Below, piece after piece: positions 1 to 64,000 of a stretch of DNA of 64,000 bases; within the stretch, counting starts at the first letter, position 1; each line of letters starts with the position of its first letter. The stretch lies in the NCBI RefSeq assembly GCF_000219725.1, contig NC_015732.1, positions 2,232,001 to 2,296,000 on the forward strand, read 5' to 3'. Under the pieces are notes generated by a model, which saw only the letters and a program-made list of their open reading frames with translations, was not told where the DNA came from and did no database searches. This DNA comes from Gracilinema caldarium DSM 7334 (GTDB taxonomy: Bacteria; Spirochaetota; Spirochaetia; Treponematales; Breznakiellaceae). The translations under genes were made by a program, and so were the position numbers.

Positions 1-3000
1 ATTGTAACCTCACTAGAAGTTAAGTTGCTGTTGTATTCAGTTACGCCATATTTTACGGAGTAGCGTATAGTTCCATTTCCGCCGGTAGAATTTATCTTAA
101 AGTAAAGTTTATTGCCTCGAGCGGTAAAGTTCGTGGCACCATAACCATTTGAGATGGGGCTGGTCTGTTCGTTCGCATCAAGCACATCCCCGTCTCCATT
201 CAGATCAGTACCAAGTACGATGGATGTAATAATTGGCTTATGATTGGCCACATAGGCATTGGTCGAACCGCTCACATTATTCCCCGCAAAGTCGTAGGCT
301 ACATAGTGAACTTCTACCTTGCCATCTGCTACTAAGGTTGAATTGAACTGGGCCGCCCATTGGTAAGATCCTCCGCTAATGGTAAGCCACTCTGCATAGC
401 CGTCCTTATCACCAGCAGAACCGCTGTCGTTACCATCTTCCAGGCGGTTATCAATAACAATTCGGTAATCATCGTAAGTAGGATCATTAAGATCAAGGAC
501 TCCGCTAAAGGGAAGCGTTGCAACTCCGGTTCCTTTAAGACGAAGTACACTCGTACCCTGTTGCAGGTAGACCACTACCTGCTTAATGCCGGAGATCACG
601 CCTGTATCCTTCACCGTACCTTGGACTTCTGCCTGGCTCCCAATGATTTCTGTGCCAGCCGTATAGGTCAGATTCGTGGGCTGAATATTATCCACATTAA
701 AACTGAGACTCTGGATACTGTGGAAACCGCTCGTATCGATGGCATCAAAGGCTACAGCCATAATTCCAGATGAATTGGGGAAGAGCCCTGCTTCAGTTGT
801 ATTAATCGGGACTTCGATCCGGTAGGTCTGGTAGCCCGCCACATAGCCAGGTTCTCCGCTATTCACCAGTACTGCCCGGGGTCCGCCAGCAGGGGCTCCA
901 ATTAGTTCCTGACTGGAAATTCGGGGACCTTCGTGCTTAAAGATGATACTCTGCAAGCCGCTTTCGTCCCGTACATAACCAGTGATAGTAAAACTTCCAC
1001 CCACGGTACTATTCGTTTCATGGGAGAGGTCAGCGTATTGCGGTACCGTCTTATCAAAGGTGATGGTCCGGATTACTTCGATTCCGGGGATTCCATCGCC
1101 AGGAGTAGTCTTATAGTCCCAGGCCCGTACCTTAAATTTGATGGTCTTCGTTGTTGCGGTGCCCGTTGGGTTGAATTCTCCATAGAGATTGATGGTCTGG
1201 TACCAGCTTGTGGTTCCATTCACCACATACCAGGCAGTAGTGGAACTATCATTTTCATCTACCGAGGGCGGGTTAAAGCCAGAGATACTGGGCCACTTAT
1301 CATCCACGTCGGTAAAGTCCCCATCGTTGTTTATATCAAAGGCAATCTGAACCTTCCAGATGGACTGTCCGTCCTGGGCAATACCAAAGATCCGTTTGTA
1401 ACCACCAACCGTAGCACCATCGTCGGGATCCAAAATAGTTACCTCAGGCCGGTCACGGTTGGGATCAATTTCCAGGGTATAGGAGGATACATAGGCAATA
1501 TTTCCAGTCCCAGACAAACCTGCGGTATCCTCCGCCCGGATATATACTTTCATCCGCCAAATGTTAAGCCATGTTTCACCAGCATCCTGAATACCATCCC
1601 CATCAGTGTCTCCAATATCAACCGCATAGGTGGTATTGGCATAGGCATTGATGTTATTGAAGGTATAGGACCAGCTTACCGTTCCAGTAGCAGGATACCA
1701 GGGGCTACCCTCATAGTTCGTTTCGTTTACAGTCTTACCAATTCCTATTTTAATATTCCGAACTTGAGTCGTAGCATCTTCCGCACTTCCCCGGATGGTT
1801 ACCTTACCGTAGACACTGCTTAATTCCACAGGATCGATGATGGACACCACAGGTCCCGTAGTATCTACCACAACAGTTCGGCTCACCAGTGTTGTCCGAC
1901 CCGCCGCGTCGGTAATACGGGCATATATAGTTCGTGTCCCGTCTGGTATAGTAGTGAAGGTATAAGACCAGGTACCACTGATACTGCCTGAACCATTCGA
2001 CATGGTAGCAAGGACAGTACCACTGGTAAAGTCGGTAGAATCGATTTTAAGTTCTACCTTTGATACACCATTTTCATCTCCGTAGGTTCCTGTGAACACG
2101 AGTTCACTGGCCTTAAGTTTGCTGTTTGCATCAGGGGCAGTGAAGGTGCCATCAGGGGCTTCCCGGTCAACCTTAAAGGTAGCGGCAGAACTCAATCCCG
2201 TAATAGCGGGACTTGAGGTATCGGTAACCCGGACAATGAGGGTATAGGTACCATCATTTGCTCCAAGGTCGTAGTTCCAGTTCGCCGTAGTACCCCATCC
2301 TCCTGTGGGCGCTGTAAGGCTTATCCAGCTTATACCATTATCGGTACTGACCTCGACAGATGCAATTCCATCATCATCGCTGGCAGTTCCATAGACCTTT
2401 GAATCAGAAAGGAACGTATTTTGTTGGGTAGTAAAGCTTATTTGAGGCACATCGGTACTCTGATCTATGCGGAAGGTCCGATCAACATTGGTGTTATTAC
2501 CTGCCACATCGGTTACAATGAGTCTAAGGGTTATTTCATAGAGGCTGCCGCTTATAAGGGTTGCGTAGGTAGTCTCATCATAATTTCGGGTATCAAAGCT
2601 GAGGGTCCACTCGGTAGTGCCGGTAGGTGAACCAAGATTCGCAACCTCAGCACCACCCTTCACAATGGCAAGCCGAAGGGCCTGAACACCATAGTTATCG
2701 GTACTGGTCCCTGAAAGGGTGATGATGTTGTTAGTTGTGCTTCCTACTCCAGGGCTGGTAAAGCTTCCTGTAGGGGCAGTCCGGTCTACCGTATAGGCAT
2801 AGCTTTCCTGCCGTTTATTGCCCGCATTATCTTCTGTCTCGAGGGTAACCTGATAGATACCGGTACCACTTGCAGTGGGGATAAGGTTGGTATTAAAGGA
2901 AGTACTTGGGGTATTGGGATTCGTAAGAGTACAGGGGGTCCAGTTTACCACCACTGTAGCACCATCTTTAACGACCTTATATCGAACCGCTGCTACCGTA

Positions 3001-6000
3001 CCAGTTGTATCAGTAGCAGTTCCGCTTACCATGAAATCTGCGTTTCGATACCCTGTCGTTGCAGGACTAATACCACTTATGGTTGGAGCACCCGCATCCT
3101 GGGTAAAGGCAATGGTTTTGGTGTTAACCTTTCCGTTAATATCGGATATCTTAATCTGCAGGATCTTTGCACCATCAATACTGTTAGTAAAGGAAAAACT
3201 ACTGAGGGTCTTACTGGTACTGGAACCAGAAAGGTTTGAAGCGGGTATCTGGGTCCAGTCAGGGGACCAGGTAGTTCCATTATCTGCACTAAGCCGATAG
3301 TAAAGTGTCTCAGAATTAAGCCCATCATCATCGGTAAGGGTACCGCTAATGGTGATGGTTTGACTTGCTACGGTAGCACCTTCAGCGGGACTACCAATGG
3401 TAAGTTCCGGTTTATCCGTGTCCTGATCTACCCTGATGGTATAGGTGGCTATACCACTGTTTCCAGCCTTATCGATGCCCCTGACCTCTACGGTTAGATC
3501 GGCTTTATCAGAGTATGCAGTTGTATCAACTGTAAACGTAAAGGTCGTGTAGGGATCGGATCCCACCGGTTGCCATGAACCACCACCAACCCGATAGAAA
3601 AGAGATCCAAGGCCATTGGTGTCGCTGGCAGATCCGGAAAAGGTCATAAGGCCATTTCCATAGACTGTCCCACTCAGATTGATGTACGGCGCAGGTTGAT
3701 TAAAACTTACTACCGGTGATGTAGTATCAATGGTGATTGTTTTTGTTACCGATGAGGGCTTATTTGCTTTATCGAATACAGTGAAACGATACTCGTAAAT
3801 GCCATCGGATAGTCCCGTGATATTTCGGTTATAGTTCCAATCGCCGGTTCCACTGTTGTACTCAGCAGTTCCAATATCGGTAAAGTTTATATTACCGGGC
3901 TTTTTCTCAGCCACCGTTATGTGATCCACCAGGTAATCATCACTTGCAGTCCCGGTAAAGGTTATTGCAGCATTAGCCAGGTTCCCCGAAGGGGTATTCA
4001 AAGTAATTACTGGGGTATTTTGATCAATTCCAAAGATCAATTCTGTTTGGTCAGAAATATTGCCAGCCTTATCGACAGCTTTTACAAAGAGCTTCTTTTC
4101 ACCGACGCCAAGACCAGTCAGATTTATTGTATCACTCCAACTTTCCTTCCCATTGGCAGGGGTCCAGCTCCCTAGATCTGCAGGTGGTGTAAAACCTGTG
4201 ACTGGTCCAATAACATAGTACACAGTACCAATACCCGCAGAGCCCACATCGCTTGCGGTACCTTTAATTTCATAGGTAGATCCGAAAAGCCATGTATTAC
4301 CAGGATTCGTTATGCTTGGGGCAACGGGCTTTTGGGTATCCCTGCTTACCTTACGTACTACACTGGTGCTCCGATTGGCCACATCGGTAACTGTTATGGT
4401 GTATATAAACGACCCTTCTTCAGGTAATGTAATGTTAGCGGCAGACCAAGTTTTCGTAGTAGTACCTGAACCTAAGGTCACTGGTATATCAACTGTAGTT
4501 GTACCCCCTTCTTTTTTCTGGGTAATAGAAACCGAAGCTACTCCATTGGTATCAACGGCAGTTCCACCAAGGGAAAAACTTGAAGTACGGTATTCGGTAG
4601 TATCATCGTTAAACACAGAACCATCAATTGTAATATTTGTGATAGTAGGTACATTCTGATCTACCATTAGGGTTATACTTTTTACAGAGCTTAGGTTCCC
4701 CGCATTGTCAATCGCTTGGGCTTCAATAGTGTGAAGGCCTTCACTTAATCCACTATCATCGCCTGCACCGTCCGTATCTAAATCGAGGGTAGCAAGCCAA
4801 TTGGTAGTACCTAGCACATCCTCTTGCCAGGTTCCTCCATCAACTCGATAGCGAATTTTTTGTATGCCACTACCTCCGGTACTGTCACTGCTTGTACCGG
4901 CAACTGTAACAGTTAGTCCGGCAACAAAGGAACCAGGATTAGTAATTGATACTGTTGGTGCTATAGTATCAATCCATACCGTTACAGCACTGCTCTGATT
5001 TTTTCGCCCAAACTTATCCGTGGCCCGGACCACCAGGGTCTTTTCGCCGTTATTGCTTGCGGCGGTAATTGTCTTCGTCCAGGCTTTATTCTCACCAGGA
5101 TCTGCAGTTATGTTAAAGTTCTCCCAAGTGGTCCCGTTATCAAAGCTGAACTCGACCTTGCTGATACCGTTCGCATCTAGAACCGTACCCTGCACGGTGA
5201 AGTCCCCATTCCGGTAGGGGCCAACAGCATTATCGTCGGTCGCCTTCGGATTAAACACTACCGTTGGCACCGCGGTATCATAGGCAAACCATATCGGCGT
5301 CATGGATGCATTGTGTTCGCCATCAGCTGTATCCGCTACATCAATATAAAAACGGTAGGTGCCTTCAGATAGAACACTTACGTCTGGATCACTTATATCT
5401 AAAGAAAAGCTCTTAGTAAGATTAGAACCAGCGAGATCAAGGCTTATTGCTTCACCTGAATCGGTAAAGTCTCCATCCTTATTTTTATCTATATACAACG
5501 TCGCAGTATCAGGTAGCCCGTCGTCATCCGTAATGGTTCCAGAGATCTTTCCGCCCGAAACTAGAAGATTCTTAATAGTAATCGGATTAGTTGTAGTGTC
5601 TCTAATTTTATCTTCCGTTATTACAGTCGGGTCCACCGACGTAAAGGTTACCACCGGCTTATCCGTACTCTGGTCTACCACAAACTGCTGGGCTGCGGCA
5701 TGTCCTTCGTTCCCCGCCTTATCCTTCGCCACTACCCACAGGTAGTAGGTTGTACCATCGGTCAAGGTCGTAGTGTCGATACTCTGCCCGGCAAGCACCT
5801 GCACAATGGCTCCACCTACCGTCGCATCATAGGCCGGCGCATTGCTGCCATTGGTACTGATGAAATATTTCACGCCCTCAACACCATAGAGGTCCCCGGC
5901 TATGGCATTAAAGGTAACAGTTTTATTCACCTTGTTTGCTGTAGCATATTTATTAAAACTAGTAATTTCCACATTGGGCGGGGTGGTGTCATAATATACA

Positions 6001-7577
6001 GAACGGAGTAACGTTGCCGTTTTCCCGCCTACTGTTGTAAGTACTGCCTGGTATTTATACAATCCCTCCGTTGCTACCCCATAAGGTAAAGATCCACTTT
6101 TTTTATTAGTAAAGTTTGAAGCAGGAAGACCAGCAGTAATCGTTTCATTCGGGGTTGATGGGAACAGCTCACTTCCCTTTGCCTGATAAATTTCTATTTT
6201 TGCAATCTGTGTTGAGTGACTGCCATCAAAACTCATGGTAAAAGGAGCATTCCTAAACATGTTATTTGCATCAATGCTGGTTTCTTCGAAATAAGGAGCT
6301 TCAGCATCGATCATAAGTTCGAAGAAATTGGTATGGCCTGTAGTATTCTGATCTGTTTTTGCATACATCTTTAACTTATATTTTGCTGGTGGCAAATCTG
6401 AACCTGCGTTATCGACGAGTGCAAAAGAAAAGTTTACCGAATTGCCAATAGAAAGCAAGGTAACATGGGCATCATTTCCTAAAAGGGTACTGATGAGATG
6501 TTCATTATAGTCATAAATTTCTATCTTTATTGAATCTGCATCATATTTATCGATAGCGCCGGTGTCTGCAGGAGGCGTAACAATACCGCTCACCTTGGAT
6601 TTTGGAGGTAGCAGATTTTTTTCCGCATCTTTTAAAACATCAATATTAGTGAACTGAAAATCAATCTGTGGTTCAGCTTCATAGATAAAGCTTCCAAAAT
6701 TGGGGACGGAGGATAATCGTTTTTTAGATAAAGTTGCTGCAGTTATACCCGATGTTGCACCTTTAATCCCAAGCTGATCAATTTTACCAATCTCATCCAT
6801 GGCGGGGAAATAGGCATTGGGGTTTACATCATTTTTTGATTCCAATATATCAACACGGTGATAGTAATAGGTATTACTATTGCCTGCGGCATCAGTAACA
6901 GCAACATTATAATAATAGGTTTCGTTGTCTTGGAGACCAGCTATTTTATCTTTCAGTTCAAACCGAGTAGTCCAGGTATTGGTCCCATCTGCAGTTACTG
7001 GTCCAGCAAGGATAGAACCATCTGCTTTTAACAATGATACTTTTACGTCTTTCACAGTGGTAGCATCATACACTTCACCTTTAACATCAATTGCATCGGT
7101 GTATTGGGATCCAGTTTTGCTCAAGGGGCTTGTAACTAATACGGTGGGAGGAATCGTATCGATTATTACTGAAGTAAACGTATTCTGGGTTTTACCTTTT
7201 CCATCAGAAACGGTTACATCAATAGTATATTGTCCATCATTGAGTGCATCTGAGGGGTCCGATGCTTTTTTTGTCGTAAAGGTGCTACTCCAATTGCCAT
7301 TTGTATTCGGTGTAACCGTTGTAGTTTTAACTACGTTTCCTGAGGTATCTTTTACACGGATGGTAAGGCTTGTAATACCATTATCATCGCTTGCTGTACC
7401 GGATACGGAAAAGGATTCTCCATTAACATAGCTATTCGGTGTAGGTGCTATAATTTTAGCTAAGGGCGGTTCCAAGTCTACCTTAGCGCCAAGCCCTGCA
7501 GTAAAAAGATCACAGCTGGCAATAAAGAGTGCCAACATGGCCAGCGAAGTGAAAGAAAGAACTTTACGTACATGCAT
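1..7577 (-). CDS. Giant Ig-like repeat surface lipoprotein (3' end beyond window)
   Basis: The reading frame is open from ATG 7577 to base 1, at least 2525 residues, with no stop at either end checked; the C-terminus lies outside the window. The N-terminus is a lipoprotein signal (MHVRKVLSFTSLAMLALF then IASC, with Cys 21 as likely lipidation site). The rest is a chain of about 22 Ig-like beta-sandwich repeats of roughly 90-120 residues. Repeats begin with a linker such as VDRTAP, IDTTSP or VDQNVP and contain a core like G.A.D..G......V. Four acidic loops resemble calcium-binding DxNxDGD motifs. The family (bacterial Ig-like/Big-type proteins) serves as adhesins or stalks, so outer-membrane anchoring and surface exposure are inferred. 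No enzymatic domain is visible. A sigma-54-type promoter lies just upstream. Seen: frame, lipobox, repeats. Inferred: adhesion role. Confidence 0.9.
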   Translation of the reverse strand, partial: MHVRKVLSFTSLAMLALFIASCDLFTAGLGAKVDLEPPLAKIIAPTPNSYVNGESFSVSGTASDDNGITSLTIRVKDTSGNVVKTTTVTPNTNGNWSSTFTTKKASDPSDALNDGQYTIDVTVSDGKGKTQNTFTSVIIDTIPPTVLVTSPLSKTGSQYTDAIDVKGEVYDATTVKDVKVSLLKADGSILAGPVTADGTNTWTTRFELKDKIAGLQDNETYYYNVAVTDAAGNSNTYYYHRVDILESKNDVNPNAYFPAMDEIGKIDQLGIKGATSGITAATLSKKRLSSVPNFGSFIYEAEPQIDFQFTNIDVLKDAEKNLLPPKSKVSGIVTPPADTGAIDKYDADSIKIEIYDYNEHLISTLLGNDAHVTLLSIGNSVNFSFALVDNAGSDLPPAKYKLKMYAKTDQNTTGHTNFFELMIDAEAPYFEETSIDANNMFRNAPFTMSFDGSHSTQIAKIEIYQAKGSELFPSTPNETITAGLPASNFTNKKSGSLPYGVATEGLYKYQAVLTTVGGKTATLLRSVYYDTTPPNVEITSFNKYATANKVNKTVTFNAIAGDLYGVEGVKYFISTNGSNAPAYDATVGGAIVQVLAGQSIDTTTLTDGTTYYLWVVAKDKAGNEGHAAAQQFVVDQSTDKPVVTFTSVDPTVITEDKIRDTTTNPITIKNLLVSGGKISGTITDDDGLPDTATLYIDKNKDGDFTDSGEAISLDLAGSNLTKSFSLDISDPDVSVLSEGTYRFYIDVADTADGEHNASMTPIWFAYDTAVPTVVFNPKATDDNAVGPYRNGDFTVQGTVLDANGISKVEFSFDNGTTWENFNITADPGENKAWTKTITAASNNGEKTLVVRATDKFGRKNQSSAVTVWIDTIAPTVSITNPGSFVAGLTVTVAGTSSDSTGGSGIQKIRYRVDGGTWQEDVLGTTNWLATLDLDTDGAGDDSGLSEGLHTIEAQAIDNAGNLSSVKSITLMVDQNVPTITNITIDGSVFNDDTTEYRTSSFSLGGTAVDTNGVASVSITQKKEGGTTTVDIPVTLGSGTTTKTWSAANITLPEEGSFIYTITVTDVANRSTSVVRKVSRDTQKPVAPSITNPGNTWLFGSTYEIKGTASDVGSAGIGTVYYVIGPVTGFTPPADLGSWTPANGKESWSDTINLTGLGVGEKKLFVKAVDKAGNISDQTELIFGIDQNTPVITLNTPSGNLANAAITFTGTASDDYLVDHITVAEKKPGNINFTDIGTAEYNSGTGDWNYNRNITGLSDGIYEYRFTVFDKANKPSSVTKTITIDTTSPVVSFNQPAPYINLSGTVYGNGLMTFSGSASDTNGLGSLFYRVGGGSWQPVGSDPYTTFTFTVDTTAYSDKADLTVEVRGIDKAGNSGIATYTIRVDQDTDKPELTIGSPAEGATVASQTITISGTLTDDDGLNSETLYYRLSADNGTTWSPDWTQIPASNLSGSSTSKTLSSFSFTNSIDGAKILQIKISDINGKVNTKTIAFTQDAGAPTISGISPATTGYRNADFMVSGTATDTTGTVAAVRYKVVKDGATVVVNWTPCTLTNPNTPSTSFNTNLIPTASGTGIYQVTLETEDNAGNKRQESYAYTVDRTAPTGSFTSPGVGSTTNNIITLSGTSTDNYGVQALRLAIVKGGAEVANLGSPTGTTEWTLSFDTRNYDETTYATLISGSLYEITLRLIVTDVAGNNTNVDRTFRIDQSTDVPQISFTTQQNTFLSDSKVYGTASDDDGIASVEVSTDNGISWISLTAPTGGWGTTANWNYDLGANDGTYTLIVRVTDTSSPAITGLSSAATFKVDREAPDGTFTAPDANSKLKASELVFTGTYGDENGVSKVELKIDSTDFTSGTVLATMSNGSGSISGTWSYTFTTIPDGTRTIYARITDAAGRTTLVSRTVVVDTTGPVVSIIDPVELSSVYGKVTIRGSAEDATTQVRNIKIGIGKTVNETNYEGSPWYPATGTVSWSYTFNNINAYANTTYAVDIGDTDGDGIQDAGETWLNIWRMKVYIRAEDTAGLSGTGNIAYVSSYTLEIDPNRDRPEVTILDPDDGATVGGYKRIFGIAQDGQSIWKVQIAFDINNDGDFTDVDDKWPSISGFNPPSVDENDSSTTAWYVVNGTTSWYQTINLYGEFNPTGTATTKTIKFKVRAWDYKTTPGDGIPGIEVIRTITFDKTVPQYADLSHETNSTVGGSFTITGYVRDESGLQSIIFKHEGPRISSQELIGAPAGGPRAVLVNSGEPGYVAGYQTYRIEVPINTTEAGLFPNSSGIMAVAFDAIDTSGFHSIQSLSFNVDNIQPTNLTYTAGTEIIGSQAEVQGTVKDTGVISGIKQVVVYLQQGTSVLRLKGTGVATLPFSGVLDLNDPTYDDYRIVIDNRLEDGNDSGSAGDKDGYAEWLTISGGSYQWAAQFNSTLVADGKVEVHYVAYDFAGNNVSGSTNAYVANHKPIITSIVLGTDLNGDGDVLDANEQTSPISNGYGATNFTARGNKLYFKINSTGGNGTIRYSVKYGVTEYNSNLTSSEVT
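3..7480 (-). repeat. Tandem Ig-like domain repeats (about 22 copies)
   Basis: Protein-level repeats inside the giant lipoprotein. Boundaries are marked by (V/I/F)D(T/R/Q/K)xxP linkers, for example IDTIPP, YDTAVP, IDTIAP, SRDTQKP, VDRTAP, VDREAP and FDKTVP. The DNA copies are well diverged, so this is an old array and not a recently expanded satellite. A subset carries VDQSTDKP or IDPNRDRP linkers, with two or three extra residues, which may be a second sub-type of repeat. Confidence 0.8.
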
Positions 7578-7610
7578 ATAATCTCCCAATAAAGACACCT
7601 ACTAATACAT

Positions 7611-7627
7611 AGCAATATTCGTGCCAA
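7611..7627 (-). promoter_or_regulatory. Sigma-54 (-24/-12) promoter for the giant lipoprotein
   Basis: Read on the minus strand this is TTGGCACGAATATTGCT, which matches the RpoN consensus (YTGGCACGrNNNTTGCW) with the correct GG to GC spacing. Transcription would start near base 7600, about 23 bases before the ATG at 7577, leaving room for the leader with GGGAG. The match is in an intergenic gap on the coding strand, which makes chance unlikely. No enhancer-binding-protein site was recognised. Confidence 0.8.
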
Positions 7628-7779
7628 TAATAAAAAACAAGAATCATGCTAAAGTAATGTTATTTATTATATCGGAAGATTTTACAAAAATGTAAAAATT
7701 AACAAGTTTAGAGAATTTTATGAATATTCGACAATATTGGCGAAATTTAACCAACAGGGCGAAATGCTAACCTTAGTCC

Positions 7780-9123
7780 TTATGGACGTTTTTCGTCTCT
7801 GTTAGAAAGATTGGTTTTCGTAAATACAAATCGCGTCGAAAGTGCATCCAGAGCATCCCGAAAGGCTTTTTCTGCACTGGCAACCTGCCAGGTAGAATAC
7901 AGAACATCTGCATAACCATTCAGCATATCAATTCTAGACTTTTGTCCAAAATGAGCAAGGGTCTCTATTTGTTTATATACTATTTTTGCTGATTCATACG
8001 CTGTTATCGTTTTCTTCCAACTGTCTAAAAGTCGATTGAGTTCTCGTACCTTTTGTTCATATTCCTGTAAAACTGTCTGACTAGTAAGCTGAACTTTTTT
8101 TTCCTTAATCGCAGCTAAATTTGTTGCAATCCGAGCTTCTTCCCAATAAAGCAAATCCATCGGTACTTTTAGCGAAGCCGAAGCTGACCAGCTCTTAGCA
8201 GTTGGTGATAGGGTACCTTTTAAGGTAATATCAGGTTTTGGTTGAGCAGTCCGTGCATCAATCTGACTCGATTCAGCATCCAAAGTGGCTGTTACATAGG
8301 TATCGTTTATTGAAAGATAGGTCGACCTATCCATAATGTCATGTAAAAGGAATTCGGATATTTCTGGTTCAGAATTACTAAGTTGTTCTAAATCAGGAAT
8401 TTCCGATTCATCAATACCTAAATATTGGGCTATGGATTGATGAACGGTTTGATACTTTGCAACCGCTGTTTCATATTCTAACCGAGCTTGGGTCATGGTA
8501 ACTAGAGAATCGAGCAATTCTGCCTGAGAAGCATCCCCCTGAGTAGAAAGAACCTGGGTTTGCTCATATTCGGCTGTAGCGGCTTGTAATTCCGCTTCTC
8601 TATAGGCTGCTTCCTTTTTACTCACTAACAAAGACCGTAGGAGAGCTCGGAAGTCTAATACCGCTGTTCGGAGGGTACTCCTATAGGTCTGAAGGCTCGA
8701 GCGATAGTCTATGGTTGCCTTCGAATTTGATTGGGCTAAGGGAGTAATTGTAGCGGAAAGATTCGATGTAAGGTTTCCCTCATCGGTAAAGGTACTTGTT
8801 GCGCCTAAAGCAAACCAGTACGTCAAAGGAACTACAAGATTTCCTCCAAAGGTCGTTCCTTCAGTTGTACTCGTTTCGGTAGTAGTACTAAAAGCATCAG
8901 AAATAGTTGTCGTTAATTCTAATGAACTGGAACGCCACGCTGGCTCTGCCTTAAGCTGAGCCGCTTTATTTTGTATAGTTAATTCAGCTTTGGCAACATC
9001 AAGATTTTGTGCAACAGCCCGTGATACAAGATCGTCCAATGTATCAAAGGCAAAAAGTTCTGGAATTTGAAGTAAAAAGAAACTAAGCAAAAGGACAATA
9101 CCCAGCTGTATGTTTATCTTCAT
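7780..9123 (-). CDS. TolC-family outer membrane efflux protein
   Basis: 447 residues with a signal peptide (MKINIQLGIVLLLSFFLLQI, then a probable cleavage near LFAF). The body is rich in Ala, Gln, Glu, Leu and Thr and predicted to be long helices, with the two-fold repeated architecture of the outer membrane factor family (residues about 30-230 and 240-440). The family forms a trimeric channel across the outer membrane that docks on periplasmic adaptors. It is the last gene of the adaptor-ATPase-permease-permease operon and starts 3 bases after the stop of the preceding permease; its ribosome site (AAAGGAATAGG) lies in the end of that permease gene. It probably provides the exit duct for this pump and possibly for the RND pump at 36373-40541, which has no outer membrane gene beside it. 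Confidence 0.85.
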   Translation of the reverse strand: MKINIQLGIVLLLSFFLLQIPELFAFDTLDDLVSRAVAQNLDVAKAELTIQNKAAQLKAEPAWRSSSLELTTTISDAFSTTTETSTTEGTTFGGNLVVPLTYWFALGATSTFTDEGNLTSNLSATITPLAQSNSKATIDYRSSLQTYRSTLRTAVLDFRALLRSLLVSKKEAAYREAELQAATAEYEQTQVLSTQGDASQAELLDSLVTMTQARLEYETAVAKYQTVHQSIAQYLGIDESEIPDLEQLSNSEPEISEFLLHDIMDRSTYLSINDTYVTATLDAESSQIDARTAQPKPDITLKGTLSPTAKSWSASASLKVPMDLLYWEEARIATNLAAIKEKKVQLTSQTVLQEYEQKVRELNRLLDSWKKTITAYESAKIVYKQIETLAHFGQKSRIDMLNGYADVLYSTWQVASAEKAFRDALDALSTRFVFTKTNLSNRDEKRP

Positions 9124-9126
9124 AAC

Positions 9127-10428
9127 CTATTCCTTTAAGCCATCGACAATTGATGCAGAAGCGGACTTCATTGCCGGAAGGAAGGAGAACAATCCCGAAA
9201 GCAATACCGCAATCACCGGAGCCAAGAGACTTCGCGGCTCAAAGAGCGATGCGGTCAAATCGGTACCATTCATCTGAAGTGCTTCAAGAAAAGGATGTAA
9301 GTAATTCTTACTAAAACCTTGTATTACAAGGGACAGACCAAAACCAATGATACCCCCCAAAACAGTGAGTTTAAGGCTATTTATTATAAGTTCCAGGGTA
9401 ACCTTGAAAATGGTATTTCCCAACGCTCGCTTTATAGCCATTTCCCGTCGTCGTTCTGCAGCTTCAGCCATCATGCTTGAAACAACACCAAAGGCTGCGA
9501 CAATTAAAATGGCAAGACCAAAGAGTTCTGTAATAAGGGACAATCCCTGAAGGGAAGACCTAACCTGTTCCACTGACGAGGCTCCTCCCCGTTCTAGAGA
9601 CCCCTCCCATACAGCGATTTTTACAGTCTCTAGTTTTTTTGTCTGACTCAGGTAACTGCGTAACCCTGCGGTAATCCCTTCCAGGGGACGGACATCTACC
9701 GTGCGCCCTACAAAGGTCCTGGCAAAGGGCATGATGGGGATATCAGCAGGGAACATGACCGTATAGGGTACAATATAATCGGGCACTCCATAGACATCTC
9801 GCTCAAAAGCGGTCACATCCCTAAAAACTCCTACAATAGTATAGGAATCATAGGAAGATTCAACCCGATTTGGGGTGCCTCCAACCTGCCGTTGCACGAA
9901 AATATTCCGGTCTCCCCGAAAGGTTTTTCCTACCGCATGCTGACTGGAACCATAAAGAAGTGTAGCAGCCCGCTCAGACAATACGGCTACCCGGGATCGA
10001 TTGGTAACATCAGAGGCAGCAAAGAAACTACCCGCCGCAAACCTGAGACCCATGATATCTGCATATTGTTCATCGGAACCTAGCACAGTACCAGGACGAT
10101 AGGCAACTCCGGAAACCTCTATTTGCCGCCAGGGCAATTGATTAATAATGGAAACTGCCTTAAACCCCACATTTGCATCCAAGAAAGTCTGTTTATCTTG
10201 GGGAATCAAAACAAGGGGAGTTTGCCAATCAAGGGAAGCATCGGCTTCCAGGTTAGCATTGGCTATGATAACTCTCCGTCCACTACTCTGAACTGCTACC
10301 GTAACAAGCCGGTCCAATTGGGCAGAAATAGCATAGGAAAGGGCTAACGCAGCGGTTCCTACAATAACCACTAAAACGAGAAGAAACCGACGGAACGTAT
10401 GACCGGAAATTGATAAAGACATATTCAT
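9127..10428 (-). CDS. MacB-like ABC permease (FtsX fold), second copy
   Basis: 433 residues. One N-terminal membrane helix (about 10-33) is followed by a large periplasmic MacB core domain (about 35-270) and an FtsX domain with three helices at the C-terminus (about 295-425). The segment AEAAERRREMAIKRALG is the cytosolic coupling region typical of MacB and LolC/E permeases. There is no fused ATPase; the separate ATPase at 11801 would serve it. Start chosen at 10428 because AAGGAAG lies 7 bases upstream. Together with the permease at 10440 it would form a heterodimer moving a hydrophobic or peptide substrate from inner membrane or periplasm to the TolC duct. Substrate unknown. Confidence 0.85.
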   Translation of the reverse strand: MNMSLSISGHTFRRFLLVLVVIVGTAALALSYAISAQLDRLVTVAVQSSGRRVIIANANLEADASLDWQTPLVLIPQDKQTFLDANVGFKAVSIINQLPWRQIEVSGVAYRPGTVLGSDEQYADIMGLRFAAGSFFAASDVTNRSRVAVLSERAATLLYGSSQHAVGKTFRGDRNIFVQRQVGGTPNRVESSYDSYTIVGVFRDVTAFERDVYGVPDYIVPYTVMFPADIPIMPFARTFVGRTVDVRPLEGITAGLRSYLSQTKKLETVKIAVWEGSLERGGASSVEQVRSSLQGLSLITELFGLAILIVAAFGVVSSMMAEAAERRREMAIKRALGNTIFKVTLELIINSLKLTVLGGIIGFGLSLVIQGFSKNYLHPFLEALQMNGTDLTASLFEPRSLLAPVIAVLLSGLFSFLPAMKSASASIVDGLKE

Positions 10429-10439
10429 GGAATTCTTCC

Positions 10440-11819
10440 TTATTCCTCACGTAGTGCATCGACAATGTCTGTATTGGCAGCCGTAAAAGCCGCAGGAACA
10501 GCAAAAAGACAGGCAATGACGATTGCCATAACCGAAACCTCGAAAGAAAGATCAAATCGTTGCGGTAATACCATCCCCCGAAGCTGACTTTTTTCCAAAA
10601 TACTTTGCACAATTTTGGCAATTGGAAAAGAAAGGACAAAACCAATTACCGAACCTATCATTCCCAAAATAAGGGTTTCTATAAGGGTCTGTATCAGCAT
10701 ACTCCTTGATGTAGCACCCAGAGACCGCTGAATCGCAATAGATCGGGTTCTTCGGGATACCCGGCCAATCATCAAATTAAAAATATTTATCGATGCTGCT
10801 ATTCCAACAGCACTGGCCATGAGGGCTAAAAGAGAAAGGATTTTAAGCCGTTTATCCAAATCTTTTTTAATTTTACTAATCTGAGTTTCGGCGACGACCT
10901 TATTTGCACCATATAGTTTAGTATAGAAAGCCTCTAAATTACGGGACACCATCGCAATATCCGCTCCCTTCCGGGCGGTAAAGGAGAGTTCCCCTACGCG
11001 ACCAAAAAAGATCGCATTCGCCCCTCCACCGGCACCACCAGTCCGAGCTGTGCCTTCTCTCGTTGGCACGAATATTAATTCATCAAAAGAAACCGGTAAG
11101 CCCTCGGTACTGTAAGCATAGGGGACAAGCACACCAACAATTGTATATATTCTACCATTTAATCGAATTTTCTTATTCAGTACCTGTTTATCAGCATAAA
11201 GTTTTTTAGCCAACTCAGCTCCAACGACCGCTACCGCATTACTCTGGGTTACATCGCGGTCATCAAAAAGGATTCCTTCCTGAACCTTAAGCTCATAGGC
11301 AGTAAAAAAGGAAGCACTCGCCATATATCCTTGAACCTGTTCTAGAAGGGGGGTATCAACAACCTGCATGGCAGTATCCTGGTTTACACCCATCAGCTCA
11401 GGGGGCTCAAAGCCTCCTACCCCACCGGGACCAGCTCCAGGTCCTGAACCTGCAGCCGCACCGCCACCAAACGTAGTTGTGGTAAACCTCATATACCGTG
11501 CCTGATAGGACGCAATGATATCAGGATTATCTTCGAGAATCCTGGGCACATCCTGGAGATTAAAACGCACCGGCTCACTGGCAGTTGTATCAATTCGTAC
11601 CGCCGCTTCACCGGTCCCCATAGCCTGGAACTGTCCCTTAACCGTAATTTGCCGGGCCTGAGGTTGTTGAGTAAATCGATCAAATACCTTATTGTAAGAA
11701 CCGATAAGTGAGATAATCCCCGCAAGAATGGCTGTCGCCAAAGCAATACCCATAACAGCCAAAAGAGAGTCGCCCCAATGGATCCTGATTTGTCGCCAAC
11801 TCAATTTAAATTTGTCCAT
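10440..11819 (-). CDS. MacB-like ABC permease (FtsX fold), first copy
   Basis: 459 residues with the same plan as its neighbour: N-terminal helix (about 17-40), periplasmic core (about 45-330) and three C-terminal helices. Coupling motif: SRRTRSIAIQRSLGA. A Gly/Ala-rich stretch (near residues 120-135, GGGAAAGSGPGAGPGG) and a second Gly-rich stretch near residue 260 look like flexible loops in the periplasmic core. The gene overlaps the ATPase gene by 19 bases, implying coupled translation. The two permeases are clearly diverged, so the transporter is a heterodimer. Confidence 0.85.
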   Translation of the reverse strand: MDKFKLSWRQIRIHWGDSLLAVMGIALATAILAGIISLIGSYNKVFDRFTQQPQARQITVKGQFQAMGTGEAAVRIDTTASEPVRFNLQDVPRILEDNPDIIASYQARYMRFTTTTFGGGAAAGSGPGAGPGGVGGFEPPELMGVNQDTAMQVVDTPLLEQVQGYMASASFFTAYELKVQEGILFDDRDVTQSNAVAVVGAELAKKLYADKQVLNKKIRLNGRIYTIVGVLVPYAYSTEGLPVSFDELIFVPTREGTARTGGAGGGANAIFFGRVGELSFTARKGADIAMVSRNLEAFYTKLYGANKVVAETQISKIKKDLDKRLKILSLLALMASAVGIAASINIFNLMIGRVSRRTRSIAIQRSLGATSRSMLIQTLIETLILGMIGSVIGFVLSFPIAKIVQSILEKSQLRGMVLPQRFDLSFEVSVMAIVIACLFAVPAAFTAANTDIVDALREE

Positions 11820-12496
11820 GGCTCACGCTCCACAATCTGTTCGATACCTCCATCCTTAAGTTTCACCGTTCGAGATCCCTGGGCCCCTAATGTTTCATCA
11901 TGGGTTACCATAACAATGGTCATACCTTCCTGATTCAGCTGATGCAGAATTTCCATAATTTCAGCGCCTTGATCAGAAGGCAAGTTACCTGTCGGTTCGT
12001 CAGCTAATAAAAAACCCGGATCATTGGCTAATGAACGGGCTATGGCAACCCGCTGCTGCTCACCACCCGATAGGGTAGTTGGCCGAGCATGAAGCCTGTG
12101 GGAAAGCCCCATCCGTTCAAGAAGCTCCTGAGCTCGTAGTTTCCGTTGCGTTAAAGAGACCCCAGCATATCCCATAGGAAGCATCACATTTTCCATTGCA
12201 GTAAGTTCTGGCAAAAGATGAAATTTCTGAAATACAAAACCAAAATGCCTGTTTCGAATTCGGGAAAGTTCAACATCCCGAAGCCCCATTACATCTCGCC
12301 CTTCAATACGGTAAACACCATCGGATGGCGAATCTAATAATCCAATAATATGCAGCAAGGTGGATTTTCCAGAACCAGAAGGTCCCATAATGGTCACAAA
12401 TTCACCCCGCTCAATATCCAAGTTGATGTTCCTCAGTCCCACCACTTGTCTTGTACCTGTATTCCAGGCCTTAGTAATATTGGATAACTGCAGCAT
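11801..12496 (-). CDS. ABC transporter ATPase, LolD/MacB family
   Basis: 231 residues, a single nucleotide-binding domain. Walker [10 protein letters not shown] lies at about residues 38-46, the signature is LSGGEQQR, Walker B is [11 protein letters not shown], and the switch histidine is in VMVTHDE. Length and motifs match the LolD/MacB/FtsE group that drives FtsX-fold permeases by mechanotransmission. It lies between the adaptor gene (79-base gap) and the two permeases (19-base overlap). The start at 12496 gives [11 protein letters not shown], a normal family N-terminus. Confidence 0.92.
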
Positions 12497-12575
12497 ACAA
12501 ACTCCTTCTCGTTACATATACGAGGCACAACATTCCAGACATTCAGATACTGTGCACCCCTCTGACGATACTTCT

Positions 12576-13883
12576 TTATTTAGTTTCTTCTACCGGGAAA
12601 GAATCCAGATGGATAAAATCACGATAGTCCGAAATAATGACCCGATCACCTTCATTAAGACCTGAAGTTACCTGAATATATGCTCCATCGGCCACACCAA
12701 ACTTTACGGTTGCTTTTTTAGCTACTCCATTAGAGACCACATAAACATTGCTATAGTTCCCACTGGATAGGTAGGGGCCCCGGGGTAACACCAGGGCATC
12801 TGTAATCGTTCCTGCAACAATTTCTCCAGACACAGAAGCTCCAATAGTAGGCTTTTCAGGTTTAGACTTAAAGGCTGCAGTAACTAGAACAACTGAGCCA
12901 GAAGAACTGGAAGAACTCGTAGCAGTAGGTGCAATGGTTTCTACCTGTGCGGGATAATTAGTTTCTCCAATGTATATAGTCACCGGTAGCCCCTTCGTTA
13001 TGGATCCTATTCTTGTCTCCGGCACATCCAGGGCGGCACGGCTATCACCAGCATTAGCCACCACTGCTAGTTCTTCATAGGCGCTTACAGTACCGCCAGA
13101 TTCTACCGAAAGACTGTAAACCGTGCCGCCCCGGCTCGTGCGAACCGTATAGGCGGTGATCTCATCTTTTAAGTCCCTAATATCCTTTTCTAAAATGGTA
13201 CGATCTGCCAAAGAATTTTTTAAATTCAACTGATAGTTTGCTTCAGCCTGATCTTGATTAATCTGAGCCTTAGCTAGAGTATCTTGAGCACTCTGTAATG
13301 TTAACTGTGCTGATAATAGATCCTGTTCAGAAGCAAGGCTTTTATCCTTTAATGCTTTAACTTTATCAAGTTCACGTTGAGCATCTTCTATAGATCGTTT
13401 CGCAGCGGCGATTTCTATAGCATACTGTTTACGGGTAAATTCCTGAATAACCTGAGATTGTTCAATTTGGTAGTTTAATTTTTCCAGAGATAATTGCTTA
13501 CTCTGTAATTGAGATTTCAGATCAGATGTTTTAATCTGAAGCAATACCTGCCCAGCGGCTACCTGATCACCTTCCTGTACATAGAGCTGATCGATAACCC
13601 CGTCTCCAGGGGAGGTGATAATCTCTTTTTTAGAAAGCTCTAGAACACCCGAAACAGAAACAATATCCCGTATAGTTTTCTTTTCTACTGCTGTTATAGA
13701 GAGATTTTTTCCTACAACAGTAGTAGTCTGCGGCTTTACAGCATTAAAACTCGGGAGTGCCAAACCTGTAATACCAATAACTATGACAGTCCCCAGGATG
13801 ATAAACCAGAGAATCGTGGATTTTCGACCAGTTCCTGGTGACTGATGCGATTCATCCTGAAAGATAGGACTTATATTTGGCAT
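12576..13883 (-). CDS. MacA/HlyD-type periplasmic adaptor (membrane fusion protein)
   Basis: 435 residues. A short cytosolic N-terminus is followed by a membrane helix (about 24-46), a half lipoyl domain (DGVIDQLYVQEGDQVAAGQ), a long helical hairpin with coiled-coil character (about 110-215), the second lipoyl half (TSRGGTVYSLSVESGG) and beta-barrel/membrane-proximal domains. A serine-rich stretch (near residue 315) is unusual but sits in a loop. The protein bridges the permeases and TolC. AAGGAG precedes the ATG, and it is the first gene of the five-gene operon. The gene is divergent from a histidine kinase, so regulation by that system is plausible. Confidence 0.88.
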   Translation of the reverse strand: MPNISPIFQDESHQSPGTGRKSTILWFIILGTVIVIGITGLALPSFNAVKPQTTTVVGKNLSITAVEKKTIRDIVSVSGVLELSKKEIITSPGDGVIDQLYVQEGDQVAAGQVLLQIKTSDLKSQLQSKQLSLEKLNYQIEQSQVIQEFTRKQYAIEIAAAKRSIEDAQRELDKVKALKDKSLASEQDLLSAQLTLQSAQDTLAKAQINQDQAEANYQLNLKNSLADRTILEKDIRDLKDEITAYTVRTSRGGTVYSLSVESGGTVSAYEELAVVANAGDSRAALDVPETRIGSITKGLPVTIYIGETNYPAQVETIAPTATSSSSSSGSVVLVTAAFKSKPEKPTIGASVSGEIVAGTITDALVLPRGPYLSSGNYSNVYVVSNGVAKKATVKFGVADGAYIQVTSGLNEGDRVIISDYRDFIHLDSFPVEETK

Positions 13884-13997
13884 AGGTTTTTTCTCCTTAC
13901 GGCATTAACAATACAACAATGTTTCGGCGGTATGGTTAAGGAGATGTAAAACCCCATGTTAAAATTGTAAAAAGAGAGGACACCGGCTCATCAATCT

Positions 13998-14027
13998 ATG
14001 ACAGAAGTTCACGTCCTTTGTTACAAT
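13998..14027 (+). promoter_or_regulatory. Sigma-70 promoter placing +1 at the histidine kinase ATG
   Basis: ATGACA (13998-14003), an 18-base spacer and TACAAT (14022-14027) are followed by exactly six bases (AAAACT) and ATG 14034. Transcription would begin at or within a base of the start codon, giving a leaderless mRNA. There is no Shine-Dalgarno sequence before 14034. The -35 box overlaps an in-frame upstream ATG at 13998, which argues against that upstream start. Confidence 0.6.
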
Positions 14028-14033
14028 AAAACT

Positions 14034-15764
14034 ATGAGGTTTCTTAAACGATATTGGTCTCTGATTATAACCGGAGCTCTCATACCATTACTTATGCTGC
14101 TAGCGATCAATCAGCTCCAATGGGTGCAGGATCTGGGCATCCGTGAACGATACCGGCTGATACAGGGACTTCATGCAACGGCCACTCAGTTAGGAAACGC
14201 CATTCAAAATGAACTGGGTATTATTCCCATTGTTTTTGATATGGATGGAGACGAGATCTCCCAAAGCCTTGCCAAGGGGCACACCGATGAATTTTCAAAA
14301 CGGTGGGAAGCCTGGCAAAGCTATGCACAGAGCCCGGATATCATTTCTGACCTTTATATCCTTTATATTGATGAACGGACAGCTTCTGCTGTTCCAGTGG
14401 TTTGGCAATGGAAAGACAGCAGCTTTCTTCAGGTAACGATTGACATACAAGATCCATCTCTTTTCATGTTTCCCCTTCGCCCCGGAGATTCAGGCAAACG
14501 CTTTACAATGCTGATCAGGGTTAATAATGAAATATTGGAACAAAAACTGATTCCAGCCCTGGCAGAGCAATATCTGTTTGGAAAAAATGATTATTATTTC
14601 AGAATTGTTGATACAGTAGAAAAGAACGTGGTCTATGAATCTTCAAACACGGATTCTCATATGCTTTTTGCGAATCCCGACATACGGTATCCGCTTCTGA
14701 AACCGGATTATTTATTTCTTTTTAATAGTTTACCCGATATGAGAGATCCTGGTTTTGAGACAGTACCAGCAATGACGATCTTGCAAATGCGCCGACAAAG
14801 TGCAAGGAATCAGGAAAATCCAGACCGTGTAGCAGAAGTATTTTTTGACCGGCGGCCACCGGAACAACGGGACAGAACTGAAAGAGCCCGTTGGGTTCTT
14901 GAAGCGGTTCACAAGTCGGGTTCCCTCAAGGCAGTGGTGAACATGTTCATAGTTCGAAATACAATCATCAGTCTGGGAACCCTGGTCCTTTTAGCCTTTG
15001 CATTAATTGCCCTTACTATTGCCGTCCGAAGGAATCAGGAACTAGCAGAACGTCAACAGGACTTTATTGCTACCGTTACCCACGAACTTAAAACACCGGT
15101 GGCGGTGATTGGCTCCGGAGCAGATAACCTTGCATCTGGGATCATTACTGACCCCCAGAGGACACAACAATACGGTACCATGATCCTGGAAGAAAGCAAA
15201 AAATTGGCCACCATGGTGGACCGCTTCTTAATCTATTCCAGACTTTCCAGCCATCGGCCGCTGGAGTTCACCAGATTGAACCTGCAGGACCTGATTCATT
15301 CAGTGTTAGATCTCTATAAACAACAGCTTGTAGAAGCTGAGTTCAGAGTAGAATGTATTACCCCCCATCCGGTATATGTTAATGGTGATATGCAAACCCT
15401 GAGTCTGGCCCTGGGAAATCTCATTAGTAACGCCATAAAACATGCCCGTGAAGGATTATTTCTGGGTATAGACCTCAGGAAAGAGAATCATACATGGGCA
15501 ATTATTTCGGTCCGAGATCATGGTCCGGGAATTAGCCGGCAGGAACGGAAACATATTTTTGAGGCTTTTTACCGAGGTTCCGTTGCAAAGTCTAAGCAGA
15601 TTCCAGGAAGTGGCCTTGGGCTCAACGTAGTCCGCAGAATTATCGAAACCCATGGTGGTACAGTGAGCTGTGAAATTTTTGGTGAACTTGGAACTATGTT
15701 TATCATCAAACTACCCATACCAGATCACATCAGCCTGCTCAGTAAAGAGGCACCCCATGAATAA
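14034..15764 (+). CDS. Sensor histidine kinase (no HAMP domain)
   Basis: 576 residues from ATG 14034 (an in-frame ATG at 13998 is possible). A membrane helix at about 8-28 and a second at about 313-333 flank a periplasmic sensor region of some 280 residues without a recognised fold. The kinase follows directly: HisKA with His 350 in VTHELKTPVAVIG, then the ATP-binding domain with N-box NLISNAIKHA, DHGPGIS and GSGLGLNV. No HAMP module is present between helix 2 and HisKA, only a short coiled linker. It overlaps the response-regulator gene by 8 bases. Signal unknown; an envelope or drug stress linked to the divergent pump is an inference. Confidence 0.88.
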   Translation: MRFLKRYWSLIITGALIPLLMLLAINQLQWVQDLGIRERYRLIQGLHATATQLGNAIQNELGIIPIVFDMDGDEISQSLAKGHTDEFSKRWEAWQSYAQSPDIISDLYILYIDERTASAVPVVWQWKDSSFLQVTIDIQDPSLFMFPLRPGDSGKRFTMLIRVNNEILEQKLIPALAEQYLFGKNDYYFRIVDTVEKNVVYESSNTDSHMLFANPDIRYPLLKPDYLFLFNSLPDMRDPGFETVPAMTILQMRRQSARNQENPDRVAEVFFDRRPPEQRDRTERARWVLEAVHKSGSLKAVVNMFIVRNTIISLGTLVLLAFALIALTIAVRRNQELAERQQDFIATVTHELKTPVAVIGSGADNLASGIITDPQRTQQYGTMILEESKKLATMVDRFLIYSRLSSHRPLEFTRLNLQDLIHSVLDLYKQQLVEAEFRVECITPHPVYVNGDMQTLSLALGNLISNAIKHAREGLFLGIDLRKENHTWAIISVRDHGPGISRQERKHIFEAFYRGSVAKSKQIPGSGLGLNVVRRIIETHGGTVSCEIFGELGTMFIIKLPIPDHISLLSKEAPHE

Positions 15765-16524
15765 TCGTAATAGACTACTCCTTATAGAGGATGAACCAGG
15801 ACTCATTCTGACGATCTCAGATAGACTCATAGCTGAGGGGTATTCCTGCGACACTGCCAAAGATGGATGTTCCGGTTTTAGTAAGGCAAAAACTGGTTTC
15901 TATGATCTTATCATCCTGGATGTAATGCTACCAGAAAAAAGCGGTTACGATATTTGCCGGGATCTTCGGGCATTAGGGCTAAATACCCCTATTTTAATGC
16001 TCACCGCCCGCAGTCAGATTATCGACCGGGTGCTGGGACTTAAGCTGGGGGCTGATGATTACCTTTGTAAACCCTTCGACATGAACGAACTACTCGCCAG
16101 AATCGAAGCACTCTTGCGAAGGTCTCAAAATCACCTCAATGAAATAGTATATAACCAAAACCAAAAAGGACAGGCTGACCCAGACTACATTGCAGGCGTC
16201 CGCAGCAATCAAGATAGACCAGGTGGAGTAGAAACCTATACCCATTTTACCGTCGATTTTCAGAAGGGGACCGTAGAAAGTCGGGGTGTTATACAAAACC
16301 TGTCCGCTCAGGAATATAAATTGCTTGCGTTTCTAACCCGTCATCCCGATGAAATTATCAGTCGGGACACGCTACTCGACGAGGTCTGGGGTTATGAAAC
16401 CGAAACCACAACCCGCACCGTCGATGTCCACATCGCATGGCTCCGTAAAAAAATCGGCGACACTGAACCGGTTCCCTATCACATCCAGACCGTCCGGGGA
16501 CTTGGGTATCGGTTTGTGCCATAA
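15757..16524 (+). CDS. OmpR/PhoB-family response regulator
   Basis: 255 residues from ATG 15757, which has AAAGAGG upstream and starts inside the kinase stop region. Receiver domain: acidic pair ED at 11-12, phospho-acceptor Asp 55 in IILDVMLPEKSG, switch Thr in MLTARS and Lys in CKPFD. The C-terminal winged helix carries the recognition segment TRTVDVHIAWLRKKIG and ends QTVRGLGYRF. The linker of about 50 residues between domains is longer than usual. It is the partner of the kinase, and likely targets include the divergent MacA operon promoter and its own. Confidence 0.93.
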   Translation: MNNRNRLLLIEDEPGLILTISDRLIAEGYSCDTAKDGCSGFSKAKTGFYDLIILDVMLPEKSGYDICRDLRALGLNTPILMLTARSQIIDRVLGLKLGADDYLCKPFDMNELLARIEALLRRSQNHLNEIVYNQNQKGQADPDYIAGVRSNQDRPGGVETYTHFTVDFQKGTVESRGVIQNLSAQEYKLLAFLTRHPDEIISRDTLLDEVWGYETETTTRTVDVHIAWLRKKIGDTEPVPYHIQTVRGLGYRFVP

Positions 16525-16535
16525 AGTAGGATGTT

Positions 16536-18632
16536 TTATTTATCACAGGCAGTCTCATCGCCGGTAATAAAACAGCCAATATAACTATCCATCGTGGCAA
16601 GGTTCTCGATAGTTTGCTTACTGGAATTAAGTACTACATGGGTTGTTTCTTCTATTTCTTTTGTTTCCAGTACCACCTGAGCCATTAAGGTTCTGATTTC
16701 AAAGGCTGATTCATGGAGATGCCCAATCTCATCACGGATAACAATCATGCCGGTAGACATTTCACCTGAAGAACCATACACCTGACTTGTAATGTCTTTC
16801 ATTGCACCAAGGGCATCCAGAATCTGGCTTGAACCCTGCTTTTGTTCCTCCATGGCCTGTTGAATCTGCATCACCAGACTACCTGTTGCATCAATATGTC
16901 CGACCAAAGTATTATAGGCTTGGACCGATTGGGCTGAAGACTCAACAACCTCTTCTATAATGGATCCCATTTTTGCCAGGTTTGCACCAATCGTTTTAGA
17001 TTGTTCACTGGCGGTTTCTGCAAGCCGTCTGATTTCTTCTGCTACCACGGCAAACCCTTTACCGGCATCTCCCGCATGGGCGGCTTCTATGGCTGCATTC
17101 ATTGCAAGTAAATTTGTCTGACTTGCAATAGCTGCTATAGCCTCGTTGGCTTCTATCAGCGCTTTCGATTGATCAGATACTTCAGCAATATGTTCAGCAA
17201 CTTCACGCTGAGTTTCTGAACCATGTTCAGTTGCCCGGTGAATGTCGATAAACTGCTGGGCCATCTTTTCGACAGTACCGGTAACAGAAGCAATGTTTCC
17301 GATCATTTCTTCTACCGCAGCCGAAGCCTGTTCTATGCTTTGAGTTTGGTGTTTAATAAGGCCATTTAGACTTTCGATGTTTTTTGTGATTTCCGTTGCG
17401 GCACTCATGGCTTCATCGGTACTGTTAACCTGTTCAATACACTTATTCTGTACGGTCTCTACTGTTTTATTAATATGTTCGGCGACCTGCGCAGTTTCTT
17501 TGCTTTCCTGTTCAAGAGCCATTCCAACCTTTGAAAGATTTTGTTGAGTCTGCTTTAACCCCCGTACAAGAGCCTGCATATTTTCGAGGAAAGCATTGAC
17601 GTGATGCACCAGATCAGCAATCTCATCAGAACCATGAACCGTAAATCGTTGTGTTAAGTCTGCGTTGCCTTGGGCGAGATCCTTAAAGGCTACAACTGTC
17701 TTCTTTATATGTTTTGTAATTGAACGGGCAATTAGAATAGAAAGCATAATGGTAAACAAAAATGATACAACCGATAATACAACACTAAACATCAATGTTT
17801 TATTCACGATATCATTAATTTCTACCACAGGAACCGATATAATGAGTTTCCATTTTGATATAGGGTCGACCTCAGTGTAAAAACAGAGATACGATTTCTT
17901 AAAATTATCTGTATAGGTTCCAGAGCCACTTTGGTTGTTAAGTAGAGAGACACTGAGCTGGGATAAGCCCTTAAACCCCCTGCTATCGGCATCATTAATA
18001 TTCAGATCCATCACCAGACTTTCATTCGGATGGGCTAGTATCATCCCCTCTGAGTCCACGAGCCATCCATAACCACTTTTATGAACCTTTAGCTGTTCAG
18101 CAATAACAGAAAGGGTCGAAAGCTTTATCTGGAAACCGAGCATTCCCGTAAGTCGACCATTCGAGTCCTTAATGGCTTGCACCATCACGACTATCGGGAT
18201 CCCCCAATTTTGGTTGATTTCTGCCTTACCAATGACAAAATCTTCACCGGACTTTATCCGTTGAACAAAGTCACTATTACGAGAAGGATACCGAGCCCGT
18301 AAATCGTTGACCGTCAGTCCTTCATTGTTGGTATAAAATATGCCTAAAATTTCCGAAGAAACCCTTTTTTTATAATATTGTAATTTCTCAACCGCATTCT
18401 CATCATTAATTGTTTCGCTTGCAAGTAATTTTAGCTGAACCTGAAGTTTTTCCAGCAATTTCTGCAGGGTATCTGCTTTTGACTGAACCAATTGCAGCGT
18501 ATCATCCCTGTTTAATTTTTGAATATCCGATCCGGTTCTCAGGCTAATTCCAAGGGTTAATAGGCTTACATTGATGATAGAGAGAAGACCAAAACTCAAC
18601 ACCATAATAGTCATTAAAGAACGTTTCATCAC
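16536..18632 (-). CDS. Methyl-accepting chemotaxis protein with Cache sensor
   Basis: 698 residues. Helix 1 (about 8-30) and helix 2 (about 280-304) enclose a double-Cache ligand-binding domain that includes the typical [15 protein letters not shown] segment. A HAMP domain (about 302-355) and a long signalling coiled coil follow. The conserved CheA/CheW-contact tip is present ([20 protein letters not shown]). It ends with no CheR-binding pentapeptide. Convergent with the response regulator (11-base gap) and preceded by GGATAGGTG. Cache receptors sense amino acids, organic acids or sugars; no ligand can be assigned. Confidence 0.93.
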
Positions 18633-18660
18633 CTATCCTTCCCGCCTTGCAAACCATCTT

Positions 18661-18701
18661 AAAAAAAAGGGATGATCGAAAGCCTGCAGCCTGACCATCC
18701 C
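18661..18701 (-). terminator. Rho-independent terminator of the sugar ABC operon
   Basis: Read on the minus strand: GGGATG (18701-18696) pairs with CATCCC (18674-18669), an inner AGCCTGCAGGCT-like element strengthens the fold, and eight T follow directly. It lies 83 bases after the permease stop and before the chemoreceptor gene, so it separates the two transcription units. Confidence 0.85.
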
Positions 18702-18783
18702 GTTTGATATAACTCTAACCGCCTAAGTGCCTCATTTACACTGTGGGCCTTCTAAACCTATTAAGGCGTCTGTGTATTATTGG

Positions 18784-19968
18784 TTATACTTTCCTCTTCC
18801 GGGAAGTTACATCAAAAATAACTGCGCCAACCAGGACAAGACCGCGAATAATGTATTGCAAAGATATATCGGTACCCATCAGGTTCATCCCGTTCATCAG
18901 GGACATATACACCAGGGCACCAATAAGGGATCCCGTAATAGAACCGATACCACCAGAGGCTGAAACACCGCCAATATAACAAGCGGCTATAGCGTCCAGC
19001 TCAAAGAGGGTACCTGCCTGGGGAGTGGCGGATTTAAGCCGGGCGGTAAAGAGAATACCCGCAAGGGCTGAAAGTAACCCCATGGAGGCAAAAACAAAGA
19101 GGGTAATCTTCTTGACATTAATACCGGAAAGTTCCGCCGCTTCGGGGTTACCACCTACAGCGAAAATATGGCGGCCGAGAACGGTTTTCCTTGCCAAAAA
19201 GTCATAGACAAAAACCACAACCATCATGATGACAAAGGTCCAGGATAGACCGTTAAAACCAGCCAGGATCCAGGTAATATAGGCTATAACCAGGGATAAT
19301 AAAAGGAGTTTCAGGATAAACATAGGCATTGAGAGCACATCAAAATGATATTCCTGCTTCCGTTTCCGATCTAAAATCTGACTAACGACCATAAACAGTA
19401 TGGCTAAAAGGCCTATGAATAGTGTTGTTTTATGGAGCCCGGGTAAAAAATTATCAAAGGGAAACAGCTCAGGGATATAGCCGTTTCCAAGTGCATTAAA
19501 GTCTTCGTTGGGAATTATAATAGTACCTGTAGCAGCAGTGGTTAGCATGAGGGCACCGCGGTAAATAAGCCAACCAGCAAGAGAAGAAACAAAAGCAGGT
19601 ATCCCTAGGGTTGCCACAGGGAAACCGATCACAAAACCAGCAGCAGCACCAAGGACCAGCACCAGCAGAATAGATAACCAGGTATTCAGATGTACCTGGG
19701 TCATGAGCACTGCAGCGACGGCTCCAATAAAACCAGCCAAGAAGCCCACCGAAAGATCAATATGCCGAATAACAATAATCAAGGTCATTCCAACTGCCAG
19801 AACAGCGATATAACCGGTCTGGTTAAGCAGGTTGGCGATATTTCGCGATGAGAGGAAATTACCATTAGTTAATATACTGAAAATGATCATAATAGCTACG
19901 AGTGCTATATACATTGCATATTCCCGCAGATTTCTGCGGAGCATGGTTCTAATTTCTTTATATGCCAT
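18784..19968 (-). CDS. gguB: Sugar ABC transporter permease (GguB/MmsB/XylH type)
   Basis: 394 residues with about ten membrane helices. It has the BPD_transp_2 family features: the N-terminal stretch SILTNGNFLSSRNIANLLNQ, the motif IDLSVGFLAG, a long central loop (about 170-210) characteristic of XylH/GguB as opposed to RbsC, and GGNPEAAELSGINV near residue 275. It forms the inner-membrane channel for pentose or other monosaccharide import with the ATPase at 19978 and the binding protein at 21665. Last gene of the operon, followed by a strong terminator. Confidence 0.92.
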   Translation of the reverse strand: MAYKEIRTMLRRNLREYAMYIALVAIMIIFSILTNGNFLSSRNIANLLNQTGYIAVLAVGMTLIIVIRHIDLSVGFLAGFIGAVAAVLMTQVHLNTWLSILLVLVLGAAAGFVIGFPVATLGIPAFVSSLAGWLIYRGALMLTTAATGTIIIPNEDFNALGNGYIPELFPFDNFLPGLHKTTLFIGLLAILFMVVSQILDRKRKQEYHFDVLSMPMFILKLLLLSLVIAYITWILAGFNGLSWTFVIMMVVVFVYDFLARKTVLGRHIFAVGGNPEAAELSGINVKKITLFVFASMGLLSALAGILFTARLKSATPQAGTLFELDAIAACYIGGVSASGGIGSITGSLIGALVYMSLMNGMNLMGTDISLQYIIRGLVLVGAVIFDVTSRKRKV

Positions 19969-19977
19969 TTTATCCTC

Positions 19978-21504
19978 CTAATACTGAGTAGCAAGTTCCA
20001 TTACCCGTTCCTGGGTAGCTTCACTGATTGGCAATTCGCCTCTTATTTGTCCGTTCGCCACTACATAGACTCTATCACTCATCCCGAGAACCTCCGGTAG
20101 TTCAGATGAAATCATCAGGATACTCATACCTCTGGCGACTAATTCATTCATCAGGGTATAGATTTCATATTTTGCACCCACATCAATACCCCGGGTAGGT
20201 TCATCCAGAATCAGTAGATCCGGTTTTGCAAAAAGCCATTTGGCTATTGATACTTTCTGCTGGTTTCCACCGGAAAGATTCACCACCAGCTGCTGAATAC
20301 TCGGTGTTTTGATGGTGATATCCTTTACATATTCAGACGCCACCTGGATTTCTTTTTCATCAATGATTACACCCTGTTTTGTTGCAACTTCTTCCAGGTT
20401 TGCCATGGTAATATTGGTCCGAATCGGCTGAATAAGTACCAGGCCGTTTCGTTTGCGGTCCTCAGAAGCATAGGCCAGGCCCGCAGCGATTGCCTCAGAG
20501 GGATGGTTAAAACGCTGTGATTTGCCTTTAAAAATAAGTTCACCGGTAATTTCATAGCCATCAGGATTTCCGAAGAGGCTTCGGGCTAATTCGGTTCGGC
20601 CTGAGCCCATGAGGCCTGCAAGGCCAACAATTTCGCCACGGCGAATCTTAAAGTTGACATTTTTAAGAACATGGCGCCCTAATTTTGGATCAAAGGCAGT
20701 CCAGTCTTTTACTTCCAGTACTAAATCATCCCAAATGCGGGAATTCCGTTTGGGATATATATTTTCTATGGATCGGCCAACCATGTGCTTAATAAGCACC
20801 TGTTCGTTCACCTTATCCTTTTCACGATCCATCGTGCAGATGGTTTTACCATCCCGCAGGACCGTAATGGTATCTGCAATACTGAGAACTTCCTTTAATT
20901 TATGGGAAATCATAATACAGGTTACACCCTGACTCTTGAGTTCCCGTATGATATTCAATAGGTTTTCGCAGTCATCTTCATTAAGTGCTGCAGTAGGTTC
21001 ATCGAGAATGAGTAGTTTTACATTTTTACTGAGGGCTTTCGCAATCTCAACCAATTGCTGTTTTCCGATACCCAAATCTTTTATCTTGGTAGTAGGGTTT
21101 ACTTTTAAGTGAACCCGTTCCAAAAGATGTTCTGTTTCTTTGATCATCTCATGGACATCTATCGAAATCCCTCTGCGGATTTCATGTCCTAAGAGTACAT
21201 TTTCATAGACCATCATCTCGGGAACTAAAGCCAGTTCCTGATAAATGATGCCTATTCCAGCGCTTTCACTGTCATGAATGCCATTAAATTTTACTTCTTT
21301 GCCATCAAAAAGAATCTTCCCTTCAAACTCATGGTGCGGATATACTCCGCTTAATATTTTCATCAAGGTTGATTTGCCAGCTCCATTCTCACCAACCAGA
21401 CAGTGGATTTCACCTTTCTTAACCGAAAAGGTAACATCACTTAAAGCCCGAACACCCGGGAATGTCTTGGTGATATGCTGCATTTCCAATATGGATTCGC
21501 TCAT
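19978..21504 (-). CDS. gguA: Sugar ABC transporter ATPase, duplicated domain (GguA/MmsA type)
   Basis: 508 residues with two ATPase domains. The first has Walker A GENGAGKST (38-46), signature LGIGKQQLVEIA and Walker B LLILDEPTAAL. The second has a degenerate P-loop (GLMGSGRTEL), signature LSGGNQQKV and Walker B LLILDEPTRGIDVG, as usual for the ribose/xylose/galactose importers. It is 9 bases from the permease gene. A 160-base gap packed with hairpins separates it from the binding-protein gene, consistent with lower expression than the binding protein. Confidence 0.94.
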   Translation of the reverse strand: MSESILEMQHITKTFPGVRALSDVTFSVKKGEIHCLVGENGAGKSTLMKILSGVYPHHEFEGKILFDGKEVKFNGIHDSESAGIGIIYQELALVPEMMVYENVLLGHEIRRGISIDVHEMIKETEHLLERVHLKVNPTTKIKDLGIGKQQLVEIAKALSKNVKLLILDEPTAALNEDDCENLLNIIRELKSQGVTCIMISHKLKEVLSIADTITVLRDGKTICTMDREKDKVNEQVLIKHMVGRSIENIYPKRNSRIWDDLVLEVKDWTAFDPKLGRHVLKNVNFKIRRGEIVGLAGLMGSGRTELARSLFGNPDGYEITGELIFKGKSQRFNHPSEAIAAGLAYASEDRKRNGLVLIQPIRTNITMANLEEVATKQGVIIDEKEIQVASEYVKDITIKTPSIQQLVVNLSGGNQQKVSIAKWLFAKPDLLILDEPTRGIDVGAKYEIYTLMNELVARGMSILMISSELPEVLGMSDRVYVVANGQIRGELPISEATQERVMELATQY

Positions 21505-21546
21505 TGCAGTACCTGCTTACAAAAAATTAAAGGACTGATAAATGGA

Positions 21547-21574
21547 TTGTCCGGAACCCAAGGGATCCGGACAA
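21547..21574 (-). terminator. Intercistronic stem-loop before the ATPase gene
   Basis: A perfect 9-base inverted repeat, TTGTCCGGA (21547-21555) and TCCGGACAA (21566-21574), with a 10-base loop. No T run follows on the minus strand, so it is more likely a transcript-stabilising or partial attenuating hairpin than a full terminator. Confidence 0.65.
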
Positions 21575-21603
21575 CCACATTCCCAGACATTTTTCAGCCT
21601 AAG

Positions 21604-21649
21604 GGGCTGTACATTTCTTGGACTGTACAGCCCATAGCTTGTACAGTCC
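21604..21649 (-). promoter_or_regulatory. Two mutually exclusive hairpins between binding-protein and ATPase genes
   Basis: On the minus-strand transcript, GGACTGTACA (21649-21640) can pair with TGTACAGTCC (21629-21620). GGGCTGTACA (21633-21624) can pair with TGTACAGCCC (21613-21604). Both stems are perfect 10-base pairs and share bases 21624-21629, so they cannot form together. This is the geometry of an attenuator or switch, lying just after the binding-protein stop codon. Confidence 0.6.
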
Positions 21650-21664
21650 TGCGAGCATTTTTAG

Positions 21665-22777
21665 TTATTTATTAAGACCGGTGAACTTGTCAGCTGTCCA
21701 GTAACCGGAATCGATGATTTCTTTCTTTACATTTTCTTTGGTTACGGTCACGATAGCGGTGGGTTTTGCAGGAACATCCTTCTTACCATTGTTGTAGTAG
21801 GAGGTAACAGGAGGAGTCTGGCCCTTCATATAGGCTATCGCTGCATTGATAGCATCCTGAACCAGGGTGCGAACGTCTTTAAGAACGGTCATGGACTGCT
21901 TGCCATCGATAATGTACTGGATAGAAGCAATTTCAGCATCCTGTCCGGTGATATAGTACTTGGTAACAGCCTTGTCAGCAGCGAAAGCATCGGCGATTGC
22001 CCGGGCGGTACCATCATTGGGAGCACAAATATATACGGTGCCTTTGGCTTCAGGACCAACAGCGGTCAGGTTAGCTTCGGCTTTGCTCTTTGCATCGTTA
22101 AAATTCCAGTTGGTGGTAACCTGGCCGATAATCTGGGCCATTTCATCCCGGGTGAGCTTTGCCTTGTCTTTCAGAGCCACTGCCTTATCGGAGTTGCGGA
22201 CGATATAGGTACCATCGGCAATCTTGGGCTGGAGCTTGCTCCATGCGCCTTCGAAGAAGATAAAGGCATTGTTGTCGGAAGCAGCACCGGCATAGATATA
22301 CAGGTTATTATTTTTAGAGCCAGCGGGGACCTTGGAATTGAGATAGTCACCCCAAGCAGCACCAACCTGGAAGCTGTCAAAGGTTACATAGTAGTCTACA
22401 GCGGTGGTATCCCGGATGAGGCGGTCATAGGAAATGACCTTTACACCAGCCTTGGCAGCAGCTTCTGCAGCGGCAGCTGCAGCAGTACCATCATGGGGGC
22501 AAATAACAAGAACTTTAATTCCCTGGCTGATAAGGGCTTCTACGTTGGCCTTTTCCTTTGCGGAATCACCCTGGCTAAAAAGAACGTTTGCAGTAAAACC
22601 AGCAGCTTTCAGGGCATCCATGAACCGGGTCTGGTCCTGAATCCAGCGGGGCTCATCCTTGGTTGGGAGAACGATACCAACCTGGGTTTTTCCGGCTTCA
22701 CCTTGGCCGCTTGCGAAGACGCCGCCAATAACGGCTACAGAAAGCAGTGCAATGAACAAACCACGTACGAGTTTCAT
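21665..22777 (-). CDS. chvE: Periplasmic sugar-binding protein, ChvE type
   Basis: 370 residues with a signal peptide (MKLVRGLFIALLSVAVIGG, then VFASGQGEAG, a leader end typical of treponemal binding proteins). The mature part is a Peripla_BP_4 two-lobe fold with ChvE/XylF hallmarks: VGIVLPTKDEPRW, SQGIKVLVICPHDG, KVISYDRLIRD and ITGQDAE. It delivers monosaccharides to GguAB. A strong ribosome site (GGAGGAAG) lies 5 bases before the ATG, and a 22-base inverted repeat sits in the leader. It is the first gene of the importer operon but is preceded by the sensing genes on the same strand after a 245-base gap that probably holds its promoter. Confidence 0.93.
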   Translation of the reverse strand: MKLVRGLFIALLSVAVIGGVFASGQGEAGKTQVGIVLPTKDEPRWIQDQTRFMDALKAAGFTANVLFSQGDSAKEKANVEALISQGIKVLVICPHDGTAAAAAAEAAAKAGVKVISYDRLIRDTTAVDYYVTFDSFQVGAAWGDYLNSKVPAGSKNNNLYIYAGAASDNNAFIFFEGAWSKLQPKIADGTYIVRNSDKAVALKDKAKLTRDEMAQIIGQVTTNWNFNDAKSKAEANLTAVGPEAKGTVYICAPNDGTARAIADAFAADKAVTKYYITGQDAEIASIQYIIDGKQSMTVLKDVRTLVQDAINAAIAYMKGQTPPVTSYYNNGKKDVPAKPTAIVTVTKENVKKEIIDSGYWTADKFTGLNK

Positions 22778-22805
22778 TGCTTCCTCCTACATTGGGACTT
22801 TTTCT

Positions 22806-22827
22806 CTGCAGTTACTAGGAACTGCAG
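22806..22827 (-). promoter_or_regulatory. Palindrome in the leader of the binding-protein gene
   Basis: CTGCAGTT (22806-22813), six bases, then AACTGCAG (22820-22827): a perfect 8-base inverted repeat 29 bases upstream of the ATG. It could be the operator of the AraC-type regulator encoded upstream, or a 5' hairpin in the mRNA. The rest of the 22778-23022 gap is AT-rich; no clear -35/-10 pair was found. Confidence 0.45.
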
Positions 22828-23022
22828 TGGCAGGCAGATCTTACTACCCCTACCGAGCATTAGTGTCCCTCGATTTACTACATCCTGCAGCAAGAAAGAA
22901 TTTACATTATGCTAGTATTTTTTAAGTTTTTATAAGTTTCTTTAGTAATAGCACTTTTTTAACATTAAATCTGGTCAATAATGTCCTATTCGCATGCAAA
23001 CGAGGTGCTTCTTTATTATGGA

Positions 23023-24054
23023 TTAATGATTTGAGACATTTCTGAAAACATCTTCACGCTGATGGAAACCATCCTTTATAACTGTAGCCTCCAAGCTCTC
23101 TTTGGTAACCAGTATTGGTTCCAGTTTTACATAGGGAACTTCATACAATCCATCATTAATAGTTTCGGTGGCGGGAAGTTTTTCACCCTTTGCTAGCATT
23201 ACCGCCAGGGCAGCAGCTTTTAACGATAATTTTTCAATTGGTTTATAAATGGTTGCATACTGACTCTCTTCAGCAACCCGCTGACATGCTGAAAGTTCCG
23301 CATCCTGCCCCAATACCAGGGTTTTGCCCAGCATTCTGTTTTCAGAAAGCACTCCAATCACCGTTTCTGCCAGCATATCATTGCCACAAAGAACTACATC
23401 GATATTTTTCTCTTCCGAAAGGAGCATTTCAAACCGGGATTTTACCTCATCACTGATCCAGTCCGAAGGCCATATTTCCTTTACCAGTTGGATAGTTCCT
23501 GTGGCGATCTGGGGACCCAGAACTTCATGGTAACCTCGATTAATCATATAAGCATTATTGTCAGTGATTGCACCGTTTATAATAATATAGTTTCCCTTTG
23601 GTCTTGCCATAAGAGCGGTATGAGCCATGAGGTACCCAACCTGCACATTATCAAAGGAAATATAGAGATCCACATTCGCACGATTCACCAGACGGTCGTA
23701 ACTAATAACTGGTATACCTTTTCGCTCCACCATACGACAGACTTCTGTCAACTTATCCGCATGATTCGGAATAACAACCAGCACATCAATGCCTGAATCT
23801 ACAAGGTTCTTGATTTGGGCTATCTGGGTATCCGCATCCTGATTAGCAACCCGTAGTTTTACTGTCGCATCCAGATCTGTAGCAGCCCTGGTAAAGCTAT
23901 CCACATCCCGGCGCCAGCGTTCTACTACAAGAGAATCAAGGGATAATCCAATGATAGGTTTATAACCTTCACCGTTGGTATTAGTTCTGGTACATGAAAC
24001 AGACATGATGATAGCAACAAATACGACCACACTGGCAAAGAGTATTCTTTTCAT
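23023..24054 (-). CDS. Sugar-binding lipoprotein (XylF/ChvE family), sensor-operon copy
   Basis: 343 residues. A lipoprotein signal ends IIMSVSC with Cys 21 as lipidation site. The mature Peripla_BP_4 domain resembles the 21665 protein (VISYDRLVNRANVDLYISFDNVQVG, VLGQDAELSACQ) but is a distinct paralogue. The ATG lies in a 4-base ATGA overlap with the response-regulator stop, so it is translated with the sensing cluster and not with the importer. Likely roles are to present a sugar to the membrane sensor or to be a second receptor for the importer. Ligand inferred as an aldopentose or hexose only by family. Confidence 0.9.
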   Translation of the reverse strand: MKRILFASVVVFVAIIMSVSCTRTNTNGEGYKPIIGLSLDSLVVERWRRDVDSFTRAATDLDATVKLRVANQDADTQIAQIKNLVDSGIDVLVVIPNHADKLTEVCRMVERKGIPVISYDRLVNRANVDLYISFDNVQVGYLMAHTALMARPKGNYIIINGAITDNNAYMINRGYHEVLGPQIATGTIQLVKEIWPSDWISDEVKSRFEMLLSEEKNIDVVLCGNDMLAETVIGVLSENRMLGKTLVLGQDAELSACQRVAEESQYATIYKPIEKLSLKAAALAVMLAKGEKLPATETINDGLYEVPYVKLEPILVTKESLEATVIKDGFHQREDVFRNVSNH

Positions 24055-25610
24055 TTCGTCTCTACTCCTTCAGGATTTTGTTTTAGAAAATCCATATATT
24101 CAGTGGGAGTCATACCAATCCAATTTTTAAAAAGGCGGGTAAAATAGTTTGGATCCTGATACCCACAGGCGACACTCACTTCCCGTACCGAAACAGTACC
24201 CTGAGCAAGAAGCTCCTTTGCTTTTTTTAACCGGTATTCAATCAATGTTCGAGCAAAACCATTCCCTAATTCTTCAGAAAAAAGTCGGGACAAGCTGGCG
24301 GGAGCAATCCCCAGCATATCCGCTACCTGTTCGAGACTGATGGGCTCTGCAAAATGATTTTCCATGTATAATAAAGCCCGTTTTAAGGTGGGAGAAAAGC
24401 TTTTCTTTTCTCTGGCCTTATCAATAATTCTTCTGAGAGTATCTTGAGCTTTTTCAATAAACGCGGAAAGCAGCCCCCCATTCCAGCGTGTCAGGAACTC
24501 TTCGTAATTGAGTAATACCTTAGTTTCATGTTCAGCAATCGAAGCCTTTTCAGAGACTTGTACCACAATCATGGTAAGGATGCTGAGGAACCGATAGAGA
24601 CTATGGGTTTCACTGATACCCCTCGCAAGAATTCGGCTAAGAATTTCTTCATATAACCGTTGTACTTGTCCTAAGTTGGAATCCATAAGTGCAATCATAA
24701 GTTCCCGGTCAAGACTCAAGGGCCAGAGCAACTGCTCGTCTCCTTCTTTTATGTTACCTTGATGCACATAACGGGCCAAAGCGGATTTCCATGAAGGAGT
24801 TAAATTCTCTAAAGGAAAGATCTCACCGGGATACAGGGCAATATGGCCCAGATGTATTTCTAAAGCAAAGGCAGTTTCAAAACGGCCTATCCAATCCATA
24901 AGGAGATTGGCATCCTTATGCTTCAATGGTACTACAATGGGCAAATACTGGTTTTCCTCAAGGCTGCCCCCGATAGCCTCGGTTTTATACTGGATATACT
25001 CAGCAAGCCTTTTAAAAAGACTTTGTAATGGCTCATCCTCTGAGGACCGAATAAAGGCAATAAGAATCACAGCCCACTCAGTTTGCAGATTCAGGGCCTT
25101 TTTAATCAGAAACAATTCCCGTCCATACTCTAAGCCATGTTTTATTCGATAAAAAAAAGCATCTCTTATCAGGGGCGCTAATTGATGATCCTGTTCAGTT
25201 AATGTGAGCCTGAGCTTTTCCAGTTCTCTGCTCCGTTCTAGATACTGGGTAGCGGACTGCAGAGCTGTTTCCAGCCGCTCCCTGGATACGGGTTTTAAAA
25301 TATAATCACATACCCCCAAACTCAGGGCTTCCCGGGCAATATCAAAACGTTCATAGGCTGTGATGAGAATAAACGCCTTGGGATTTCCCTGACCTGCAAT
25401 GGTTTTAATCGCTTCCAGGCCGGAAATGCCTGGCATCTGTACATCCATGAGCAAAATGTCCGGAGATAATTCCCGGGCTTTTTCTATCGCATCACGCCCC
25501 GAAGAGGCACTGCCTACAACGGTAAAATCCTCAGAGAAATATCGTTTAAAAAGCAGGGTTAACCCTATAACAATCGGTTGTTCATCATCTACAATAAGAA
25601 CTCGTTTCAT
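24051..25610 (-). CDS. AraC-type response regulator (YesN family)
   Basis: 519 residues. Receiver domain 1-125 has acidic DD at 8-9, phospho-acceptor Asp 56 in LLMDVQMPG and Lys in ILKPVSRE. A middle region of about 270 residues with no recognised fold follows, then two AraC helix-turn-helix motifs in the last 100 residues (AEPISLEQVADMLGIAPASL and VREVSVACGYQDPNYFTRLF). Overlaps the kinase gene by 4 bases (ATGA) and the lipoprotein gene by 4 bases. Partner of the kinase at 25607; likely activates the importer promoter in the 22778-23022 gap. Confidence 0.93.
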   Translation of the reverse strand: MKRVLIVDDEQPIVIGLTLLFKRYFSEDFTVVGSASSGRDAIEKARELSPDILLMDVQMPGISGLEAIKTIAGQGNPKAFILITAYERFDIAREALSLGVCDYILKPVSRERLETALQSATQYLERSRELEKLRLTLTEQDHQLAPLIRDAFFYRIKHGLEYGRELFLIKKALNLQTEWAVILIAFIRSSEDEPLQSLFKRLAEYIQYKTEAIGGSLEENQYLPIVVPLKHKDANLLMDWIGRFETAFALEIHLGHIALYPGEIFPLENLTPSWKSALARYVHQGNIKEGDEQLLWPLSLDRELMIALMDSNLGQVQRLYEEILSRILARGISETHSLYRFLSILTMIVVQVSEKASIAEHETKVLLNYEEFLTRWNGGLLSAFIEKAQDTLRRIIDKAREKKSFSPTLKRALLYMENHFAEPISLEQVADMLGIAPASLSRLFSEELGNGFARTLIEYRLKKAKELLAQGTVSVREVSVACGYQDPNYFTRLFKNWIGMTPTEYMDFLKQNPEGVETK

Positions 25611-27082
25611 CCATGCAGCTCCATGGGAATATAGAGAATAACCTTACTCCCCTGCCCTTCCGTACTTTCTATCGAAACCCGGCCCCTGCCGGCTGTAGAA
25701 AGGGTGACTCGCCGAATAACGTTAAAGAGCCCGATACCGCTATGTTCTGCGGTATCATCCAACTTGGCGGCCTTCATGGCTTCTTCGATATCTTCTTTTT
25801 TCATTCCCTTGCCTGTATCCGCAACAGCGAGCAGTATTTGTCGTGTGTTTTCATCCAAACTTACCGAGATGGTTACCGTACCACCCTGTTCAAGGTCATG
25901 CAGTCCGTGGGTAATGGCATTTTCAATAAGAGGTTGTAATACGAGGGCAGGAGTCTCATAAGAGAGTGCCCGTTCATCAACCTGAATAGCAAATTGGTAG
26001 CGTTCGGCGAAACGAAGCTTCAGAAGCCAGATATATTTACTCACACAATCTAGTTCTTCCGAGATAGGGACGAAACGGTTTGTTGGCCTAAGAACATAGC
26101 GGATAAACTCAGCTAATTTTTCAAGAAATTCCGCAGTGGTCTCATCATGTTCGGCCAGGGCCAACTGCCAGCCTGCAGAAAGGGTATTATAGAGAAAATG
26201 GGGATTTATCTGGGTCTGGAGTGCCAGGAGTTCCGCATCTTTCAATTTATGCTGATAGTCGAGCATTTGCATTTTCTGTTCGAGCAGTAGTTTCTCCAGT
26301 TCAGCTTTTTTATTAAGTTCTTCAAAGGCATTCTGAATGCTTTTCTGCATACGTTTAAAAGCCTGATTTAACGTACCAATTTCATCATCCTCTTCGTAGG
26401 GGGGCAGATTATAGGAATAATCACCCCGTTCTACCGCCTTCACCGTCTCAGAAAGATGTTCCAGAGGTTCTGTAAGGATCGAAGAATACCGCATCATAAA
26501 GATAGAACTTACGAGAAATGCCAGAACAATGAGCAGTAGGTTGAGAAAAAGAACCAGATTGATATTAGTCCGGTATCCCATAAAGGATGTAAGGGCTTCG
26601 TCCAGATAGATGGTGTTCATTTTATCAAGCAAAAATTTAATAAGCCCTTCTATTTTTTTTGCTTCATCATACTGGCTCACATAACTACTGACATTGCGGC
26701 CCCGTTTTGCTTGCACTGCGTTTTCAGTGGAAGCCAGGTAATTGTCTAGAAGAACAGCCAGATTGCGTTCCAGTAAAAAGAGCTGATCATCCTTTATTTC
26801 CCGATTCAGTTTGCCCGCCAGAACCTGCAGATCGGAGGCAAACCTGATATAGTCTTTAAGGGATTCAGAATTTTTAGCTCGGAGGTATGCGGTAAGATTA
26901 TTCTGGGTTTCATCCAGATTCTTCCGGATATTCTTAAGAACCAGATTATTCTGTAAGAGAAGATCGAAACTTTTAGCAAGCTCCAGAGACGCAATTCCTG
27001 TATATATTGTAACAATTGAAAGAATAAAGAGTATAACCAGAGAGTTAAGCACAATCCTGTTCCGCAGGCGATGTCGCATCAT
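25607..27082 (-). CDS. Sensor histidine kinase, LytS/YesM family
   Basis: 491 residues. Helix 1 at about 10-33, a helical periplasmic domain (about 35-170), helix 2 at about 174-197, HAMP at about 198-250 and a coiled coil to 285. The His_kinase domain has His 295 in QTQINPHFLYNT, followed by an ATPase lobe with LIENAITHG and DTGKGM. In Clostridium beijerinckii a homologous LytS-type kinase senses xylose through a membrane-associated binding protein (XylFII). The same gene order here (binding protein, kinase, YesN regulator) supports an equivalent complex, which is inference. ATGA overlaps on both sides indicate fixed stoichiometry. Confidence 0.93.
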   Translation of the reverse strand: MMRHRLRNRIVLNSLVILFILSIVTIYTGIASLELAKSFDLLLQNNLVLKNIRKNLDETQNNLTAYLRAKNSESLKDYIRFASDLQVLAGKLNREIKDDQLFLLERNLAVLLDNYLASTENAVQAKRGRNVSSYVSQYDEAKKIEGLIKFLLDKMNTIYLDEALTSFMGYRTNINLVLFLNLLLIVLAFLVSSIFMMRYSSILTEPLEHLSETVKAVERGDYSYNLPPYEEDDEIGTLNQAFKRMQKSIQNAFEELNKKAELEKLLLEQKMQMLDYQHKLKDAELLALQTQINPHFLYNTLSAGWQLALAEHDETTAEFLEKLAEFIRYVLRPTNRFVPISEELDCVSKYIWLLKLRFAERYQFAIQVDERALSYETPALVLQPLIENAITHGLHDLEQGGTVTISVSLDENTRQILLAVADTGKGMKKEDIEEAMKAAKLDDTAEHSGIGLFNVIRRVTLSTAGRGRVSIESTEGQGSKVILYIPMELHG

Positions 27083-28095
27083 TTTGTTGCCTTTCCATAT
27101 TTTGTATACGTAGAAACCTTACTGATAGGTGCAAATTGAGAAGTTATGCCCTCTTGTGAAAGGGCGAGTACTGCGGTCTCTCCCATCTTAATGGCATCCC
27201 GTACGATGGTTGCCTGAATTATTCCCTTTTCAAGCAGCCGTGCCACATCCAGGTCCTCATCGGCACCAATGATCACAATTTTACCTACCAGGCCTCGGTC
27301 AATGATAACCTGGGCAGCACTAACTGTACTGCGGGCATTGGTGCAGATAAAACAGTTCAATTCAGGGTAGCGTTCAATCATGCTAGTACAGACCGCTTCC
27401 CCACCAAGTATATTCTCCTCTTCCCGTTCAGCGGTTACAATCTTCCCCATCTGTTTTCTGTTCAATTCAAAAATGGCCCCATTAAGGAAGGGTTCTTCTG
27501 AGATAATAAAGGAATTGGGATTCCCTGCAGGCAAAATAACACCGATTCGTGCATCTTTTCCGAGAAGACCCAGGGCAGTACTTACCGCTTCCGATCCCTG
27601 GATAAAGGAATCGCTTGTTACGAGGGCCGGGATTCCCTGTACTGGCTGGTCCATAGCAATAGGTACAAAAGGGACCAGTTTTTCCCTGGCCTTGTCAGTA
27701 AAGCCTTTTATATCGCTTCCCGGAGGAAAATACATAAGTATCCCATCGGGTTTTGAACGCAGGGCAATGTCAAATAAACGGTAGGCTTCAGCGGAAAGGA
27801 AGGATTGGCTGACCTCTACATCTGAGGAATAGGTTAACAGTTCCAATCCTGCTGACTCTTTGGTAGCTCCCTGTTGAATCCCATAATACAGGTTAATGAA
27901 AAAGGGATCTGAAATTGCTGGCAATATGGCTATAAGGTGCTTTTTTACTGTTTTGAGTGTCCCTGGATTCCTCAATACCGATCTACCTAGTACCTCCCGG
28001 CTTTTCCCGATAAGCATAATATTTAAGCCCGTCGTAATGGTGAGGGCGATACTAAAGATGATAAGTAACACGAGACTTAACCAGTTTTTCCGCAT
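27079..28095 (-). CDS. Membrane-anchored sugar-binding sensor protein (XylFII-like)
   Basis: 338 residues. The N-terminal hydrophobic helix (about 8-29) has no lipobox and no clear cleavage site, so it is probably an uncleaved anchor facing the periplasm. A Peripla_BP_4 fold follows (HLIAILPAISDPFFINLYYG, KPDGILMYFPPG, IGVILPAGNPNS, VIIGADEDLDVARLLEKG). It would report ligand to the kinase whose start codon overlaps its stop by 4 bases. No Shine-Dalgarno sequence precedes the ATG. It starts only 32 bases after the aat stop, so read-through from clpS-clpA-aat is possible as well as its own promoter. Confidence 0.88.
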   Translation of the reverse strand: MRKNWLSLVLLIIFSIALTITTGLNIMLIGKSREVLGRSVLRNPGTLKTVKKHLIAILPAISDPFFINLYYGIQQGATKESAGLELLTYSSDVEVSQSFLSAEAYRLFDIALRSKPDGILMYFPPGSDIKGFTDKAREKLVPFVPIAMDQPVQGIPALVTSDSFIQGSEAVSTALGLLGKDARIGVILPAGNPNSFIISEEPFLNGAIFELNRKQMGKIVTAEREEENILGGEAVCTSMIERYPELNCFICTNARSTVSAAQVIIDRGLVGKIVIIGADEDLDVARLLEKGIIQATIVRDAIKMGETAVLALSQEGITSQFAPISKVSTYTKYGKATK

Positions 28096-28101
28096 GTATT
28101 T

Positions 28102-28107
28102 ATTGTA
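28102..28107 (-). promoter_or_regulatory. -10 hexamer six bases before the sensor-protein ATG
   Basis: On the minus strand TACAAT is followed by AAATAC and then ATG 28095, the same spacing as at the kinase at 14034. No good -35 box is visible 16-18 bases further upstream, so the call rests on position and on the missing ribosome site. Confidence 0.35.
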
Positions 28108-28127
28108 CCATGAGGGACGCTGAAAGG

Positions 28128-28883
28128 CTATTGTATTTCTGTATAGCGGTCAGCCCAGGAACCGCGCCGGTCCGCCGTATCCCGGCCGAGTATCTCCCTC
28201 ACTGAAAGGGCCTTTTGTAAAAGTTGTAAGAAGGAGCTGCGGTCCAGTTCCTGACCGCCTAAACTCTGGAGATGCGGGGTGGGTACCTGGCAATCTATAA
28301 AGTCCAGTCCATCCTCGAATAGGTTTTTTGCAAGTGTTAAAAAGGCCGCTTTGGAGGCGTTCGGATACCGGGCAAACATGGATTCACCGCAGAATACGTT
28401 CCCGAGCCGTAACCCATAACAGCCGCCTACCAGCTCCCCTTCGAGATAGGCTTCCGCACTGTGAGCCCAGCCGAGATGGTGCAACCTTGTATAGGCTTCT
28501 ATAATATCATCGGTTATCCAGGTACCTCCCTGACCAGGCCTCGGAACAGAACCGCAACCGTGAATGACCTCTTCGAAATTGGTATCGAACCGGATGGTAA
28601 ACATTCCTTTTTTAAAGATTTTTCGCATCGATTCAGAGATATGGAGGGTCTCAGGATAAATCACAAAGCGGGGATCGGGAGATTGCCAGATGAGGGGGTC
28701 CTCCGGATTGTACCAGGGGAATATTCCCTGTTCATAGGCAGAGAGGAGCATCCCCGGTGAAAGGTTGCCCCCGACAGCCACAATCCAGTCGTCACAGTGT
28801 TCGGGATCGGGAAAGGTAAAGCGTTCTTCCTCGGTCAGATAGGGAAAATGCGGGTCCGGACCGGGCCCGCGCCAATACCCCAT
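28128..28883 (-). CDS. aat: Leucyl/phenylalanyl-tRNA--protein transferase
   Basis: 251 residues, usual length for Aat. Family segments are clear: the N-terminal FPDPEHCDDWIVAVGGNLSP, YEQGIFPWYN, WQSPDPRFV, the core HAEAYLEGELVGGCYGLRLG-like stretch near residues 140-160 and FCGESMFARYPNASK. The enzyme adds Leu or Phe from aminoacyl-tRNA to proteins with N-terminal Lys or Arg, creating N-degrons read by ClpS. It starts one base after the clpA stop, so it is the third gene of clpS-clpA-aat. Confidence 0.97.
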   Translation of the reverse strand: MGYWRGPGPDPHFPYLTEEERFTFPDPEHCDDWIVAVGGNLSPGMLLSAYEQGIFPWYNPEDPLIWQSPDPRFVIYPETLHISESMRKIFKKGMFTIRFDTNFEEVIHGCGSVPRPGQGGTWITDDIIEAYTRLHHLGWAHSAEAYLEGELVGGCYGLRLGNVFCGESMFARYPNASKAAFLTLAKNLFEDGLDFIDCQVPTPHLQSLGGQELDRSSFLQLLQKALSVREILGRDTADRRGSWADRYTEIQ

Positions 28884-31325
28884 TTAGGAAACCACCTCGA
28901 TACGGTATGCACCGTTGGACCAGTCTGCGCGGGCCACTCCGCCAGAGGCAAGCCGGCCAAAGAGGACCTCATCTACAAAGAAGCTCTTAATTTTATCTTC
29001 TATTAGTCTGCTCACATTGCGTGCGCCGAATTCACGACTGTATCCATCCTTAGCAAGCTGCATGATACAGGTCTCGGTCACTTCCAGCACAACCTGCTTT
29101 TCAGCCAACTGCATCCTGAAGGCGTCCAATTCCTTGCGGACTATGGATGCCACAATGTCCTGGTTCAGGTGGCCAAAGCGGACCACCGCATCCAGGCGGT
29201 TTCGGAATTCGGGGGTAAAGATCCGCTCTACCGCCCCATCCACCACCGCCTCATCGAGGATCCGTTCCCCAAAACCAATGAGGCTTTTGCCGATATCCCG
29301 GGCACCGGCATTGCTGGTCATGATAAGCACCACATTGCGGAAGTCGGCTTTTCTGCCGTTGTTGTCGGTCAATGTAGCATAGTCCATAATCTGTAAAAGT
29401 ATGTTGAAGATATCCGGATGGGCCTTTTCTATTTCGTCCAGCAGAACCACCGCATGGGGCTGCTTGCGAACCGCATCGGTTAAGAGCCCGCCCTCTTCAT
29501 ATCCCACATACCCGGGAGGAGACCCAATAAGCCTGCTCACGGTATGCTTTTCCTGATATTCACTCATATCAAAGCGATGCATGGCAATGCCCAACACATC
29601 CGCCAGACTCCGGGCGAGCTCAGTTTTACCTACCCCCGTAGGACCAACAAAGAGGAAATTGGCAATGGGCTTATTGGGAGCACGGAATCCAGCCCGGGAT
29701 CGTTTTACCGCCCGAACGACGGCTTCGACCGCCGCATCCTGGCCGAAGATTCGCTCCTTGAGGCGGCTTTCGAGGAACCGGAGCTTATCCTTTTCATTTT
29801 CTCCAACCGTGCGTTCGGGAATCCGGGCAATCCGGGCTACCACAGTTTCGATCTGAGGAACATCAATCTCTATAATAGGCAGAGCATCCAGGTTTTCAGG
29901 GGCAAAGGCTGCCTCTGTATCTGTCTGGGCCTCTGCCTGAGATTCTGCGGTGGTGGGGACATTGGTGTCTACCCGGACTTCCCCCGCTGTCTCTGCATCC
30001 TGATTTTCCCGAGCCTTAAAGGCCTGGATCCGGGCAAAGGCACCGGCCTCATCGATCACATCGATGGCCTTATCGGGAAGACGCCGCTCGGTGATAAACT
30101 GGGCAGAGAGGCGCACCGCCGTTTCGAGGGCCGCATCGGTATAGCGAACGCGGTGGAATTCTTCATATTTGTGCCGGAGCCCCTTAAGAATCGCAATCGC
30201 ATCGGCCTCACTGGGCTCGTTTATATCAATTTTCTGGAACCGGCGCGAAAGCGCCCGGTCCTTATCGAAATACTTGGTGTATTCTTCGTGGGTTGTGGAG
30301 CCAATACAGCGAATCTTGCCTGAGGTCAGCGCAGGTTTCAGTAAATTCGAGGCATCCAGGGAGCCCCCTGAAGTCGCACCGGCACCCACCAGGGTGTGAA
30401 TTTCATCAATAAAAAGGATGGCCTTTTCTTTTTTCAGGATTTCATCCACCACCTTCTTAATTCGTTCCTCAAAATCACCCCGGTACTTGGTTCCTGCCAC
30501 AAGGGCACCCATGTCCAAAGCGTAGATTGAAAATCCCCTCAAGGTCGGCGGCACATTGCCTGCCACAATTCGCTGGGCAAGCCCCTCGGTAATGGCGGTT
30601 TTCCCCACACCGGAATCCCCCACATGGATGGGATTATTTTTCAGGCGGCGGCACAGGACCTGGACCGTTCGATCCAGTTCGTGTTCCCGGCCAATCACAG
30701 GCTCGAGCTTGCCCTCCCGAGCCAGGGCAGTCAGGTCAGTAGTAAACCGCTCTAGGGCACTCTTACGGGCCGGCCGCATGCGCGGTTCAGCCTCGATACC
30801 GCTATCAGCCTCTGCATCTTCTCCGTTCTCTTCATTTTTTTCTTTCCATGAGCCTGAAGCGGCTGGGTCCCCATTATCCCCCTCCTCTTCCGATTCATCC
30901 CCAAAACGGATCCCATGGGAAAGCACCTCAAGAAGGTCAATCCGTTTTACACCGGCTTTACGCAGATAATAGGCACAGTAATTACGCTCCTCATCATAGA
31001 GGGACACGAGAATATCAGCCACATCGAGTTCTTTTTTTTGGGCCGATTGGCTTTGGAGTACCGCCCGTTCAAGTACGCTCTGAAACCCCACCGTCTGGGT
31101 AGGTTCCATGTTCTGGACCACCGGAACTTTCTGCTCAAAATAGTTTTCCATACCGCTTTTTATCTGGTTCAGATCCGCACCGCAGGCGAGCAGAACCTGC
31201 TGAACCTCCTCAAAGGCCAGGGCGGCATAAAGCACATGTTCGGGGGTTAAATATTCGTGATTCCGAACCTTGGCTTCATTATAAGCGGCATTGATTATAG
31301 CCTGCACATGGCGGCTGATTTGCAT
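28884..31325 (-). CDS. clpA: ClpA, ATP-dependent unfoldase of ClpAP
   Basis: 813 residues, longer than the usual 750-760. Clp_N double repeat at 1-140, an acidic linker at 141-185, AAA domain 1 with Walker A GDSGVGKT (236-243) and Walker B AILFIDE, and AAA domain 2 with GPTGVGKT (561-568). The ClpP-docking loop contains LIGFGER. The extra length is an insertion of about 50 residues (438-487) rich in Ala, Glu, Thr and Asp just before the VARIARIPE segment that opens domain 2; the acidic linker adds more. ClpA unfolds substrates for ClpP, and ClpS and Aat from the same operon supply N-degron substrates. clpP is not in the window. Confidence 0.96.
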
Positions 31326-31343
31326 ACAAAACTCCTCTTAAGC

Positions 31344-31655
31344 TTAAGCTTTTTCTACAACACAACGAAGGGGGAATTCGGATTGCCGGGCTAGACTGTG
31401 CACCTGCTCAGCCTTGGTGATCGCTATATCCCAGGGATACATTCCAACCACCCCCCTGCCCTTTTTATGAACATCCAGCATGATCCGTTGGGCTTCCATC
31501 TCATCCTTGTGAAACACCATTATTAAAACAGCAACTACAAAGTCCATGGTGGTATAGTCATCATTAAGCAGTACCACCTGGTATTGCTCTGGTTCCTGCA
31601 GTTTCTGTTCCTGTTTTGGCTTTAAAAGGGTACCCAAACTCATGCGTTTAGACAT
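31344..31655 (-). CDS. clpS: ClpS, N-degron adaptor of ClpA
   Basis: 103 residues, normal length. Core motifs: VVLLNDDYTTMDFVVAVL (N-degron pocket region) and the ClpA-binding helix with the VHKKGRGVVGMY turn. A flexible N-terminal tail (1-24) precedes the fold, as needed for delivery to ClpA. It recognises N-terminal Leu, Phe, Tyr or Trp and hands substrates to ClpA, whose gene starts 18 bases downstream. GAGGGG lies before the start. Confidence 0.96.
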   Translation of the reverse strand: MSKRMSLGTLLKPKQEQKLQEPEQYQVVLLNDDYTTMDFVVAVLIMVFHKDEMEAQRIMLDVHKKGRGVVGMYPWDIAITKAEQVHSLARQSEFPLRCVVEKA

Positions 31656-31755
31656 CCATCATCCCCTCATTATTCTATCAATAAAGATAGCTAAAAAAAG
31701 ATGATAATACAACGGGTTGATGAATGGAAAGGACATCCACTTCCCTGGTAAAGCC

Positions 31756-32142
31756 TTACCAAACAGTCATTGCTCCGAGCCCAGCTATGGCAGAATCACA
31801 GGTGAGGACAGAGATGTTTGATATTATAGCCTGGGCCGCAATCATCCGATCAAAGGGGTCCCGATGTTCTCCGGGTAAGGATCCAGCTTTAAGAGCATGT
31901 GACCAACTGATGGGGAACTCAATGAATCCATCTTCCCATACTCGTTGCTCCCAGTCAGTGATAACCAGAAATCCTTGAGGATACTTGCCTATACGATATT
32001 TCGTTGCTACTTCCCAGGCTGAGGCCACACTCACAAGACAAGGGTTCTCCCGATCCTTAATAAGGGACAAAACCCGTGGTGAGAGGCGTCCAGGATCTGA
32101 CCACCACCAGAGCAGTGTACAGGTATCAAGTAAATAGGTCAT
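31756..32142 (-). CDS. PIN-domain toxin, VapC-like
   Basis: 128 residues from ATG 32142 (MTYLLDTCTLLWW). PIN acidic residues are present: Asp 6 in LLDTCTLLWW, Glu 44 in SAWEVATKY, Asp 95 and Asp 98 in DPFDRMIAAQA, and Asp 116 in TCDSAI. PIN toxins are Mg-dependent ribonucleases. The ATG overlaps the antitoxin's original stop in ATGA, the normal arrangement; an in-frame ATG nine bases upstream (32151) lies inside the antitoxin end. All active-site residues look intact although the antitoxin is broken. Confidence 0.88.
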   Translation of the reverse strand: MTYLLDTCTLLWWWSDPGRLSPRVLSLIKDRENPCLVSVASAWEVATKYRIGKYPQGFLVITDWEQRVWEDGFIEFPISWSHALKAGSLPGEHRDPFDRMIAAQAIISNISVLTCDSAIAGLGAMTVW

Positions 32143-32296
32143 GATTCCCATGCCTGTAATTCATCCTCTGGCAATGGTTTAAAAAAGTCATCCCCTGGTC
32201 CATCATGATATCGACCAGGGACTCGTTCCGCTTTTTTTCAAGGGGTACCAGGCGTGCCCAGGGTTTGCCTGCCTTGGCTACAAATACCTCGTTACC
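32139..32296 (-). pseudogene. Decayed Phd/YefM-type antitoxin
   Basis: Two antitoxin segments survive in different frames. The first, from base 32296, reads GNEVFVAKAGKPWARLVPLE, the usual Phd/YefM core. The second reads DDFFKPLPEDELQAWES and stops at the toxin start, the usual toxin-binding tail. They are split by a single-base deletion in an A run (seven A on the minus strand, 32232-32238; eight would restore LEKKAERVPG). The roughly 20-25 N-terminal residues expected before GNEV, which carry the DNA-binding fold, have no counterpart and no in-frame start; that DNA now carries the exonuclease III promoter. Confidence 0.75.
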
Positions 32297-32303
32297 AAAA
32301 CCC

Positions 32304-32332
32304 TTGCGGAGACATCTTTTTTTTCCTATAGT
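32304..32332 (+). promoter_or_regulatory. Promoter of exonuclease III gene
   Basis: TTGCGG (32304-32309), a 17-base spacer, TATAGT (32327-32332). The ATG at 32342 follows after nine bases, so the leader would be about three bases. No Shine-Dalgarno sequence is present. The promoter overlaps the region where the antitoxin N-terminus should have been. Confidence 0.6.
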
Positions 32333-32341
32333 TCAATCACA

Positions 32342-33118
32342 ATGCGTATACTTTCCTGGAACGTGAATGGCCTGCGGGCGGTGGAAAAAAAAGGATTTGT
32401 TCAATGGATGCGGGATGAATCGGCCGATGTGGTATGTATTCAGGAAACCAAGGCCCATCCAGGACAGCTCTCGCCGGAACTGCTTGAACCTGTTGATGCG
32501 GAAGGGAAACCCTACAAATCCTACTGGGCTTCTGCCAAGAAAGCCGGATATTCGGGTACTGCTATCTACTCAAGAATTGAACCCTTGAACATACGGACCA
32601 TGGGAATTAAGGATTTTGATGATGAAGGCCGGGTCCTTATTGCCGATTTCGATCGTTTTACCCTTATCAGCGCCTATTTTCCCAATTCCCAGGAAGCAGG
32701 AGCGCGGCTGGATTACAAGCTCGCATTCTGTGACGCCATGCTGGAAACCTGTAACAAGCTTGTCCAGTCGGGGAAAAATATCATTCTCTGTGGAGACTAT
32801 AATATAGCCCATACCCCCATAGACCTGGCCCGTCCGGAAGACAATGAGGAAAATCCGGGCTACCTGCCGGAAGAACGGGCATGGATGACCAAATTCCTTT
32901 TTGCGGGTTATGTGGATACCTTCCGGGCTGAACATCCTGGTGAAGGGGGCCATTATACCTGGTGGTCCTACCGTACGAGAGCCCGGGAACGGAACATAGG
33001 CTGGCGTATTGACTACCATTGTGTCAACGAGGCTTTTCAGCCTGAAGTACAAAGATCAATCATTAGGCCGGAAGTTACCGGTTCAGATCATTGTCCCATA
33101 GAAATAGTTGTAAGGTAG
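32342..33118 (+). CDS. xthA: Exodeoxyribonuclease III / AP endonuclease
   Basis: 258 residues, full length for the ExoIII/ExoA family. Catalytic motifs: MRILSWNVNGLRA, QETK with metal-binding Glu 35, GDYNIAHTPIDL with Asp and Asn, and the C-terminal GSDHCPI with the Asp-His pair. It cleaves DNA 5' of abasic sites and degrades 3' ends in base-excision repair. It has its own promoter and an almost leaderless start. Followed after 7 bases by a rhomboid gene on the same strand. Confidence 0.97.
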   Translation: MRILSWNVNGLRAVEKKGFVQWMRDESADVVCIQETKAHPGQLSPELLEPVDAEGKPYKSYWASAKKAGYSGTAIYSRIEPLNIRTMGIKDFDDEGRVLIADFDRFTLISAYFPNSQEAGARLDYKLAFCDAMLETCNKLVQSGKNIILCGDYNIAHTPIDLARPEDNEENPGYLPEERAWMTKFLFAGYVDTFRAEHPGEGGHYTWWSYRTRARERNIGWRIDYHCVNEAFQPEVQRSIIRPEVTGSDHCPIEIVVR

Positions 33119-33125
33119 GTATATC

Positions 33126-33686
33126 ATGCATATTAAGTACAATGCACCCACCGTATTAACCTATGCATTTACGAGCGCCCTTGTACTCATCTTAAGCCAG
33201 ACCCTGCTTCCGAGCCTGACCACATCCCTTTTCATGGTGCCGGGGAAACATCAGTTTAATCCCCGGGATATTGTTAATTGGGTCAGGATTTTTACCCATG
33301 TGATTGGACATGCCAACTGGACCCATCTGATATCTAATTTTTCATTCATTCTGCTCATCGGACCAATTCTCGAAGAAACCTATGGCTCCCTTTCTTTGTT
33401 TTTTATGATTGCGGTAACCGCTTTTGTAACGGGAATTCTTAATGCATTTTTACTTCCCACGGCCCTGCTCGGTGCCAGCGGGGTGGTATTCATGATGATA
33501 CTGCTGGCCTCATTTACCAACTTCAGACAGGGCGAAATCCCCCTCACCTTTATTCTGGTATTAACCCTTTATCTGGGCCGTGAAATTTTTAATTCTTTTA
33601 CAAGTAATAATATATCAGAATTTGCCCACATCGTGGGAGGTTTCTGCGGCAGTCTTTTTGGATTTTTCAGACCCGCAAAACGATAA
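33126..33686 (+). CDS. Rhomboid-family intramembrane serine protease
   Basis: 186 residues with about six membrane helices, the minimal rhomboid core. Catalytic Ser 119 is in GASG, His 168 is in FAHIVGGFCG, and the oxyanion-stabilising element HANWTHLISN appears at about 62-71. AGGTAGG precedes the ATG. Membrane proteins cleaved by it are unknown. It is probably co-transcribed with xthA (7-base gap). Convergent with the ArsR-type regulator downstream. Confidence 0.93.
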   Translation: MHIKYNAPTVLTYAFTSALVLILSQTLLPSLTTSLFMVPGKHQFNPRDIVNWVRIFTHVIGHANWTHLISNFSFILLIGPILEETYGSLSLFFMIAVTAFVTGILNAFLLPTALLGASGVVFMMILLASFTNFRQGEIPLTFILVLTLYLGREIFNSFTSNNISEFAHIVGGFCGSLFGFFRPAKR

Positions 33687-33767
33687 CACACAGGGCCGAT
33701 GCGGGGAATGGCCCCAATTGGTGGCATGCAGGCATTGGTTCCCTGTGGGCATGACTTCCCCTTTGAT

Positions 33768-34691
33768 TTACAAATAGAGCTTGAGCAGGATTGCCTGATT
33801 ATAATCACCAAAACCACGTCCAAAAATGTTTATCCCACCGGGATGAAGCGCATCCTCTTTAACCCCGATTCGAACGCGTATTGAATGATGATCGTTGAGA
33901 TGCAGGTCCTGTAAGGTTACAGAGGATATCAACACATCATCCACATAGGAGCCTGTATCGGTAATTCGCCATTTTGGTAACAGACCATATTGAGAACCTT
34001 CCAGCTTCCACCAGTCGGGGGTATATTTCCCTCGCCGATCCCCAAAGTCGCCGGGGCTTGTCCAGGTACCAATTTCTATGGAATTAACCCAAAGGGTGAT
34101 ATCAGACTTCCAATTGCTGTTGGTCCCCGGTGTTTCGGAAGACAGTTCTGCACTCAACTCAAGGGCCTGTACCGGCTTCTCAGTATAAAGGCTGTTATTG
34201 GGAAATTGATATTCCACATAACCGGTTTCAAACCAGAGAAGCCCTGCAGCCATCCGTTCAGGGTTGAGAAACGAATCAGGGACATCCAGGTAGCCAACAA
34301 TACCCGTTGGGGAACACAAGCCGCAGGGAGGAGAGACATGAAAGGCCGTATAAAGACCAATCGGCATTTCCACCTCGATTGCCGATTCCTGTACCTGTTG
34401 AGGTGAACGAAATTGGACCAGAATTTCTTTATATGCAGTGGTACAGCGTTTCTGATTCCCCTTCTTTGCACTGATCAGTTCAGTATGCAAAAGGCCAGCC
34501 TTCTCAAGAACAGCCACATTGGTGGCCACCGTAGATTGGGGAAGCTTCAGAGCCTGGGCGATTTCATTAATATTCAATTTTTTATCAATCAATAGGTTGA
34601 TGATAGAGAGCCGTATTTCTGATCCCAGCGCTAGAATGATATCCTGGTTTTCAAGCGTGTTGACAATTACATAGGGTTCATGGGATTCCAT
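33768..34691 (-). CDS. ArsR-type winged-helix regulator with large C-terminal domain
   Basis: 307 residues from ATG 34691. The N-terminal winged helix (about 10-90: LALGSEIRLSIINLLIDKKL, NINEIAQALKLPQSTVATNV) is of ArsR/SmtB type without metal-binding cysteines. The C-terminal 200 residues (VSPPCGLCS, WFETGYVEYQFPN, a Trp-rich jelly-roll-like region) look like a carbohydrate-binding or effector domain, which is inference. An upstream ATG at 34751 exists, but the promoter TTGTCC-17-TATTCT lies between the two, so 34691 is preferred. Divergent from the arabinofuranosidase gene, so it probably controls that gene. Confidence 0.75.
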   Translation of the reverse strand: MESHEPYVIVNTLENQDIILALGSEIRLSIINLLIDKKLNINEIAQALKLPQSTVATNVAVLEKAGLLHTELISAKKGNQKRCTTAYKEILVQFRSPQQVQESAIEVEMPIGLYTAFHVSPPCGLCSPTGIVGYLDVPDSFLNPERMAAGLLWFETGYVEYQFPNNSLYTEKPVQALELSAELSSETPGTNSNWKSDITLWVNSIEIGTWTSPGDFGDRRGKYTPDWWKLEGSQYGLLPKWRITDTGSYVDDVLISSVTLQDLHLNDHHSIRVRIGVKEDALHPGGINIFGRGFGDYNQAILLKLYL

Positions 34692-34700
34692 ATCTTTACA

Positions 34701-34729
34701 AGAATAACAAATGTTACTTATTAGGACAA
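34701..34729 (-). promoter_or_regulatory. Promoter and operator-like repeat of the ArsR-type regulator
   Basis: On the minus strand: TTGTCC (34729-34724), 17 bases, TATTCT (34706-34701). The start codon follows after nine bases. A near-perfect inverted repeat AATAACA-AA-TGTTACT (34703-34718) covers the -10 and spacer, suggesting autorepression. Confidence 0.5.
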
Positions 34730-34757
34730 TGGGCACTGGAAAAGCATTCACTAATAC

Positions 34758-34769
34758 TGATACATATCA
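34758..34769. promoter_or_regulatory. TGATA-CA-TATCA palindrome between divergent genes
   Basis: A perfect 12-base palindrome-like site with 5-base arms, 11 bases upstream of the arabinofuranosidase -35 box. Position fits an operator or activator site for the divergent winged-helix regulator; not proven. Confidence 0.35.
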
Positions 34770-34779
34770 TATTTAATGT

Positions 34780-34808
34780 TTGACATAATCTTTGCTTCAG
34801 GTTATTAT
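34780..34808 (+). promoter_or_regulatory. Promoter of the arabinofuranosidase gene
   Basis: TTGACA (34780-34785), 17-base spacer, TATTAT (34803-34808): near-consensus sigma-70. Leader about 60 bases, ending in TTAGGAGCAGG before the ATG. Confidence 0.75.
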
Positions 34809-34876
34809 AGGATATCTCTAAAGACACTATCTGTTTTTAGAAGCACCTCAAGTACATCAGTGTTAGGAGCAGGTGG

Positions 34877-36367
34877 ATGGCAAAAGCTACAATCATCGTT
34901 GATAAGGATTACCGGATCGCATCGGTAGATAAAAACATTTATGGTTCCTTTATTGAGCATCTGGGACGGGCAGTTTATTCAGGTATTTATGAGCCCGGAC
35001 ACCCCAATGCAGATGAACAGGGCTTCAGAACCGATGTATTGGAGCTTGTACAAGAACTGGGAGTAAAGATTGTGCGATATCCGGGAGGCAATTTTGTTTC
35101 CGGTTATAATTGGGTCGATGGCATAGGGCCTAAGGATCAGCGAAAACGACGGCTTGAGTTATCCTGGAAATCTATAGAAACCAATGAATTTGGGATTGAT
35201 GAATTTGTCGACTGGTGTAGAAAAGCTCAAACAGAGGTCATGGCGGCAGTAAATCTCGGAACCGGCACGCCTCAGGAAGCGGGCAATCTTGTTGAATATT
35301 GCAATCATCCTTCAGGTTCCTATTGGAGCGATCTGCGCATCAAGTATGGGCACCAGAAGCCCCACAATATCAAGGTATGGTGTCTGGGTAATGAAATGGA
35401 CGGTCCCTGGCAAATCTGTCATCTGGAAGCCGATGATTATGGAAAAAAAGCCAGAGAAACCGCCAAAATTATGAAATGGATCGATCCGGACCTAAAACTG
35501 GTTGTTGCCGGCAGTTCGGGGCCAGGAATGCCCACATTCCCCGAATGGGACCGCACGGTCCTTGAATATACCTATGAGCAGGCAGATTTCATTTCCCTCC
35601 ACCGGTACTATGAAAACCTCGGTGACAATGATGATTTTCTTGCTTCCTATATTGATATGGATCGGTTTATCCGCAGTGTAGCCGCTACCGCCGACTATGT
35701 AAAAGCAAAGGTACGCAGCAAAAAGACCATGATGCTTTCCTTTGATGAATGGAATGTCTGGTATATGAAGCAGGTAAAACTCCAGCCCTGGGAACAGGCT
35801 CCAGCAATCCTGGAAGACCGGTATTCCCTTCTCGATGCGCTGGTTGTGGGGGGCATGCTTATCACCCTGATCAACAATGCTGACCGGGTTCAGATGGCAG
35901 CCCTTGCTCAACTGGTCAATGTCATTGCACCGATCTTTACTGAAAAGGGCGGCAGGGTACTGCGTCAGACAACCTTCTATCCCTTTGCCATGGCAGCCCA
36001 TTACGGTATGGGCACGGTTCTGCACCCCCTCATCCGCGGTGACCAGCAAGGAACCAAGAGCTATGATGCCGCTCCTCTGGTACATTCAGCTACCGTTTAT
36101 AATGAAGAAAAGGCTGAGCTCACCGTCTTTGTGCTGAACCGGAGCAAAGAACCACTTCATCTGGACCTTGACTTCAGATCCTTCGGAAAACTTTCCTTCC
36201 TAGAACACCAGATTCTCGATGGGCCCGACCTGAATGCCTGTAACGATTTTGAACACCCGGATCGGGTTAAACCCCGGCAGGTAACACCGAAGGATGCTGC
36301 TGCATCCAGCTTCGCAGTGCATCTTTCGGCATATTCCTGGAACATGCTCCGATTTAGAGTTGGCTGA
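34877..36367 (+). CDS. abfA: Alpha-L-arabinofuranosidase, GH51
   Basis: 496 residues, typical intracellular GH51 length, with no signal peptide. Family motifs: YGSFIEHLGRAVYSGIYEPG near the N-terminus, VRYPGGNFVSGYNW, acid/base Glu 173 in WCLGNEMDGPW and nucleophile Glu 291 in FDEWNVWY. A (beta/alpha)8 barrel is followed by a C-terminal beta-sandwich from about residue 390. It releases arabinose from arabino-oligosaccharides after uptake. It has its own promoter and a strong ribosome site, and is divergent from an ArsR-type regulator. Convergent with the RND pump gene (5-base gap). Confidence 0.96.
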   Translation: MAKATIIVDKDYRIASVDKNIYGSFIEHLGRAVYSGIYEPGHPNADEQGFRTDVLELVQELGVKIVRYPGGNFVSGYNWVDGIGPKDQRKRRLELSWKSIETNEFGIDEFVDWCRKAQTEVMAAVNLGTGTPQEAGNLVEYCNHPSGSYWSDLRIKYGHQKPHNIKVWCLGNEMDGPWQICHLEADDYGKKARETAKIMKWIDPDLKLVVAGSSGPGMPTFPEWDRTVLEYTYEQADFISLHRYYENLGDNDDFLASYIDMDRFIRSVAATADYVKAKVRSKKTMMLSFDEWNVWYMKQVKLQPWEQAPAILEDRYSLLDALVVGGMLITLINNADRVQMAALAQLVNVIAPIFTEKGGRVLRQTTFYPFAMAAHYGMGTVLHPLIRGDQQGTKSYDAAPLVHSATVYNEEKAELTVFVLNRSKEPLHLDLDFRSFGKLSFLEHQILDGPDLNACNDFEHPDRVKPRQVTPKDAAASSFAVHLSAYSWNMLRFRVG

Positions 36368-36372
36368 GTAAA

Positions 36373-39300
36373 TTAACCATGAACATTAATAACACGCCCT
36401 TCCAAGCGTTCATAAAGGATTGGAATAATAAGTAGTGTTATCAGGGTACTCGTGAAAAGTCCACCAAAAATGGCCTGTCCTAGGGGAGCATAGACTTCAG
36501 ACCCATTACCGTGGGCCAGCGCCATCGGCAAAACACCAAAAAGGGTAGTCATGGCGGTCATCAGAATAGGCCTGAGCCGGGTTGCGGCCCCATCGATGAT
36601 GGCAGTGCGAAGGTCCTGCACACCCCCAGTGCGGAGCTGGTTCGTATAATCCACCATGACGATAGCATTATTCACAACGGTACCCCCCAGGGCAATAATA
36701 GCCAGCATGGCAATTATAGAAAGGCCTGAATTAAAGATGAGAAGCCCAAAGACTACTCCGATGAGGCAGAAAGGGATCGATGCCATGATAATGAGGGGCT
36801 GTACGAACCGTTCAAATTGAATGACCATGACTGAGTAAATAAGGAAGATACTGATGAGCAGCATAAGACTGAGGCTTGAGAGGGATTCACCAATTAGAGC
36901 GCTCGTGCCGGCGGTCCGGTACTTGATCCCCAGGGGCAGTTTCATCGATTCCAGGGCAGCAAGGGTTCGGCGGCTTACCCCCGATTGGTCCTCCGATTTT
37001 AAATAGCCTCGAACTTCCACAGAAAAGGTCCTGTTTTTCCGATCAATACAGGAAAGGCTTTGCCGGGCGTCCAGGCTGGAAAAGGCCGAAAAACTGATGA
37101 GCCGGCCATCCTGGGTTTTCAGGGTAATTTGATTCAGAAGGTCCTGGTTGATGGGCCTGTCTGCTGCATCGGAAGTAAGCCTGAGGGTGTAATCCTTTGT
37201 TCCTAGCTTGAGCTTCCCCGATTTCATACCAGAAAAAAGAATACGGCTTGTGATACCTGCCTCATAAGGGGTAACCCCGAGGCTCCCCATATAAAGCTGA
37301 CTTAAATCCATATAGAGTTGTTCTGCATCACTCCTCACCGACAGCTCAGTCTTAAATACATCGGTGTCCTTGTCCAGTATGGACTGGACCAGACTGGCAG
37401 TTGTAGTCACCGCTTCCAGGTCTGATCCATAGATTTCCATCTGAAATCCCTGTCCGCCGGTACCTAAGGCAAGGAGAGCGTCAAAGCCGCCATTCAGGAC
37501 TGTAACATCCACATCGGGGATAGATTCCGAGAGGGTTTTCTGCAAATGGGGAATAAGTTCCTGTACGGTTCGTTTCCGCTTCTCGTTCGGTACAAGCCTG
37601 AGCTTGCCGTAGGCCAGGTTTGGAGAACCGGAAACCGTGACAGAACTGCTGGCCCCCACATAGTACACAGCAGCTTCCAGTTCCGGGACTAAGGCCTGCA
37701 CCCGACGGTCCAGTTCATCAACCTTGGCGGTGGTATTATCGAGAGAATAGCCCAGGGGCGTCTGAATATAGAGTTCAATCTCACCGGTGTCCGTCGGCGG
37801 CAGAAAGCTGATTTTAAGGGCACTGATAAAGAAGAGCGACCCCACTAGAAGAGCCATGGAGAGAACTATCGTAAACAGTTCATGGGCTAAAACCCAAGTT
37901 AACAACTTGCGATAGAGACCTTCGAGCCATTCCAGTACCCGGTCTATGGCCTTTTCGATACGAGTAACTATGAGGGGACGTTTCAGGGTGTCTTCATCGG
38001 CTAATATAAGAGAAGATAACCAGGGAACCACCACAACCGCCACAAGGGCACTGGCCGCCAGGGCAAAGATAATTGCCAGGGATAGGTCATTCATGATAAT
38101 CCCGATGATACCCTTTAAAAAGAGGAGCGGCGCAAAAACGCAGATACTGGTCAATGTAGAAGCTAACACCGCCGATCCCAGTTCATCGGCTCCTTTTCGG
38201 GCTGCGTCTTTACGATCTCTGCTCTGCATAAACTTCCGGTAGGTCGTTTCCAGAACAACAATCGAGTTATCCACAATCATACCGATTGCCACAGTCATAC
38301 CTGACAGGGAGAGCAGATTCAGAGAGCGGCCTGCAGCAAAGAGCCCAAGGATGGCAAAAAGGATAGATAGGGGAATGGAGAGACTAATAATAAGGGTGGC
38401 CCGAAAGTTGTGCAGTACTAGTAAAATGACTAAAATGGTTAAAAGAAGACCGCTTACAGCTGAGAAAACAACCGTTTTCAAGGACTGGCGGGTTGTCTCA
38501 CTCTGATCACTAATGATCTGATAGGTGACGGTTCCGTTGGTCTCCTCTCGAACTTCATCGAGAACCTTTTTTGCTTCCCCTGCAATCTTGAGGGTGTTCC
38601 CTTCATCCCGCTTTAAAATATCGACCATCACATAGTTTTTACCTCCTGACCGGACACGAAATTCCTGCTTTTCCTGAACCAGAGAAACCGTGGCCACATC
38701 TTTGAGGTAAATGGGGGTAGTATCTACAAAGCCCACTGTAAGGTTTACAAGATCCTCCAGATTTTCCAGTGCGCCTGCTGCAGTAAATGATAATTCCCGT
38801 TCTCGAAACTGGGCAGCGCCAGCGGGAATATTTCGATTATTATACTGAAGGGCCTGGTACACCTGGAGCGCTGAAAGTCTCCGGGATACCAGATCATCAA
38901 GCCTCAAGGTAATGCGAGCTTCCTGGTGAATACCCCCCACCAGGTTTATTTTTGAGACCCCATCAATTCGAGCGAGATCTGGCTCAAGGCGTTCTTCAAG
39001 AAAAGTAGTCAGCTGTTCCAGATCCATGGAGCTGTCAATGCGTACCGAGAAAATAGGCAGGAAGGAGCCAGCCTCCATAATATAGATGACCGGGGCTCCA
39101 TCAATATTTTCCGGAAGTTCATCGAGTATACCGTTCAATAGTTCCCGAATTTGGGGAAGTTTGTCCCGGACGTTTACCGAAGCGTTAAAAGACAAGGTAA
39201 CCGAAGAATAAGACGCATAGCTTGATGAACTCAGTTCTGAAAGTCCTGGCAGGGTTGCCATCTGGTTTTCAATTACCCGGGTAACATCCCGTTCCATTTC

Positions 39301-39471
39301 CCTGGCTCCTGCACCGGGAAGTCGGGTAATGATAATGGCCTTCGGCATGGTAACCGGGGGTATCATCTCCGTATTGAGAGCCCCCAGAGCGAGCATGGCA
39401 AACACAAAGAGACCGGCTAAAAGGATCACAATAATTGCAGGATGTTTAACCGAAAAGTCAGAGAGTATCAT
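36373..39471 (-). CDS. RND efflux transporter, HAE1/AcrB-like family
   Basis: 1032 residues from ATG 39471, which overlaps the adaptor stop in ATGA; an upstream in-frame start at 39543 lies inside the adaptor gene and is less likely. Twelve membrane helices with two large periplasmic loops. Helix 4 carries GMIVDNSIVVLE, with one Asp followed by Asn where AcrB has two Asp, common in this branch. Helix 10 region: GGTVVNNAIVMVDY. It is a proton-driven exporter working as a trimer with the adaptor at 39468; the outer membrane partner is not adjacent. Substrate unknown. Confidence 0.93.
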   Translation of the reverse strand: MILSDFSVKHPAIIVILLAGLFVFAMLALGALNTEMIPPVTMPKAIIITRLPGAGAREMERDVTRVIENQMATLPGLSELSSSSYASYSSVTLSFNASVNVRDKLPQIRELLNGILDELPENIDGAPVIYIMEAGSFLPIFSVRIDSSMDLEQLTTFLEERLEPDLARIDGVSKINLVGGIHQEARITLRLDDLVSRRLSALQVYQALQYNNRNIPAGAAQFRERELSFTAAGALENLEDLVNLTVGFVDTTPIYLKDVATVSLVQEKQEFRVRSGGKNYVMVDILKRDEGNTLKIAGEAKKVLDEVREETNGTVTYQIISDQSETTRQSLKTVVFSAVSGLLLTILVILLVLHNFRATLIISLSIPLSILFAILGLFAAGRSLNLLSLSGMTVAIGMIVDNSIVVLETTYRKFMQSRDRKDAARKGADELGSAVLASTLTSICVFAPLLFLKGIIGIIMNDLSLAIIFALAASALVAVVVVPWLSSLILADEDTLKRPLIVTRIEKAIDRVLEWLEGLYRKLLTWVLAHELFTIVLSMALLVGSLFFISALKISFLPPTDTGEIELYIQTPLGYSLDNTTAKVDELDRRVQALVPELEAAVYYVGASSSVTVSGSPNLAYGKLRLVPNEKRKRTVQELIPHLQKTLSESIPDVDVTVLNGGFDALLALGTGGQGFQMEIYGSDLEAVTTTASLVQSILDKDTDVFKTELSVRSDAEQLYMDLSQLYMGSLGVTPYEAGITSRILFSGMKSGKLKLGTKDYTLRLTSDAADRPINQDLLNQITLKTQDGRLISFSAFSSLDARQSLSCIDRKNRTFSVEVRGYLKSEDQSGVSRRTLAALESMKLPLGIKYRTAGTSALIGESLSSLSLMLLISIFLIYSVMVIQFERFVQPLIIMASIPFCLIGVVFGLLIFNSGLSIIAMLAIIALGGTVVNNAIVMVDYTNQLRTGGVQDLRTAIIDGAATRLRPILMTAMTTLFGVLPMALAHGNGSEVYAPLGQAIFGGLFTSTLITLLIIPILYERLEGRVINVHG

Positions 39472-40541
39472 GGATTTACAACCACAGGACTGCCTTCTCT
39501 CAGGAAATACCAGCCTTCCACAATCACATCCCGTTCTTTCCATTCAGGAGTAACAACAAAGAAGGCATCATTACTTTCAGTTATTGTAATTTCCGACCGT
39601 TTTGCTCGGCCATCTTCCACATACCAGAGACGGTTTCCTCCAGCCAGAGCGGAGAATGGGAGCGTATATACATCCCGAATCCGGGATAATTCAAAGGTGT
39701 TCGTCACAAACATTCCCGGACGTAGGTCTTCAACACCGGAGGCGACTGAAATAACTGCTTCAAAGTTTTTAGTTTCTATCTTGATATAGGGGCTGACACT
39801 GCGCAACTTACCAGACAAGATAAGTCCATCACTTCGTCGAATCGAAATTCTGAGCTTTGAACTTCCATCCTGCCAGGATTCCAGAAAAAGTGTATAATAA
39901 TGTTCTGGAATCTGACAACGAATCAGCAGATTGTTCAGATCCGCTATGGTAAGTAAGGGCCGCTCTGGCACAGCTAGGGATCCTACGCTGAGATGCCGCT
40001 GTAATACTACCCCATCCATAGGACTTTTAATTCTGGTATATTCAAGCTGTAATTTGGCTAATTCATATTGGGATTGATAGGTCTCATATTGAGCCTTAGC
40101 TTGTTCAAAATTGAGAGTACTGGTAGCGTCGGCTTTGTACAATTGGGAAATCCGCTCATAGGTGGACTTAGTTGAAAGATATGCCGTCTCTGCCTGTTTC
40201 AATTGCAGTAAGAACCGTTCAGGATCTATACGGGCAATAATCTGGTCCCGTTTTACCCGGTCTCCAACATCAACAGTAAGCTCCTGGAGTACACCCGACA
40301 CCAGGGGCAGCACTGTAACTATTGTCTCCGATTCTACATAGCCATTTATAGTTAACGTACGCACCAGATCTCCAAACTCAGGTTGCATCACCCGAACCGG
40401 TATAGGATTTTGATGTTGTGCAATTCTGCTCATTTTACCCAACTGCTGGCTCACAACAAAGGCTCCAATCAGAATGAGAAACGGTACTGCCCAACGTAAG
40501 ATAATAAACACGATCGCTTTGTAATGATTAATGGTAGTCAT
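39468..40541 (-). CDS. RND periplasmic adaptor (membrane fusion protein)
   Basis: 357 residues from ATG 40541, preceded by GGGGGG. An alternative TTG at 40565 overlaps the TetR stop. N-terminal membrane anchor (about 9-28), lipoyl halves (SGVLQELTVDVGDRVKRDQ and SPMDGVVLQRHLSVGS), a short helical hairpin (about 110-160) and a beta-barrel follow. No lipobox Cys is present. Links the RND pump to an outer membrane channel. The middle gene of tetR-adaptor-pump. Confidence 0.9.
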   Translation of the reverse strand: MTTINHYKAIVFIILRWAVPFLILIGAFVVSQQLGKMSRIAQHQNPIPVRVMQPEFGDLVRTLTINGYVESETIVTVLPLVSGVLQELTVDVGDRVKRDQIIARIDPERFLLQLKQAETAYLSTKSTYERISQLYKADATSTLNFEQAKAQYETYQSQYELAKLQLEYTRIKSPMDGVVLQRHLSVGSLAVPERPLLTIADLNNLLIRCQIPEHYYTLFLESWQDGSSKLRISIRRSDGLILSGKLRSVSPYIKIETKNFEAVISVASGVEDLRPGMFVTNTFELSRIRDVYTLPFSALAGGNRLWYVEDGRAKRSEITITESNDAFFVVTPEWKERDVIVEGWYFLREGSPVVVNP

Positions 40542-40561
40542 TGTGCCCCCCCGGAGAACTA

Positions 40562-41224
40562 TCAAGGGTTATCTAAGCCCGCCTTTCCAGAAAGCAAAGC
40601 GGATCCTTGCATAACCTCAAGCCCCACGGGGCTCAACACACCTAAAATTACAGCGCGTAGAGCATCTTGCAGTAGTTCAGCTTTAGTAAAATTATTCTCT
40701 TCTATAGGATCTAGAGCCATAATTCCCGTAATAATATTGATGATAATCCATGTGATCTGTTCTGCAGTAAAATCATTCCGGATATAACCCGAACGGTCCG
40801 CATCGAGTACAATCGTTTTAATAAGCTGTTTCAATGATGTTTGTAGACTTTTTCGCAAATCCAACTCTGCGGGATCCAGTCGTTCTCGCTGAGGTCGACC
40901 AATAATTCGTCCACCTTCACGAAGATCTCGAAATCCACGATCTACAATGGCATTTAATTTTTCAATAAAAGGGAGTTCCCGATTTGCAGCTATAGCTTCA
41001 ACCCCATCAAGAACATGCCGCATCCAATGGGCGACGGCCGCATCAAACAGTTTGAAACGATTCTGAAAGTGATTATATACCGTTTTACGGCTTACCCCAG
41101 CCAGTTCTGCAGTACTTTCCATAGTAAGGGCATCAGCTCCACGCTGTTTTAAAATACTCTGGGCAGCCGCGAGAATCCGGTCTTTGGTACTATCAGCTAG
41201 GATTTCCCCTTTTAGATTACACAT
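40562..41224 (-). CDS. TetR-family repressor of the RND operon
   Basis: 220 residues from ATG 41224, chosen over GTG 41233 because TAGGTG fits only the ATG. N-terminal helix-turn-helix at about 15-60 (RILAAAQSILKQRGADALTM, VSRKTVYNHFQNRFKLFDAA). The C-terminal helical ligand domain is of the type with TetR_C features (Phe/Ile-rich, dimerising). First gene of the efflux operon, so it likely represses its own operon through the repeats at 41227-41262 and is released by a toxic compound. Confidence 0.92.
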   Translation of the reverse strand: MCNLKGEILADSTKDRILAAAQSILKQRGADALTMESTAELAGVSRKTVYNHFQNRFKLFDAAVAHWMRHVLDGVEAIAANRELPFIEKLNAIVDRGFRDLREGGRIIGRPQRERLDPAELDLRKSLQTSLKQLIKTIVLDADRSGYIRNDFTAEQITWIIINIITGIMALDPIEENNFTKAELLQDALRAVILGVLSPVGLEVMQGSALLSGKAGLDNP

Positions 41225-41226
41225 TT

Positions 41227-41271
41227 TATACACCTACTGTGTAAATATACTATTTTTATAGTGTTTTTCAA
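41227..41271 (-). promoter_or_regulatory. TetR-operon promoter with overlapping inverted repeats
   Basis: On the minus strand TTGAAA (41271-41266), 16 bases, TATATT (41249-41244). The spacer holds the palindrome ACTAT-AAAA-ATAGT (41249-41262). A second imperfect repeat, TATACAC-CTACT-GTGTAAATA on the plus strand (41227-41247), covers the start site. Both are good candidates for the repressor's operators. Confidence 0.55.
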
Positions 41272-41328
41272 GGATTATTAACTATTTTAATTATGAAAAG
41301 TTATTTAAAAATGTTTAGTACTACCGTA

Positions 41329-41357
41329 TTACGGTGTTCTGATTTTTCTGCTATACT
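41329..41357 (+). promoter_or_regulatory. Promoter of the S1-domain protein gene
   Basis: TTACGG (41329-41334), 17 bases, TATACT (41352-41357), then a leader of about 30 bases containing AAGGGAGC before ATG 41394. Confidence 0.55.
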
Positions 41358-41393
41358 TTCATTTTATTAAACTCATAAGGGAGCAGCAGAAGA

Positions 41394-42557
41394 ATGGCGA
41401 AACGTGAAGGAAATCAAGGATCCACTAGTTTTGCGGATTATATGAATTCTATGGACAGCCGGAAGATCCAATTCCAGCCAGGACAGATGATAGAAAGCAG
41501 AATTGTTTCTATTTCAAATGATACGGTGTTTTTAGAGCTTAATGGAAAAAGCGAAGGTATTTTAGAAAAGGCCGAGTTGCTTGATAAAAACGGCGAACTA
41601 ACCCTGAAAGAAGGGGATACAATAAAGGCCTTCTTTTTGAAGGCTCAGAACGGAGAACTTCATTTCACGACCCGAATTAGCGGCGAAAAGGCTGATTTAT
41701 CTATACTCGAAGAAGCTTACAAGAACCATATTCCTGTTGAAGGTGTGGTAGAAAAAGAAATTAAGGGAGGTTACGAGGTAGCAATTGGTGAGACCAGAGC
41801 CTTTTGCCCCTATTCCCAGATGGGAATAAAACGGTCAGAAGAAGGTTCCAACTGGGTCGGGAAGCATCTCACCTTTCTCATACAAGAATATAAAGATAAT
41901 GGCCGGAATCTTATCGTATCTAACCGGGCTATAGAAGAGGCCCTGCAGGCAGAAAAAATTGCTAAACTTAAGGAAATCCTTAAGGAACACAGTATTATTA
42001 CCGGCACCATCGCATCGGTGCAGGATTTTGGTGCCTTTGTAGACTTAGGTGGGATACAAGGACTCATTCCAGTCTCAGAAATAAGCCGGGAACGGGTAGC
42101 AAACATAAACGAGGTTTTGCAGTCTGGACAGGAAATACGGGCAGAAATTATCAAAATTGATTGGCAAACCGAACGGATCACCCTCAGCATGAAAAGCCTC
42201 TCGGCCGATCCCTGGACAGAGGCAGCAAAGAAGTACCCCATTGGATCAAAACATACCGGCAAGGTAATCCGCATTACCGATTATGGAGCTTTTGTATCCC
42301 TGGAGCCAGGTCTAGACGGGTTGATACACGTTTCTGAACTGCGAAGCGGCGACAAGTACAACAATGTAAAGGGTGCAGTCAAGCTAGGTCAGACCTTAAT
42401 GGTTAAGATACTGGAAGTTGATGAAATCCGAAGGCGTATTAGCCTTAAGCCAGCAAGTTCTGCTGAAGAAGAGGCGGTTTCCAAACAATATATGGCCGAT
42501 GAAGACCCCCAGGATACCTACAATCCCTTTGCTGCGTTATTAAAGAAAAACAAATAA
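41394..42557 (+). CDS. S1 RNA-binding domain protein (short ribosomal S1-like)
   Basis: 387 residues with about four S1 (OB-fold) repeats: about 28-100, 115-180, 200-270 (IITGTIASVQDFGAFVDLGG) and 285-360 (HTGKVIRITDYGAFVSLEPG). Only the last two match the consensus well. Enterobacterial ribosomal S1 has six repeats and about 557 residues, so this is either a short S1 like the Bacillus YpfD-type proteins or a paralogue. It binds single-stranded RNA, probably aiding translation of mRNAs. It has its own promoter and is monocistronic. Confidence 0.88.
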   Translation: MAKREGNQGSTSFADYMNSMDSRKIQFQPGQMIESRIVSISNDTVFLELNGKSEGILEKAELLDKNGELTLKEGDTIKAFFLKAQNGELHFTTRISGEKADLSILEEAYKNHIPVEGVVEKEIKGGYEVAIGETRAFCPYSQMGIKRSEEGSNWVGKHLTFLIQEYKDNGRNLIVSNRAIEEALQAEKIAKLKEILKEHSIITGTIASVQDFGAFVDLGGIQGLIPVSEISRERVANINEVLQSGQEIRAEIIKIDWQTERITLSMKSLSADPWTEAAKKYPIGSKHTGKVIRITDYGAFVSLEPGLDGLIHVSELRSGDKYNNVKGAVKLGQTLMVKILEVDEIRRRISLKPASSAEEEAVSKQYMADEDPQDTYNPFAALLKKNK

Positions 42558-42644
42558 GCCTATTGTACACCAGAAGCTCCCCTTCTCATCACAGCAAGTT
42601 CCAGGAGGGGGAGTGGGTTACCCATTGTATTATAGACGCGCCTT

Positions 42645-43145
42645 TTATTCATCCTCTAAGGATTCAAAGGCTTCCTGTATCTTCGTCTGATTTTTCTTTA
42701 CAAGCTGGTAGTCGTCCTTATTATAGTTAGCCTTGCTTTTTTCTAAGGACTTGGTAAATTCTGCAGAATTCATCCGGGCAGCCATGTCTTCGAACAAAAG
42801 GATAAAATAACCTGAAAGCACTGCTCCGTAGACTTCCCAAAAATCATTCCAGCCGTATTTTGCCAGAAGAGCTTTGACCTGAGCATCTGCCTGAATGGCT
42901 TTAAACATGGCAGCCACATCGGGGACAGTTAATTGACTGAAAGCCTCGGCCATTTCAGGAGAGTCCATTCCAAACTCCTGGTCATACTTATCTGTAAATT
43001 TATCGAGATCCTTCGTAATCTTTGGCAGATCTGCAAGAAATTTGTCCAGTTTTGCCTGGGTTAGCACTCGTTTAGGAACCGATTGTGCCATAAGAAAACC
43101 GACACTCAACACCATGAGAAGAAAAATGAAAAGCAACCGTTTCAT
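42645..43145 (-). CDS. Small secreted protein of unknown function
   Basis: 166 residues from ATG 43145, chosen because GGGGGAA lies 5 bases upstream. Signal peptide MKRLLFIFLLMVLSVGFLMA, cleavage probably before QS. The mature part is charged and helical (KFLADLPKITKDLDKFTDKY, EDMAARMNSAEFTKSLEKSK) with no recognised motif and no cysteine. It could be a periplasmic chaperone-like or coiled helical-bundle protein. Convergent with the S1 gene; separate from the downstream-lying reductase gene. Confidence 0.75.
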   Translation of the reverse strand: MKRLLFIFLLMVLSVGFLMAQSVPKRVLTQAKLDKFLADLPKITKDLDKFTDKYDQEFGMDSPEMAEAFSQLTVPDVAAMFKAIQADAQVKALLAKYGWNDFWEVYGAVLSGYFILLFEDMAARMNSAEFTKSLEKSKANYNKDDYQLVKKNQTKIQEAFESLEDE

Positions 43146-43264
43146 AAGATTCCCCCTTTTCTGCCCTCTAGAGGGCATACTTTACAGTATAGTCCAAAAT
43201 AGGTTCTCTTTCTAAAAAAAATACCAGACGACGATAGTAGGCAATATCTTAAAAACTTTCCCCG

Positions 43265-43762
43265 TTAGCCTGGGAAACTCTCAATCAAAGGTATCAGCAG
43301 GTTTACTATTTTCTGCAGATGCTCCGCATCTCCTGCATCAAACTGGGCTAGTTTATCCGAATCAATATCCAGAACCGCTACAACCTTGCCATTCTTTTTA
43401 AGGGGGATGACGATTTCGCTTTTTGAACGGGAGTCACAGGCTATATGTCCAGGGAAGGCTTCTACATCGGGTACTATAACTGGCTCCCCTGTTCGCACAC
43501 AGGCAAGGCATACCCCCCTCCCCTTTAGGATCTGACAGGCTACCGATCCCTGATATGGACCCACATGGAGTTCATCCTCCCCTGCGACAAAATAAAATCC
43601 TGTCCAGAAATGATGGGAAAGTTTTGCATGGAGAAGGGCTGCCATGGTTGCCATACCAGCAATGAGGTTGGGTGATTTTAGAGAAATCAATTCATCTAAT
43701 TGGGTATAGAGCCGTTCATACAAGGGAATACGGCGAAAGGATAGACTTTGTTCATCAATCAT
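43265..43762 (-). CDS. msrC: Free methionine-R-sulfoxide reductase (GAF fold)
   Basis: 165 residues from ATG 43762 (MIDEQSLSF), which overlaps the permease stop. A GAF domain with the fRMsr catalytic cysteines: Cys 76 in SVACQI, Cys 85 in GRGVC and Cys 109 in FPGHIACD. The segments HHFWTGFYFV and SKSEIVIPL are also family hallmarks. It reduces free methionine-R-sulfoxide with thioredoxin. An extra Cys 88 in the GRGVCLAC segment is not seen in the classic motif. Translation is coupled to the AI-2E-family permease gene. Confidence 0.93.
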   Translation of the reverse strand: MIDEQSLSFRRIPLYERLYTQLDELISLKSPNLIAGMATMAALLHAKLSHHFWTGFYFVAGEDELHVGPYQGSVACQILKGRGVCLACVRTGEPVIVPDVEAFPGHIACDSRSKSEIVIPLKKNGKVVAVLDIDSDKLAQFDAGDAEHLQKIVNLLIPLIESFPG

Positions 43763-44906
43763 GTTGAGCTGGTTCCTCCTGAAATTTGTGTTCATCAACC
43801 TGTACTTTAACAAGCAATTTTTGACCAGGGGTCTTATATTTTTGCAGATCCTTATAAGAACCGATAAGGATCGCTACAGGCTCCAAGATTGGTACATGTT
43901 CACAAATAATTTTAACGATTACCGTCATGGGAACAGCCAGAACAAGGCCGGCAAAGCCCCAGAGCCACCCCCAGGCCAGTAAGGATACAAGAACGATGAA
44001 GGGTGAAAGTCCCAGATTTTCTCCCTGTATCTGAGGTTCAAGAATATTGCCAACCACAAAATTAACGAGCAACATCACCAAAAAGGCTCCAACTACCGGC
44101 CAGCCATGGGGCCAGAACTGAAGGAGCGAAAAAAGGGTTACCCCTGTACTTGCGGCAATACTCCCGATAGTAGGAATAAAATTCAGAATAAATGAAATGA
44201 CACCCCAAATGAGCCAGAAATCAACCTTAAGTAGGGCTAGTCCTAGGGCAACAAAAATGCCTGTCCCAAGAGAAATAAAAAATTTGATGGTGAGATATCG
44301 GCTCACCTGTAATACTACGGCTTCAACTATACTTTTTATTCTTCCAGAAAAACGATGTTCAAATGCAATGGCTACTTTTTCTTCCAGATGGGCTGATTCG
44401 AGCAGTAAAAAGACTATAAAAAGAAGTACCATTACAAGACTTTTCAAAAAATCGATAAATCCATTAGTGATAGAAAATGTATAATTCCGAATCTGGTTAC
44501 GAACACCTAATTGTCCCCAAAGGTTGTCGATAAACGTACGGTGTTCGTCATAGGGCAGCCCAAAAAGCCCTGCGATCCAACTATAAATCTCAAGAAACCG
44601 TTTTTCATACCGGGGATATTGGGATAATATAGTCTTTCCGGAACTGAACAGTATAAGTCCCGCTATATAGAGCCCCAAACCTATACCTGCTATAACGATA
44701 ACAATTGCTACAACACGGGGTATATAAACCTTTTCTAAAGCCCGTACTAAGGGATCGAGAATAAATGCGAGCAGGATGGCTATGATAAAGGGTAATACCA
44801 CCGTAGCTGTTATTTTAAGTACCGCTCCAGCAAGTACTAGAGCTATAAAAGCGACTAAAAAAAAGTTAGCCCGCCCAGAATTAAATTTTTTAAAACGATC
44901 GCTCAT
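43755..44906 (-). CDS. AI-2E family (PerM/YdiK) membrane transporter
   Basis: 383 residues from ATG 44906. About eight membrane helices, with the family's soluble segment between helices 2 and 4 and the C-terminal signature FVVGNILEPQIQGENLGLSP, then FIVLVSLLAWGWLWG. Members export small molecules or sodium; autoinducer-2 export is not general. Start chosen at 44906 because a promoter (ATGACA-17-CATAAT) ends six bases before it; other in-frame ATGs at 44924 and 44954 would lie in the promoter. First gene of a pair with the methionine sulfoxide reductase. Confidence 0.88.
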   Translation of the reverse strand: MSDRFKKFNSGRANFFLVAFIALVLAGAVLKITATVVLPFIIAILLAFILDPLVRALEKVYIPRVVAIVIVIAGIGLGLYIAGLILFSSGKTILSQYPRYEKRFLEIYSWIAGLFGLPYDEHRTFIDNLWGQLGVRNQIRNYTFSITNGFIDFLKSLVMVLLFIVFLLLESAHLEEKVAIAFEHRFSGRIKSIVEAVVLQVSRYLTIKFFISLGTGIFVALGLALLKVDFWLIWGVISFILNFIPTIGSIAASTGVTLFSLLQFWPHGWPVVGAFLVMLLVNFVVGNILEPQIQGENLGLSPFIVLVSLLAWGWLWGFAGLVLAVPMTVIVKIICEHVPILEPVAILIGSYKDLQKYKTPGQKLLVKVQVDEHKFQEEPAQHD

Positions 44907-44912
44907 ACCTGG

Positions 44913-44941
44913 ATTATGATACATATTCTCAGATTTGTCAT
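44913..44941 (-). promoter_or_regulatory. Promoter placing +1 at the AI-2E permease ATG
   Basis: On the minus strand ATGACA (44941-44936), 17 bases, CATAAT (44918-44913), six bases (CCAGGT), ATG 44906. The -35 box is identical to that of the kinase at 14034. Confidence 0.6.
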
Positions 44942-45081
44942 GGGCTAAAAACAACCGAATATACTTATGATTTCTTTACATTTCGTTGCTATTGATACAA
45001 AATAAAATGCATATTCATACGGTTGCATTAGCTATCCAAAATTATAGAACTAGAAACTGCATTGTTTCACAGGAGGATCTC

Positions 45082-47679
45082 ATGAAGAAAAGGTTGTTCG
45101 CAGCCCTGGGTGCTTCAGTAGCCCTATTGGCAGCATGCTCTGGTGGCGGCGGTGGAACCGCCGGGGGTAGCAAAGAACTGGGACCCATTGTAGACAAGGT
45201 TATCTATAATGTGGTCATGGACCAAACCGTTGCAATTAAAGATACTGCAGAAGGCAAAACCGATGTATTCTTTACCGGCTTGAACGGAAGTACCTATAAA
45301 GGTATAGATCAGAACGATTTAGCCAAACTTGATGTGTATGCGGTTCCTTCAGGATCATGGTCACTCTTAACCAACCCCATTCCCAATCAGGCACCCTATG
45401 TTCATACCACGAAGGACGGAAAAAAGGTCTTTAATCCTTTAGCGATCCGTGAAATTCGCTATGCTTTGAACTGGCTCATTGACCGGAAAAAGCTGGTCGA
45501 CGAAGTCCTGCAGGGCACCGGTGAACCGATGATGACCCCCATGACGCCTGGTCAGCCCGGAACCTATAAATACAACCTCGTTGCGGCAAACCTTGGCATG
45601 ACTGCCCAGGGTAATGAAAAGAAGGCTATCGAAGATATTACGAAAGCCATGGAAGCCGCCGCAGTCCTCCCGGAAAACAAGGGAAAACTGTTGAAATACG
45701 GTCAATTCTGGACCTACGAAGGCAAACCCGTCACGATCCGCTTCGTTATCCGGGTGGATGATCCTTCAGGCCGGCTCCCCGCAGGTAACTACATTGCGGA
45801 TCAGCTTGAAAAAGCCGGTTTAAAAGTCGAACGGCTGCTCTATGACCGATCCAAGGCAAGTAAACTGGTGTATGGCGGCGATCCTGCAGACTATGAATGG
45901 ACCATGTACACTGAAGGCTGGGGTGCCGGTGCCACCCGACGCTGGTGGGATGTTACCATTTCCCAGATGTATGCACCCTATTACGGCTATATGCCCGGTG
46001 GTGCAACCGAAGGTTTCTGGAATTATAAGAACGATGAAATTGACCGGCTGGCACAGAAGAGCTATAACGGCTGGTTCCTCACCAGCGATGAATATTGGAC
46101 CGACAATCTTAAGGCTACTAAACTGGGGCTTGAGGACGCAGTCCGCATTTACCTCGTAAGCCAGATGCAGTACTATGTGGCCAACAAGGGCCGCTTTAAC
46201 AGTCGTATGCTCTACGGTCTGGGGGACGGTCTTAATAACTGGTCGGTTCGCTCCGCCGATGTCAAACCCAACGACAAGGGCGAAAAGGTTCTGCGGGTTA
46301 CCCAGTATTCTGCCCGGGGTGGTCTTTTCATGAGCGCCTGGGACCCTGTTGGTGTTGATGGCTTCTCTGATGCTTACAGTGCAGCCATTGTCGAAGCCTG
46401 TACCGATCTTTCTACCTTCGAAGCTCCCAACGATGCGGCCGACACACCCCTCCGGGTTAAATGGGATGAAAAAAAGGTTATTACCAAGATAGAAGCCGGT
46501 CCTGAGGGGAAACTAGTTGGGAAAATTTCCGTTCCCAAGGAAGCAACCATTTACAATTCCAAAACAAAACAGTGGGAATCCGGTATAGAGTATAAGGATG
46601 TAGGGGACGGTAAGTATGATTATGTCAAGAACGACAATATAACCGCCTACTCGGAAGCCACCTCAACCTATATCTATGGCAAATGGCATTCCGGCCAGCC
46701 TGTCACTATTGCAGACCTGATGTATGCTTCTGCATTTGTTGCTGAATGGGCCAACAAGGACAGCGAAGACGACCTCTATTACGATGAGGCCTATGCATCC
46801 CAGTATCAGGCCTTCCTTCCCATCAGTAAAGGTGGTGTGGTTAACAAGGATGGGTCTTTTACCAACTACTATGACTTTAACTGGCCCATGGATGCTGCCC
46901 GTGTAGCAGCCAATGGGGTTCCCTCCCCGAAAGCTGGTAATCCCGGCCGACAGACCCTGGTCTCCTGGGAAATCACCGAAGCCCTGGCTAAACTTGTGGT
47001 CGAAGGCTCTATGAGCGGCACTGTCTATTCCTTCAGCTCCGACCCCGCCTTTACCGAAGTGGATGTGATTAACCCCACCTGTGTCGCAGATATCAAGGCA
47101 AAGCTTCAGGAATTTGTGGAAGCCAAATACGTACCGGATCCCATTAAGCAGTGGGTAAAGCCCGAAGAAGCGGTAGCCCGCTACAATGCGGCAATCAAAT
47201 TCATCGATACCTATGGCAATGCTTACATCTCTAACGGTCCCTTCTTTATCAGCAAGGTGGACTACAATGCCAACTATGTAGAGCTGTCTGCATTCCGGGA
47301 CAGTTATCCCTACAAAGCTGATTACTGGCCCAATAAGCTCAAGACCACCCTTACCCGGATCGATGAAGTAAAGGTTCCTGCAACAGCTTCAAAGGCAAAG
47401 GATGTAACCATTGATGTAGCGGTTTCCGCAGTCCTGTATCCGGCGGATACAGCATCTCCAGCGGACAATAAAGCAAAGGTTACCGCTACCCTGGTCCTCG
47501 CTGATGGTACTGAAAAGGTTTATACCGCAAAGCATGTGAAAGACGGTGCATTCCAGGTCGTTATTCCTGCTAAGGATATGAGTGGACTCAAAGAAGGGAA
47601 CTATACCCTTGTACTGCAGTCTGCCTTCAGCACTGAAGCTCCCTCTGTGGTGCCCACCTCTTTGGTACTGTTACCTTAA
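45082..47679 (+). CDS. Peptide-type ABC binding lipoprotein (SBP_bac_5), enlarged
   Basis: 865 residues from ATG 45082, which has CAGGAGG upstream; the usual family length is 500-600. Lipoprotein signal MKKRLFAALGASVALLAAC, Cys 19. The SBP_bac_5 core is recognisable (AIREIRYALNWLIDRKKLVD, GNYIADQLEKAGLKVERLLYD, YISNGPFFI). A middle part of about 200 residues is unusual, and the last 95 or so residues (from about 770) form a beta-rich Ig-like tail (VTIDVAVSAVLYPAD, KVTATLVLADGTEKVY). It binds oligopeptides or possibly oligosaccharides. It begins the importer operon and is followed by an intercistronic hairpin. Confidence 0.88.
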   Translation: MKKRLFAALGASVALLAACSGGGGGTAGGSKELGPIVDKVIYNVVMDQTVAIKDTAEGKTDVFFTGLNGSTYKGIDQNDLAKLDVYAVPSGSWSLLTNPIPNQAPYVHTTKDGKKVFNPLAIREIRYALNWLIDRKKLVDEVLQGTGEPMMTPMTPGQPGTYKYNLVAANLGMTAQGNEKKAIEDITKAMEAAAVLPENKGKLLKYGQFWTYEGKPVTIRFVIRVDDPSGRLPAGNYIADQLEKAGLKVERLLYDRSKASKLVYGGDPADYEWTMYTEGWGAGATRRWWDVTISQMYAPYYGYMPGGATEGFWNYKNDEIDRLAQKSYNGWFLTSDEYWTDNLKATKLGLEDAVRIYLVSQMQYYVANKGRFNSRMLYGLGDGLNNWSVRSADVKPNDKGEKVLRVTQYSARGGLFMSAWDPVGVDGFSDAYSAAIVEACTDLSTFEAPNDAADTPLRVKWDEKKVITKIEAGPEGKLVGKISVPKEATIYNSKTKQWESGIEYKDVGDGKYDYVKNDNITAYSEATSTYIYGKWHSGQPVTIADLMYASAFVAEWANKDSEDDLYYDEAYASQYQAFLPISKGGVVNKDGSFTNYYDFNWPMDAARVAANGVPSPKAGNPGRQTLVSWEITEALAKLVVEGSMSGTVYSFSSDPAFTEVDVINPTCVADIKAKLQEFVEAKYVPDPIKQWVKPEEAVARYNAAIKFIDTYGNAYISNGPFFISKVDYNANYVELSAFRDSYPYKADYWPNKLKTTLTRIDEVKVPATASKAKDVTIDVAVSAVLYPADTASPADNKAKVTATLVLADGTEKVYTAKHVKDGAFQVVIPAKDMSGLKEGNYTLVLQSAFSTEAPSVVPTSLVLLP

Positions 47680-47729
47680 GTTTGATCGGGCTGTTTGACC
47701 TCTAACAGGATAAAACAGCTCTCTTACAA

Positions 47730-47757
47730 GGAAGGGGGCATCTTTTAGACCCCTTCC
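47730..47757 (+). terminator. Stem-loop between binding-protein and permease genes
   Basis: GGAAGGGG (47730-47737) pairs with CCCCTTCC (47750-47757) around a 12-base loop, followed by TCTAT and not a clean T run. It probably acts as partial terminator or 3' stabiliser so that the binding protein is made in excess. Confidence 0.6.
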
Positions 47758-47799
47758 TCTATATCAAGGCTATACAAAGGCAGTCTCAAAGAGGTTTAT

Positions 47800-48840
47800 A
47801 TGTACAAGTGGTTTGCCACCAAGCGCATAATAAAAGGCTTATTCATGTATGCGCTTTTAATTTTTATCATGTCCGCCCTGTTCAACTCGGTTCTAGAGAC
47901 CACCATGAGGTCCCAGATCGAAGAACAGGTTCGGCTGGAATCGATGCGGTTAAAAAACGTCAGTACCAGTGCTCTGCAAAAATTTCAAAATGAACGGCGT
48001 GAAAAGTTAATTAAAACCTACAAGCTCGACAGACCCATCTGGGAACGGATCGTGTATCGGGCAATCGACACCATCACCTTTAAATTTGGAAAATCTACCA
48101 TTATAAAATCATCCCGGGGTGAACGGGATGTGCTAACCATAATTGCCGAAGCAATTCCACGATCCCTTATTCTCTTTACCGTAGCAGCGGTGTTCGAACT
48201 ACTGATTGGTATTTTTCTAGGCCTAAAAAAAGCACAAAAACCCGGAGGCAGTCTCGATAAAACCACCAGCCTCATCACCATGATTGTATATGGCATGCCT
48301 ACCTGGTGGCTTGCCATGATTCTTATCATGTTCTTTGTTTACACGGTGAAAATATTCCCTTCCAGCGGGATCCACTCAGTCCCAGCGCCGGAAGGTATTA
48401 TGTATATTCTTGATGTCATCTGGCACACAGCCCTTCCCATGCTCACCCTGGTGCTTATCGGCTTCTGGGGATTGGCTTTTGTAGTTCGGAACATTGTTCT
48501 GGGAATCCTGCAGGAAGATTATATCATGGCCGCCAGGGCTCGGGGAATTCCCGAAAACAGTGTACTGTTAGGGCATACCCTGAGGACCGCCGCTCCACCC
48601 CTTATCACCATGTCACTGCTTTCTCTGCTCGGTTCCATATCAGGATCCATTATTTTTGAAGGCATATTTTCCTGGCCCGGTTTAGGGAATCTGTACTGGA
48701 TTGCGGTACAACAGAATGATATTCCTGTTTTAATGGGAGACCTGGCCATAACAATCGCTTTATATCAAGCCGGGCTGGTTATTCTGGACCTGACCTATGG
48801 CTTCCTCGATCCCCGCATCAAAGTCGGAGGCAAAGCATGA
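47800..48840 (+). CDS. Peptide-type ABC permease, OppB/DppB family
   Basis: 346 residues with six membrane helices and the inner-membrane signature (EDYIMAARARGIPENSVLLGHTLRTA). An atypical charged, probably coiled segment (about 32-75: RSQIEEQVRLESMRLKN, FQNERREKLIKTYKLD) lies in the first external loop; in typical OppB this loop is less charged. Stop overlaps the next start in ATGA. Works with the OppC-type partner at 48837. Confidence 0.92.
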   Translation: MYKWFATKRIIKGLFMYALLIFIMSALFNSVLETTMRSQIEEQVRLESMRLKNVSTSALQKFQNERREKLIKTYKLDRPIWERIVYRAIDTITFKFGKSTIIKSSRGERDVLTIIAEAIPRSLILFTVAAVFELLIGIFLGLKKAQKPGGSLDKTTSLITMIVYGMPTWWLAMILIMFFVYTVKIFPSSGIHSVPAPEGIMYILDVIWHTALPMLTLVLIGFWGLAFVVRNIVLGILQEDYIMAARARGIPENSVLLGHTLRTAAPPLITMSLLSLLGSISGSIIFEGIFSWPGLGNLYWIAVQQNDIPVLMGDLAITIALYQAGLVILDLTYGFLDPRIKVGGKA

Positions 48841-50246
48841 ACATAAAGGATCTTGGGTTTTGGTTCCAGGATTTCTGGACCGAATTCAGAAGGGAGGGCT
48901 CTGGACTTGTTGGCCTTGCACTTCTTGTGTTATTTCTCCTTGTAACCATATTTGAAAACACCCTGCTTCCTTTTAAAGAAGCCAATACCCGCTGGCGGGA
49001 TATTACCTATTGGCAGGATAATCCAACCAATGCGGCCCCTGTATGGACTAATTTGTTCACCGCAAAAAAAGCCGCCCGAACCCTGCATCTGAATAAAGGC
49101 TATAGGGAAACCATAACCGATGAGGAAGGTACTCTTTTTGTCCAGGACAGCTTTACCTATCGATTTACCGCTGATAAAGCGCCCCTCGACATTATTGTAC
49201 ATAGCACCATTAAGGGTTCTGTGCCCCTCACCGTTATGGTAGAACGGCCCGACGGTACCACAATCGATGTATCTCGACAGTATGTTGAAAACGAAGACCT
49301 TACCGAAATACGATTCTCCCTTAACAATGACAGTAAAAACAGCCTCTTTGCATTTCTAAAACTCCATGAAACATCGGAAAATCTATCCAGGGTTTCTGCA
49401 GGGACTATTCGCAGTACGGAAATCCTTTTTAATACAGCAAGAGAAGGTATGGCCGCTGGTTTTGAACCCCTCAAGGGTGAATACCGGTTTATTATAAAAG
49501 CCCAGGTGCTGAATCAGGAACAGTATGCAATGGAAGATACCCGGCTCGTTGTAACCGGCTCTGTATCGGGCATTCTGGGAACCGACAATATAAAGCGGGA
49601 TATTTTCTCCGGTCTTGTGGCTGGACTGAAATGGGCCCTCTTTATTGGACTTTTTACTTCTGCTGTTGCAGTCCTTATCGGGGTTTTTTACGGTATCATA
49701 TCGGCCTATTTTGGCGGTATTGTTGATACCATCATGCAATTCATCTACCAGATTTTTGTCTCAATTCCCTTGTTGCCGGTTCTGATCGTGGTATCCGCCG
49801 TATTTAAGCCCAGCATCTGGTTTCTCATAGCGGTTATGGTGATCTTCTTCTGGCCGGGATCGGTTATGACGGTCCGCTCCATGGCATTCCAGATTAAAGA
49901 GGAAACCTACATAGAAGCCGCTCGGGCATTAGGGGCAGGACACCGGAGAATCATATTTAACCATATGGCCCCCCTTCTCATCCCCTATTCCTTTGCATCC
50001 ATGGCGCTCTCTGTACCCAGTGCCATCGTGTATGAATCTTCCGTATCCCTGCTGGGTTTGGGAGACGCCTCGATTGTTACCTGGGGCCAAATTCTGCATG
50101 ATGCCATGCTCGGAAATGCCATCCTCAATGGGCTCTGGTGGTGGGTTATTCCCCCAGGACTGGCTATTGCAATCATGGGCATGACCTTTGCATTCCTTGG
50201 GTTTGCCATGGACAGAATTCTGCATCCAAAACTGAGAACTCGGTAA
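48837..50246 (+). CDS. Peptide-type ABC permease, OppC family, with large external insertion
   Basis: 469 residues; usual OppC proteins are near 300. Helix 1 (about 24-44) is followed by about 170-190 extracytoplasmic residues (50-240), beta-rich (TIKGSVPLTVMVERPDG, FKFI-like strands), before the regular GTDNIKRDIFSGLVAGL entry and the remaining five helices with signature EETYIEAARALGAGHRRIIF. Similar insertions are known in some thermophile permeases. The insertion might dock the enlarged binding protein, which is inference. Confidence 0.92.
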   Translation: MNIKDLGFWFQDFWTEFRREGSGLVGLALLVLFLLVTIFENTLLPFKEANTRWRDITYWQDNPTNAAPVWTNLFTAKKAARTLHLNKGYRETITDEEGTLFVQDSFTYRFTADKAPLDIIVHSTIKGSVPLTVMVERPDGTTIDVSRQYVENEDLTEIRFSLNNDSKNSLFAFLKLHETSENLSRVSAGTIRSTEILFNTAREGMAAGFEPLKGEYRFIIKAQVLNQEQYAMEDTRLVVTGSVSGILGTDNIKRDIFSGLVAGLKWALFIGLFTSAVAVLIGVFYGIISAYFGGIVDTIMQFIYQIFVSIPLLPVLIVVSAVFKPSIWFLIAVMVIFFWPGSVMTVRSMAFQIKEETYIEAARALGAGHRRIIFNHMAPLLIPYSFASMALSVPSAIVYESSVSLLGLGDASIVTWGQILHDAMLGNAILNGLWWWVIPPGLAIAIMGMTFAFLGFAMDRILHPKLRTR

Positions 50247-50270
50247 CTAAGAACCGGAAGAAGGACCACA

Positions 50271-51245
50271 ATGGAAAGCTTGTTACTGGTGGAAAACCTA
50301 AAAATGTACTATCACACCTCGAAAGGTGCGGTACGGGCTATTGATGATATTTCATTCAACTTGTATCCCGGTGAAACCATCGGCCTGGCGGGAGAATCGG
50401 GCTGCGGCAAAACCAGCCTGGGGACAAGCCTCCTCAGGATGCCCACACCCCCTGGCCGTTATGAGGGGGGCAGGATCCTTATCAACGGTACGGATATACT
50501 ACCTATGGCTGATAAGGATGTCCGAAAAAAAGTTCGCTGGACACAAATCGCCATGGTGTTCCAGGGAGCCATGAACTGCCTAACGCCGGTTTACACGATC
50601 GGAAGGCAGATGATGGAAACCCTGCAGGAACATCAAACGATGGAAAAGAATGAAGCGGAGGAACTGATTAAAGAATATCTTAATCATGTGGGGCTCCCTG
50701 CCGAAGTTATGAACCGTTATCCCCATGAATTATCCGGGGGCATGAAACAGCGGGTCATTATTGCTACTGCCCTCTTTCTAAAACCAAAGCTCGTTATCCT
50801 TGATGAACCCACAACAGCTCTGGATGTTATTGTTCAGGCTCAGATCATCAATCTTTTAAAGAAACTCAAACAGCAGTTTGACCTTTCCTTTATCTTTATT
50901 ACCCACGATCTGGCCTTGGAAGCAGAGGTTTCTGATCGAATGTGTGTTATGTATGCAGGAAAAATCGTAGAACTGGGAAGCAACGAACAGATTTACGGTA
51001 AACAGGGACCGGCTCATCCCTATACAGAAAAGCTGCTTCTGGCTACACCACGACTGCATCAGGAAGTAGAAAACCTCCAATACATACCGGGTACACCGCC
51101 GGATCTTATCAATCCGCCCAAGGGCTGCCGTTTTAATCCCCGCTGTCATCGGGTAATGGATATATGCCGGGAAGAAGAACCGCCGCTTGTGGAAATTGAA
51201 AGCGGACATTTTGTTGCATGCTGGCATTGCAAGGGGGGCAAGTAA
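50271..51245 (+). CDS. oppD: Peptide-type ABC ATPase, OppD family
   Basis: 324 residues. Walker A GESGCGKT (41-48), signature LSGGMKQRV, Walker [14 protein letters not shown] and the switch His in FITHDL. The C-terminal oligopeptide extension with cysteines ([20 protein letters not shown]) resembles the iron-sulfur-binding motif of Opp/Dpp ATPases. Ends one base before the OppF start. Confidence 0.95.
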
Positions 51246-52262
51246 ATGGCAGAACAACAGGATATTATTCTTAAGGTAGAAAACCTCCAAAAACATTTTT
51301 GGCCCCATCAGACCTTTACCCAGGCTTTAACAGGTCAGAAAAAGCAACGCCTTATCCGTGCAGTAGATGGCATTTCCTTCTCTATTGCCCGGGGGGAAAT
51401 ATTTGGCCTTATTGGTGAATCCGGATCTGGAAAGACAACTACCGGAAAACTCATTATGAAACTGCTGGAGCCCACCGGTGGCTCAATCTGGTTCGATGGT
51501 CAGGATGTCACCCATCTGGGGAAAAAGGAAACCGGAACATACCGGACTAAGGTCCAGATGATATTTCAGGATCCCTATGCATCCATGAATCCGCGATTCA
51601 AGATTAAGGATGTGCTGGAAGAGCCCCTTCTTATCCATAAGATTAAAGCAAGCCATGAAAAACGACAGGAAATGATCATTAAGGCTTTGGAAGAAGTCAA
51701 ATTGAATCCTCCTGAGGAATTCATGACCCGATGGCCCCACATGCTTTCAGGGGGTCAGCGACAGCGGGTTGCTACCGCCCGGACCCTCATTCTGAATCCA
51801 TCGCTCCTTGTCGCCGATGAGCCGGTTTCTATGATCGACCTTTCGACCAGAGCAGAAATACTTCATATGATGAAGGATGTTCAGCGTCATTTGGGGCTTA
51901 CCTATCTTTATATTACCCATGATCTTTCTACGGCCCGTTATTTTACCGACCGGATCGCCGTCATGTACCTCGGTAAAATAGTAGAGATGGGCAAAGCAGG
52001 CGATATTATTGATAATCCTCTCCATCCCTATACCAAGGCCCTGATCGAAGCAGTACCGGAACCAGAACCAGGCAAGGTTCACCTGATAAAGGAACTTCCC
52101 ATATCCGGTGAAATCCCCAGTCCGGCCAATATTCCATCAGGGTGCCGCTTCCATACCCGCTGTCCCTATGCAACAAAGGACTGTGCCGAATTGCCCGAGC
52201 CTGAACTGCAGGAAACCGGGAACGGCCACTACCACGCCTGCAGAAGATGGAAGGAGCTCTAA
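51246..52262 (+). CDS. oppF: Peptide-type ABC ATPase, OppF family
   Basis: 338 residues. Walker A GESGSGKT (57-64), signature LSGGQRQRV, Walker B LLVADEPVSMID and the switch His in YITHDLSTA. C-terminal extension with cysteines (GCRFHTRCPYATKDCAE). Last gene of the importer; a terminator follows about 100 bases later. N-terminal residues 1-40 include a positively charged insertion (TGQKKQRLIRAV). Confidence 0.95.
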   Translation: MAEQQDIILKVENLQKHFWPHQTFTQALTGQKKQRLIRAVDGISFSIARGEIFGLIGESGSGKTTTGKLIMKLLEPTGGSIWFDGQDVTHLGKKETGTYRTKVQMIFQDPYASMNPRFKIKDVLEEPLLIHKIKASHEKRQEMIIKALEEVKLNPPEEFMTRWPHMLSGGQRQRVATARTLILNPSLLVADEPVSMIDLSTRAEILHMMKDVQRHLGLTYLYITHDLSTARYFTDRIAVMYLGKIVEMGKAGDIIDNPLHPYTKALIEAVPEPEPGKVHLIKELPISGEIPSPANIPSGCRFHTRCPYATKDCAELPEPELQETGNGHYHACRRWKEL

Positions 52263-52362
52263 CAGGTTGATGAAATACTGCAGGTACTGTAAACGTTTGG
52301 AGGTGTTTCTTAAAACGTAGTTTTTTTAAGTCCCCTCAGGCTTGTATGAAAAGACTCTATAA

Positions 52363-52402
52363 GAAAAAGGCTGTCTGCTTTCGGAGACAGCCTTTTTTTT
52401 TA
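52363..52402 (+). terminator. Rho-independent terminator of the peptide importer operon
   Basis: AGGCTGTCT (52368-52376) and AGACAGCCT (52385-52393) form a 9-base stem with an 8-base loop and are followed by a run of T. The preceding A run makes it potentially bidirectional. Confidence 0.92.
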
Positions 52403-52411
52403 ATATCATCA

Positions 52412-52439
52412 TTGACATTTTTACTATTTTTGTTATGAT
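52412..52439 (+). promoter_or_regulatory. Promoter of the fatty-acid synthesis operon
   Basis: TTGACA (52412-52417), 16-base spacer, TATGAT (52434-52439). Predicted start near 52446, leader about 45 bases with AAGGAG before ATG 52492. Confidence 0.8.
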
Positions 52440-52448
52440 AGCATATAT

Positions 52449-52480
52449 AAAATGACACTTAAAACATTTTTTGTCATTTT
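52449..52480 (+). promoter_or_regulatory. Inverted repeat at the fab operon start site (candidate operator)
   Basis: AAAATGACA (52449-52457) and TGTCATTTT (52472-52480), perfect 9-base arms with a 14-base centre. An overlapping second repeat, CTTAAAA and TTTTAAG (52458-52464, 52477-52483), touches the Shine-Dalgarno sequence. It lies at about +3 to +35. It matches neither the FapR nor the FabT consensus known to me. It may bind an unrecognised lipid regulator or fold in the mRNA to hide the ribosome site. Confidence 0.55.
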
Positions 52481-52491
52481 AAGGAGCAACC

Positions 52492-53526
52492 ATGGCATTT
52501 GAAATTGTAGCAACCGGAAGGGCAGTTCCCCCACACCGCATAACCAACGATGAACTCGCTAAAACCTTAGATACCTCTGATGAATGGATTCGTTCTCATA
52601 CAGGAATTGGGAACCGGCATATCGCGGATGAACTAACCGCAACAAGCGACCTGGCAGTAGCAGCTGCCCGGGAAGCTCTGCAAATGCTTGTAGACCAGGA
52701 CAAAAGCCTGGGAGGTTCTGTAGAAGCGGCTGTAGAAAGCCTCGATGCAATTATTGTGGCAACCGCAAGCCCAGACTTTTTCGGGTTTCCATCGACTGCA
52801 TGCTTAGTCCAGGACAGACTCGGTGCGAAAAAGGCCGCCGCCATGGATGTGGTCGCAGGTTGCACCGGCTTTATCTACGGTGTGGAAACTGCGGCGGGAA
52901 TGCTGAGTATCAGGCAGGACCGGAAGCGAGCCCTGGTGATCGGAGCAGAAATTCTCTCTAAAATAACTGACTGGAAAGACCGCAGTACCTGCGTTCTTTT
53001 TGGTGACGGGGCTGGTGCGGTGATTATCGATAAAACCGATGCTCCTTCCAGCGGACCGGGGAAACGGGGTTTGCTTCGTTCCATTTTAGGGGCCGATGGG
53101 TCAGGAGGAGACTACCTTATCATGCGCCGGGGCGGCACGAGAAATCCCTATAAACAGGGTGAAACCCTGGACCAGCCGCCCCATATCGAGATGAACGGCC
53201 GGGCGGTGTATAACTTTGCCGTAAAAGCGGTGACCGATACGATGGAACAGCTTCTCAAAGAAGAGGGACTTTCTGTAGAAGACCTTACTCGTATTGTACC
53301 TCACCAGGCAAATGCCCGCATTGTGCAAGCCGCTGCAAAACGGTTGGGCATTCCGGAAGAGAAATTTTTCCTCAATATCGAAGAATATGCCAACACTTCT
53401 GCGGCCTCAGTTCCCATAGCACTGGATGAACTTAACCGGGCCGGAGGCCTTAAAAAGGGAGATCTCATTATGACCCTGGGCTTTGGCGCAGGGCTTACCT
53501 ATGGAGGAAACCTGATCGTATGGTAA
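52492..53526 (+). CDS. fabH: 3-oxoacyl-ACP synthase III (FabH)
   Basis: 344 residues. Catalytic triad: Cys 124 in VVAGCTGF, His 271 in PHQANARI and Asn 301 in YANTSAAS. Conserved segments TSDEWIRSHTGI and GDGAGAVI are present. It condenses acetyl-CoA with malonyl-ACP to start type II fatty-acid synthesis. First gene of the fab-acc operon. Slightly longer than the 317-residue E. coli enzyme owing to a loop at about 70-85. Overlaps fabD by 7 bases. Confidence 0.97.
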   Translation: MAFEIVATGRAVPPHRITNDELAKTLDTSDEWIRSHTGIGNRHIADELTATSDLAVAAAREALQMLVDQDKSLGGSVEAAVESLDAIIVATASPDFFGFPSTACLVQDRLGAKKAAAMDVVAGCTGFIYGVETAAGMLSIRQDRKRALVIGAEILSKITDWKDRSTCVLFGDGAGAVIIDKTDAPSSGPGKRGLLRSILGADGSGGDYLIMRRGGTRNPYKQGETLDQPPHIEMNGRAVYNFAVKAVTDTMEQLLKEEGLSVEDLTRIVPHQANARIVQAAAKRLGIPEEKFFLNIEEYANTSAASVPIALDELNRAGGLKKGDLIMTLGFGAGLTYGGNLIVW

Positions 53527-54506
53527 CCAAGAAACGAATTGCCTTTGTATTTCCCGGACAAGGAGCCCAATATCCCCAGATGGCCCTGGATCTGTACAAG
53601 GCCAGCCGGTCGGTACAGGATCTCTTTGCGGTTGCCTCCGAGGCGGCGGGCATAGACCTGAAAGCCCTTCTCGAAAACGCCACTGCGGAGGAGTTAAAAC
53701 GGACCGACATAAGCCAGCCGACCATTACCCTGGCGAACCTGGCCGCCGCCTCGGTGCTGCGGGAACAGGGAGTTGAGCCCATTGCCTGTGCGGGCTTCAG
53801 CCTTGGTGAATATGCAGCCCTGGCCTGCACGGGGGTGGTAAGCTACGAAGACTGCTTTAAGCTGGTTACCGCCCGGGGGAAAGCCATGCAGAAGGTCGCA
53901 GACCGCTTAGCTTCTGCAGAGGCTGGTTCGGCTCCGGGCATGGCAGCGGTCCTCGGTTTACCCGGTGAACAGGTAGAAGCCCTGATTGCTGAATGGAAAC
54001 AGGGAGGTCTTCCGGATCTGTATGCGGCGAACTTTAACAGTCCTAAACAGGTAGTAGTAGCCGGTACTGCCAGTGCCCTCGACCAGGCAGAAGAGCGATT
54101 CAAAGCGGCCGGAGCCCGGCGGGTTATCCGGCTGCAGGTCGCAGGGCCCTTCCACTCTCCCCTTGTGGCGGATGCTCTGGAAGATTTTGCCCCGGTTCTG
54201 GAGGGAACCAGTTTTTCCAATCCGACCATTCCTCTTTTTTCCAATGTAACGGGAAAACAGGTGCATTCCGGTATGGAAGCAAAAAAATTGGCCCTACGGC
54301 AAATAACCGAACCGGTCCGCTGGACCAGCGAAGAGGCCCAGCTTGCCGCGCTTGGTCTCGATGCAGTGCTTGAGACAGGCCCCGGCAAGGTATTACAGGG
54401 ACTCTGGAAAGATTCAGGCAGTGCAATTCCGGTCTACGGGGCAGGAACAAGCGCAGATATTCAAGCATTTATCGCTGCGCTGCAGGCTGATACCCCACAG
54501 CATTGA
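53520..54506 (+). CDS. fabD: Malonyl-CoA:ACP transacylase (FabD)
   Basis: 328 residues. FVFPGQGAQYPQM at the N-terminus and nucleophile Ser 94 in GFSLGEY, where most enzymes have GHSLGE: a Phe replaces the common His next to the active Ser. His in AGPFHSPLV and the ETGPGKVLQG tail are present. It loads malonyl onto ACP for FabH and FabF. Start overlaps the end of fabH. Confidence 0.96.
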   Translation: MVTKKRIAFVFPGQGAQYPQMALDLYKASRSVQDLFAVASEAAGIDLKALLENATAEELKRTDISQPTITLANLAAASVLREQGVEPIACAGFSLGEYAALACTGVVSYEDCFKLVTARGKAMQKVADRLASAEAGSAPGMAAVLGLPGEQVEALIAEWKQGGLPDLYAANFNSPKQVVVAGTASALDQAEERFKAAGARRVIRLQVAGPFHSPLVADALEDFAPVLEGTSFSNPTIPLFSNVTGKQVHSGMEAKKLALRQITEPVRWTSEEAQLAALGLDAVLETGPGKVLQGLWKDSGSAIPVYGAGTSADIQAFIAALQADTPQH

Positions 54507-54589
54507 ACTGCAACTTTATACAGGTAGGGACTTCTAAAAGCTGACAGTTTTTAGTGAGTCCCCGGACAAACAGAACGAAGGAGCACAAG

Positions 54590-55336
54590 ATGGAAAAAAA
54601 ATTGGAACTGGAAGGCAAAAAAGCCCTTGTTACCGGAGCATCCCGGGGAATAGGACGGGCAATTCTGGAAAGTTTTCTCGCAGAAGGAGCAGAGGTCTGG
54701 GGCTTAAGCACCCGCGAGCCAGAAGATCTGCAGAATATGAAGGAAAAAGCCGGGGGCCTCCTTCATTGGGTAACGGCGGATTTATCAAAAGTAACAGAGG
54801 TTGAAGCGATTATAGAAAAAGCCCAAAAAGAGGCAGGGGGCTTTGATATCCTCGTGAACAACGCAGGGATCACCAAAGACGGCCTGGCATTCCGGATGAG
54901 CCTTGAGGATTTCCAGAAGGTGCTGGACATCAATCTGACCGCAGCCTTTCTTATTGCCCGTACCGTAGGCCGGGAGATGATCCGCCGGAAGTCAGGTTCC
55001 ATCATCAACATGTCCAGTGTGGTGGGGATCCATGGAAACGGCGGCCAGGCTAACTATGCAGCCAGCAAGGCGGGACTCATCGGAGTAACCAAAAGCTTAG
55101 CTCAGGAAGTAGCCAGCCGGGGCGTTCGGGTCAATGCGATTGCACCGGGCTATATTGTCACCGATATGACTGATGCGATTCCCGAAGCAGCCAAGGAAAA
55201 ATTGATGGACCACATCCCCTTAAAACGGCTGGGGTCCCCCACTGATATTGCCAACATGGCCCTCTTCCTTGCATCGGATAGGGCAAGCTATATAACCGGT
55301 CAGGTTATCGCCGTCGATGGCGGCATGTTTATATAA
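54590..55336 (+). CDS. fabG: 3-oxoacyl-ACP reductase (FabG)
   Basis: 248 residues from ATG 54590, preceded by AAGGAG; the frame is open further upstream but lacks a ribosome site. NADPH-binding TGASRGIGRA (15-24) and catalytic Ser 143, Tyr 156 and Lys 160 in NYAASK. Short-chain dehydrogenase of the FabG type with VNAIAPGYI and DGGMFI at the end. Reduces 3-oxoacyl-ACP. Confidence 0.97.
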   Translation: MEKKLELEGKKALVTGASRGIGRAILESFLAEGAEVWGLSTREPEDLQNMKEKAGGLLHWVTADLSKVTEVEAIIEKAQKEAGGFDILVNNAGITKDGLAFRMSLEDFQKVLDINLTAAFLIARTVGREMIRRKSGSIINMSSVVGIHGNGGQANYAASKAGLIGVTKSLAQEVASRGVRVNAIAPGYIVTDMTDAIPEAAKEKLMDHIPLKRLGSPTDIANMALFLASDRASYITGQVIAVDGGMFI

Positions 55337-55348
55337 ACGGAGTACACT

Positions 55349-56629
55349 ATGAACAGGAAAGTTGTGGTTACCGGGATGGGGGCTATTTCCCCCATCGGCA
55401 ATTCAGTAGCAGAGTTCAGCGCCAGCCTCAAGGCGGGGAAAAGCGGCGTCGGCCCCATCACCCTCTTCGACGCAAGCGAATTTGATGTCCAAATCGCAGC
55501 GGAGGTAAAAAACTTTGACCCTACCCGCTGGATTGATAAAAAGGATGCCCGGAAGATGGCCCGGTTCACCCAGTTTGCTGTGGCCGCCGCCGCCCAGGCT
55601 CTGGAACAGGCAGGGCTTGTGGAGAGCCGTTCCGCCGATGGGGGGGAAGAAGGCAAGCCCCGGTTAGCCTGCAATCCGGAAAAAACCGGTATTGTCCTTG
55701 GGAACGGTATTGGCGGCTGGGAAGTGGTGGAAGAATCCTTTCGCAAGATGATTACTTCGGGCCCCCGGCGGATGCTGCCCCTCACGGTTCCCCTCATGAT
55801 TAATAACGAAGCGGCGGGCAATATTTCCATGATCTATGGCACCAAGGGCCCCGCCTTTACCCAGGTTACGGCCTGTGCATCCGGCACCGATGCCCTGGGG
55901 CAAGCCCTGGATCTGATCCGTTCAGGCCGCTGCGATGTGGTGATCTCAGGGGGCACAGAAGCGGCTATCGTACCCTTTGCTATCGGCGGGTTTCAGATGC
56001 TTAAGGCCCTGTCGACCAAGCGGAATCATGAGCCGGAGAAGGCGAGCCGGCCCTTTGACGCAGACCGGGACGGCTTTGTCATGGGCGAAGGAGCGGGGAT
56101 TTTAATTCTGGAAAGTGAAGAACACGCAAAAGCGCGGGGTGCAAAAATCCTGGCTGAATTTGCCGGTTATGGGGCTACCGCAGATGCCTATCACATCACT
56201 GCCCCGGATCCCTCTGGCGAAGGGGGTGCCCGGGCGATCAAGGCGGCTCTGGAAGATGCGGAGGTCAAACCCGAAGAAGTCCAGTATTACAATGCCCACG
56301 GGACCAGTACGGAAATTAACGATCCTACAGAGACCAAGATGATCAAGATTGCCTTTGGGGAACATGCCTATAAAATGAAGGTTTCCAGTACCAAGAGCAT
56401 GACTGGCCACTGCATCGCCGGCGGCGGCGGGCTCGAAGCAATCGCCTGCATACTGGCCATAACAGAAGGCTTCTATCCTCCAACCATCAACCTGGAAAAC
56501 CCTGATCCAGAATGTGATCTGGATTATGTGCCCAACCAGGTTCAATACGGAACGATTAACGTTGCGGCCTCGGGCTCCCTCGGATTCGGCGGTCACAACG
56601 GTGTTGTAGTTTTTAAGAGGTATTATTGA
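55349..56629 (+). CDS. fabF: 3-oxoacyl-ACP synthase II (FabF)
   Basis: 426 residues. Thiolase fold with active Cys in VTACASGTDAL and His residues in NAHGTSTEIND and MTGHCIAGGGG. The usual GHLLGAAG near the second His is replaced by GHCIAGGGG, adding a Cys next to the catalytic His. Elongates acyl-ACP. Ends in TGATG with the fabZ start. Confidence 0.96.
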   Translation: MNRKVVVTGMGAISPIGNSVAEFSASLKAGKSGVGPITLFDASEFDVQIAAEVKNFDPTRWIDKKDARKMARFTQFAVAAAAQALEQAGLVESRSADGGEEGKPRLACNPEKTGIVLGNGIGGWEVVEESFRKMITSGPRRMLPLTVPLMINNEAAGNISMIYGTKGPAFTQVTACASGTDALGQALDLIRSGRCDVVISGGTEAAIVPFAIGGFQMLKALSTKRNHEPEKASRPFDADRDGFVMGEGAGILILESEEHAKARGAKILAEFAGYGATADAYHITAPDPSGEGGARAIKAALEDAEVKPEEVQYYNAHGTSTEINDPTETKMIKIAFGEHAYKMKVSSTKSMTGHCIAGGGGLEAIACILAITEGFYPPTINLENPDPECDLDYVPNQVQYGTINVAASGSLGFGGHNGVVVFKRYY

Positions 56630-57054
56630 TGAACGAAATCGAACAGCTTCTGCCCCACCGCAGTCCCTTTCTTTTTGTCGATGTCATCGATGAAATTACG
56701 GAGCAACGGATCATTGCCCGCCATGTCTTTAAGGATACGGAATTTTTCTTTGCAGGACATTTTCCCCAGTACCCGGTGGTGCCCGGGGTCATCCTTATCG
56801 AAACCATGGCCCAGGCCGGCGGCGCAGGTCTGCGGAAGGCGGGCGTTCTCGGCGGGGATGCCCTCTTCTTCCTGGCCACGGTAGACAAGGCAAAATTCCG
56901 CCGGCAGGTCCGACCCAACGAGGAGGTCCGCCTCGAAATTGAAAACCTGCGGGTCTCCGGCAAAATGATTAAACAGGCCGGCAAGGCCTATGTGGGCAAC
57001 GAACTGGCTGCGGAGGCAGAATGGCTCTGCCTGGTAGGCAGCGCCGCAGGCTAA
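56629..57054 (+). CDS. fabZ: 3-hydroxyacyl-ACP dehydratase (FabZ)
   Basis: 141 residues. Single hot-dog fold, LLPHRSPFLFVD at the N-terminus, catalytic His 44 in FAGHFPQYPVVPG and Glu 58 in LIETMAQ. AAGAGG lies 8 bases before the ATG. The stop codon lies in the first unit of a 16-base tandem repeat (57044-57139). Confidence 0.96.
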   Translation: MNEIEQLLPHRSPFLFVDVIDEITEQRIIARHVFKDTEFFFAGHFPQYPVVPGVILIETMAQAGGAGLRKAGVLGGDALFFLATVDKAKFRRQVRPNEEVRLEIENLRVSGKMIKQAGKAYVGNELAAEAEWLCLVGSAAG

Positions 57055-57139
57055 ATGTACCGCAGGCTAAATGTACCGCAGGCTAAATGTACCGCAGGTT
57101 ACATAAGCCGCTGATTACATGAGCCGCAGGCTGAAAATC
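57044..57139 (+). repeat. Six tandem 16-bp repeats at the fabZ-fabV junction
   Basis: Units start at 57044, 57060, 57076, 57092, 57108 and 57124. The first three are identical (CCGCAGGCTAAATGTA); the next three drift (CCGCAGGTTACATAAG, CCGCTGATTACATGAG, CCGCAGGCTGAAAATC). The fabZ stop TAA lies in unit 1. The 16-base period breaks frame, so copy-number change alters only the spacer length to fabV. Confidence 0.92.
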
Positions 57140-57167
57140 CTGCACTTGAAGAGCAAAGGAGCAGATT

Positions 57168-58394
57168 GTGCAAATTAAACCAATGATCAGAAACAACATC
57201 TGTCTAAACAGCCACCCCAAGGGCTGTGCAAAGATGGTTCAAAATCAGATTGAGTACGTCCGCCAGCATATGGCAGGTCTTTCAAATACAAAGGGAGCTC
57301 CAAAGCTGGCTTTAGTTATCGGCTGTTCCACCGGCTATGGCCTTGCAAGCCGTATTGGAGCGGCCTTTGGCTATGGCGCTGCGACGGTAGGTATTTCTTT
57401 TGAAAAAGCAGGAAGTTCCACGAAACCAGGCACTCCGGGCTGGTATGATAACCTGGCCTTTGATACAGAGGCTGCCAAGGCGGGGCTTATTTCAAAAACC
57501 TTGGACGGAGATGCCTTCTCCAACGAAATGAAGGATCAGGCAATTGCCGCCATTCGGGAAGTAGCTGCCAAGGCGGATATTCCCGCCCAGGTGGATCTGG
57601 TCATCTACTCCCTCGCTTCTCCGGTCCGGACCGATCCCCGGGACGGGGTCATGTATCGGTCGGTGATTAAACCCATCGGGCAGGCCTATTCAGGCAAAAC
57701 CATGGATATGCTCACGGGAAAAATTTCCATAGCTAGTGCAGAGCCCGCCACTGAGGAGGAAATTGCCCATACGGTCAAAGTGATGGGAGGCGAAGACTGG
57801 GAACTTTGGATCGATGCTCTGCAGTCTGCCGGAGTTTTGGCTCCCCAGGTACGGACCCTGGCGTACACCTATATAGGACCAGAGCTTTCCTGGCCGATCT
57901 ACAAAAACGGTACCATTGGCAAAGCCAAGGAACATCTTGAAAAAACGAGTCACCTGCTCCATGAGCGGCTTTCCAAAACCGGCGGAGCCGCATGGGTGTC
58001 AGTTAACAAAGCCCTCGTAACCCGGGCGAGCGCCGTCATTCCCATTATTCCCCTGTATATTTCAGCCCTCTTTAAGGTGATGAAAGAAAAGGGACTTCAC
58101 GAAGGCTGTATTGAACAGCTGGTACGGCTTTATAAAGACCGACTCTATACCGCTGAAGCAGCCCTTAATCCCAACAAGGTACCTACCGACGATGCCCAGC
58201 GGATCCGCATCGATGATTGGGAAATGAGGGATGACGTACAGAGGGAAACCAAGGCTCGGATGGAAGCCATTACGGAGGAAAACCTCTTTACCCTGGCAGA
58301 TGTAGAAGGCTTTAAGCACGATTTCCTCGAAGCCCATGGGTTTGATGTTGCTGGCGTCGATTATGAAGCCGATGTAGATCCATCAACAATCTAA
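57168..58394 (+). CDS. fabV: Trans-2-enoyl-CoA/enoyl-ACP reductase (FabV/TER)
   Basis: 408 residues with a GTG start (AAAGGAG upstream). Starts MQIKPMIRNNICLNSHPKGC, as in the T. denticola TER. NADH-binding GCSTGYGLASR near residue 52 and catalytic Tyr 245 and Lys 254 in the Y-x8-K motif (IYKNGTIGKAK). ASAVIPIIPLY near the C-terminal third is another hallmark. In this operon it is the only enoyl reductase (no fabI, fabK or fabL), so it most likely closes the elongation cycle. FabV enzymes are naturally insensitive to triclosan. Confidence 0.96.
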   Translation: MQIKPMIRNNICLNSHPKGCAKMVQNQIEYVRQHMAGLSNTKGAPKLALVIGCSTGYGLASRIGAAFGYGAATVGISFEKAGSSTKPGTPGWYDNLAFDTEAAKAGLISKTLDGDAFSNEMKDQAIAAIREVAAKADIPAQVDLVIYSLASPVRTDPRDGVMYRSVIKPIGQAYSGKTMDMLTGKISIASAEPATEEEIAHTVKVMGGEDWELWIDALQSAGVLAPQVRTLAYTYIGPELSWPIYKNGTIGKAKEHLEKTSHLLHERLSKTGGAAWVSVNKALVTRASAVIPIIPLYISALFKVMKEKGLHEGCIEQLVRLYKDRLYTAEAALNPNKVPTDDAQRIRIDDWEMRDDVQRETKARMEAITEENLFTLADVEGFKHDFLEAHGFDVAGVDYEADVDPSTI

Positions 58395-58418
58395 ACTCAG
58401 ACAATACAGGAGACTGAA

Positions 58419-58940
58419 ATGGACGATAAAACCCTTATTACTTTGGTAGAAAAATTTGGCTCCAGCCAGCTAGCTGAACTGGAACTTAATGATGGATCCC
58501 TGCACCTGGTACTTCGGAAAGAGGGGGCAATTCGCGGCAATGGTAATGCTGGCAGTACCGCCGTTCCGGCAGTAGGTGCAGTTGGTACGGTCGCAGCAGG
58601 CAGTACCAGTATGGTCAATGCAGCATCAGATCATACCACCGCAGCGGAACATGCGGTTCACCTGGGTCTCCCGGTCAATGCAGGGAGCCCTGCTGCAACC
58701 GGCGAGGTTATTACAAGTCCTATTGTTGCTACCTTTTACCGGTCTGCGTCCCCCGATGCACCGCCCTTTGTGGAAGTAGGAACCAAGGTTAAAGCAGGAC
58801 AAACCCTCTGTATTCTGGAAGCGATGAAGATGATGAACCACCTGGAAGCAGAGTTTGACTGCGAAATTCTTACCATCAAAGCTGAGAATGGTGCCATGGT
58901 GGAATATGGCCAGGCCCTTTTTGAAGTGAAACGACTGTAG
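58419..58940 (+). CDS. accB: Biotin carboxyl carrier protein of acetyl-CoA carboxylase
   Basis: 173 residues. The N-terminal helix (1-35), a flexible Ala/Gly/Thr-rich linker (36-95) and the biotinyl domain with Lys 137 in LEAMKMMN; TSPIVATFYRSASPDAPPFV is the characteristic thumb-containing region. Carries carboxybiotin between AccC and AccDA. 24 bases after fabV. Confidence 0.97.
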   Translation: MDDKTLITLVEKFGSSQLAELELNDGSLHLVLRKEGAIRGNGNAGSTAVPAVGAVGTVAAGSTSMVNAASDHTTAAEHAVHLGLPVNAGSPAATGEVITSPIVATFYRSASPDAPPFVEVGTKVKAGQTLCILEAMKMMNHLEAEFDCEILTIKAENGAMVEYGQALFEVKRL

Positions 58941-58951
58941 GAGCAAGTTCG

Positions 58952-60283
58952 GTGATTAAACGTCTACTTATTGCAAACCGGGGAGAAATTGCTGTCCGGG
59001 TCATCCGAACTTGCCGGGAAATGGGAATAGAGACCGTTGCGGTCTATTCTACGGCAGACAAGGAAAATCTCCATGTAAAGCTTGCTGACCAGGCAGTGTG
59101 CATAGGGCCGCCGCCATCGGCAAAAAGCTACCTGGTTAAGGAAAACCTCATTATGGCAGCACTTCGCACAGGATGTCAGGCCATACACCCCGGTGTAGGG
59201 TTCCTGTCGGAGAATGCCGATTTTGCCCGGGCGGTGCAGAAAGAGGGGCTCATCTTTATCGGCCCCGATCCGGATGTAATTGATCTACTGGGGGATAAGG
59301 TCCAGGCCCGCAATACGGCAAAAAAATATGGACTCCCCATAACGCCTGGGACCGAAGGAGCCGTTTCAGACCCTCAGGCTGCAGTCGCTGCAGCAGAAAA
59401 GCTCGGCTTCCCAGTTATTATTAAGGCAGCCGCAGGGGGTGGCGGCAAGGGGATGCGTATTGTCCGATCAGCTGCGGAACTGCCGGAAAATCTGGCCATT
59501 GCAAGCCGGGAAGCCCTGGCAAATTTTGCAGATGGCACGGTCTTTATTGAACGATACCTTGAAAACCCCCGACATGTAGAACTCCAGATTATCGCCGATG
59601 GTAACGGTACTGTGCTTGTCCTAGGCGAACGAGACTGTTCAGTACAGAAACGACATCAGAAATTGATAGAAGAGAGTCCTTCTCCAGGGGTCGATGACGA
59701 CATGCGCCGGCGTATGGCCGAAGGGGCTGTGCGCATGTTCAGAGAGTTAAAATACCGCGGAGCGGGGACTATCGAATTTCTCGTATCCGGCAAAGAATTC
59801 TATTTTATGGAAGTAAACGCCCGCATTCAGGTAGAACATCCGGTCAGTGAATTTGTTACCGGCGTAGATATCATTCGCCAGCAGATTCTGGCCTGTACCG
59901 AAGGCCGTTTGGAAATTGCCCCGGATTCAGTGCACTTACATGGCTGGTCCATTGAGTGCCGCATCAACGCATTAAGCCCTGGTAAGGTTACCCGTCTGGA
60001 TGTCCCTGGTGGACCCGGTGTCCGCTTCGATTCGTTCCTGTATAACGGCTGTACCGTTCCACCCCACTATGACGCTATGGTAGCAAAACTCATCGTTCAC
60101 GGGCCGACCCGCGAACGGGCTCTCGCCCGTATGAATCGGGCGCTCCAGGAATTAGTTATAGAGGGTATTAAAACCAACACTGCCCAGCAACGGTGGATCA
60201 TCAATCATACAACCTTTCGTTCGGGGCAATTTGGTACGGCCTACTATGGTGAAATAGAAAAGGAGGTGGAACATGTCCACTGA
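58952..60283 (+). CDS. accC: Biotin carboxylase
   Basis: 443 residues with a GTG start (TAGGAGC upstream). MIKRLLIANRGEIAVRVIRTC start, ATP-grasp with AAAGGGGKGMRIV, ERDCSVQKRHQK and FMEVNARIQVEHPV. Carboxylates the biotin on AccB with ATP and bicarbonate. Ends 11 bases inside accD; the accD ribosome site AAAGGAGGTGG lies in its last codons. Confidence 0.97.
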   Translation: MIKRLLIANRGEIAVRVIRTCREMGIETVAVYSTADKENLHVKLADQAVCIGPPPSAKSYLVKENLIMAALRTGCQAIHPGVGFLSENADFARAVQKEGLIFIGPDPDVIDLLGDKVQARNTAKKYGLPITPGTEGAVSDPQAAVAAAEKLGFPVIIKAAAGGGGKGMRIVRSAAELPENLAIASREALANFADGTVFIERYLENPRHVELQIIADGNGTVLVLGERDCSVQKRHQKLIEESPSPGVDDDMRRRMAEGAVRMFRELKYRGAGTIEFLVSGKEFYFMEVNARIQVEHPVSEFVTGVDIIRQQILACTEGRLEIAPDSVHLHGWSIECRINALSPGKVTRLDVPGGPGVRFDSFLYNGCTVPPHYDAMVAKLIVHGPTRERALARMNRALQELVIEGIKTNTAQQRWIINHTTFRSGQFGTAYYGEIEKEVEHVH

Positions 60284-61067
60284 TACACCTTGTCCATCCT
60301 GTGGTACCGTCCATGATGCGGCCAGCATCGAAGCGGCCCTGAAAACCTGCCCATCTTGCGGCTACCATTATCGCATGGAGCCAGCTGAACGGATTGCCTA
60401 TCTGGCTGACAAGGGATCATTTCAGGAATTTTCTGCTAATCTCAGGTCCTTAAATCCCATCGATTTAGAAGGCTATGAAGAAAAACTCTCCGAAGCGGAA
60501 GCAAAGGCCCGCATGAAGGAGGCGGTTATTACCGGCACCTGCACTATAGAAGGCAAACCAGCGATTCTGGGGATCATGTCCTTTAACTTTATGGGAGGCT
60601 CCATGGGTTCCGTAGTAGGCGAAAAGGTAAGCCGGGCCCTCTTACGGGGAGCAGAAGAAAAGAAACCGGTTATTATCTACACCACCTCAGGGGGTGCCCG
60701 TATGCAAGAAGGGATTTTCTCCCTCATGCAGATGGCCAAGACATCTAGCGCCGTGGCAGAACTTGCCAAGGCAGAAGTACCCTATTTTGTGGTCCTCTGT
60801 GATCCCACCACAGGGGGTGTAACCGCCAGTTTTGCAATGCTGGCCGATGTGATCATTGCCGAACCGGGAGCCCTCATCGGTTTTGCTGGCCCCAGGGTTA
60901 TCGAAGGGACTATCCGGCAAAAACTTCCCGAGGGTTTCCAGCGGGCTGAATTTCAGCAGGATAAGGGCTTTGTCGACATCATCGCCCGAAGACAGGAACA
61001 GCGGCACCTGCTCTCGCTGCTCATCGACCTTCATAAACCGTACCGGTCTTGCAAAGAAGGAGCCTGA
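60273..61067 (+). CDS. accD: Acetyl-CoA carboxylase carboxyltransferase, beta subunit
   Basis: 264 residues. N-terminal zinc ribbon Cys 7, Cys 10, Cys 26, Cys 29 (CPSC...CPSCG), then the crotonase fold with YTTSGGARMQEGIFSLMQMA and the CoA-binding DPTTGGVTASFAM. Forms an alpha2-beta2 carboxyltransferase with AccA. Overlap of 11 bases with accC indicates translational coupling. Confidence 0.96.
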   Translation: MSTDTPCPSCGTVHDAASIEAALKTCPSCGYHYRMEPAERIAYLADKGSFQEFSANLRSLNPIDLEGYEEKLSEAEAKARMKEAVITGTCTIEGKPAILGIMSFNFMGGSMGSVVGEKVSRALLRGAEEKKPVIIYTTSGGARMQEGIFSLMQMAKTSSAVAELAKAEVPYFVVLCDPTTGGVTASFAMLADVIIAEPGALIGFAGPRVIEGTIRQKLPEGFQRAEFQQDKGFVDIIARRQEQRHLLSLLIDLHKPYRSCKEGA

Positions 61068-61069
61068 TC

Positions 61070-61999
61070 ATGAGCCACACCACATCCATTACGAAAAAGA
61101 TCGAAGAGCTTAAAAAACTGGCAGAAGCTTCCGGTATTGATGTAAGCGATGAGCTGGCCTTGCTTGAATCAAAGGTCAAAGCGGCTTCAAAAACCGAAAT
61201 GGCCTGGCGCCGGGTAGAACTGGCCCGGCATCCGGACCGGCCCTATGCACTGGACTACATAACCCGCATTTTCGATAACTTTATCGAACTCCACGGTGAC
61301 CGTTATTTCGGTGATGATGCGGCGATAGTAGGAGGGTTAGGGTTTCTGAACGGCCAACCGGTAACCATCATCGCAAACCAGAAGGGCCGTTCCCTTAAGG
61401 AAAACATGAAGCGAAACCATGGAATGGCCAATCCTGAGGGGTACCGAAAAGCCCTGCGCTTAGCCAAAGAGGCTGAAAAATTCCATCGCCCTATCATCAC
61501 CTTCGTGGATACCTCAGGGGCTTACCCCGGACTCGGAGCTGAAGAACGGGGTATCGGCGAAGCTATCGCTAGAAATCTCATGGAATTCAGCCAATTGAAA
61601 ACACCCATTATCAGTGTCATTATCGGAGAAGGCGGTTCAGGCGGTGCCCTGGGCATTAGTGTGGGCGATAAGATTTATATGCTTGAAAACGCAGTTTACT
61701 CCGTCATAAGTCCTGAAGGATGCGCGAGTATCCTACTTCGGGATGCAAGCCGGGCCAAGGATGCGGCGGCCATGCTCCGTATTACGAGCAACGATCTGCT
61801 GGACTTTAAGATTGTTAATGGAATCATTCCCGAACCTGAGGGTGGCGCCCACACCGATCCGGACGCTACGGCCATGAACATAAAGAAGGTACTGGTCCGG
61901 GACCTGGAGGATCTCTGCAATCGGCCTCCGGCGGTGCTGGTCCGGTACCGAAATCAGAAAATCCGTAAAATAGGTCATTGGAACGAAGAAGAAGACTGA
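61070..61999 (+). CDS. accA: Acetyl-CoA carboxylase carboxyltransferase, alpha subunit
   Basis: 309 residues from ATG 61070 (AAGGAG upstream), just after the accD stop. N-terminal helical domain (1-60), then RHPDRPYALDYITRIFDNFIELHGDR-type entry near 45-80, FVDTSGAYPGLGAEERG and GEGGSGGALGI. Last gene of the operon. A hairpin follows at 62049. Confidence 0.96.
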   Translation: MSHTTSITKKIEELKKLAEASGIDVSDELALLESKVKAASKTEMAWRRVELARHPDRPYALDYITRIFDNFIELHGDRYFGDDAAIVGGLGFLNGQPVTIIANQKGRSLKENMKRNHGMANPEGYRKALRLAKEAEKFHRPIITFVDTSGAYPGLGAEERGIGEAIARNLMEFSQLKTPIISVIIGEGGSGGALGISVGDKIYMLENAVYSVISPEGCASILLRDASRAKDAAAMLRITSNDLLDFKIVNGIIPEPEGGAHTDPDATAMNIKKVLVRDLEDLCNRPPAVLVRYRNQKIRKIGHWNEEED

Positions 62000-62048
62000 G
62001 TAAAAATCAGTTTTGTGCCTCTTTAATACCTTTTCCGTTTAATGACTG

Positions 62049-62076
62049 CCCCGGGGACGCATCCCCGGGTATTTTG
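62049..62076 (+). terminator. GC-rich stem-loop after the fab-acc operon
   Basis: CCCGGGGA (62050-62057), loop CGCA, TCCCCGGG (62062-62069), then TATTTT. Very stable stem but a weak T tract; probably the operon terminator. Confidence 0.65.
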
Positions 62077-62164
62077 CGAGATCCCTTCTTAGTTATTCGC
62101 ATTTTTTACCAATTATTTACCTTCTGCTAACCGAATATTCATCTATCTCAAATATGTTTTTAGT

Positions 62165-63259
62165 ATGAGTTTTAAAGATTTTTATCTTTCCTTTCAAAGC
62201 ATGATAAAACAGGCTCCCCAGGAGCCTCTGAAAACCACACAACGCTATGTCATTTTGAGCGATCTCCACATGGGTGATGGTGGTACCCGGGATGATCTTA
62301 AACCTAACCAGACAATTCTCGAGACAGCTCTGGAACAGTATTATCTTGATAATAATTTTATTCTTATTCTTAATGGTGACATAGAGGATCTGAACAAGTT
62401 TGATTTACCAAGCATTCAGAAGGCATGGCCCAAGCTCTACAGCATCTTCAATCGTTTTGCCCAGGTGGGGCGGTTACGGAAAATTGTAGGGAACCATGAT
62501 CTGGCGCTGATCAGAGAAAAGGAATATCCCTATCCATTGCTCCATGCCCTCAATTTAGTAAAGGACGAAATAGTCATATCCATTTTTCATGGACACCAGG
62601 CATCCAAACTATTCAGTAGTTTTGACTATATTTCTGAATTTATTGTCCGGTATATGGCAAAACCCTTACACATTAAAAACGCTAGTATAGCTCATCATTC
62701 AAAACGGCGCTTTTCTACAGAGCGAAAAATTTATCGGGCAGCCCGAAATATGGGTATCATCGCCATCACCGGGCATACCCATAGGCCCCTCTTTGAATCC
62801 CTTTCTAAATATGATAGTCTCCGTTGGTCCATCGAAGAATTGCTTCGGGAATATGCGGTAGCTGATCTGGAACATCGAACACAGATTAAAGCTCTCATCG
62901 ATTTATACCGTAGCGAATTAGAGCGGATCAGCAAGAACGGCAAAAAAAAGGAAATTTCCCACAGCCTGTATAGTACCGATGCACTCCTGGTCCCCTGTCT
63001 CTTTAATTCCGGCTGTGCTACCGGCAAGCATGGGATTACCGCTATTGAGCTGGACGGGGGCAACATTACTCTTGTACATTGGACCCAAAAAGGGAAAAAC
63101 CGTCTCTACATTGAAAAAGAAGCCCTCTATAAGGATCGATGTAATGGGGATATTTTCAAGTATACCTTAAAAACAGATAATCTTGATCAGATTGGGATGC
63201 GGATAGCCCTGCTGAGCAAACGAAAAGAAGCAGAAAGCTTTACACCCTTAAAAGTTTGA
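62165..63259 (+). CDS. Calcineurin-like metallophosphoesterase
   Basis: 364 residues. Metal-binding motifs of the family are all present: ILSDLHMGD near residue 32, LNGDIEDLN, IVGNHD, FHGHQASK and TGHTHRP. An approximately 70-residue helical insertion follows the last motif. Substrate unknown; the family includes UDP-diacylglucosamine hydrolases, Ser/Thr phosphatases and nucleases. No signal peptide. No Shine-Dalgarno; TATGTT lies six bases before the ATG, so the mRNA may be leaderless. Not part of the fab-acc operon. Confidence 0.9.
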   Translation: MSFKDFYLSFQSMIKQAPQEPLKTTQRYVILSDLHMGDGGTRDDLKPNQTILETALEQYYLDNNFILILNGDIEDLNKFDLPSIQKAWPKLYSIFNRFAQVGRLRKIVGNHDLALIREKEYPYPLLHALNLVKDEIVISIFHGHQASKLFSSFDYISEFIVRYMAKPLHIKNASIAHHSKRRFSTERKIYRAARNMGIIAITGHTHRPLFESLSKYDSLRWSIEELLREYAVADLEHRTQIKALIDLYRSELERISKNGKKKEISHSLYSTDALLVPCLFNSGCATGKHGITAIELDGGNITLVHWTQKGKNRLYIEKEALYKDRCNGDIFKYTLKTDNLDQIGMRIALLSKRKEAESFTPLKV

Positions 63260-63289
63260 TTGCTATAACCCGGTCTTTTAGTCCATACT
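63260..63289 (+). promoter_or_regulatory. Possible promoter of the CDF transporter gene
   Basis: TTGCTA (63260-63265), 18 bases, CATACT (63284-63289), then six bases to the second of two adjacent ATGs (63296). Weak boxes, but same spacing as the other leaderless candidates. Confidence 0.35.
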
Positions 63290-63292
63290 GGG

Positions 63293-64000
63293 ATGATGAA
63301 TGCGACAAAAGCCAGGTTGATAAAAACCGCTTCTATTATTGCCATGGCTGGCAATGCCCTGCTGGCCCTGCTCAAAATTATTATCGGCCTTATAGCAGGC
63401 AGTCTTGCCGTTGTGGGTGACGGAATTGATTCATCCACCGATGTTTTTATTGCCCTGATGTCCCTCATCGTTGCAGGTATCATTGCCCAGCCTGCCGATG
63501 CGGAACACCCCTGGGGGCATGGCCGGGCAGAGACAATTGCGACCACCATACTCGCCTTTATACTCTTTTTTGCCGGCGGTCAGCTCATTATTCATGCGCT
63601 GACCAATCTCTTCTCGGGAACCAGTCCCGATATTCCCTCACCTCTGGCCCTTGGGGTGACCCTCTTTTCTATTCTGGGAAAATTAGGATTAGCCTGGTCC
63701 CAATATTATTTCGGTAAAAAGGCAGGCTCAGCCATGTTACAAGCCAATGGGAAAAACATGGTAGGGGATGTGGTGATTTCGTCCGGGGTCCTTGTAGGGG
63801 TGGGTCTTTCCATTGTGCTCCACCAGGGAATCATCGATCCCATTATCGCCAGCCTCGTTGGCCTCTGGGTTATCCGGTCTGCGGTAAGTATCTTTTTAGA
63901 AGCCAATATGGAGTTGATGGACGGAAGTTCTGATACGGCAATATATACGGCCGTCTTTAATGCTGTGCGTTCCGTTCCCGGCACCATCAATCCCCACAGA
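63293..64000 (+). CDS. Cation diffusion facilitator family transporter (C-terminus beyond window)
   Basis: At least 236 residues, open to the window edge. Starts at ATG 63293 or 63296 (MMNATKARLIKTASI). Membrane helices of the CDF fold are visible, with the metal-site DGIDSSTDVF in helix 2, the signature HPWGHGRAET and the second site NMVGDVVISSGV in helix 5. It exports Zn, Fe, Co or Mn in exchange for protons; the metal cannot be assigned. A ribosome site is not seen. Confidence 0.9.
   Translation, partial: MMNATKARLIKTASIIAMAGNALLALLKIIIGLIAGSLAVVGDGIDSSTDVFIALMSLIVAGIIAQPADAEHPWGHGRAETIATTILAFILFFAGGQLIIHALTNLFSGTSPDIPSPLALGVTLFSILGKLGLAWSQYYFGKKAGSAMLQANGKNMVGDVVISSGVLVGVGLSIVLHQGIIDPIIASLVGLWVIRSAVSIFLEANMELMDGSSDTAIYTAVFNAVRSVPGTINPHR

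Follow-up and report, generated by a model that had tools for sequence, protein, structure and literature searches.

Surface proteins with repeated Ig-like domains are represented in Leptospira by the Lig proteins. Sigma-54, in turn, has been described as a controller of the bacterial exterior, lipoproteins included, in a survey where spirochaetes average 1-2 activators (Francke et al. 2011, PMC3162934). To the Leptospira EbpA-sigma-54 pathway, direct control of two putative lipoprotein genes and of amtB is ascribed (Hu et al. 2017, reviewed in PMC12655853); EbpA carries GAF domains, and amtB is tied to nitrogen and to survival in water. In the Rrp2-RpoN-RpoS pathway of Borrelia burgdorferi, lipoprotein genes are reached through RpoS (PMC3037356, PMC2940757). 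Given these two precedents, the view of the initial annotation that such a pairing is not known from spirochaetes needs correcting. A search of open-licence papers for sigma-54 together with adhesins and Ig-like domains found no such pairing, an absence that is weak evidence.

The locus described here belongs to Spirochaeta caldaria H1T (now Treponema or Gracilinema caldaria), a hot-spring spirochaete that is free-living and ranked at biosafety level 1 (PMC3739177). Its genome consists of one contig (C1) of 3,239,340 bp, and the window, that is, the whole stretch of 64,000 nucleotides analysed, corresponds to C1:2232001-2296000. Similar to the EbpA pathway, sigma-54 and an activator are predicted from the sequence to act on a lipoprotein gene of a spirochaete; unlike EbpA, the candidate activator is an orphan response regulator whose operator occurs at essentially one giant gene. 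As with Borrelia Rrp2-RpoN, an NtrC-type response regulator and sigma-54 are predicted to stand over a surface lipoprotein, but here the -24/-12 element and the upstream operator sit on the giant gene itself. Compared to the survey average, this genome has ten full-strength matches to the sigma-54 activator domain, and one of the ten is linked to just one surface protein. Relative to known spirochaete sigma-54 control, then, the dedicated activator, the tandem operator and the giant target look new. Taken as a whole, it is quite likely that a giant outer-envelope lipoprotein is made on demand from a sigma-54 promoter, through an NtrC-family activator acting at palindromes (Table 1).

Table 1. 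Features of the giant lipoprotein locus, in window coordinates
Feature	Position	Strand	Remarks
Giant lipoprotein gene, N-terminal 2525 of 3372 codons	3..7577	-	continues left to C1:2229459
Ribosome-binding site GGGAG	7583..7587	-	from sequence; same position in four Gracilinema genomes
Predicted sigma-54 -24/-12 promoter TGGCACGAATATTGCT	7611..7626	-	consensus match, conserved in relatives
AT block ATATAATAAAT, possible bend or alternative -10	7662..7672	-	invariant in four Gracilinema species
Candidate activator site, proximal palindrome TTCGCCAATATTGTCGAA	7727..7744	-	10/10 to TTCGNC-N6-GNCGAA
Candidate activator site, distal degenerate copy TTCGCCCTGTTGGTTAAA	7746..7763	-	8/10; 19 bp upstream of proximal
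TolC-like outer membrane efflux protein gene	7780..9123	-	upstream of giant gene; Pfam OEP
MacAB-like exporter genes: two FtsX/MacB permeases, ATPase, HlyD-type adaptor	9127..13883	-	

The giant gene starts with an ATG at 7577. A lipoprotein of at least 2525 residues with about 22 Ig-like domains had been proposed, and both points are borne out: leftward extension gives 3372 amino acids in total, ending at C1:2229459, and an iterated HMM gives about 22-23 repeats. Twenty-two of them lie at residues 35-2544, with one further at 2618-2755 and weaker ones beyond, and Pfam recognizes multiple bacterial Ig-like domains among them (Big_7, E 5e-43; Big_13, E 7e-24). The translation begins with a signal peptide bearing the lipobox LFIASC-D with its cysteine, which predicts a lipoprotein, and the mature N-terminus carries C-x(2-8)-GLG directly after the lipidated cysteine, a signature common to the giants. 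Homologues of the N-terminal part were found in 50 of 298 relatives and those of the C-terminal domain in 20 of 99. The protein shares repeated Ig-like or related domains with the Lig and OmpL47 types of Leptospira; unlike OmpL47, it falls below the NCBIfam cut-off for that family (69.4 bits against 250), and its C-terminal domain is without a Pfam family. Its score for a separate domain model, NF047446, just equals the cut-off of 40 bits.

The conserved C-terminal domain comprises the last 600 residues, and a Pfam scan of the C-terminal 640 amino acids gave no match. A structural model made on an 88%-identical relative is all-beta and of low confidence (mean pLDDT 51, pTM 0.62), and Foldseek placed sialidases, a propeller lectin and other propellers on top, with low TM-scores; the domain may possibly adopt a propeller-like fold, which we take as a lead only. 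The same domain (L021:8462-10318) is 89% identical, and 76.5% identical as DNA, to a stretch of a metagenome-assembled genome from another family (L068:3235-5080, JAKPPT010000020.1), the likeness being far lower outside the domain. A horizontal exchange of this head domain with the JAKPPT010000020.1 lineage is probable, judging by these identities.

Regarding the promoter, the RpoN-type element TTGGCACGAATATTGCT at 7627-7611 of the minus strand is present as originally claimed and fits the consensus perfectly, with the -24 GG and -12 GC at the correct spacing, 34 bp upstream of the start codon of the giant gene. Its 16-base core is the sole zero-mismatch match to TGGCACNNNNNTTGCW within the window. 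Matches with two mismatches or fewer number 33 there, against 30 expected from shuffles; near-fits are thus no commoner than in shuffled sequence, and it is the perfect fit that matters, not their count. Transcription would be predicted to start near 7600, which gives a leader of some 23 nt with the GGGAG in it.

Over the whole genome there are 11 perfect sites, compared to none for a reversed-pattern control. Six stand shortly upstream of a start codon, three in 16S rRNA leaders and two within coding sequence. Besides the giant gene, the genic sites (C1:276885, 626790, 775398, 1019694 and 1242238; L010, L013, L014, L015 and L016) precede two hsp20 genes, a peroxiredoxin gene, a gene for an RpoD/RpoS-like sigma factor and one gene without Pfam or NCBIfam match; these promoters would suggest a stress-type regulon, with a step from sigma-54 to another sigma factor that recalls Borrelia. 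The peroxiredoxin gene has an activator gene on either side. In the three rRNA operon leaders (L011, L012 and L017, at 1501-1516), an identical sequence that fits the sigma-54 pattern perfectly, TGGCACGAAAGTTGCT, occurs some 190 bp ahead of the 16S gene and directly after a strong sigma-70-like promoter.

Each of the four Gracilinema species has the element, which precedes the lipid-accepting cysteine by 112-113 nt. When a fixed weight scheme was applied to the 280 nt upstream of 45 related giant genes, 16 of them showed a sigma-54 element, in 11 genera and three families of the order. The scores are bimodal, with the 16 positives at 14.9 or above and all others at 12.2 or below (maximum 16.9). 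The weights were chosen manually to follow the known consensus; the sixth position was widened to C or T after the first relatives had been seen, and the sites of G020, G018, G071 and G080 already stood out before this widening. Where a relative has only a draft genome, a contig end often interrupts the giant gene.

A different arrangement occurs in six genomes of the genus g69 (G098, G224, G095, G074, G239 and G230; loci L107, L109, L113, L117, L093 and L094), where the giant gene carries paired palindromes and a second pair but lacks an upstream sigma-54 element. Beside the second pair, a TGNTATATT-like sequence can be read that resembles an extended -10. The rpoN gene is kept in the five of these genomes that were within a test of 34, and partially in G239, and the activator clade described below occurs in all six. 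A promoter swap, in which the operators were retained and sigma-54 was replaced by a sigma-70 type, is a possible reading of these sequences.

The initial annotation considered the sigma-54 element the only obvious promoter. A sigma-70 scan upstream of the giant gene agrees with this in part, as it returned 2 candidates against 1.4 expected and no convincing rival; the invariant ATATAATAAAT block, however, leaves room for a second promoter. A sigma-70 promoter at this block could then provide basal transcription, with sigma-54 acting merely as a boost, as might be read from its invariance across four Gracilinema species, from the TATAAT it contains and from the extended -10-like TGNTATATT next to the operators of g69. 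Against this, the block is without a -35 hexamer at 16-18 bp spacing, and AT-rich stretches also lie upstream of the other sigma-54 promoters of this genome, so that it may serve DNA bending. On balance, the two-promoter arrangement is unlikely.

The preferred reading, a sigma-54 promoter worked by an upstream activator, finds its candidate operator in the two palindromes. The proximal one starts 118 bp before the -24 element, within the range of roughly 80-200 bp from the promoter used to define an activator site. The exact palindrome is unique in this genome and its near-matches are no commoner than control, and an operator common to the other sigma-54 genes was rejected on these counts. The giant genes of relatives carry the same palindrome, frequently as a near-perfect pair spaced 17-21 bp. 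It accompanies 12 of the 16 sigma-54-positive giants, 116-169 bp upstream of the -24 (with the outer bases changed in G077); the other four (G063, G068, G092 and G097) have the promoter and no clear palindrome. In G066 and G095, the two copies at the giant gene are the only exact ones of the genome. A strict-tandem search of 394 genomes gave matches in 10, against 0 for the control, and 8 of the 10 are directly upstream of a giant gene. The other two, one within a coding frame in G060 and one before another gene in G242 (C402), count against perfect specificity. From these comparisons, the palindromes TTCGNC-N6-GNCGAA are predicted to be the activator site.

The proposal also called for rpoN and enhancer-binding proteins, and both were found: rpoN is present as a single copy (E 1.1e-54), as it is in all 34 genomes tested, and there are ten activator-type genes. 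In four of these (L140, L142, L144 and L145) GAFTDA replaces GAFTGA in the sigma-54 contact loop. A pointer to the relevant activator comes from two relative genera in which an activator gene adjoins the giant gene: in G071, G080 and G236 the giant and a response-regulator gene point away from each other, with the operators in between, and G063 and G068 have an activator gene immediately before the giant, in the same orientation. Of the proteins encoded by the present genome, the one that matches the G071 activator best over its full length (51%, 441 bits; next 295 bits) is an orphan NtrC-type regulator, encoded at C1:2802182-2803552. By Pfam it combines a receiver, a sigma-54 AAA+ domain and a Fis HTH, as expected of an NtrC-type protein, with GSFTGA in the loop.

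In a maximum-likelihood tree, this regulator and the giant-adjoining activators fall into one clade of 29 members (support 100/99), outside which the nine other activators of the genome are placed, and the Fis-type helix of the clade has ER(R/H)(L/M)R(S/Y)R in common. The clade is present in the genomes of 16 of 16 giants with the sigma-54 element compared to 8 of 29 without it (Fisher p 1e-6 by genome and 1e-5 by genus, figures that overstate independence as the genomes are related). Conversely, those eight genomes have the activator clade and a giant gene without the element, and in G025 and G062 the activator is present and no giant was found. In this genome, the activator gene lies at a distance from the giant gene, and no cognate histidine kinase adjoins it. 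The sequence evidence predicts C1:2802182-2803552 as the candidate activator; rather than an evident example of the nitrogen, phage-shock or flagellar type first suggested, the likely one is an orphan NtrC/ZraR-like response regulator with a clade of its own.

The sigma-54 promoter could also be real and the palindromes belong to another regulator, for instance a repressor, while another of the ten activators acts. That the palindromes persist at g69 giants without a sigma-54 element, and that some sigma-54-bearing giants are without clear palindromes, would fit such an arrangement. It is nevertheless quite improbable, as a tandem of palindromes 116-169 bp upstream is how activator sites are normally laid out, and two genera have an activator gene next to the giant, with near-perfect tandem sites between both genes in G071 and G080. 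As for mere chance resemblance of the element, to which the two perfect sites inside coding sequence and the three in rRNA leaders might point, its probability is practically negligible, being contradicted by a sequence and position kept in 11 genera where at most 0.44 sites are expected among 45 genes (a bound taken from how often such sites occur over 1.74 million strand-bases of these loci).

Regarding the neighbouring genes, window positions 7780-16524 hold the MacAB-TolC-like exporter genes, plus a divergent kinase and an OmpR-type regulator. The TolC-like gene is beside the giant gene also in the other three Gracilinema species, and the exporter stays adjacent within this genus; that it serves the export of the giant protein is possible, if unsupported. 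On the 3' side, a 415-aa gene was considered as a conserved partner and discarded, having no relatives in the retrieved loci and no Pfam match. A chemoreceptor-like gene there (L021:3423-7039) is apparently interrupted by a DDE transposase gene (5025-6488).

Returning to control by sigma-54 and its own activator, the mode of action would be as follows. A kinase would phosphorylate the regulator C1:2802182-2803552, which would then bind one or two of the palindromes, about 118-137 bp upstream of the -24, and reach the sigma-54 polymerase through DNA looping, opening the promoter, so that the large protein would be produced solely on demand. Once exported and lipid-anchored, the protein would use its Ig string as a spacer, and the C-terminal head, possibly a beta-propeller, might attach to glycans or to other surfaces; the adhesin or stalk first suggested would be a putative role. 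Sequence shows the gene, its promoter, the palindromes, rpoN and the activator, as well as the conservation of all of these; from them we infer that the regulator binds DNA and activates by looping, and that the protein is exposed at the surface and has a binding role.

Sigma-54 control of the giant lipoprotein, as first proposed, is well supported by sequence comparison, owing to the presence of rpoN, the conserved element and position, the upstream operator and the adjoining activators in two genera. Counted against the whole reading are the distance of the activator gene, the lack of an adjacent kinase, the degenerate distal palindrome in Gracilinema, the cases of promoter without palindrome, activator without element or activator without giant, and the invariant TATAAT-containing block, which leaves room for a sigma-70 promoter. 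A broader proposal, that of a one-regulator, one-target switch in which an orphan NtrC-type regulator has its operator essentially at one giant gene across several families, the promoter having been swapped to a sigma-70 type in g69, is tentative and falls a little short of an even chance.

These observations define a family of giant lipoproteins by the start of the mature protein, which they share (C...GLG), and by a C-terminal domain that Pfam does not yet cover, and name a complete predicted circuit for a giant surface protein, from sigma factor, activator, operator and promoter to target. They concern non-pathogenic spirochaetes; regulation has been little studied outside Borrelia and Leptospira. 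In addition, the relatives offer a natural series for one gene, with sigma-54 and operator, operator without sigma-54, or neither, which would help in studying how a surface structure that is costly in energy acquires or sheds all-or-none control.

Follow-up and report, generated by a model that had tools for sequence, protein, structure and literature searches.

Substrate-binding protein (SBP)-assisted histidine kinases are usually described with one SBP per kinase, and the locus examined here raises the question of what a second one contributes when it is encoded in the same sensor operon. The window, meaning the whole stretch of 64,000 bases that was analysed (C1:2232001-2296000 of a genome comprising one contig of 3,239,340 bases), carries on its minus strand, from 28095 to 23023, a set of four genes for an SBP (SBP1), a LytS/YesM kinase, an AraC-type response regulator and a XylF-like lipoprotein (sXYLF), followed by genes of a sugar importer:

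27079..28095, minus strand: SBP1, membrane-anchored binding protein with XylFII-like fold (open reading frame, XylFII match, fold)
25607..27082, minus strand: LytS/YesM-type histidine kinase with two transmembrane helices, four-helix sensor domain, HAMP, His_kinase and HATPase (domains, profile, fold)
24051..25610, minus strand: response regulator with AraC-type DNA-binding domain (domain content, Response_reg and AraC HTH)
23023..24054, minus strand: sXYLF, XylF-like lipoprotein with conserved sugar pocket (XylF model, PDB match, pocket)
22778..23022, minus strand: intergenic region ahead of the importer genes, with conserved AT-rich blocks and the direct repeat TTAAAAAA
21665..22777, minus strand: ChvE-like importer binding protein without lipobox (257 bits, cut-off 460; 4RXU, E 2e-153)
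19978..21504, minus strand: GguA-like ABC ATPase (733.7 bits, cut-off 810)
18784..19968, minus strand: GguB-like ABC permease (421.4 bits, cut-off 450)

An earlier note on this DNA had described four genes in this order, each overlapping the next by 4 bases, and the coordinates and all three junctions (27079-27082, 25607-25610 and 24051-24054) agree with that description. Domain families were Peripla_BP_4 for both SBP1 and the lipoprotein, and HAMP, His_kinase and HATPase_c for the kinase. Overlaps of 4 bases were also found at 18 of 90 same-strand neighbour pairs in approximately 162 kb of the same genome (the window and seven further stretches, with crude gene calls), so that three in a row are unremarkable inside an operon, and this base rate rules out ATGA coupling as a sign of function. 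Among 83 relatives sharing the gene order, such overlaps occur at the three junctions, in turn, in 44, 28 and 26 loci; overlap coupling is usual, and the conserved feature is the gene order. The importer proteins all score below curated cut-offs, yet the ChvE, GguA and GguB families are the closest curated ones. As the same note had it, a third binding protein belongs with the importer and is apparently soluble, lacking a lipobox Cys, as do 25 of 33 importer SBPs of spirochaetes; its pocket columns lie at variability percentiles 0-9. The intergenic region is presumably a regulated promoter; a promoter scan returned 12 sites, fewer than the 20.1 that shuffled sequence would give, and was thus no guide. 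Rfam gave no match across 18500-28300.

Loci around XylF-like or SBP1-like matches in 58 related genomes revealed recurrence of the order SBP1-kinase-regulator-sXYLF, mostly with a ChvE-like importer next, and the genome itself holds three such modules (the window, L068 and L069). This survey of synteny, a check that had been proposed earlier, places the four-gene order in Spirochaetota as well as in Clostridia and part of the Bacilli, and a contig scan with the sXYLF alignment found it in most of the best 80 loci, across Firmicutes and spirochaetes. When SBP1 was used as the seed, sXYLF stood fourth in 10 of 13 triads from Bacillota (60 matches read, 199 genomes searched) and in 5/5 from Spirochaetota (20 matches read, 149 genomes searched), fractions that are biased upward as the seed alignment, A3, comprises SBP1 sequences from XylF-found loci only. 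A kinase-seeded set from Bacilli, for which the profile (A4) included four XylFII-type sequences among 29 kinases, had sXYLF in 7 of 38 triads. Over 83 distinct loci the gap between regulator and sXYLF has a median of -4, as compared with 180.5 between sXYLF and the importer SBP, where it is 20 or less in only 1 of 62.

The lipoprotein matches XylF (4YWH) with an E-value of 4.5e-78 and reaches 286 bits with the xylF model TIGR02634, below the curated cut-off of 389.55. At positions which we take to be those of the E. coli XylF pocket, it carries R46, D120, R121, D165, N167, W199, N225, D251 and K271, and these nine columns are near-invariant (variability percentiles 0-11, in the same loci as were used for SBP1). 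Such a pocket suggests a xylose-like aldose as the ligand. Ten neighbouring proteins were scanned for a further clue to the ligand: a protein next to L163 is a xylulokinase (617 bits), and no pentose enzyme occurs among the other nine. A search for sensor-specific residues in sXYLF yielded three weak ones only (the columns of window H98, E238 and R240). Its N-terminus carries a putative lipidation site:

23992..23994, minus strand: codon of the lipobox-like Cys21 of sXYLF, invariant in 19/19 sequences of alignment A2, which leaves out L106 (reading frame misassigned in alignment A1), L086, L091 and L104

By a simple pattern test, a lipobox is present in all 40 of 40 spirochaete loci, while the 43 non-spirochaete loci comprise 22 lipoproteins, 20 proteins without the Cys and one whose segment was not found. 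Reading of the segments identified N-terminal transmembrane anchors in 19 of the 20 Cys-less proteins and a mis-hit in the last (L135); the segment that the pattern test missed (L216) does show a Cys. Given these transmembrane anchors in 19 relatives, the lipid seems to hold the protein at the cytoplasmic membrane, and a tether of this kind looks like the common denominator of sXYLF. The same anchors lend no support to an earlier proposal that a relay of binding proteins senses one sugar in two compartments; the relay itself is compatible with the data.

Phylogenetic and co-divergence analyses link sXYLF to the sensor. In a quick tree built under a simple model, 90 of 92 sensor-linked XylF sequences form a single clade (SH-aLRT 100) with none of 27 importer XylF inside, the remaining two (L216 and L245) being of separate origin. 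Mirror-tree correlations over 43 thinned loci (out of 52) were 0.90, 0.81 and 0.76 for sXYLF against kinase, SBP1 and regulator, respectively, compared with 0.59 and 0.60 against the importer SBP and ATPase, which correlate with each other at 0.90. The excess of the correlation with the kinase sensor domain over that with the ATPase failed in 27 of 1000 subsamples. Within the kinase, the periplasmic domain (0.79) was not favoured over the catalytic part (0.86), and the mirror-tree was therefore set aside as a pointer to the contact partner inside the kinase. Clade, co-divergence and conserved order together bear out the earlier view that a second, lipidated binding protein is part of the sensor and, as far as sequences can indicate, a conserved part.

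SBP1 presents a different picture. Its N-terminal helix is uncleaved and lacks a Cys, its best PDB sequence match is XylFII (5XSD, E 9e-18), and its structure, predicted at a pLDDT of 86.6, matches AraP (6SW4, Z 28.1), GanP (28.1) and XylFII (5xsj_X, 27.6, at 22% identity) about equally. The canonical pocket is altered at a position of particular interest:

27655..27657, minus strand: codon of SBP1 Ala147, aligned by sequence with XylFII Asp103 and RbsB Asp89

The residue aligned with A147 is Asp in 5XSJ and 5XSS and Ala in 5XSD, an entry titled as the D103A mutant. Opposite RbsB D89, R141, D215 and Q235, the window protein has A147, F203, D279 and R299, retaining D279 while departing from the intact pocket of XylFII-type anchored SBPs. 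Five of its ten pocket columns are no better conserved than an average column (variability percentiles: A147 79, M148 69, F203 71, E227 97, R299 64); the others are lower (F65 4, D279 10, F66 22, N253 23, D63 37). Across systems, SBP1 keeps all four canonical residues in 39 of the 49 triads that lack sXYLF and in 0 of the 90 that have it, and the D89 equivalent in 43/49 and 4/90, respectively. Left out of these counts are L104, where sXYLF sits about 1 kb past the importer, L126, whose regulator reading frame is disrupted, L071, which falls outside the family, and L339 (unresolved). Three of the four are kept in seven of the 90 (L216, L245, L311, L316, L319, L327 and L341, of which only L216 and L245 are placed on the XylF tree), and the missing residue is D89 in all seven. 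On the kinase tree, presence of sXYLF corresponds to two changes, so that its association with pocket loss rests on two events and a pair test is powerless; independent contrasts between pocket loss and sXYLF presence numbered 4-5 on the first tree and two on the larger one, and were not significant. Pocket changes of this sort could also reflect a switch to another ligand rather than the loss of binding.

The kinase sensor domain is predicted to form a four-helix bundle (pLDDT 91.1). A profile built only from sXYLF-linked kinases, with XylFII-type sequences excluded, recovers, at E 8.9e-5, the LytS that partners XylFII; by fold, LytS (5xsj_L, Z 15.5) ranks among other four-helix sensor domains, the best of which scores 16.1. 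The best conserved stretch of this otherwise variable domain is a short basic motif:

26696..26707, minus strand: KRGR motif, kinase residues 126-129, between sensor-domain helices 3 and 4 (alignment, predicted structure)

KRGR is present in 67 of 90 kinases with sXYLF, in 0 of 49 without, and is absent from 15 XylFII-type kinases. It marks the clade no less than any interface, and we regard it as an interface candidate.

Among characterized systems, the closest likeness is to XylFII-LytS-YesN of Clostridium beijerinckii (5XSJ, 5XSS, 5XSD), with which the window shares the SBP1 fold, homology of the kinase sensor domain, and the order SBP-kinase-regulator upstream of an importer; in both, a XylFII-type SBP, a LytS-domain kinase and an AraC-type regulator are joined in one operon. 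The C. beijerinckii locus agrees with the earlier statement that this system has a single sensor SBP. Its XylFII has an intact pocket and its regulator is followed by a gap and then the importer SBP, whereas in the window the regulator gene runs directly into sXYLF, the fourth gene, with 4 bases shared. In Clostridiaceae, sXYLF comes after the regulator in none of 14 loci around XylFII relatives, which include two proteins identical (100%) to XylFII. Importer genes follow the regulator by 75-432 bases in 13 of these loci, a 335-residue frame lies in between in the fourteenth (L270), and the importer protein begins 293-294 bases after the regulator in the near-identical XylFII loci L268 and L269. 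AraPST of Geobacillus stearothermophilus likewise pairs an SBP with a kinase and regulator to control a sugar importer, using a single sensing SBP; AraP (6SW4) is the protein matched by SBP1 at Z 28.1 above. CuaDSR of Ruminiclostridium cellulolyticum, as described in the passages covered (PMC10384115), comprises a lipoprotein SBP, kinase and regulator beside an importer with its own SBP, and differs in having one sensing SBP and in responding to cellobiose; the same paper lists systems that pair a sensing SBP with a separate one for transport.

Two SBPs in one sensor are described for LevQRST (levTSRQ) of Streptococcus mutans, whose four components are ordered T-S-R-Q (PMC3043104, passages covered). 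According to those passages, LevQ, the product of the fourth gene, sets specificity and is essential, its loss abolishing activity, and LevT, the product of the first, is less critical. Nevertheless, truncating LevT has shown how strongly a first-gene protein can act on signalling, and LevT mutations alter the sugar response, with a tethered N-terminal part giving a negative signal. By order and description, two membrane-associated SBPs flank the kinase and regulator in LevQRST as in the window (SBP-kinase-regulator-SBP). Unlike the window, LevQRST controls a fructanase and a PTS, with no ABC importer nearby, and LevS has up to five predicted transmembrane domains, as compared with two. As a parallel drawn from published description, LevQRST is a functional precedent for a two-SBP sensor. 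Homologues of LevQRST were not recognisable in the 20 XylF and 40 kinase regions read from a Bacilli search, a search of plasmid records with the kinase and one sXYLF did not identify the system, and, by eye, no XylF-like protein lay within 10 kb of a PTS EIID among the matches listed from 206 Clostridiaceae genomes. Our literature search, which reached few subscription papers, found no published account of the SBP1-kinase-regulator-sXYLF module. The module is a real, conserved variant of SBP-assisted two-component systems, in which the new elements are a dedicated XylF subfamily, its breadth, an eroded first-SBP pocket and a kinase tip motif. Neither the LevQRST precedent nor the wide spread of the arrangement featured in the earlier note.

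Taken together, these data suggest that the tethered protein binds sugar and that the anchored SBP1 is now an adaptor. We place this reading, a four-component sugar sensor with the tethered XylF as receptor and SBP1 as adaptor, at slightly better than even odds (roughly 0.55), including its implication that SBP1 would descend from a XylFII-like sugar sensor whose own pocket has been lost. Gene order and its conservation, clade structure, pocket conservation, tethering signals and LytS homology were obtained from sequence; for the ligand, protein contacts, direction of signal and promoter control we infer the following scheme. Held next to the kinase by its tether in the cytoplasmic membrane, sXYLF would bind an aldose and, once loaded, dock onto the kinase and its anchored partner SBP1, probably at the end of the four-helix domain that points away from the membrane. 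SBP1, its pocket lost, would serve as adaptor or clamp for the kinase dimer. Phosphorylation of the AraC-type regulator by the kinase would follow, and the regulator would then turn on expression of the importer genes (for the ChvE-like protein, ATPase and permease) from a promoter at 22778-23022. A more specific and more tentative version casts SBP1 as a ligand-free pseudo-receptor that docks the tethered XylF receptor in a relay, with the KRGR tip as a new interface; we consider this conceivable, at somewhat less than even odds.

The strongest competitor, to which we give a distinctly smaller chance, holds that both binding proteins sense, with SBP1 recognising another ligand, specific to each lineage, and the kinase integrating two signals. 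From system to system, the residues of the SBP1 pocket vary in the manner of changing specificity, the bilobal fold is kept and confidently predicted, and LevT mutations change the sugar response in S. mutans. These features are offset by conservation no better than average at half of the pocket columns, including the Asp position that XylFII-type sensors keep, and the poorly conserved pocket likewise makes the comparison of ligands by the module, proposed earlier, less likely.

The remaining possibilities concern sXYLF itself. That the lipoprotein is a second SBP of the importer, merely placed in the sensor operon, would fit its XylF-like sequence and intact pocket and the importer genes that adjoin it in 62 of 83 loci. 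We judge this improbable, as sXYLF co-diverges with the kinase and not the importer, forms a clade that excludes importer XylF, has transmembrane-anchored relatives, and is kept in modules with no adjacent importer (L253-L255, L262, L163 and L181). Less probable still, and in our view only a slim prospect, is that sXYLF dampens signalling, holding the kinase off in its liganded or unliganded state with SBP1 as the activator. Either sign of the signal would suit the present sequence data, and the negative signal from tethered LevT offers a parallel in S. mutans, but the conserved pocket belongs to sXYLF, and LevQRST is inactive once its fourth-gene protein is lost.

Should sXYLF be the receptor and SBP1 its adaptor, the pairing of an eroded with a conserved pocket would allow a direct test of how a binding-protein sensor turns into an adaptor. 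LevQRST is the sole published two-SBP case that we found, and the passages covered contain no structure (PMC3043104). As a practical caution, the anchored SBP may mislead the assignment of inducers in many clostridial and spirochaetal operons of the four-gene type.

Other arrangements of the sensor genes were also identified in the G. caldarium genome:

L072:7363-9261 (C1, the genome's single contig, at approximately 2487362), an anchored protein of 632 residues, one stretch of which is XylF-like, after a kinase and a regulator
L070 (C1:2414000-2428000), a locus with the gene order regulator-kinase-binding protein-importer

The gene for the 632-residue protein lies downstream of its kinase and regulator genes with a 4-base overlap, and its product is possibly a long form of the module's fourth component, the XylF-like lipoprotein. 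In L070 the three-component arrangement is reversed and its binding protein is SBP1-like; a similar order was found in three Bacillota loci (L200, L207 and L208). Among Bacilli, nine three-component triads (L309, L310, L312, L315, L322, L324, L328, L331 and L334) are followed not by XylFGH but by three frames of ~430, 320 and 273 residues, sizes typical of a CUT1-type importer. The module on a contig labelled Holophagaceae (Acidobacteriota; L119) groups inside the spirochaetes on both trees, reflecting either transfer or a mis-binned contig.

Features adjoining the modules and their importer genes were as follows:

L163:1081-2610, xylulokinase gene (617 bits), on an uncultured Spirochaetaceae contig
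Window 16536-18632, methyl-accepting chemotaxis protein with a dCache domain, immediately 3' of the permease gene
Window 22806-22827, inverted repeat CTGCAGTT...AACTGCAG, immediately 5' of the ribosome-binding site that precedes the ChvE-like gene

The xylulokinase gene lies next to a four-gene module that has no importer beside it, and hints at xylose as the inducer at this locus. In two relatives from the genus (L076 and L077) a methyl-accepting chemotaxis gene likewise adjoins the module, and in L115 one lies upstream of it; together with the window, these placements suggest that the same sugar system may be coupled to chemotaxis. The hairpin preceding the ChvE-like gene is retained or substituted in relatives.
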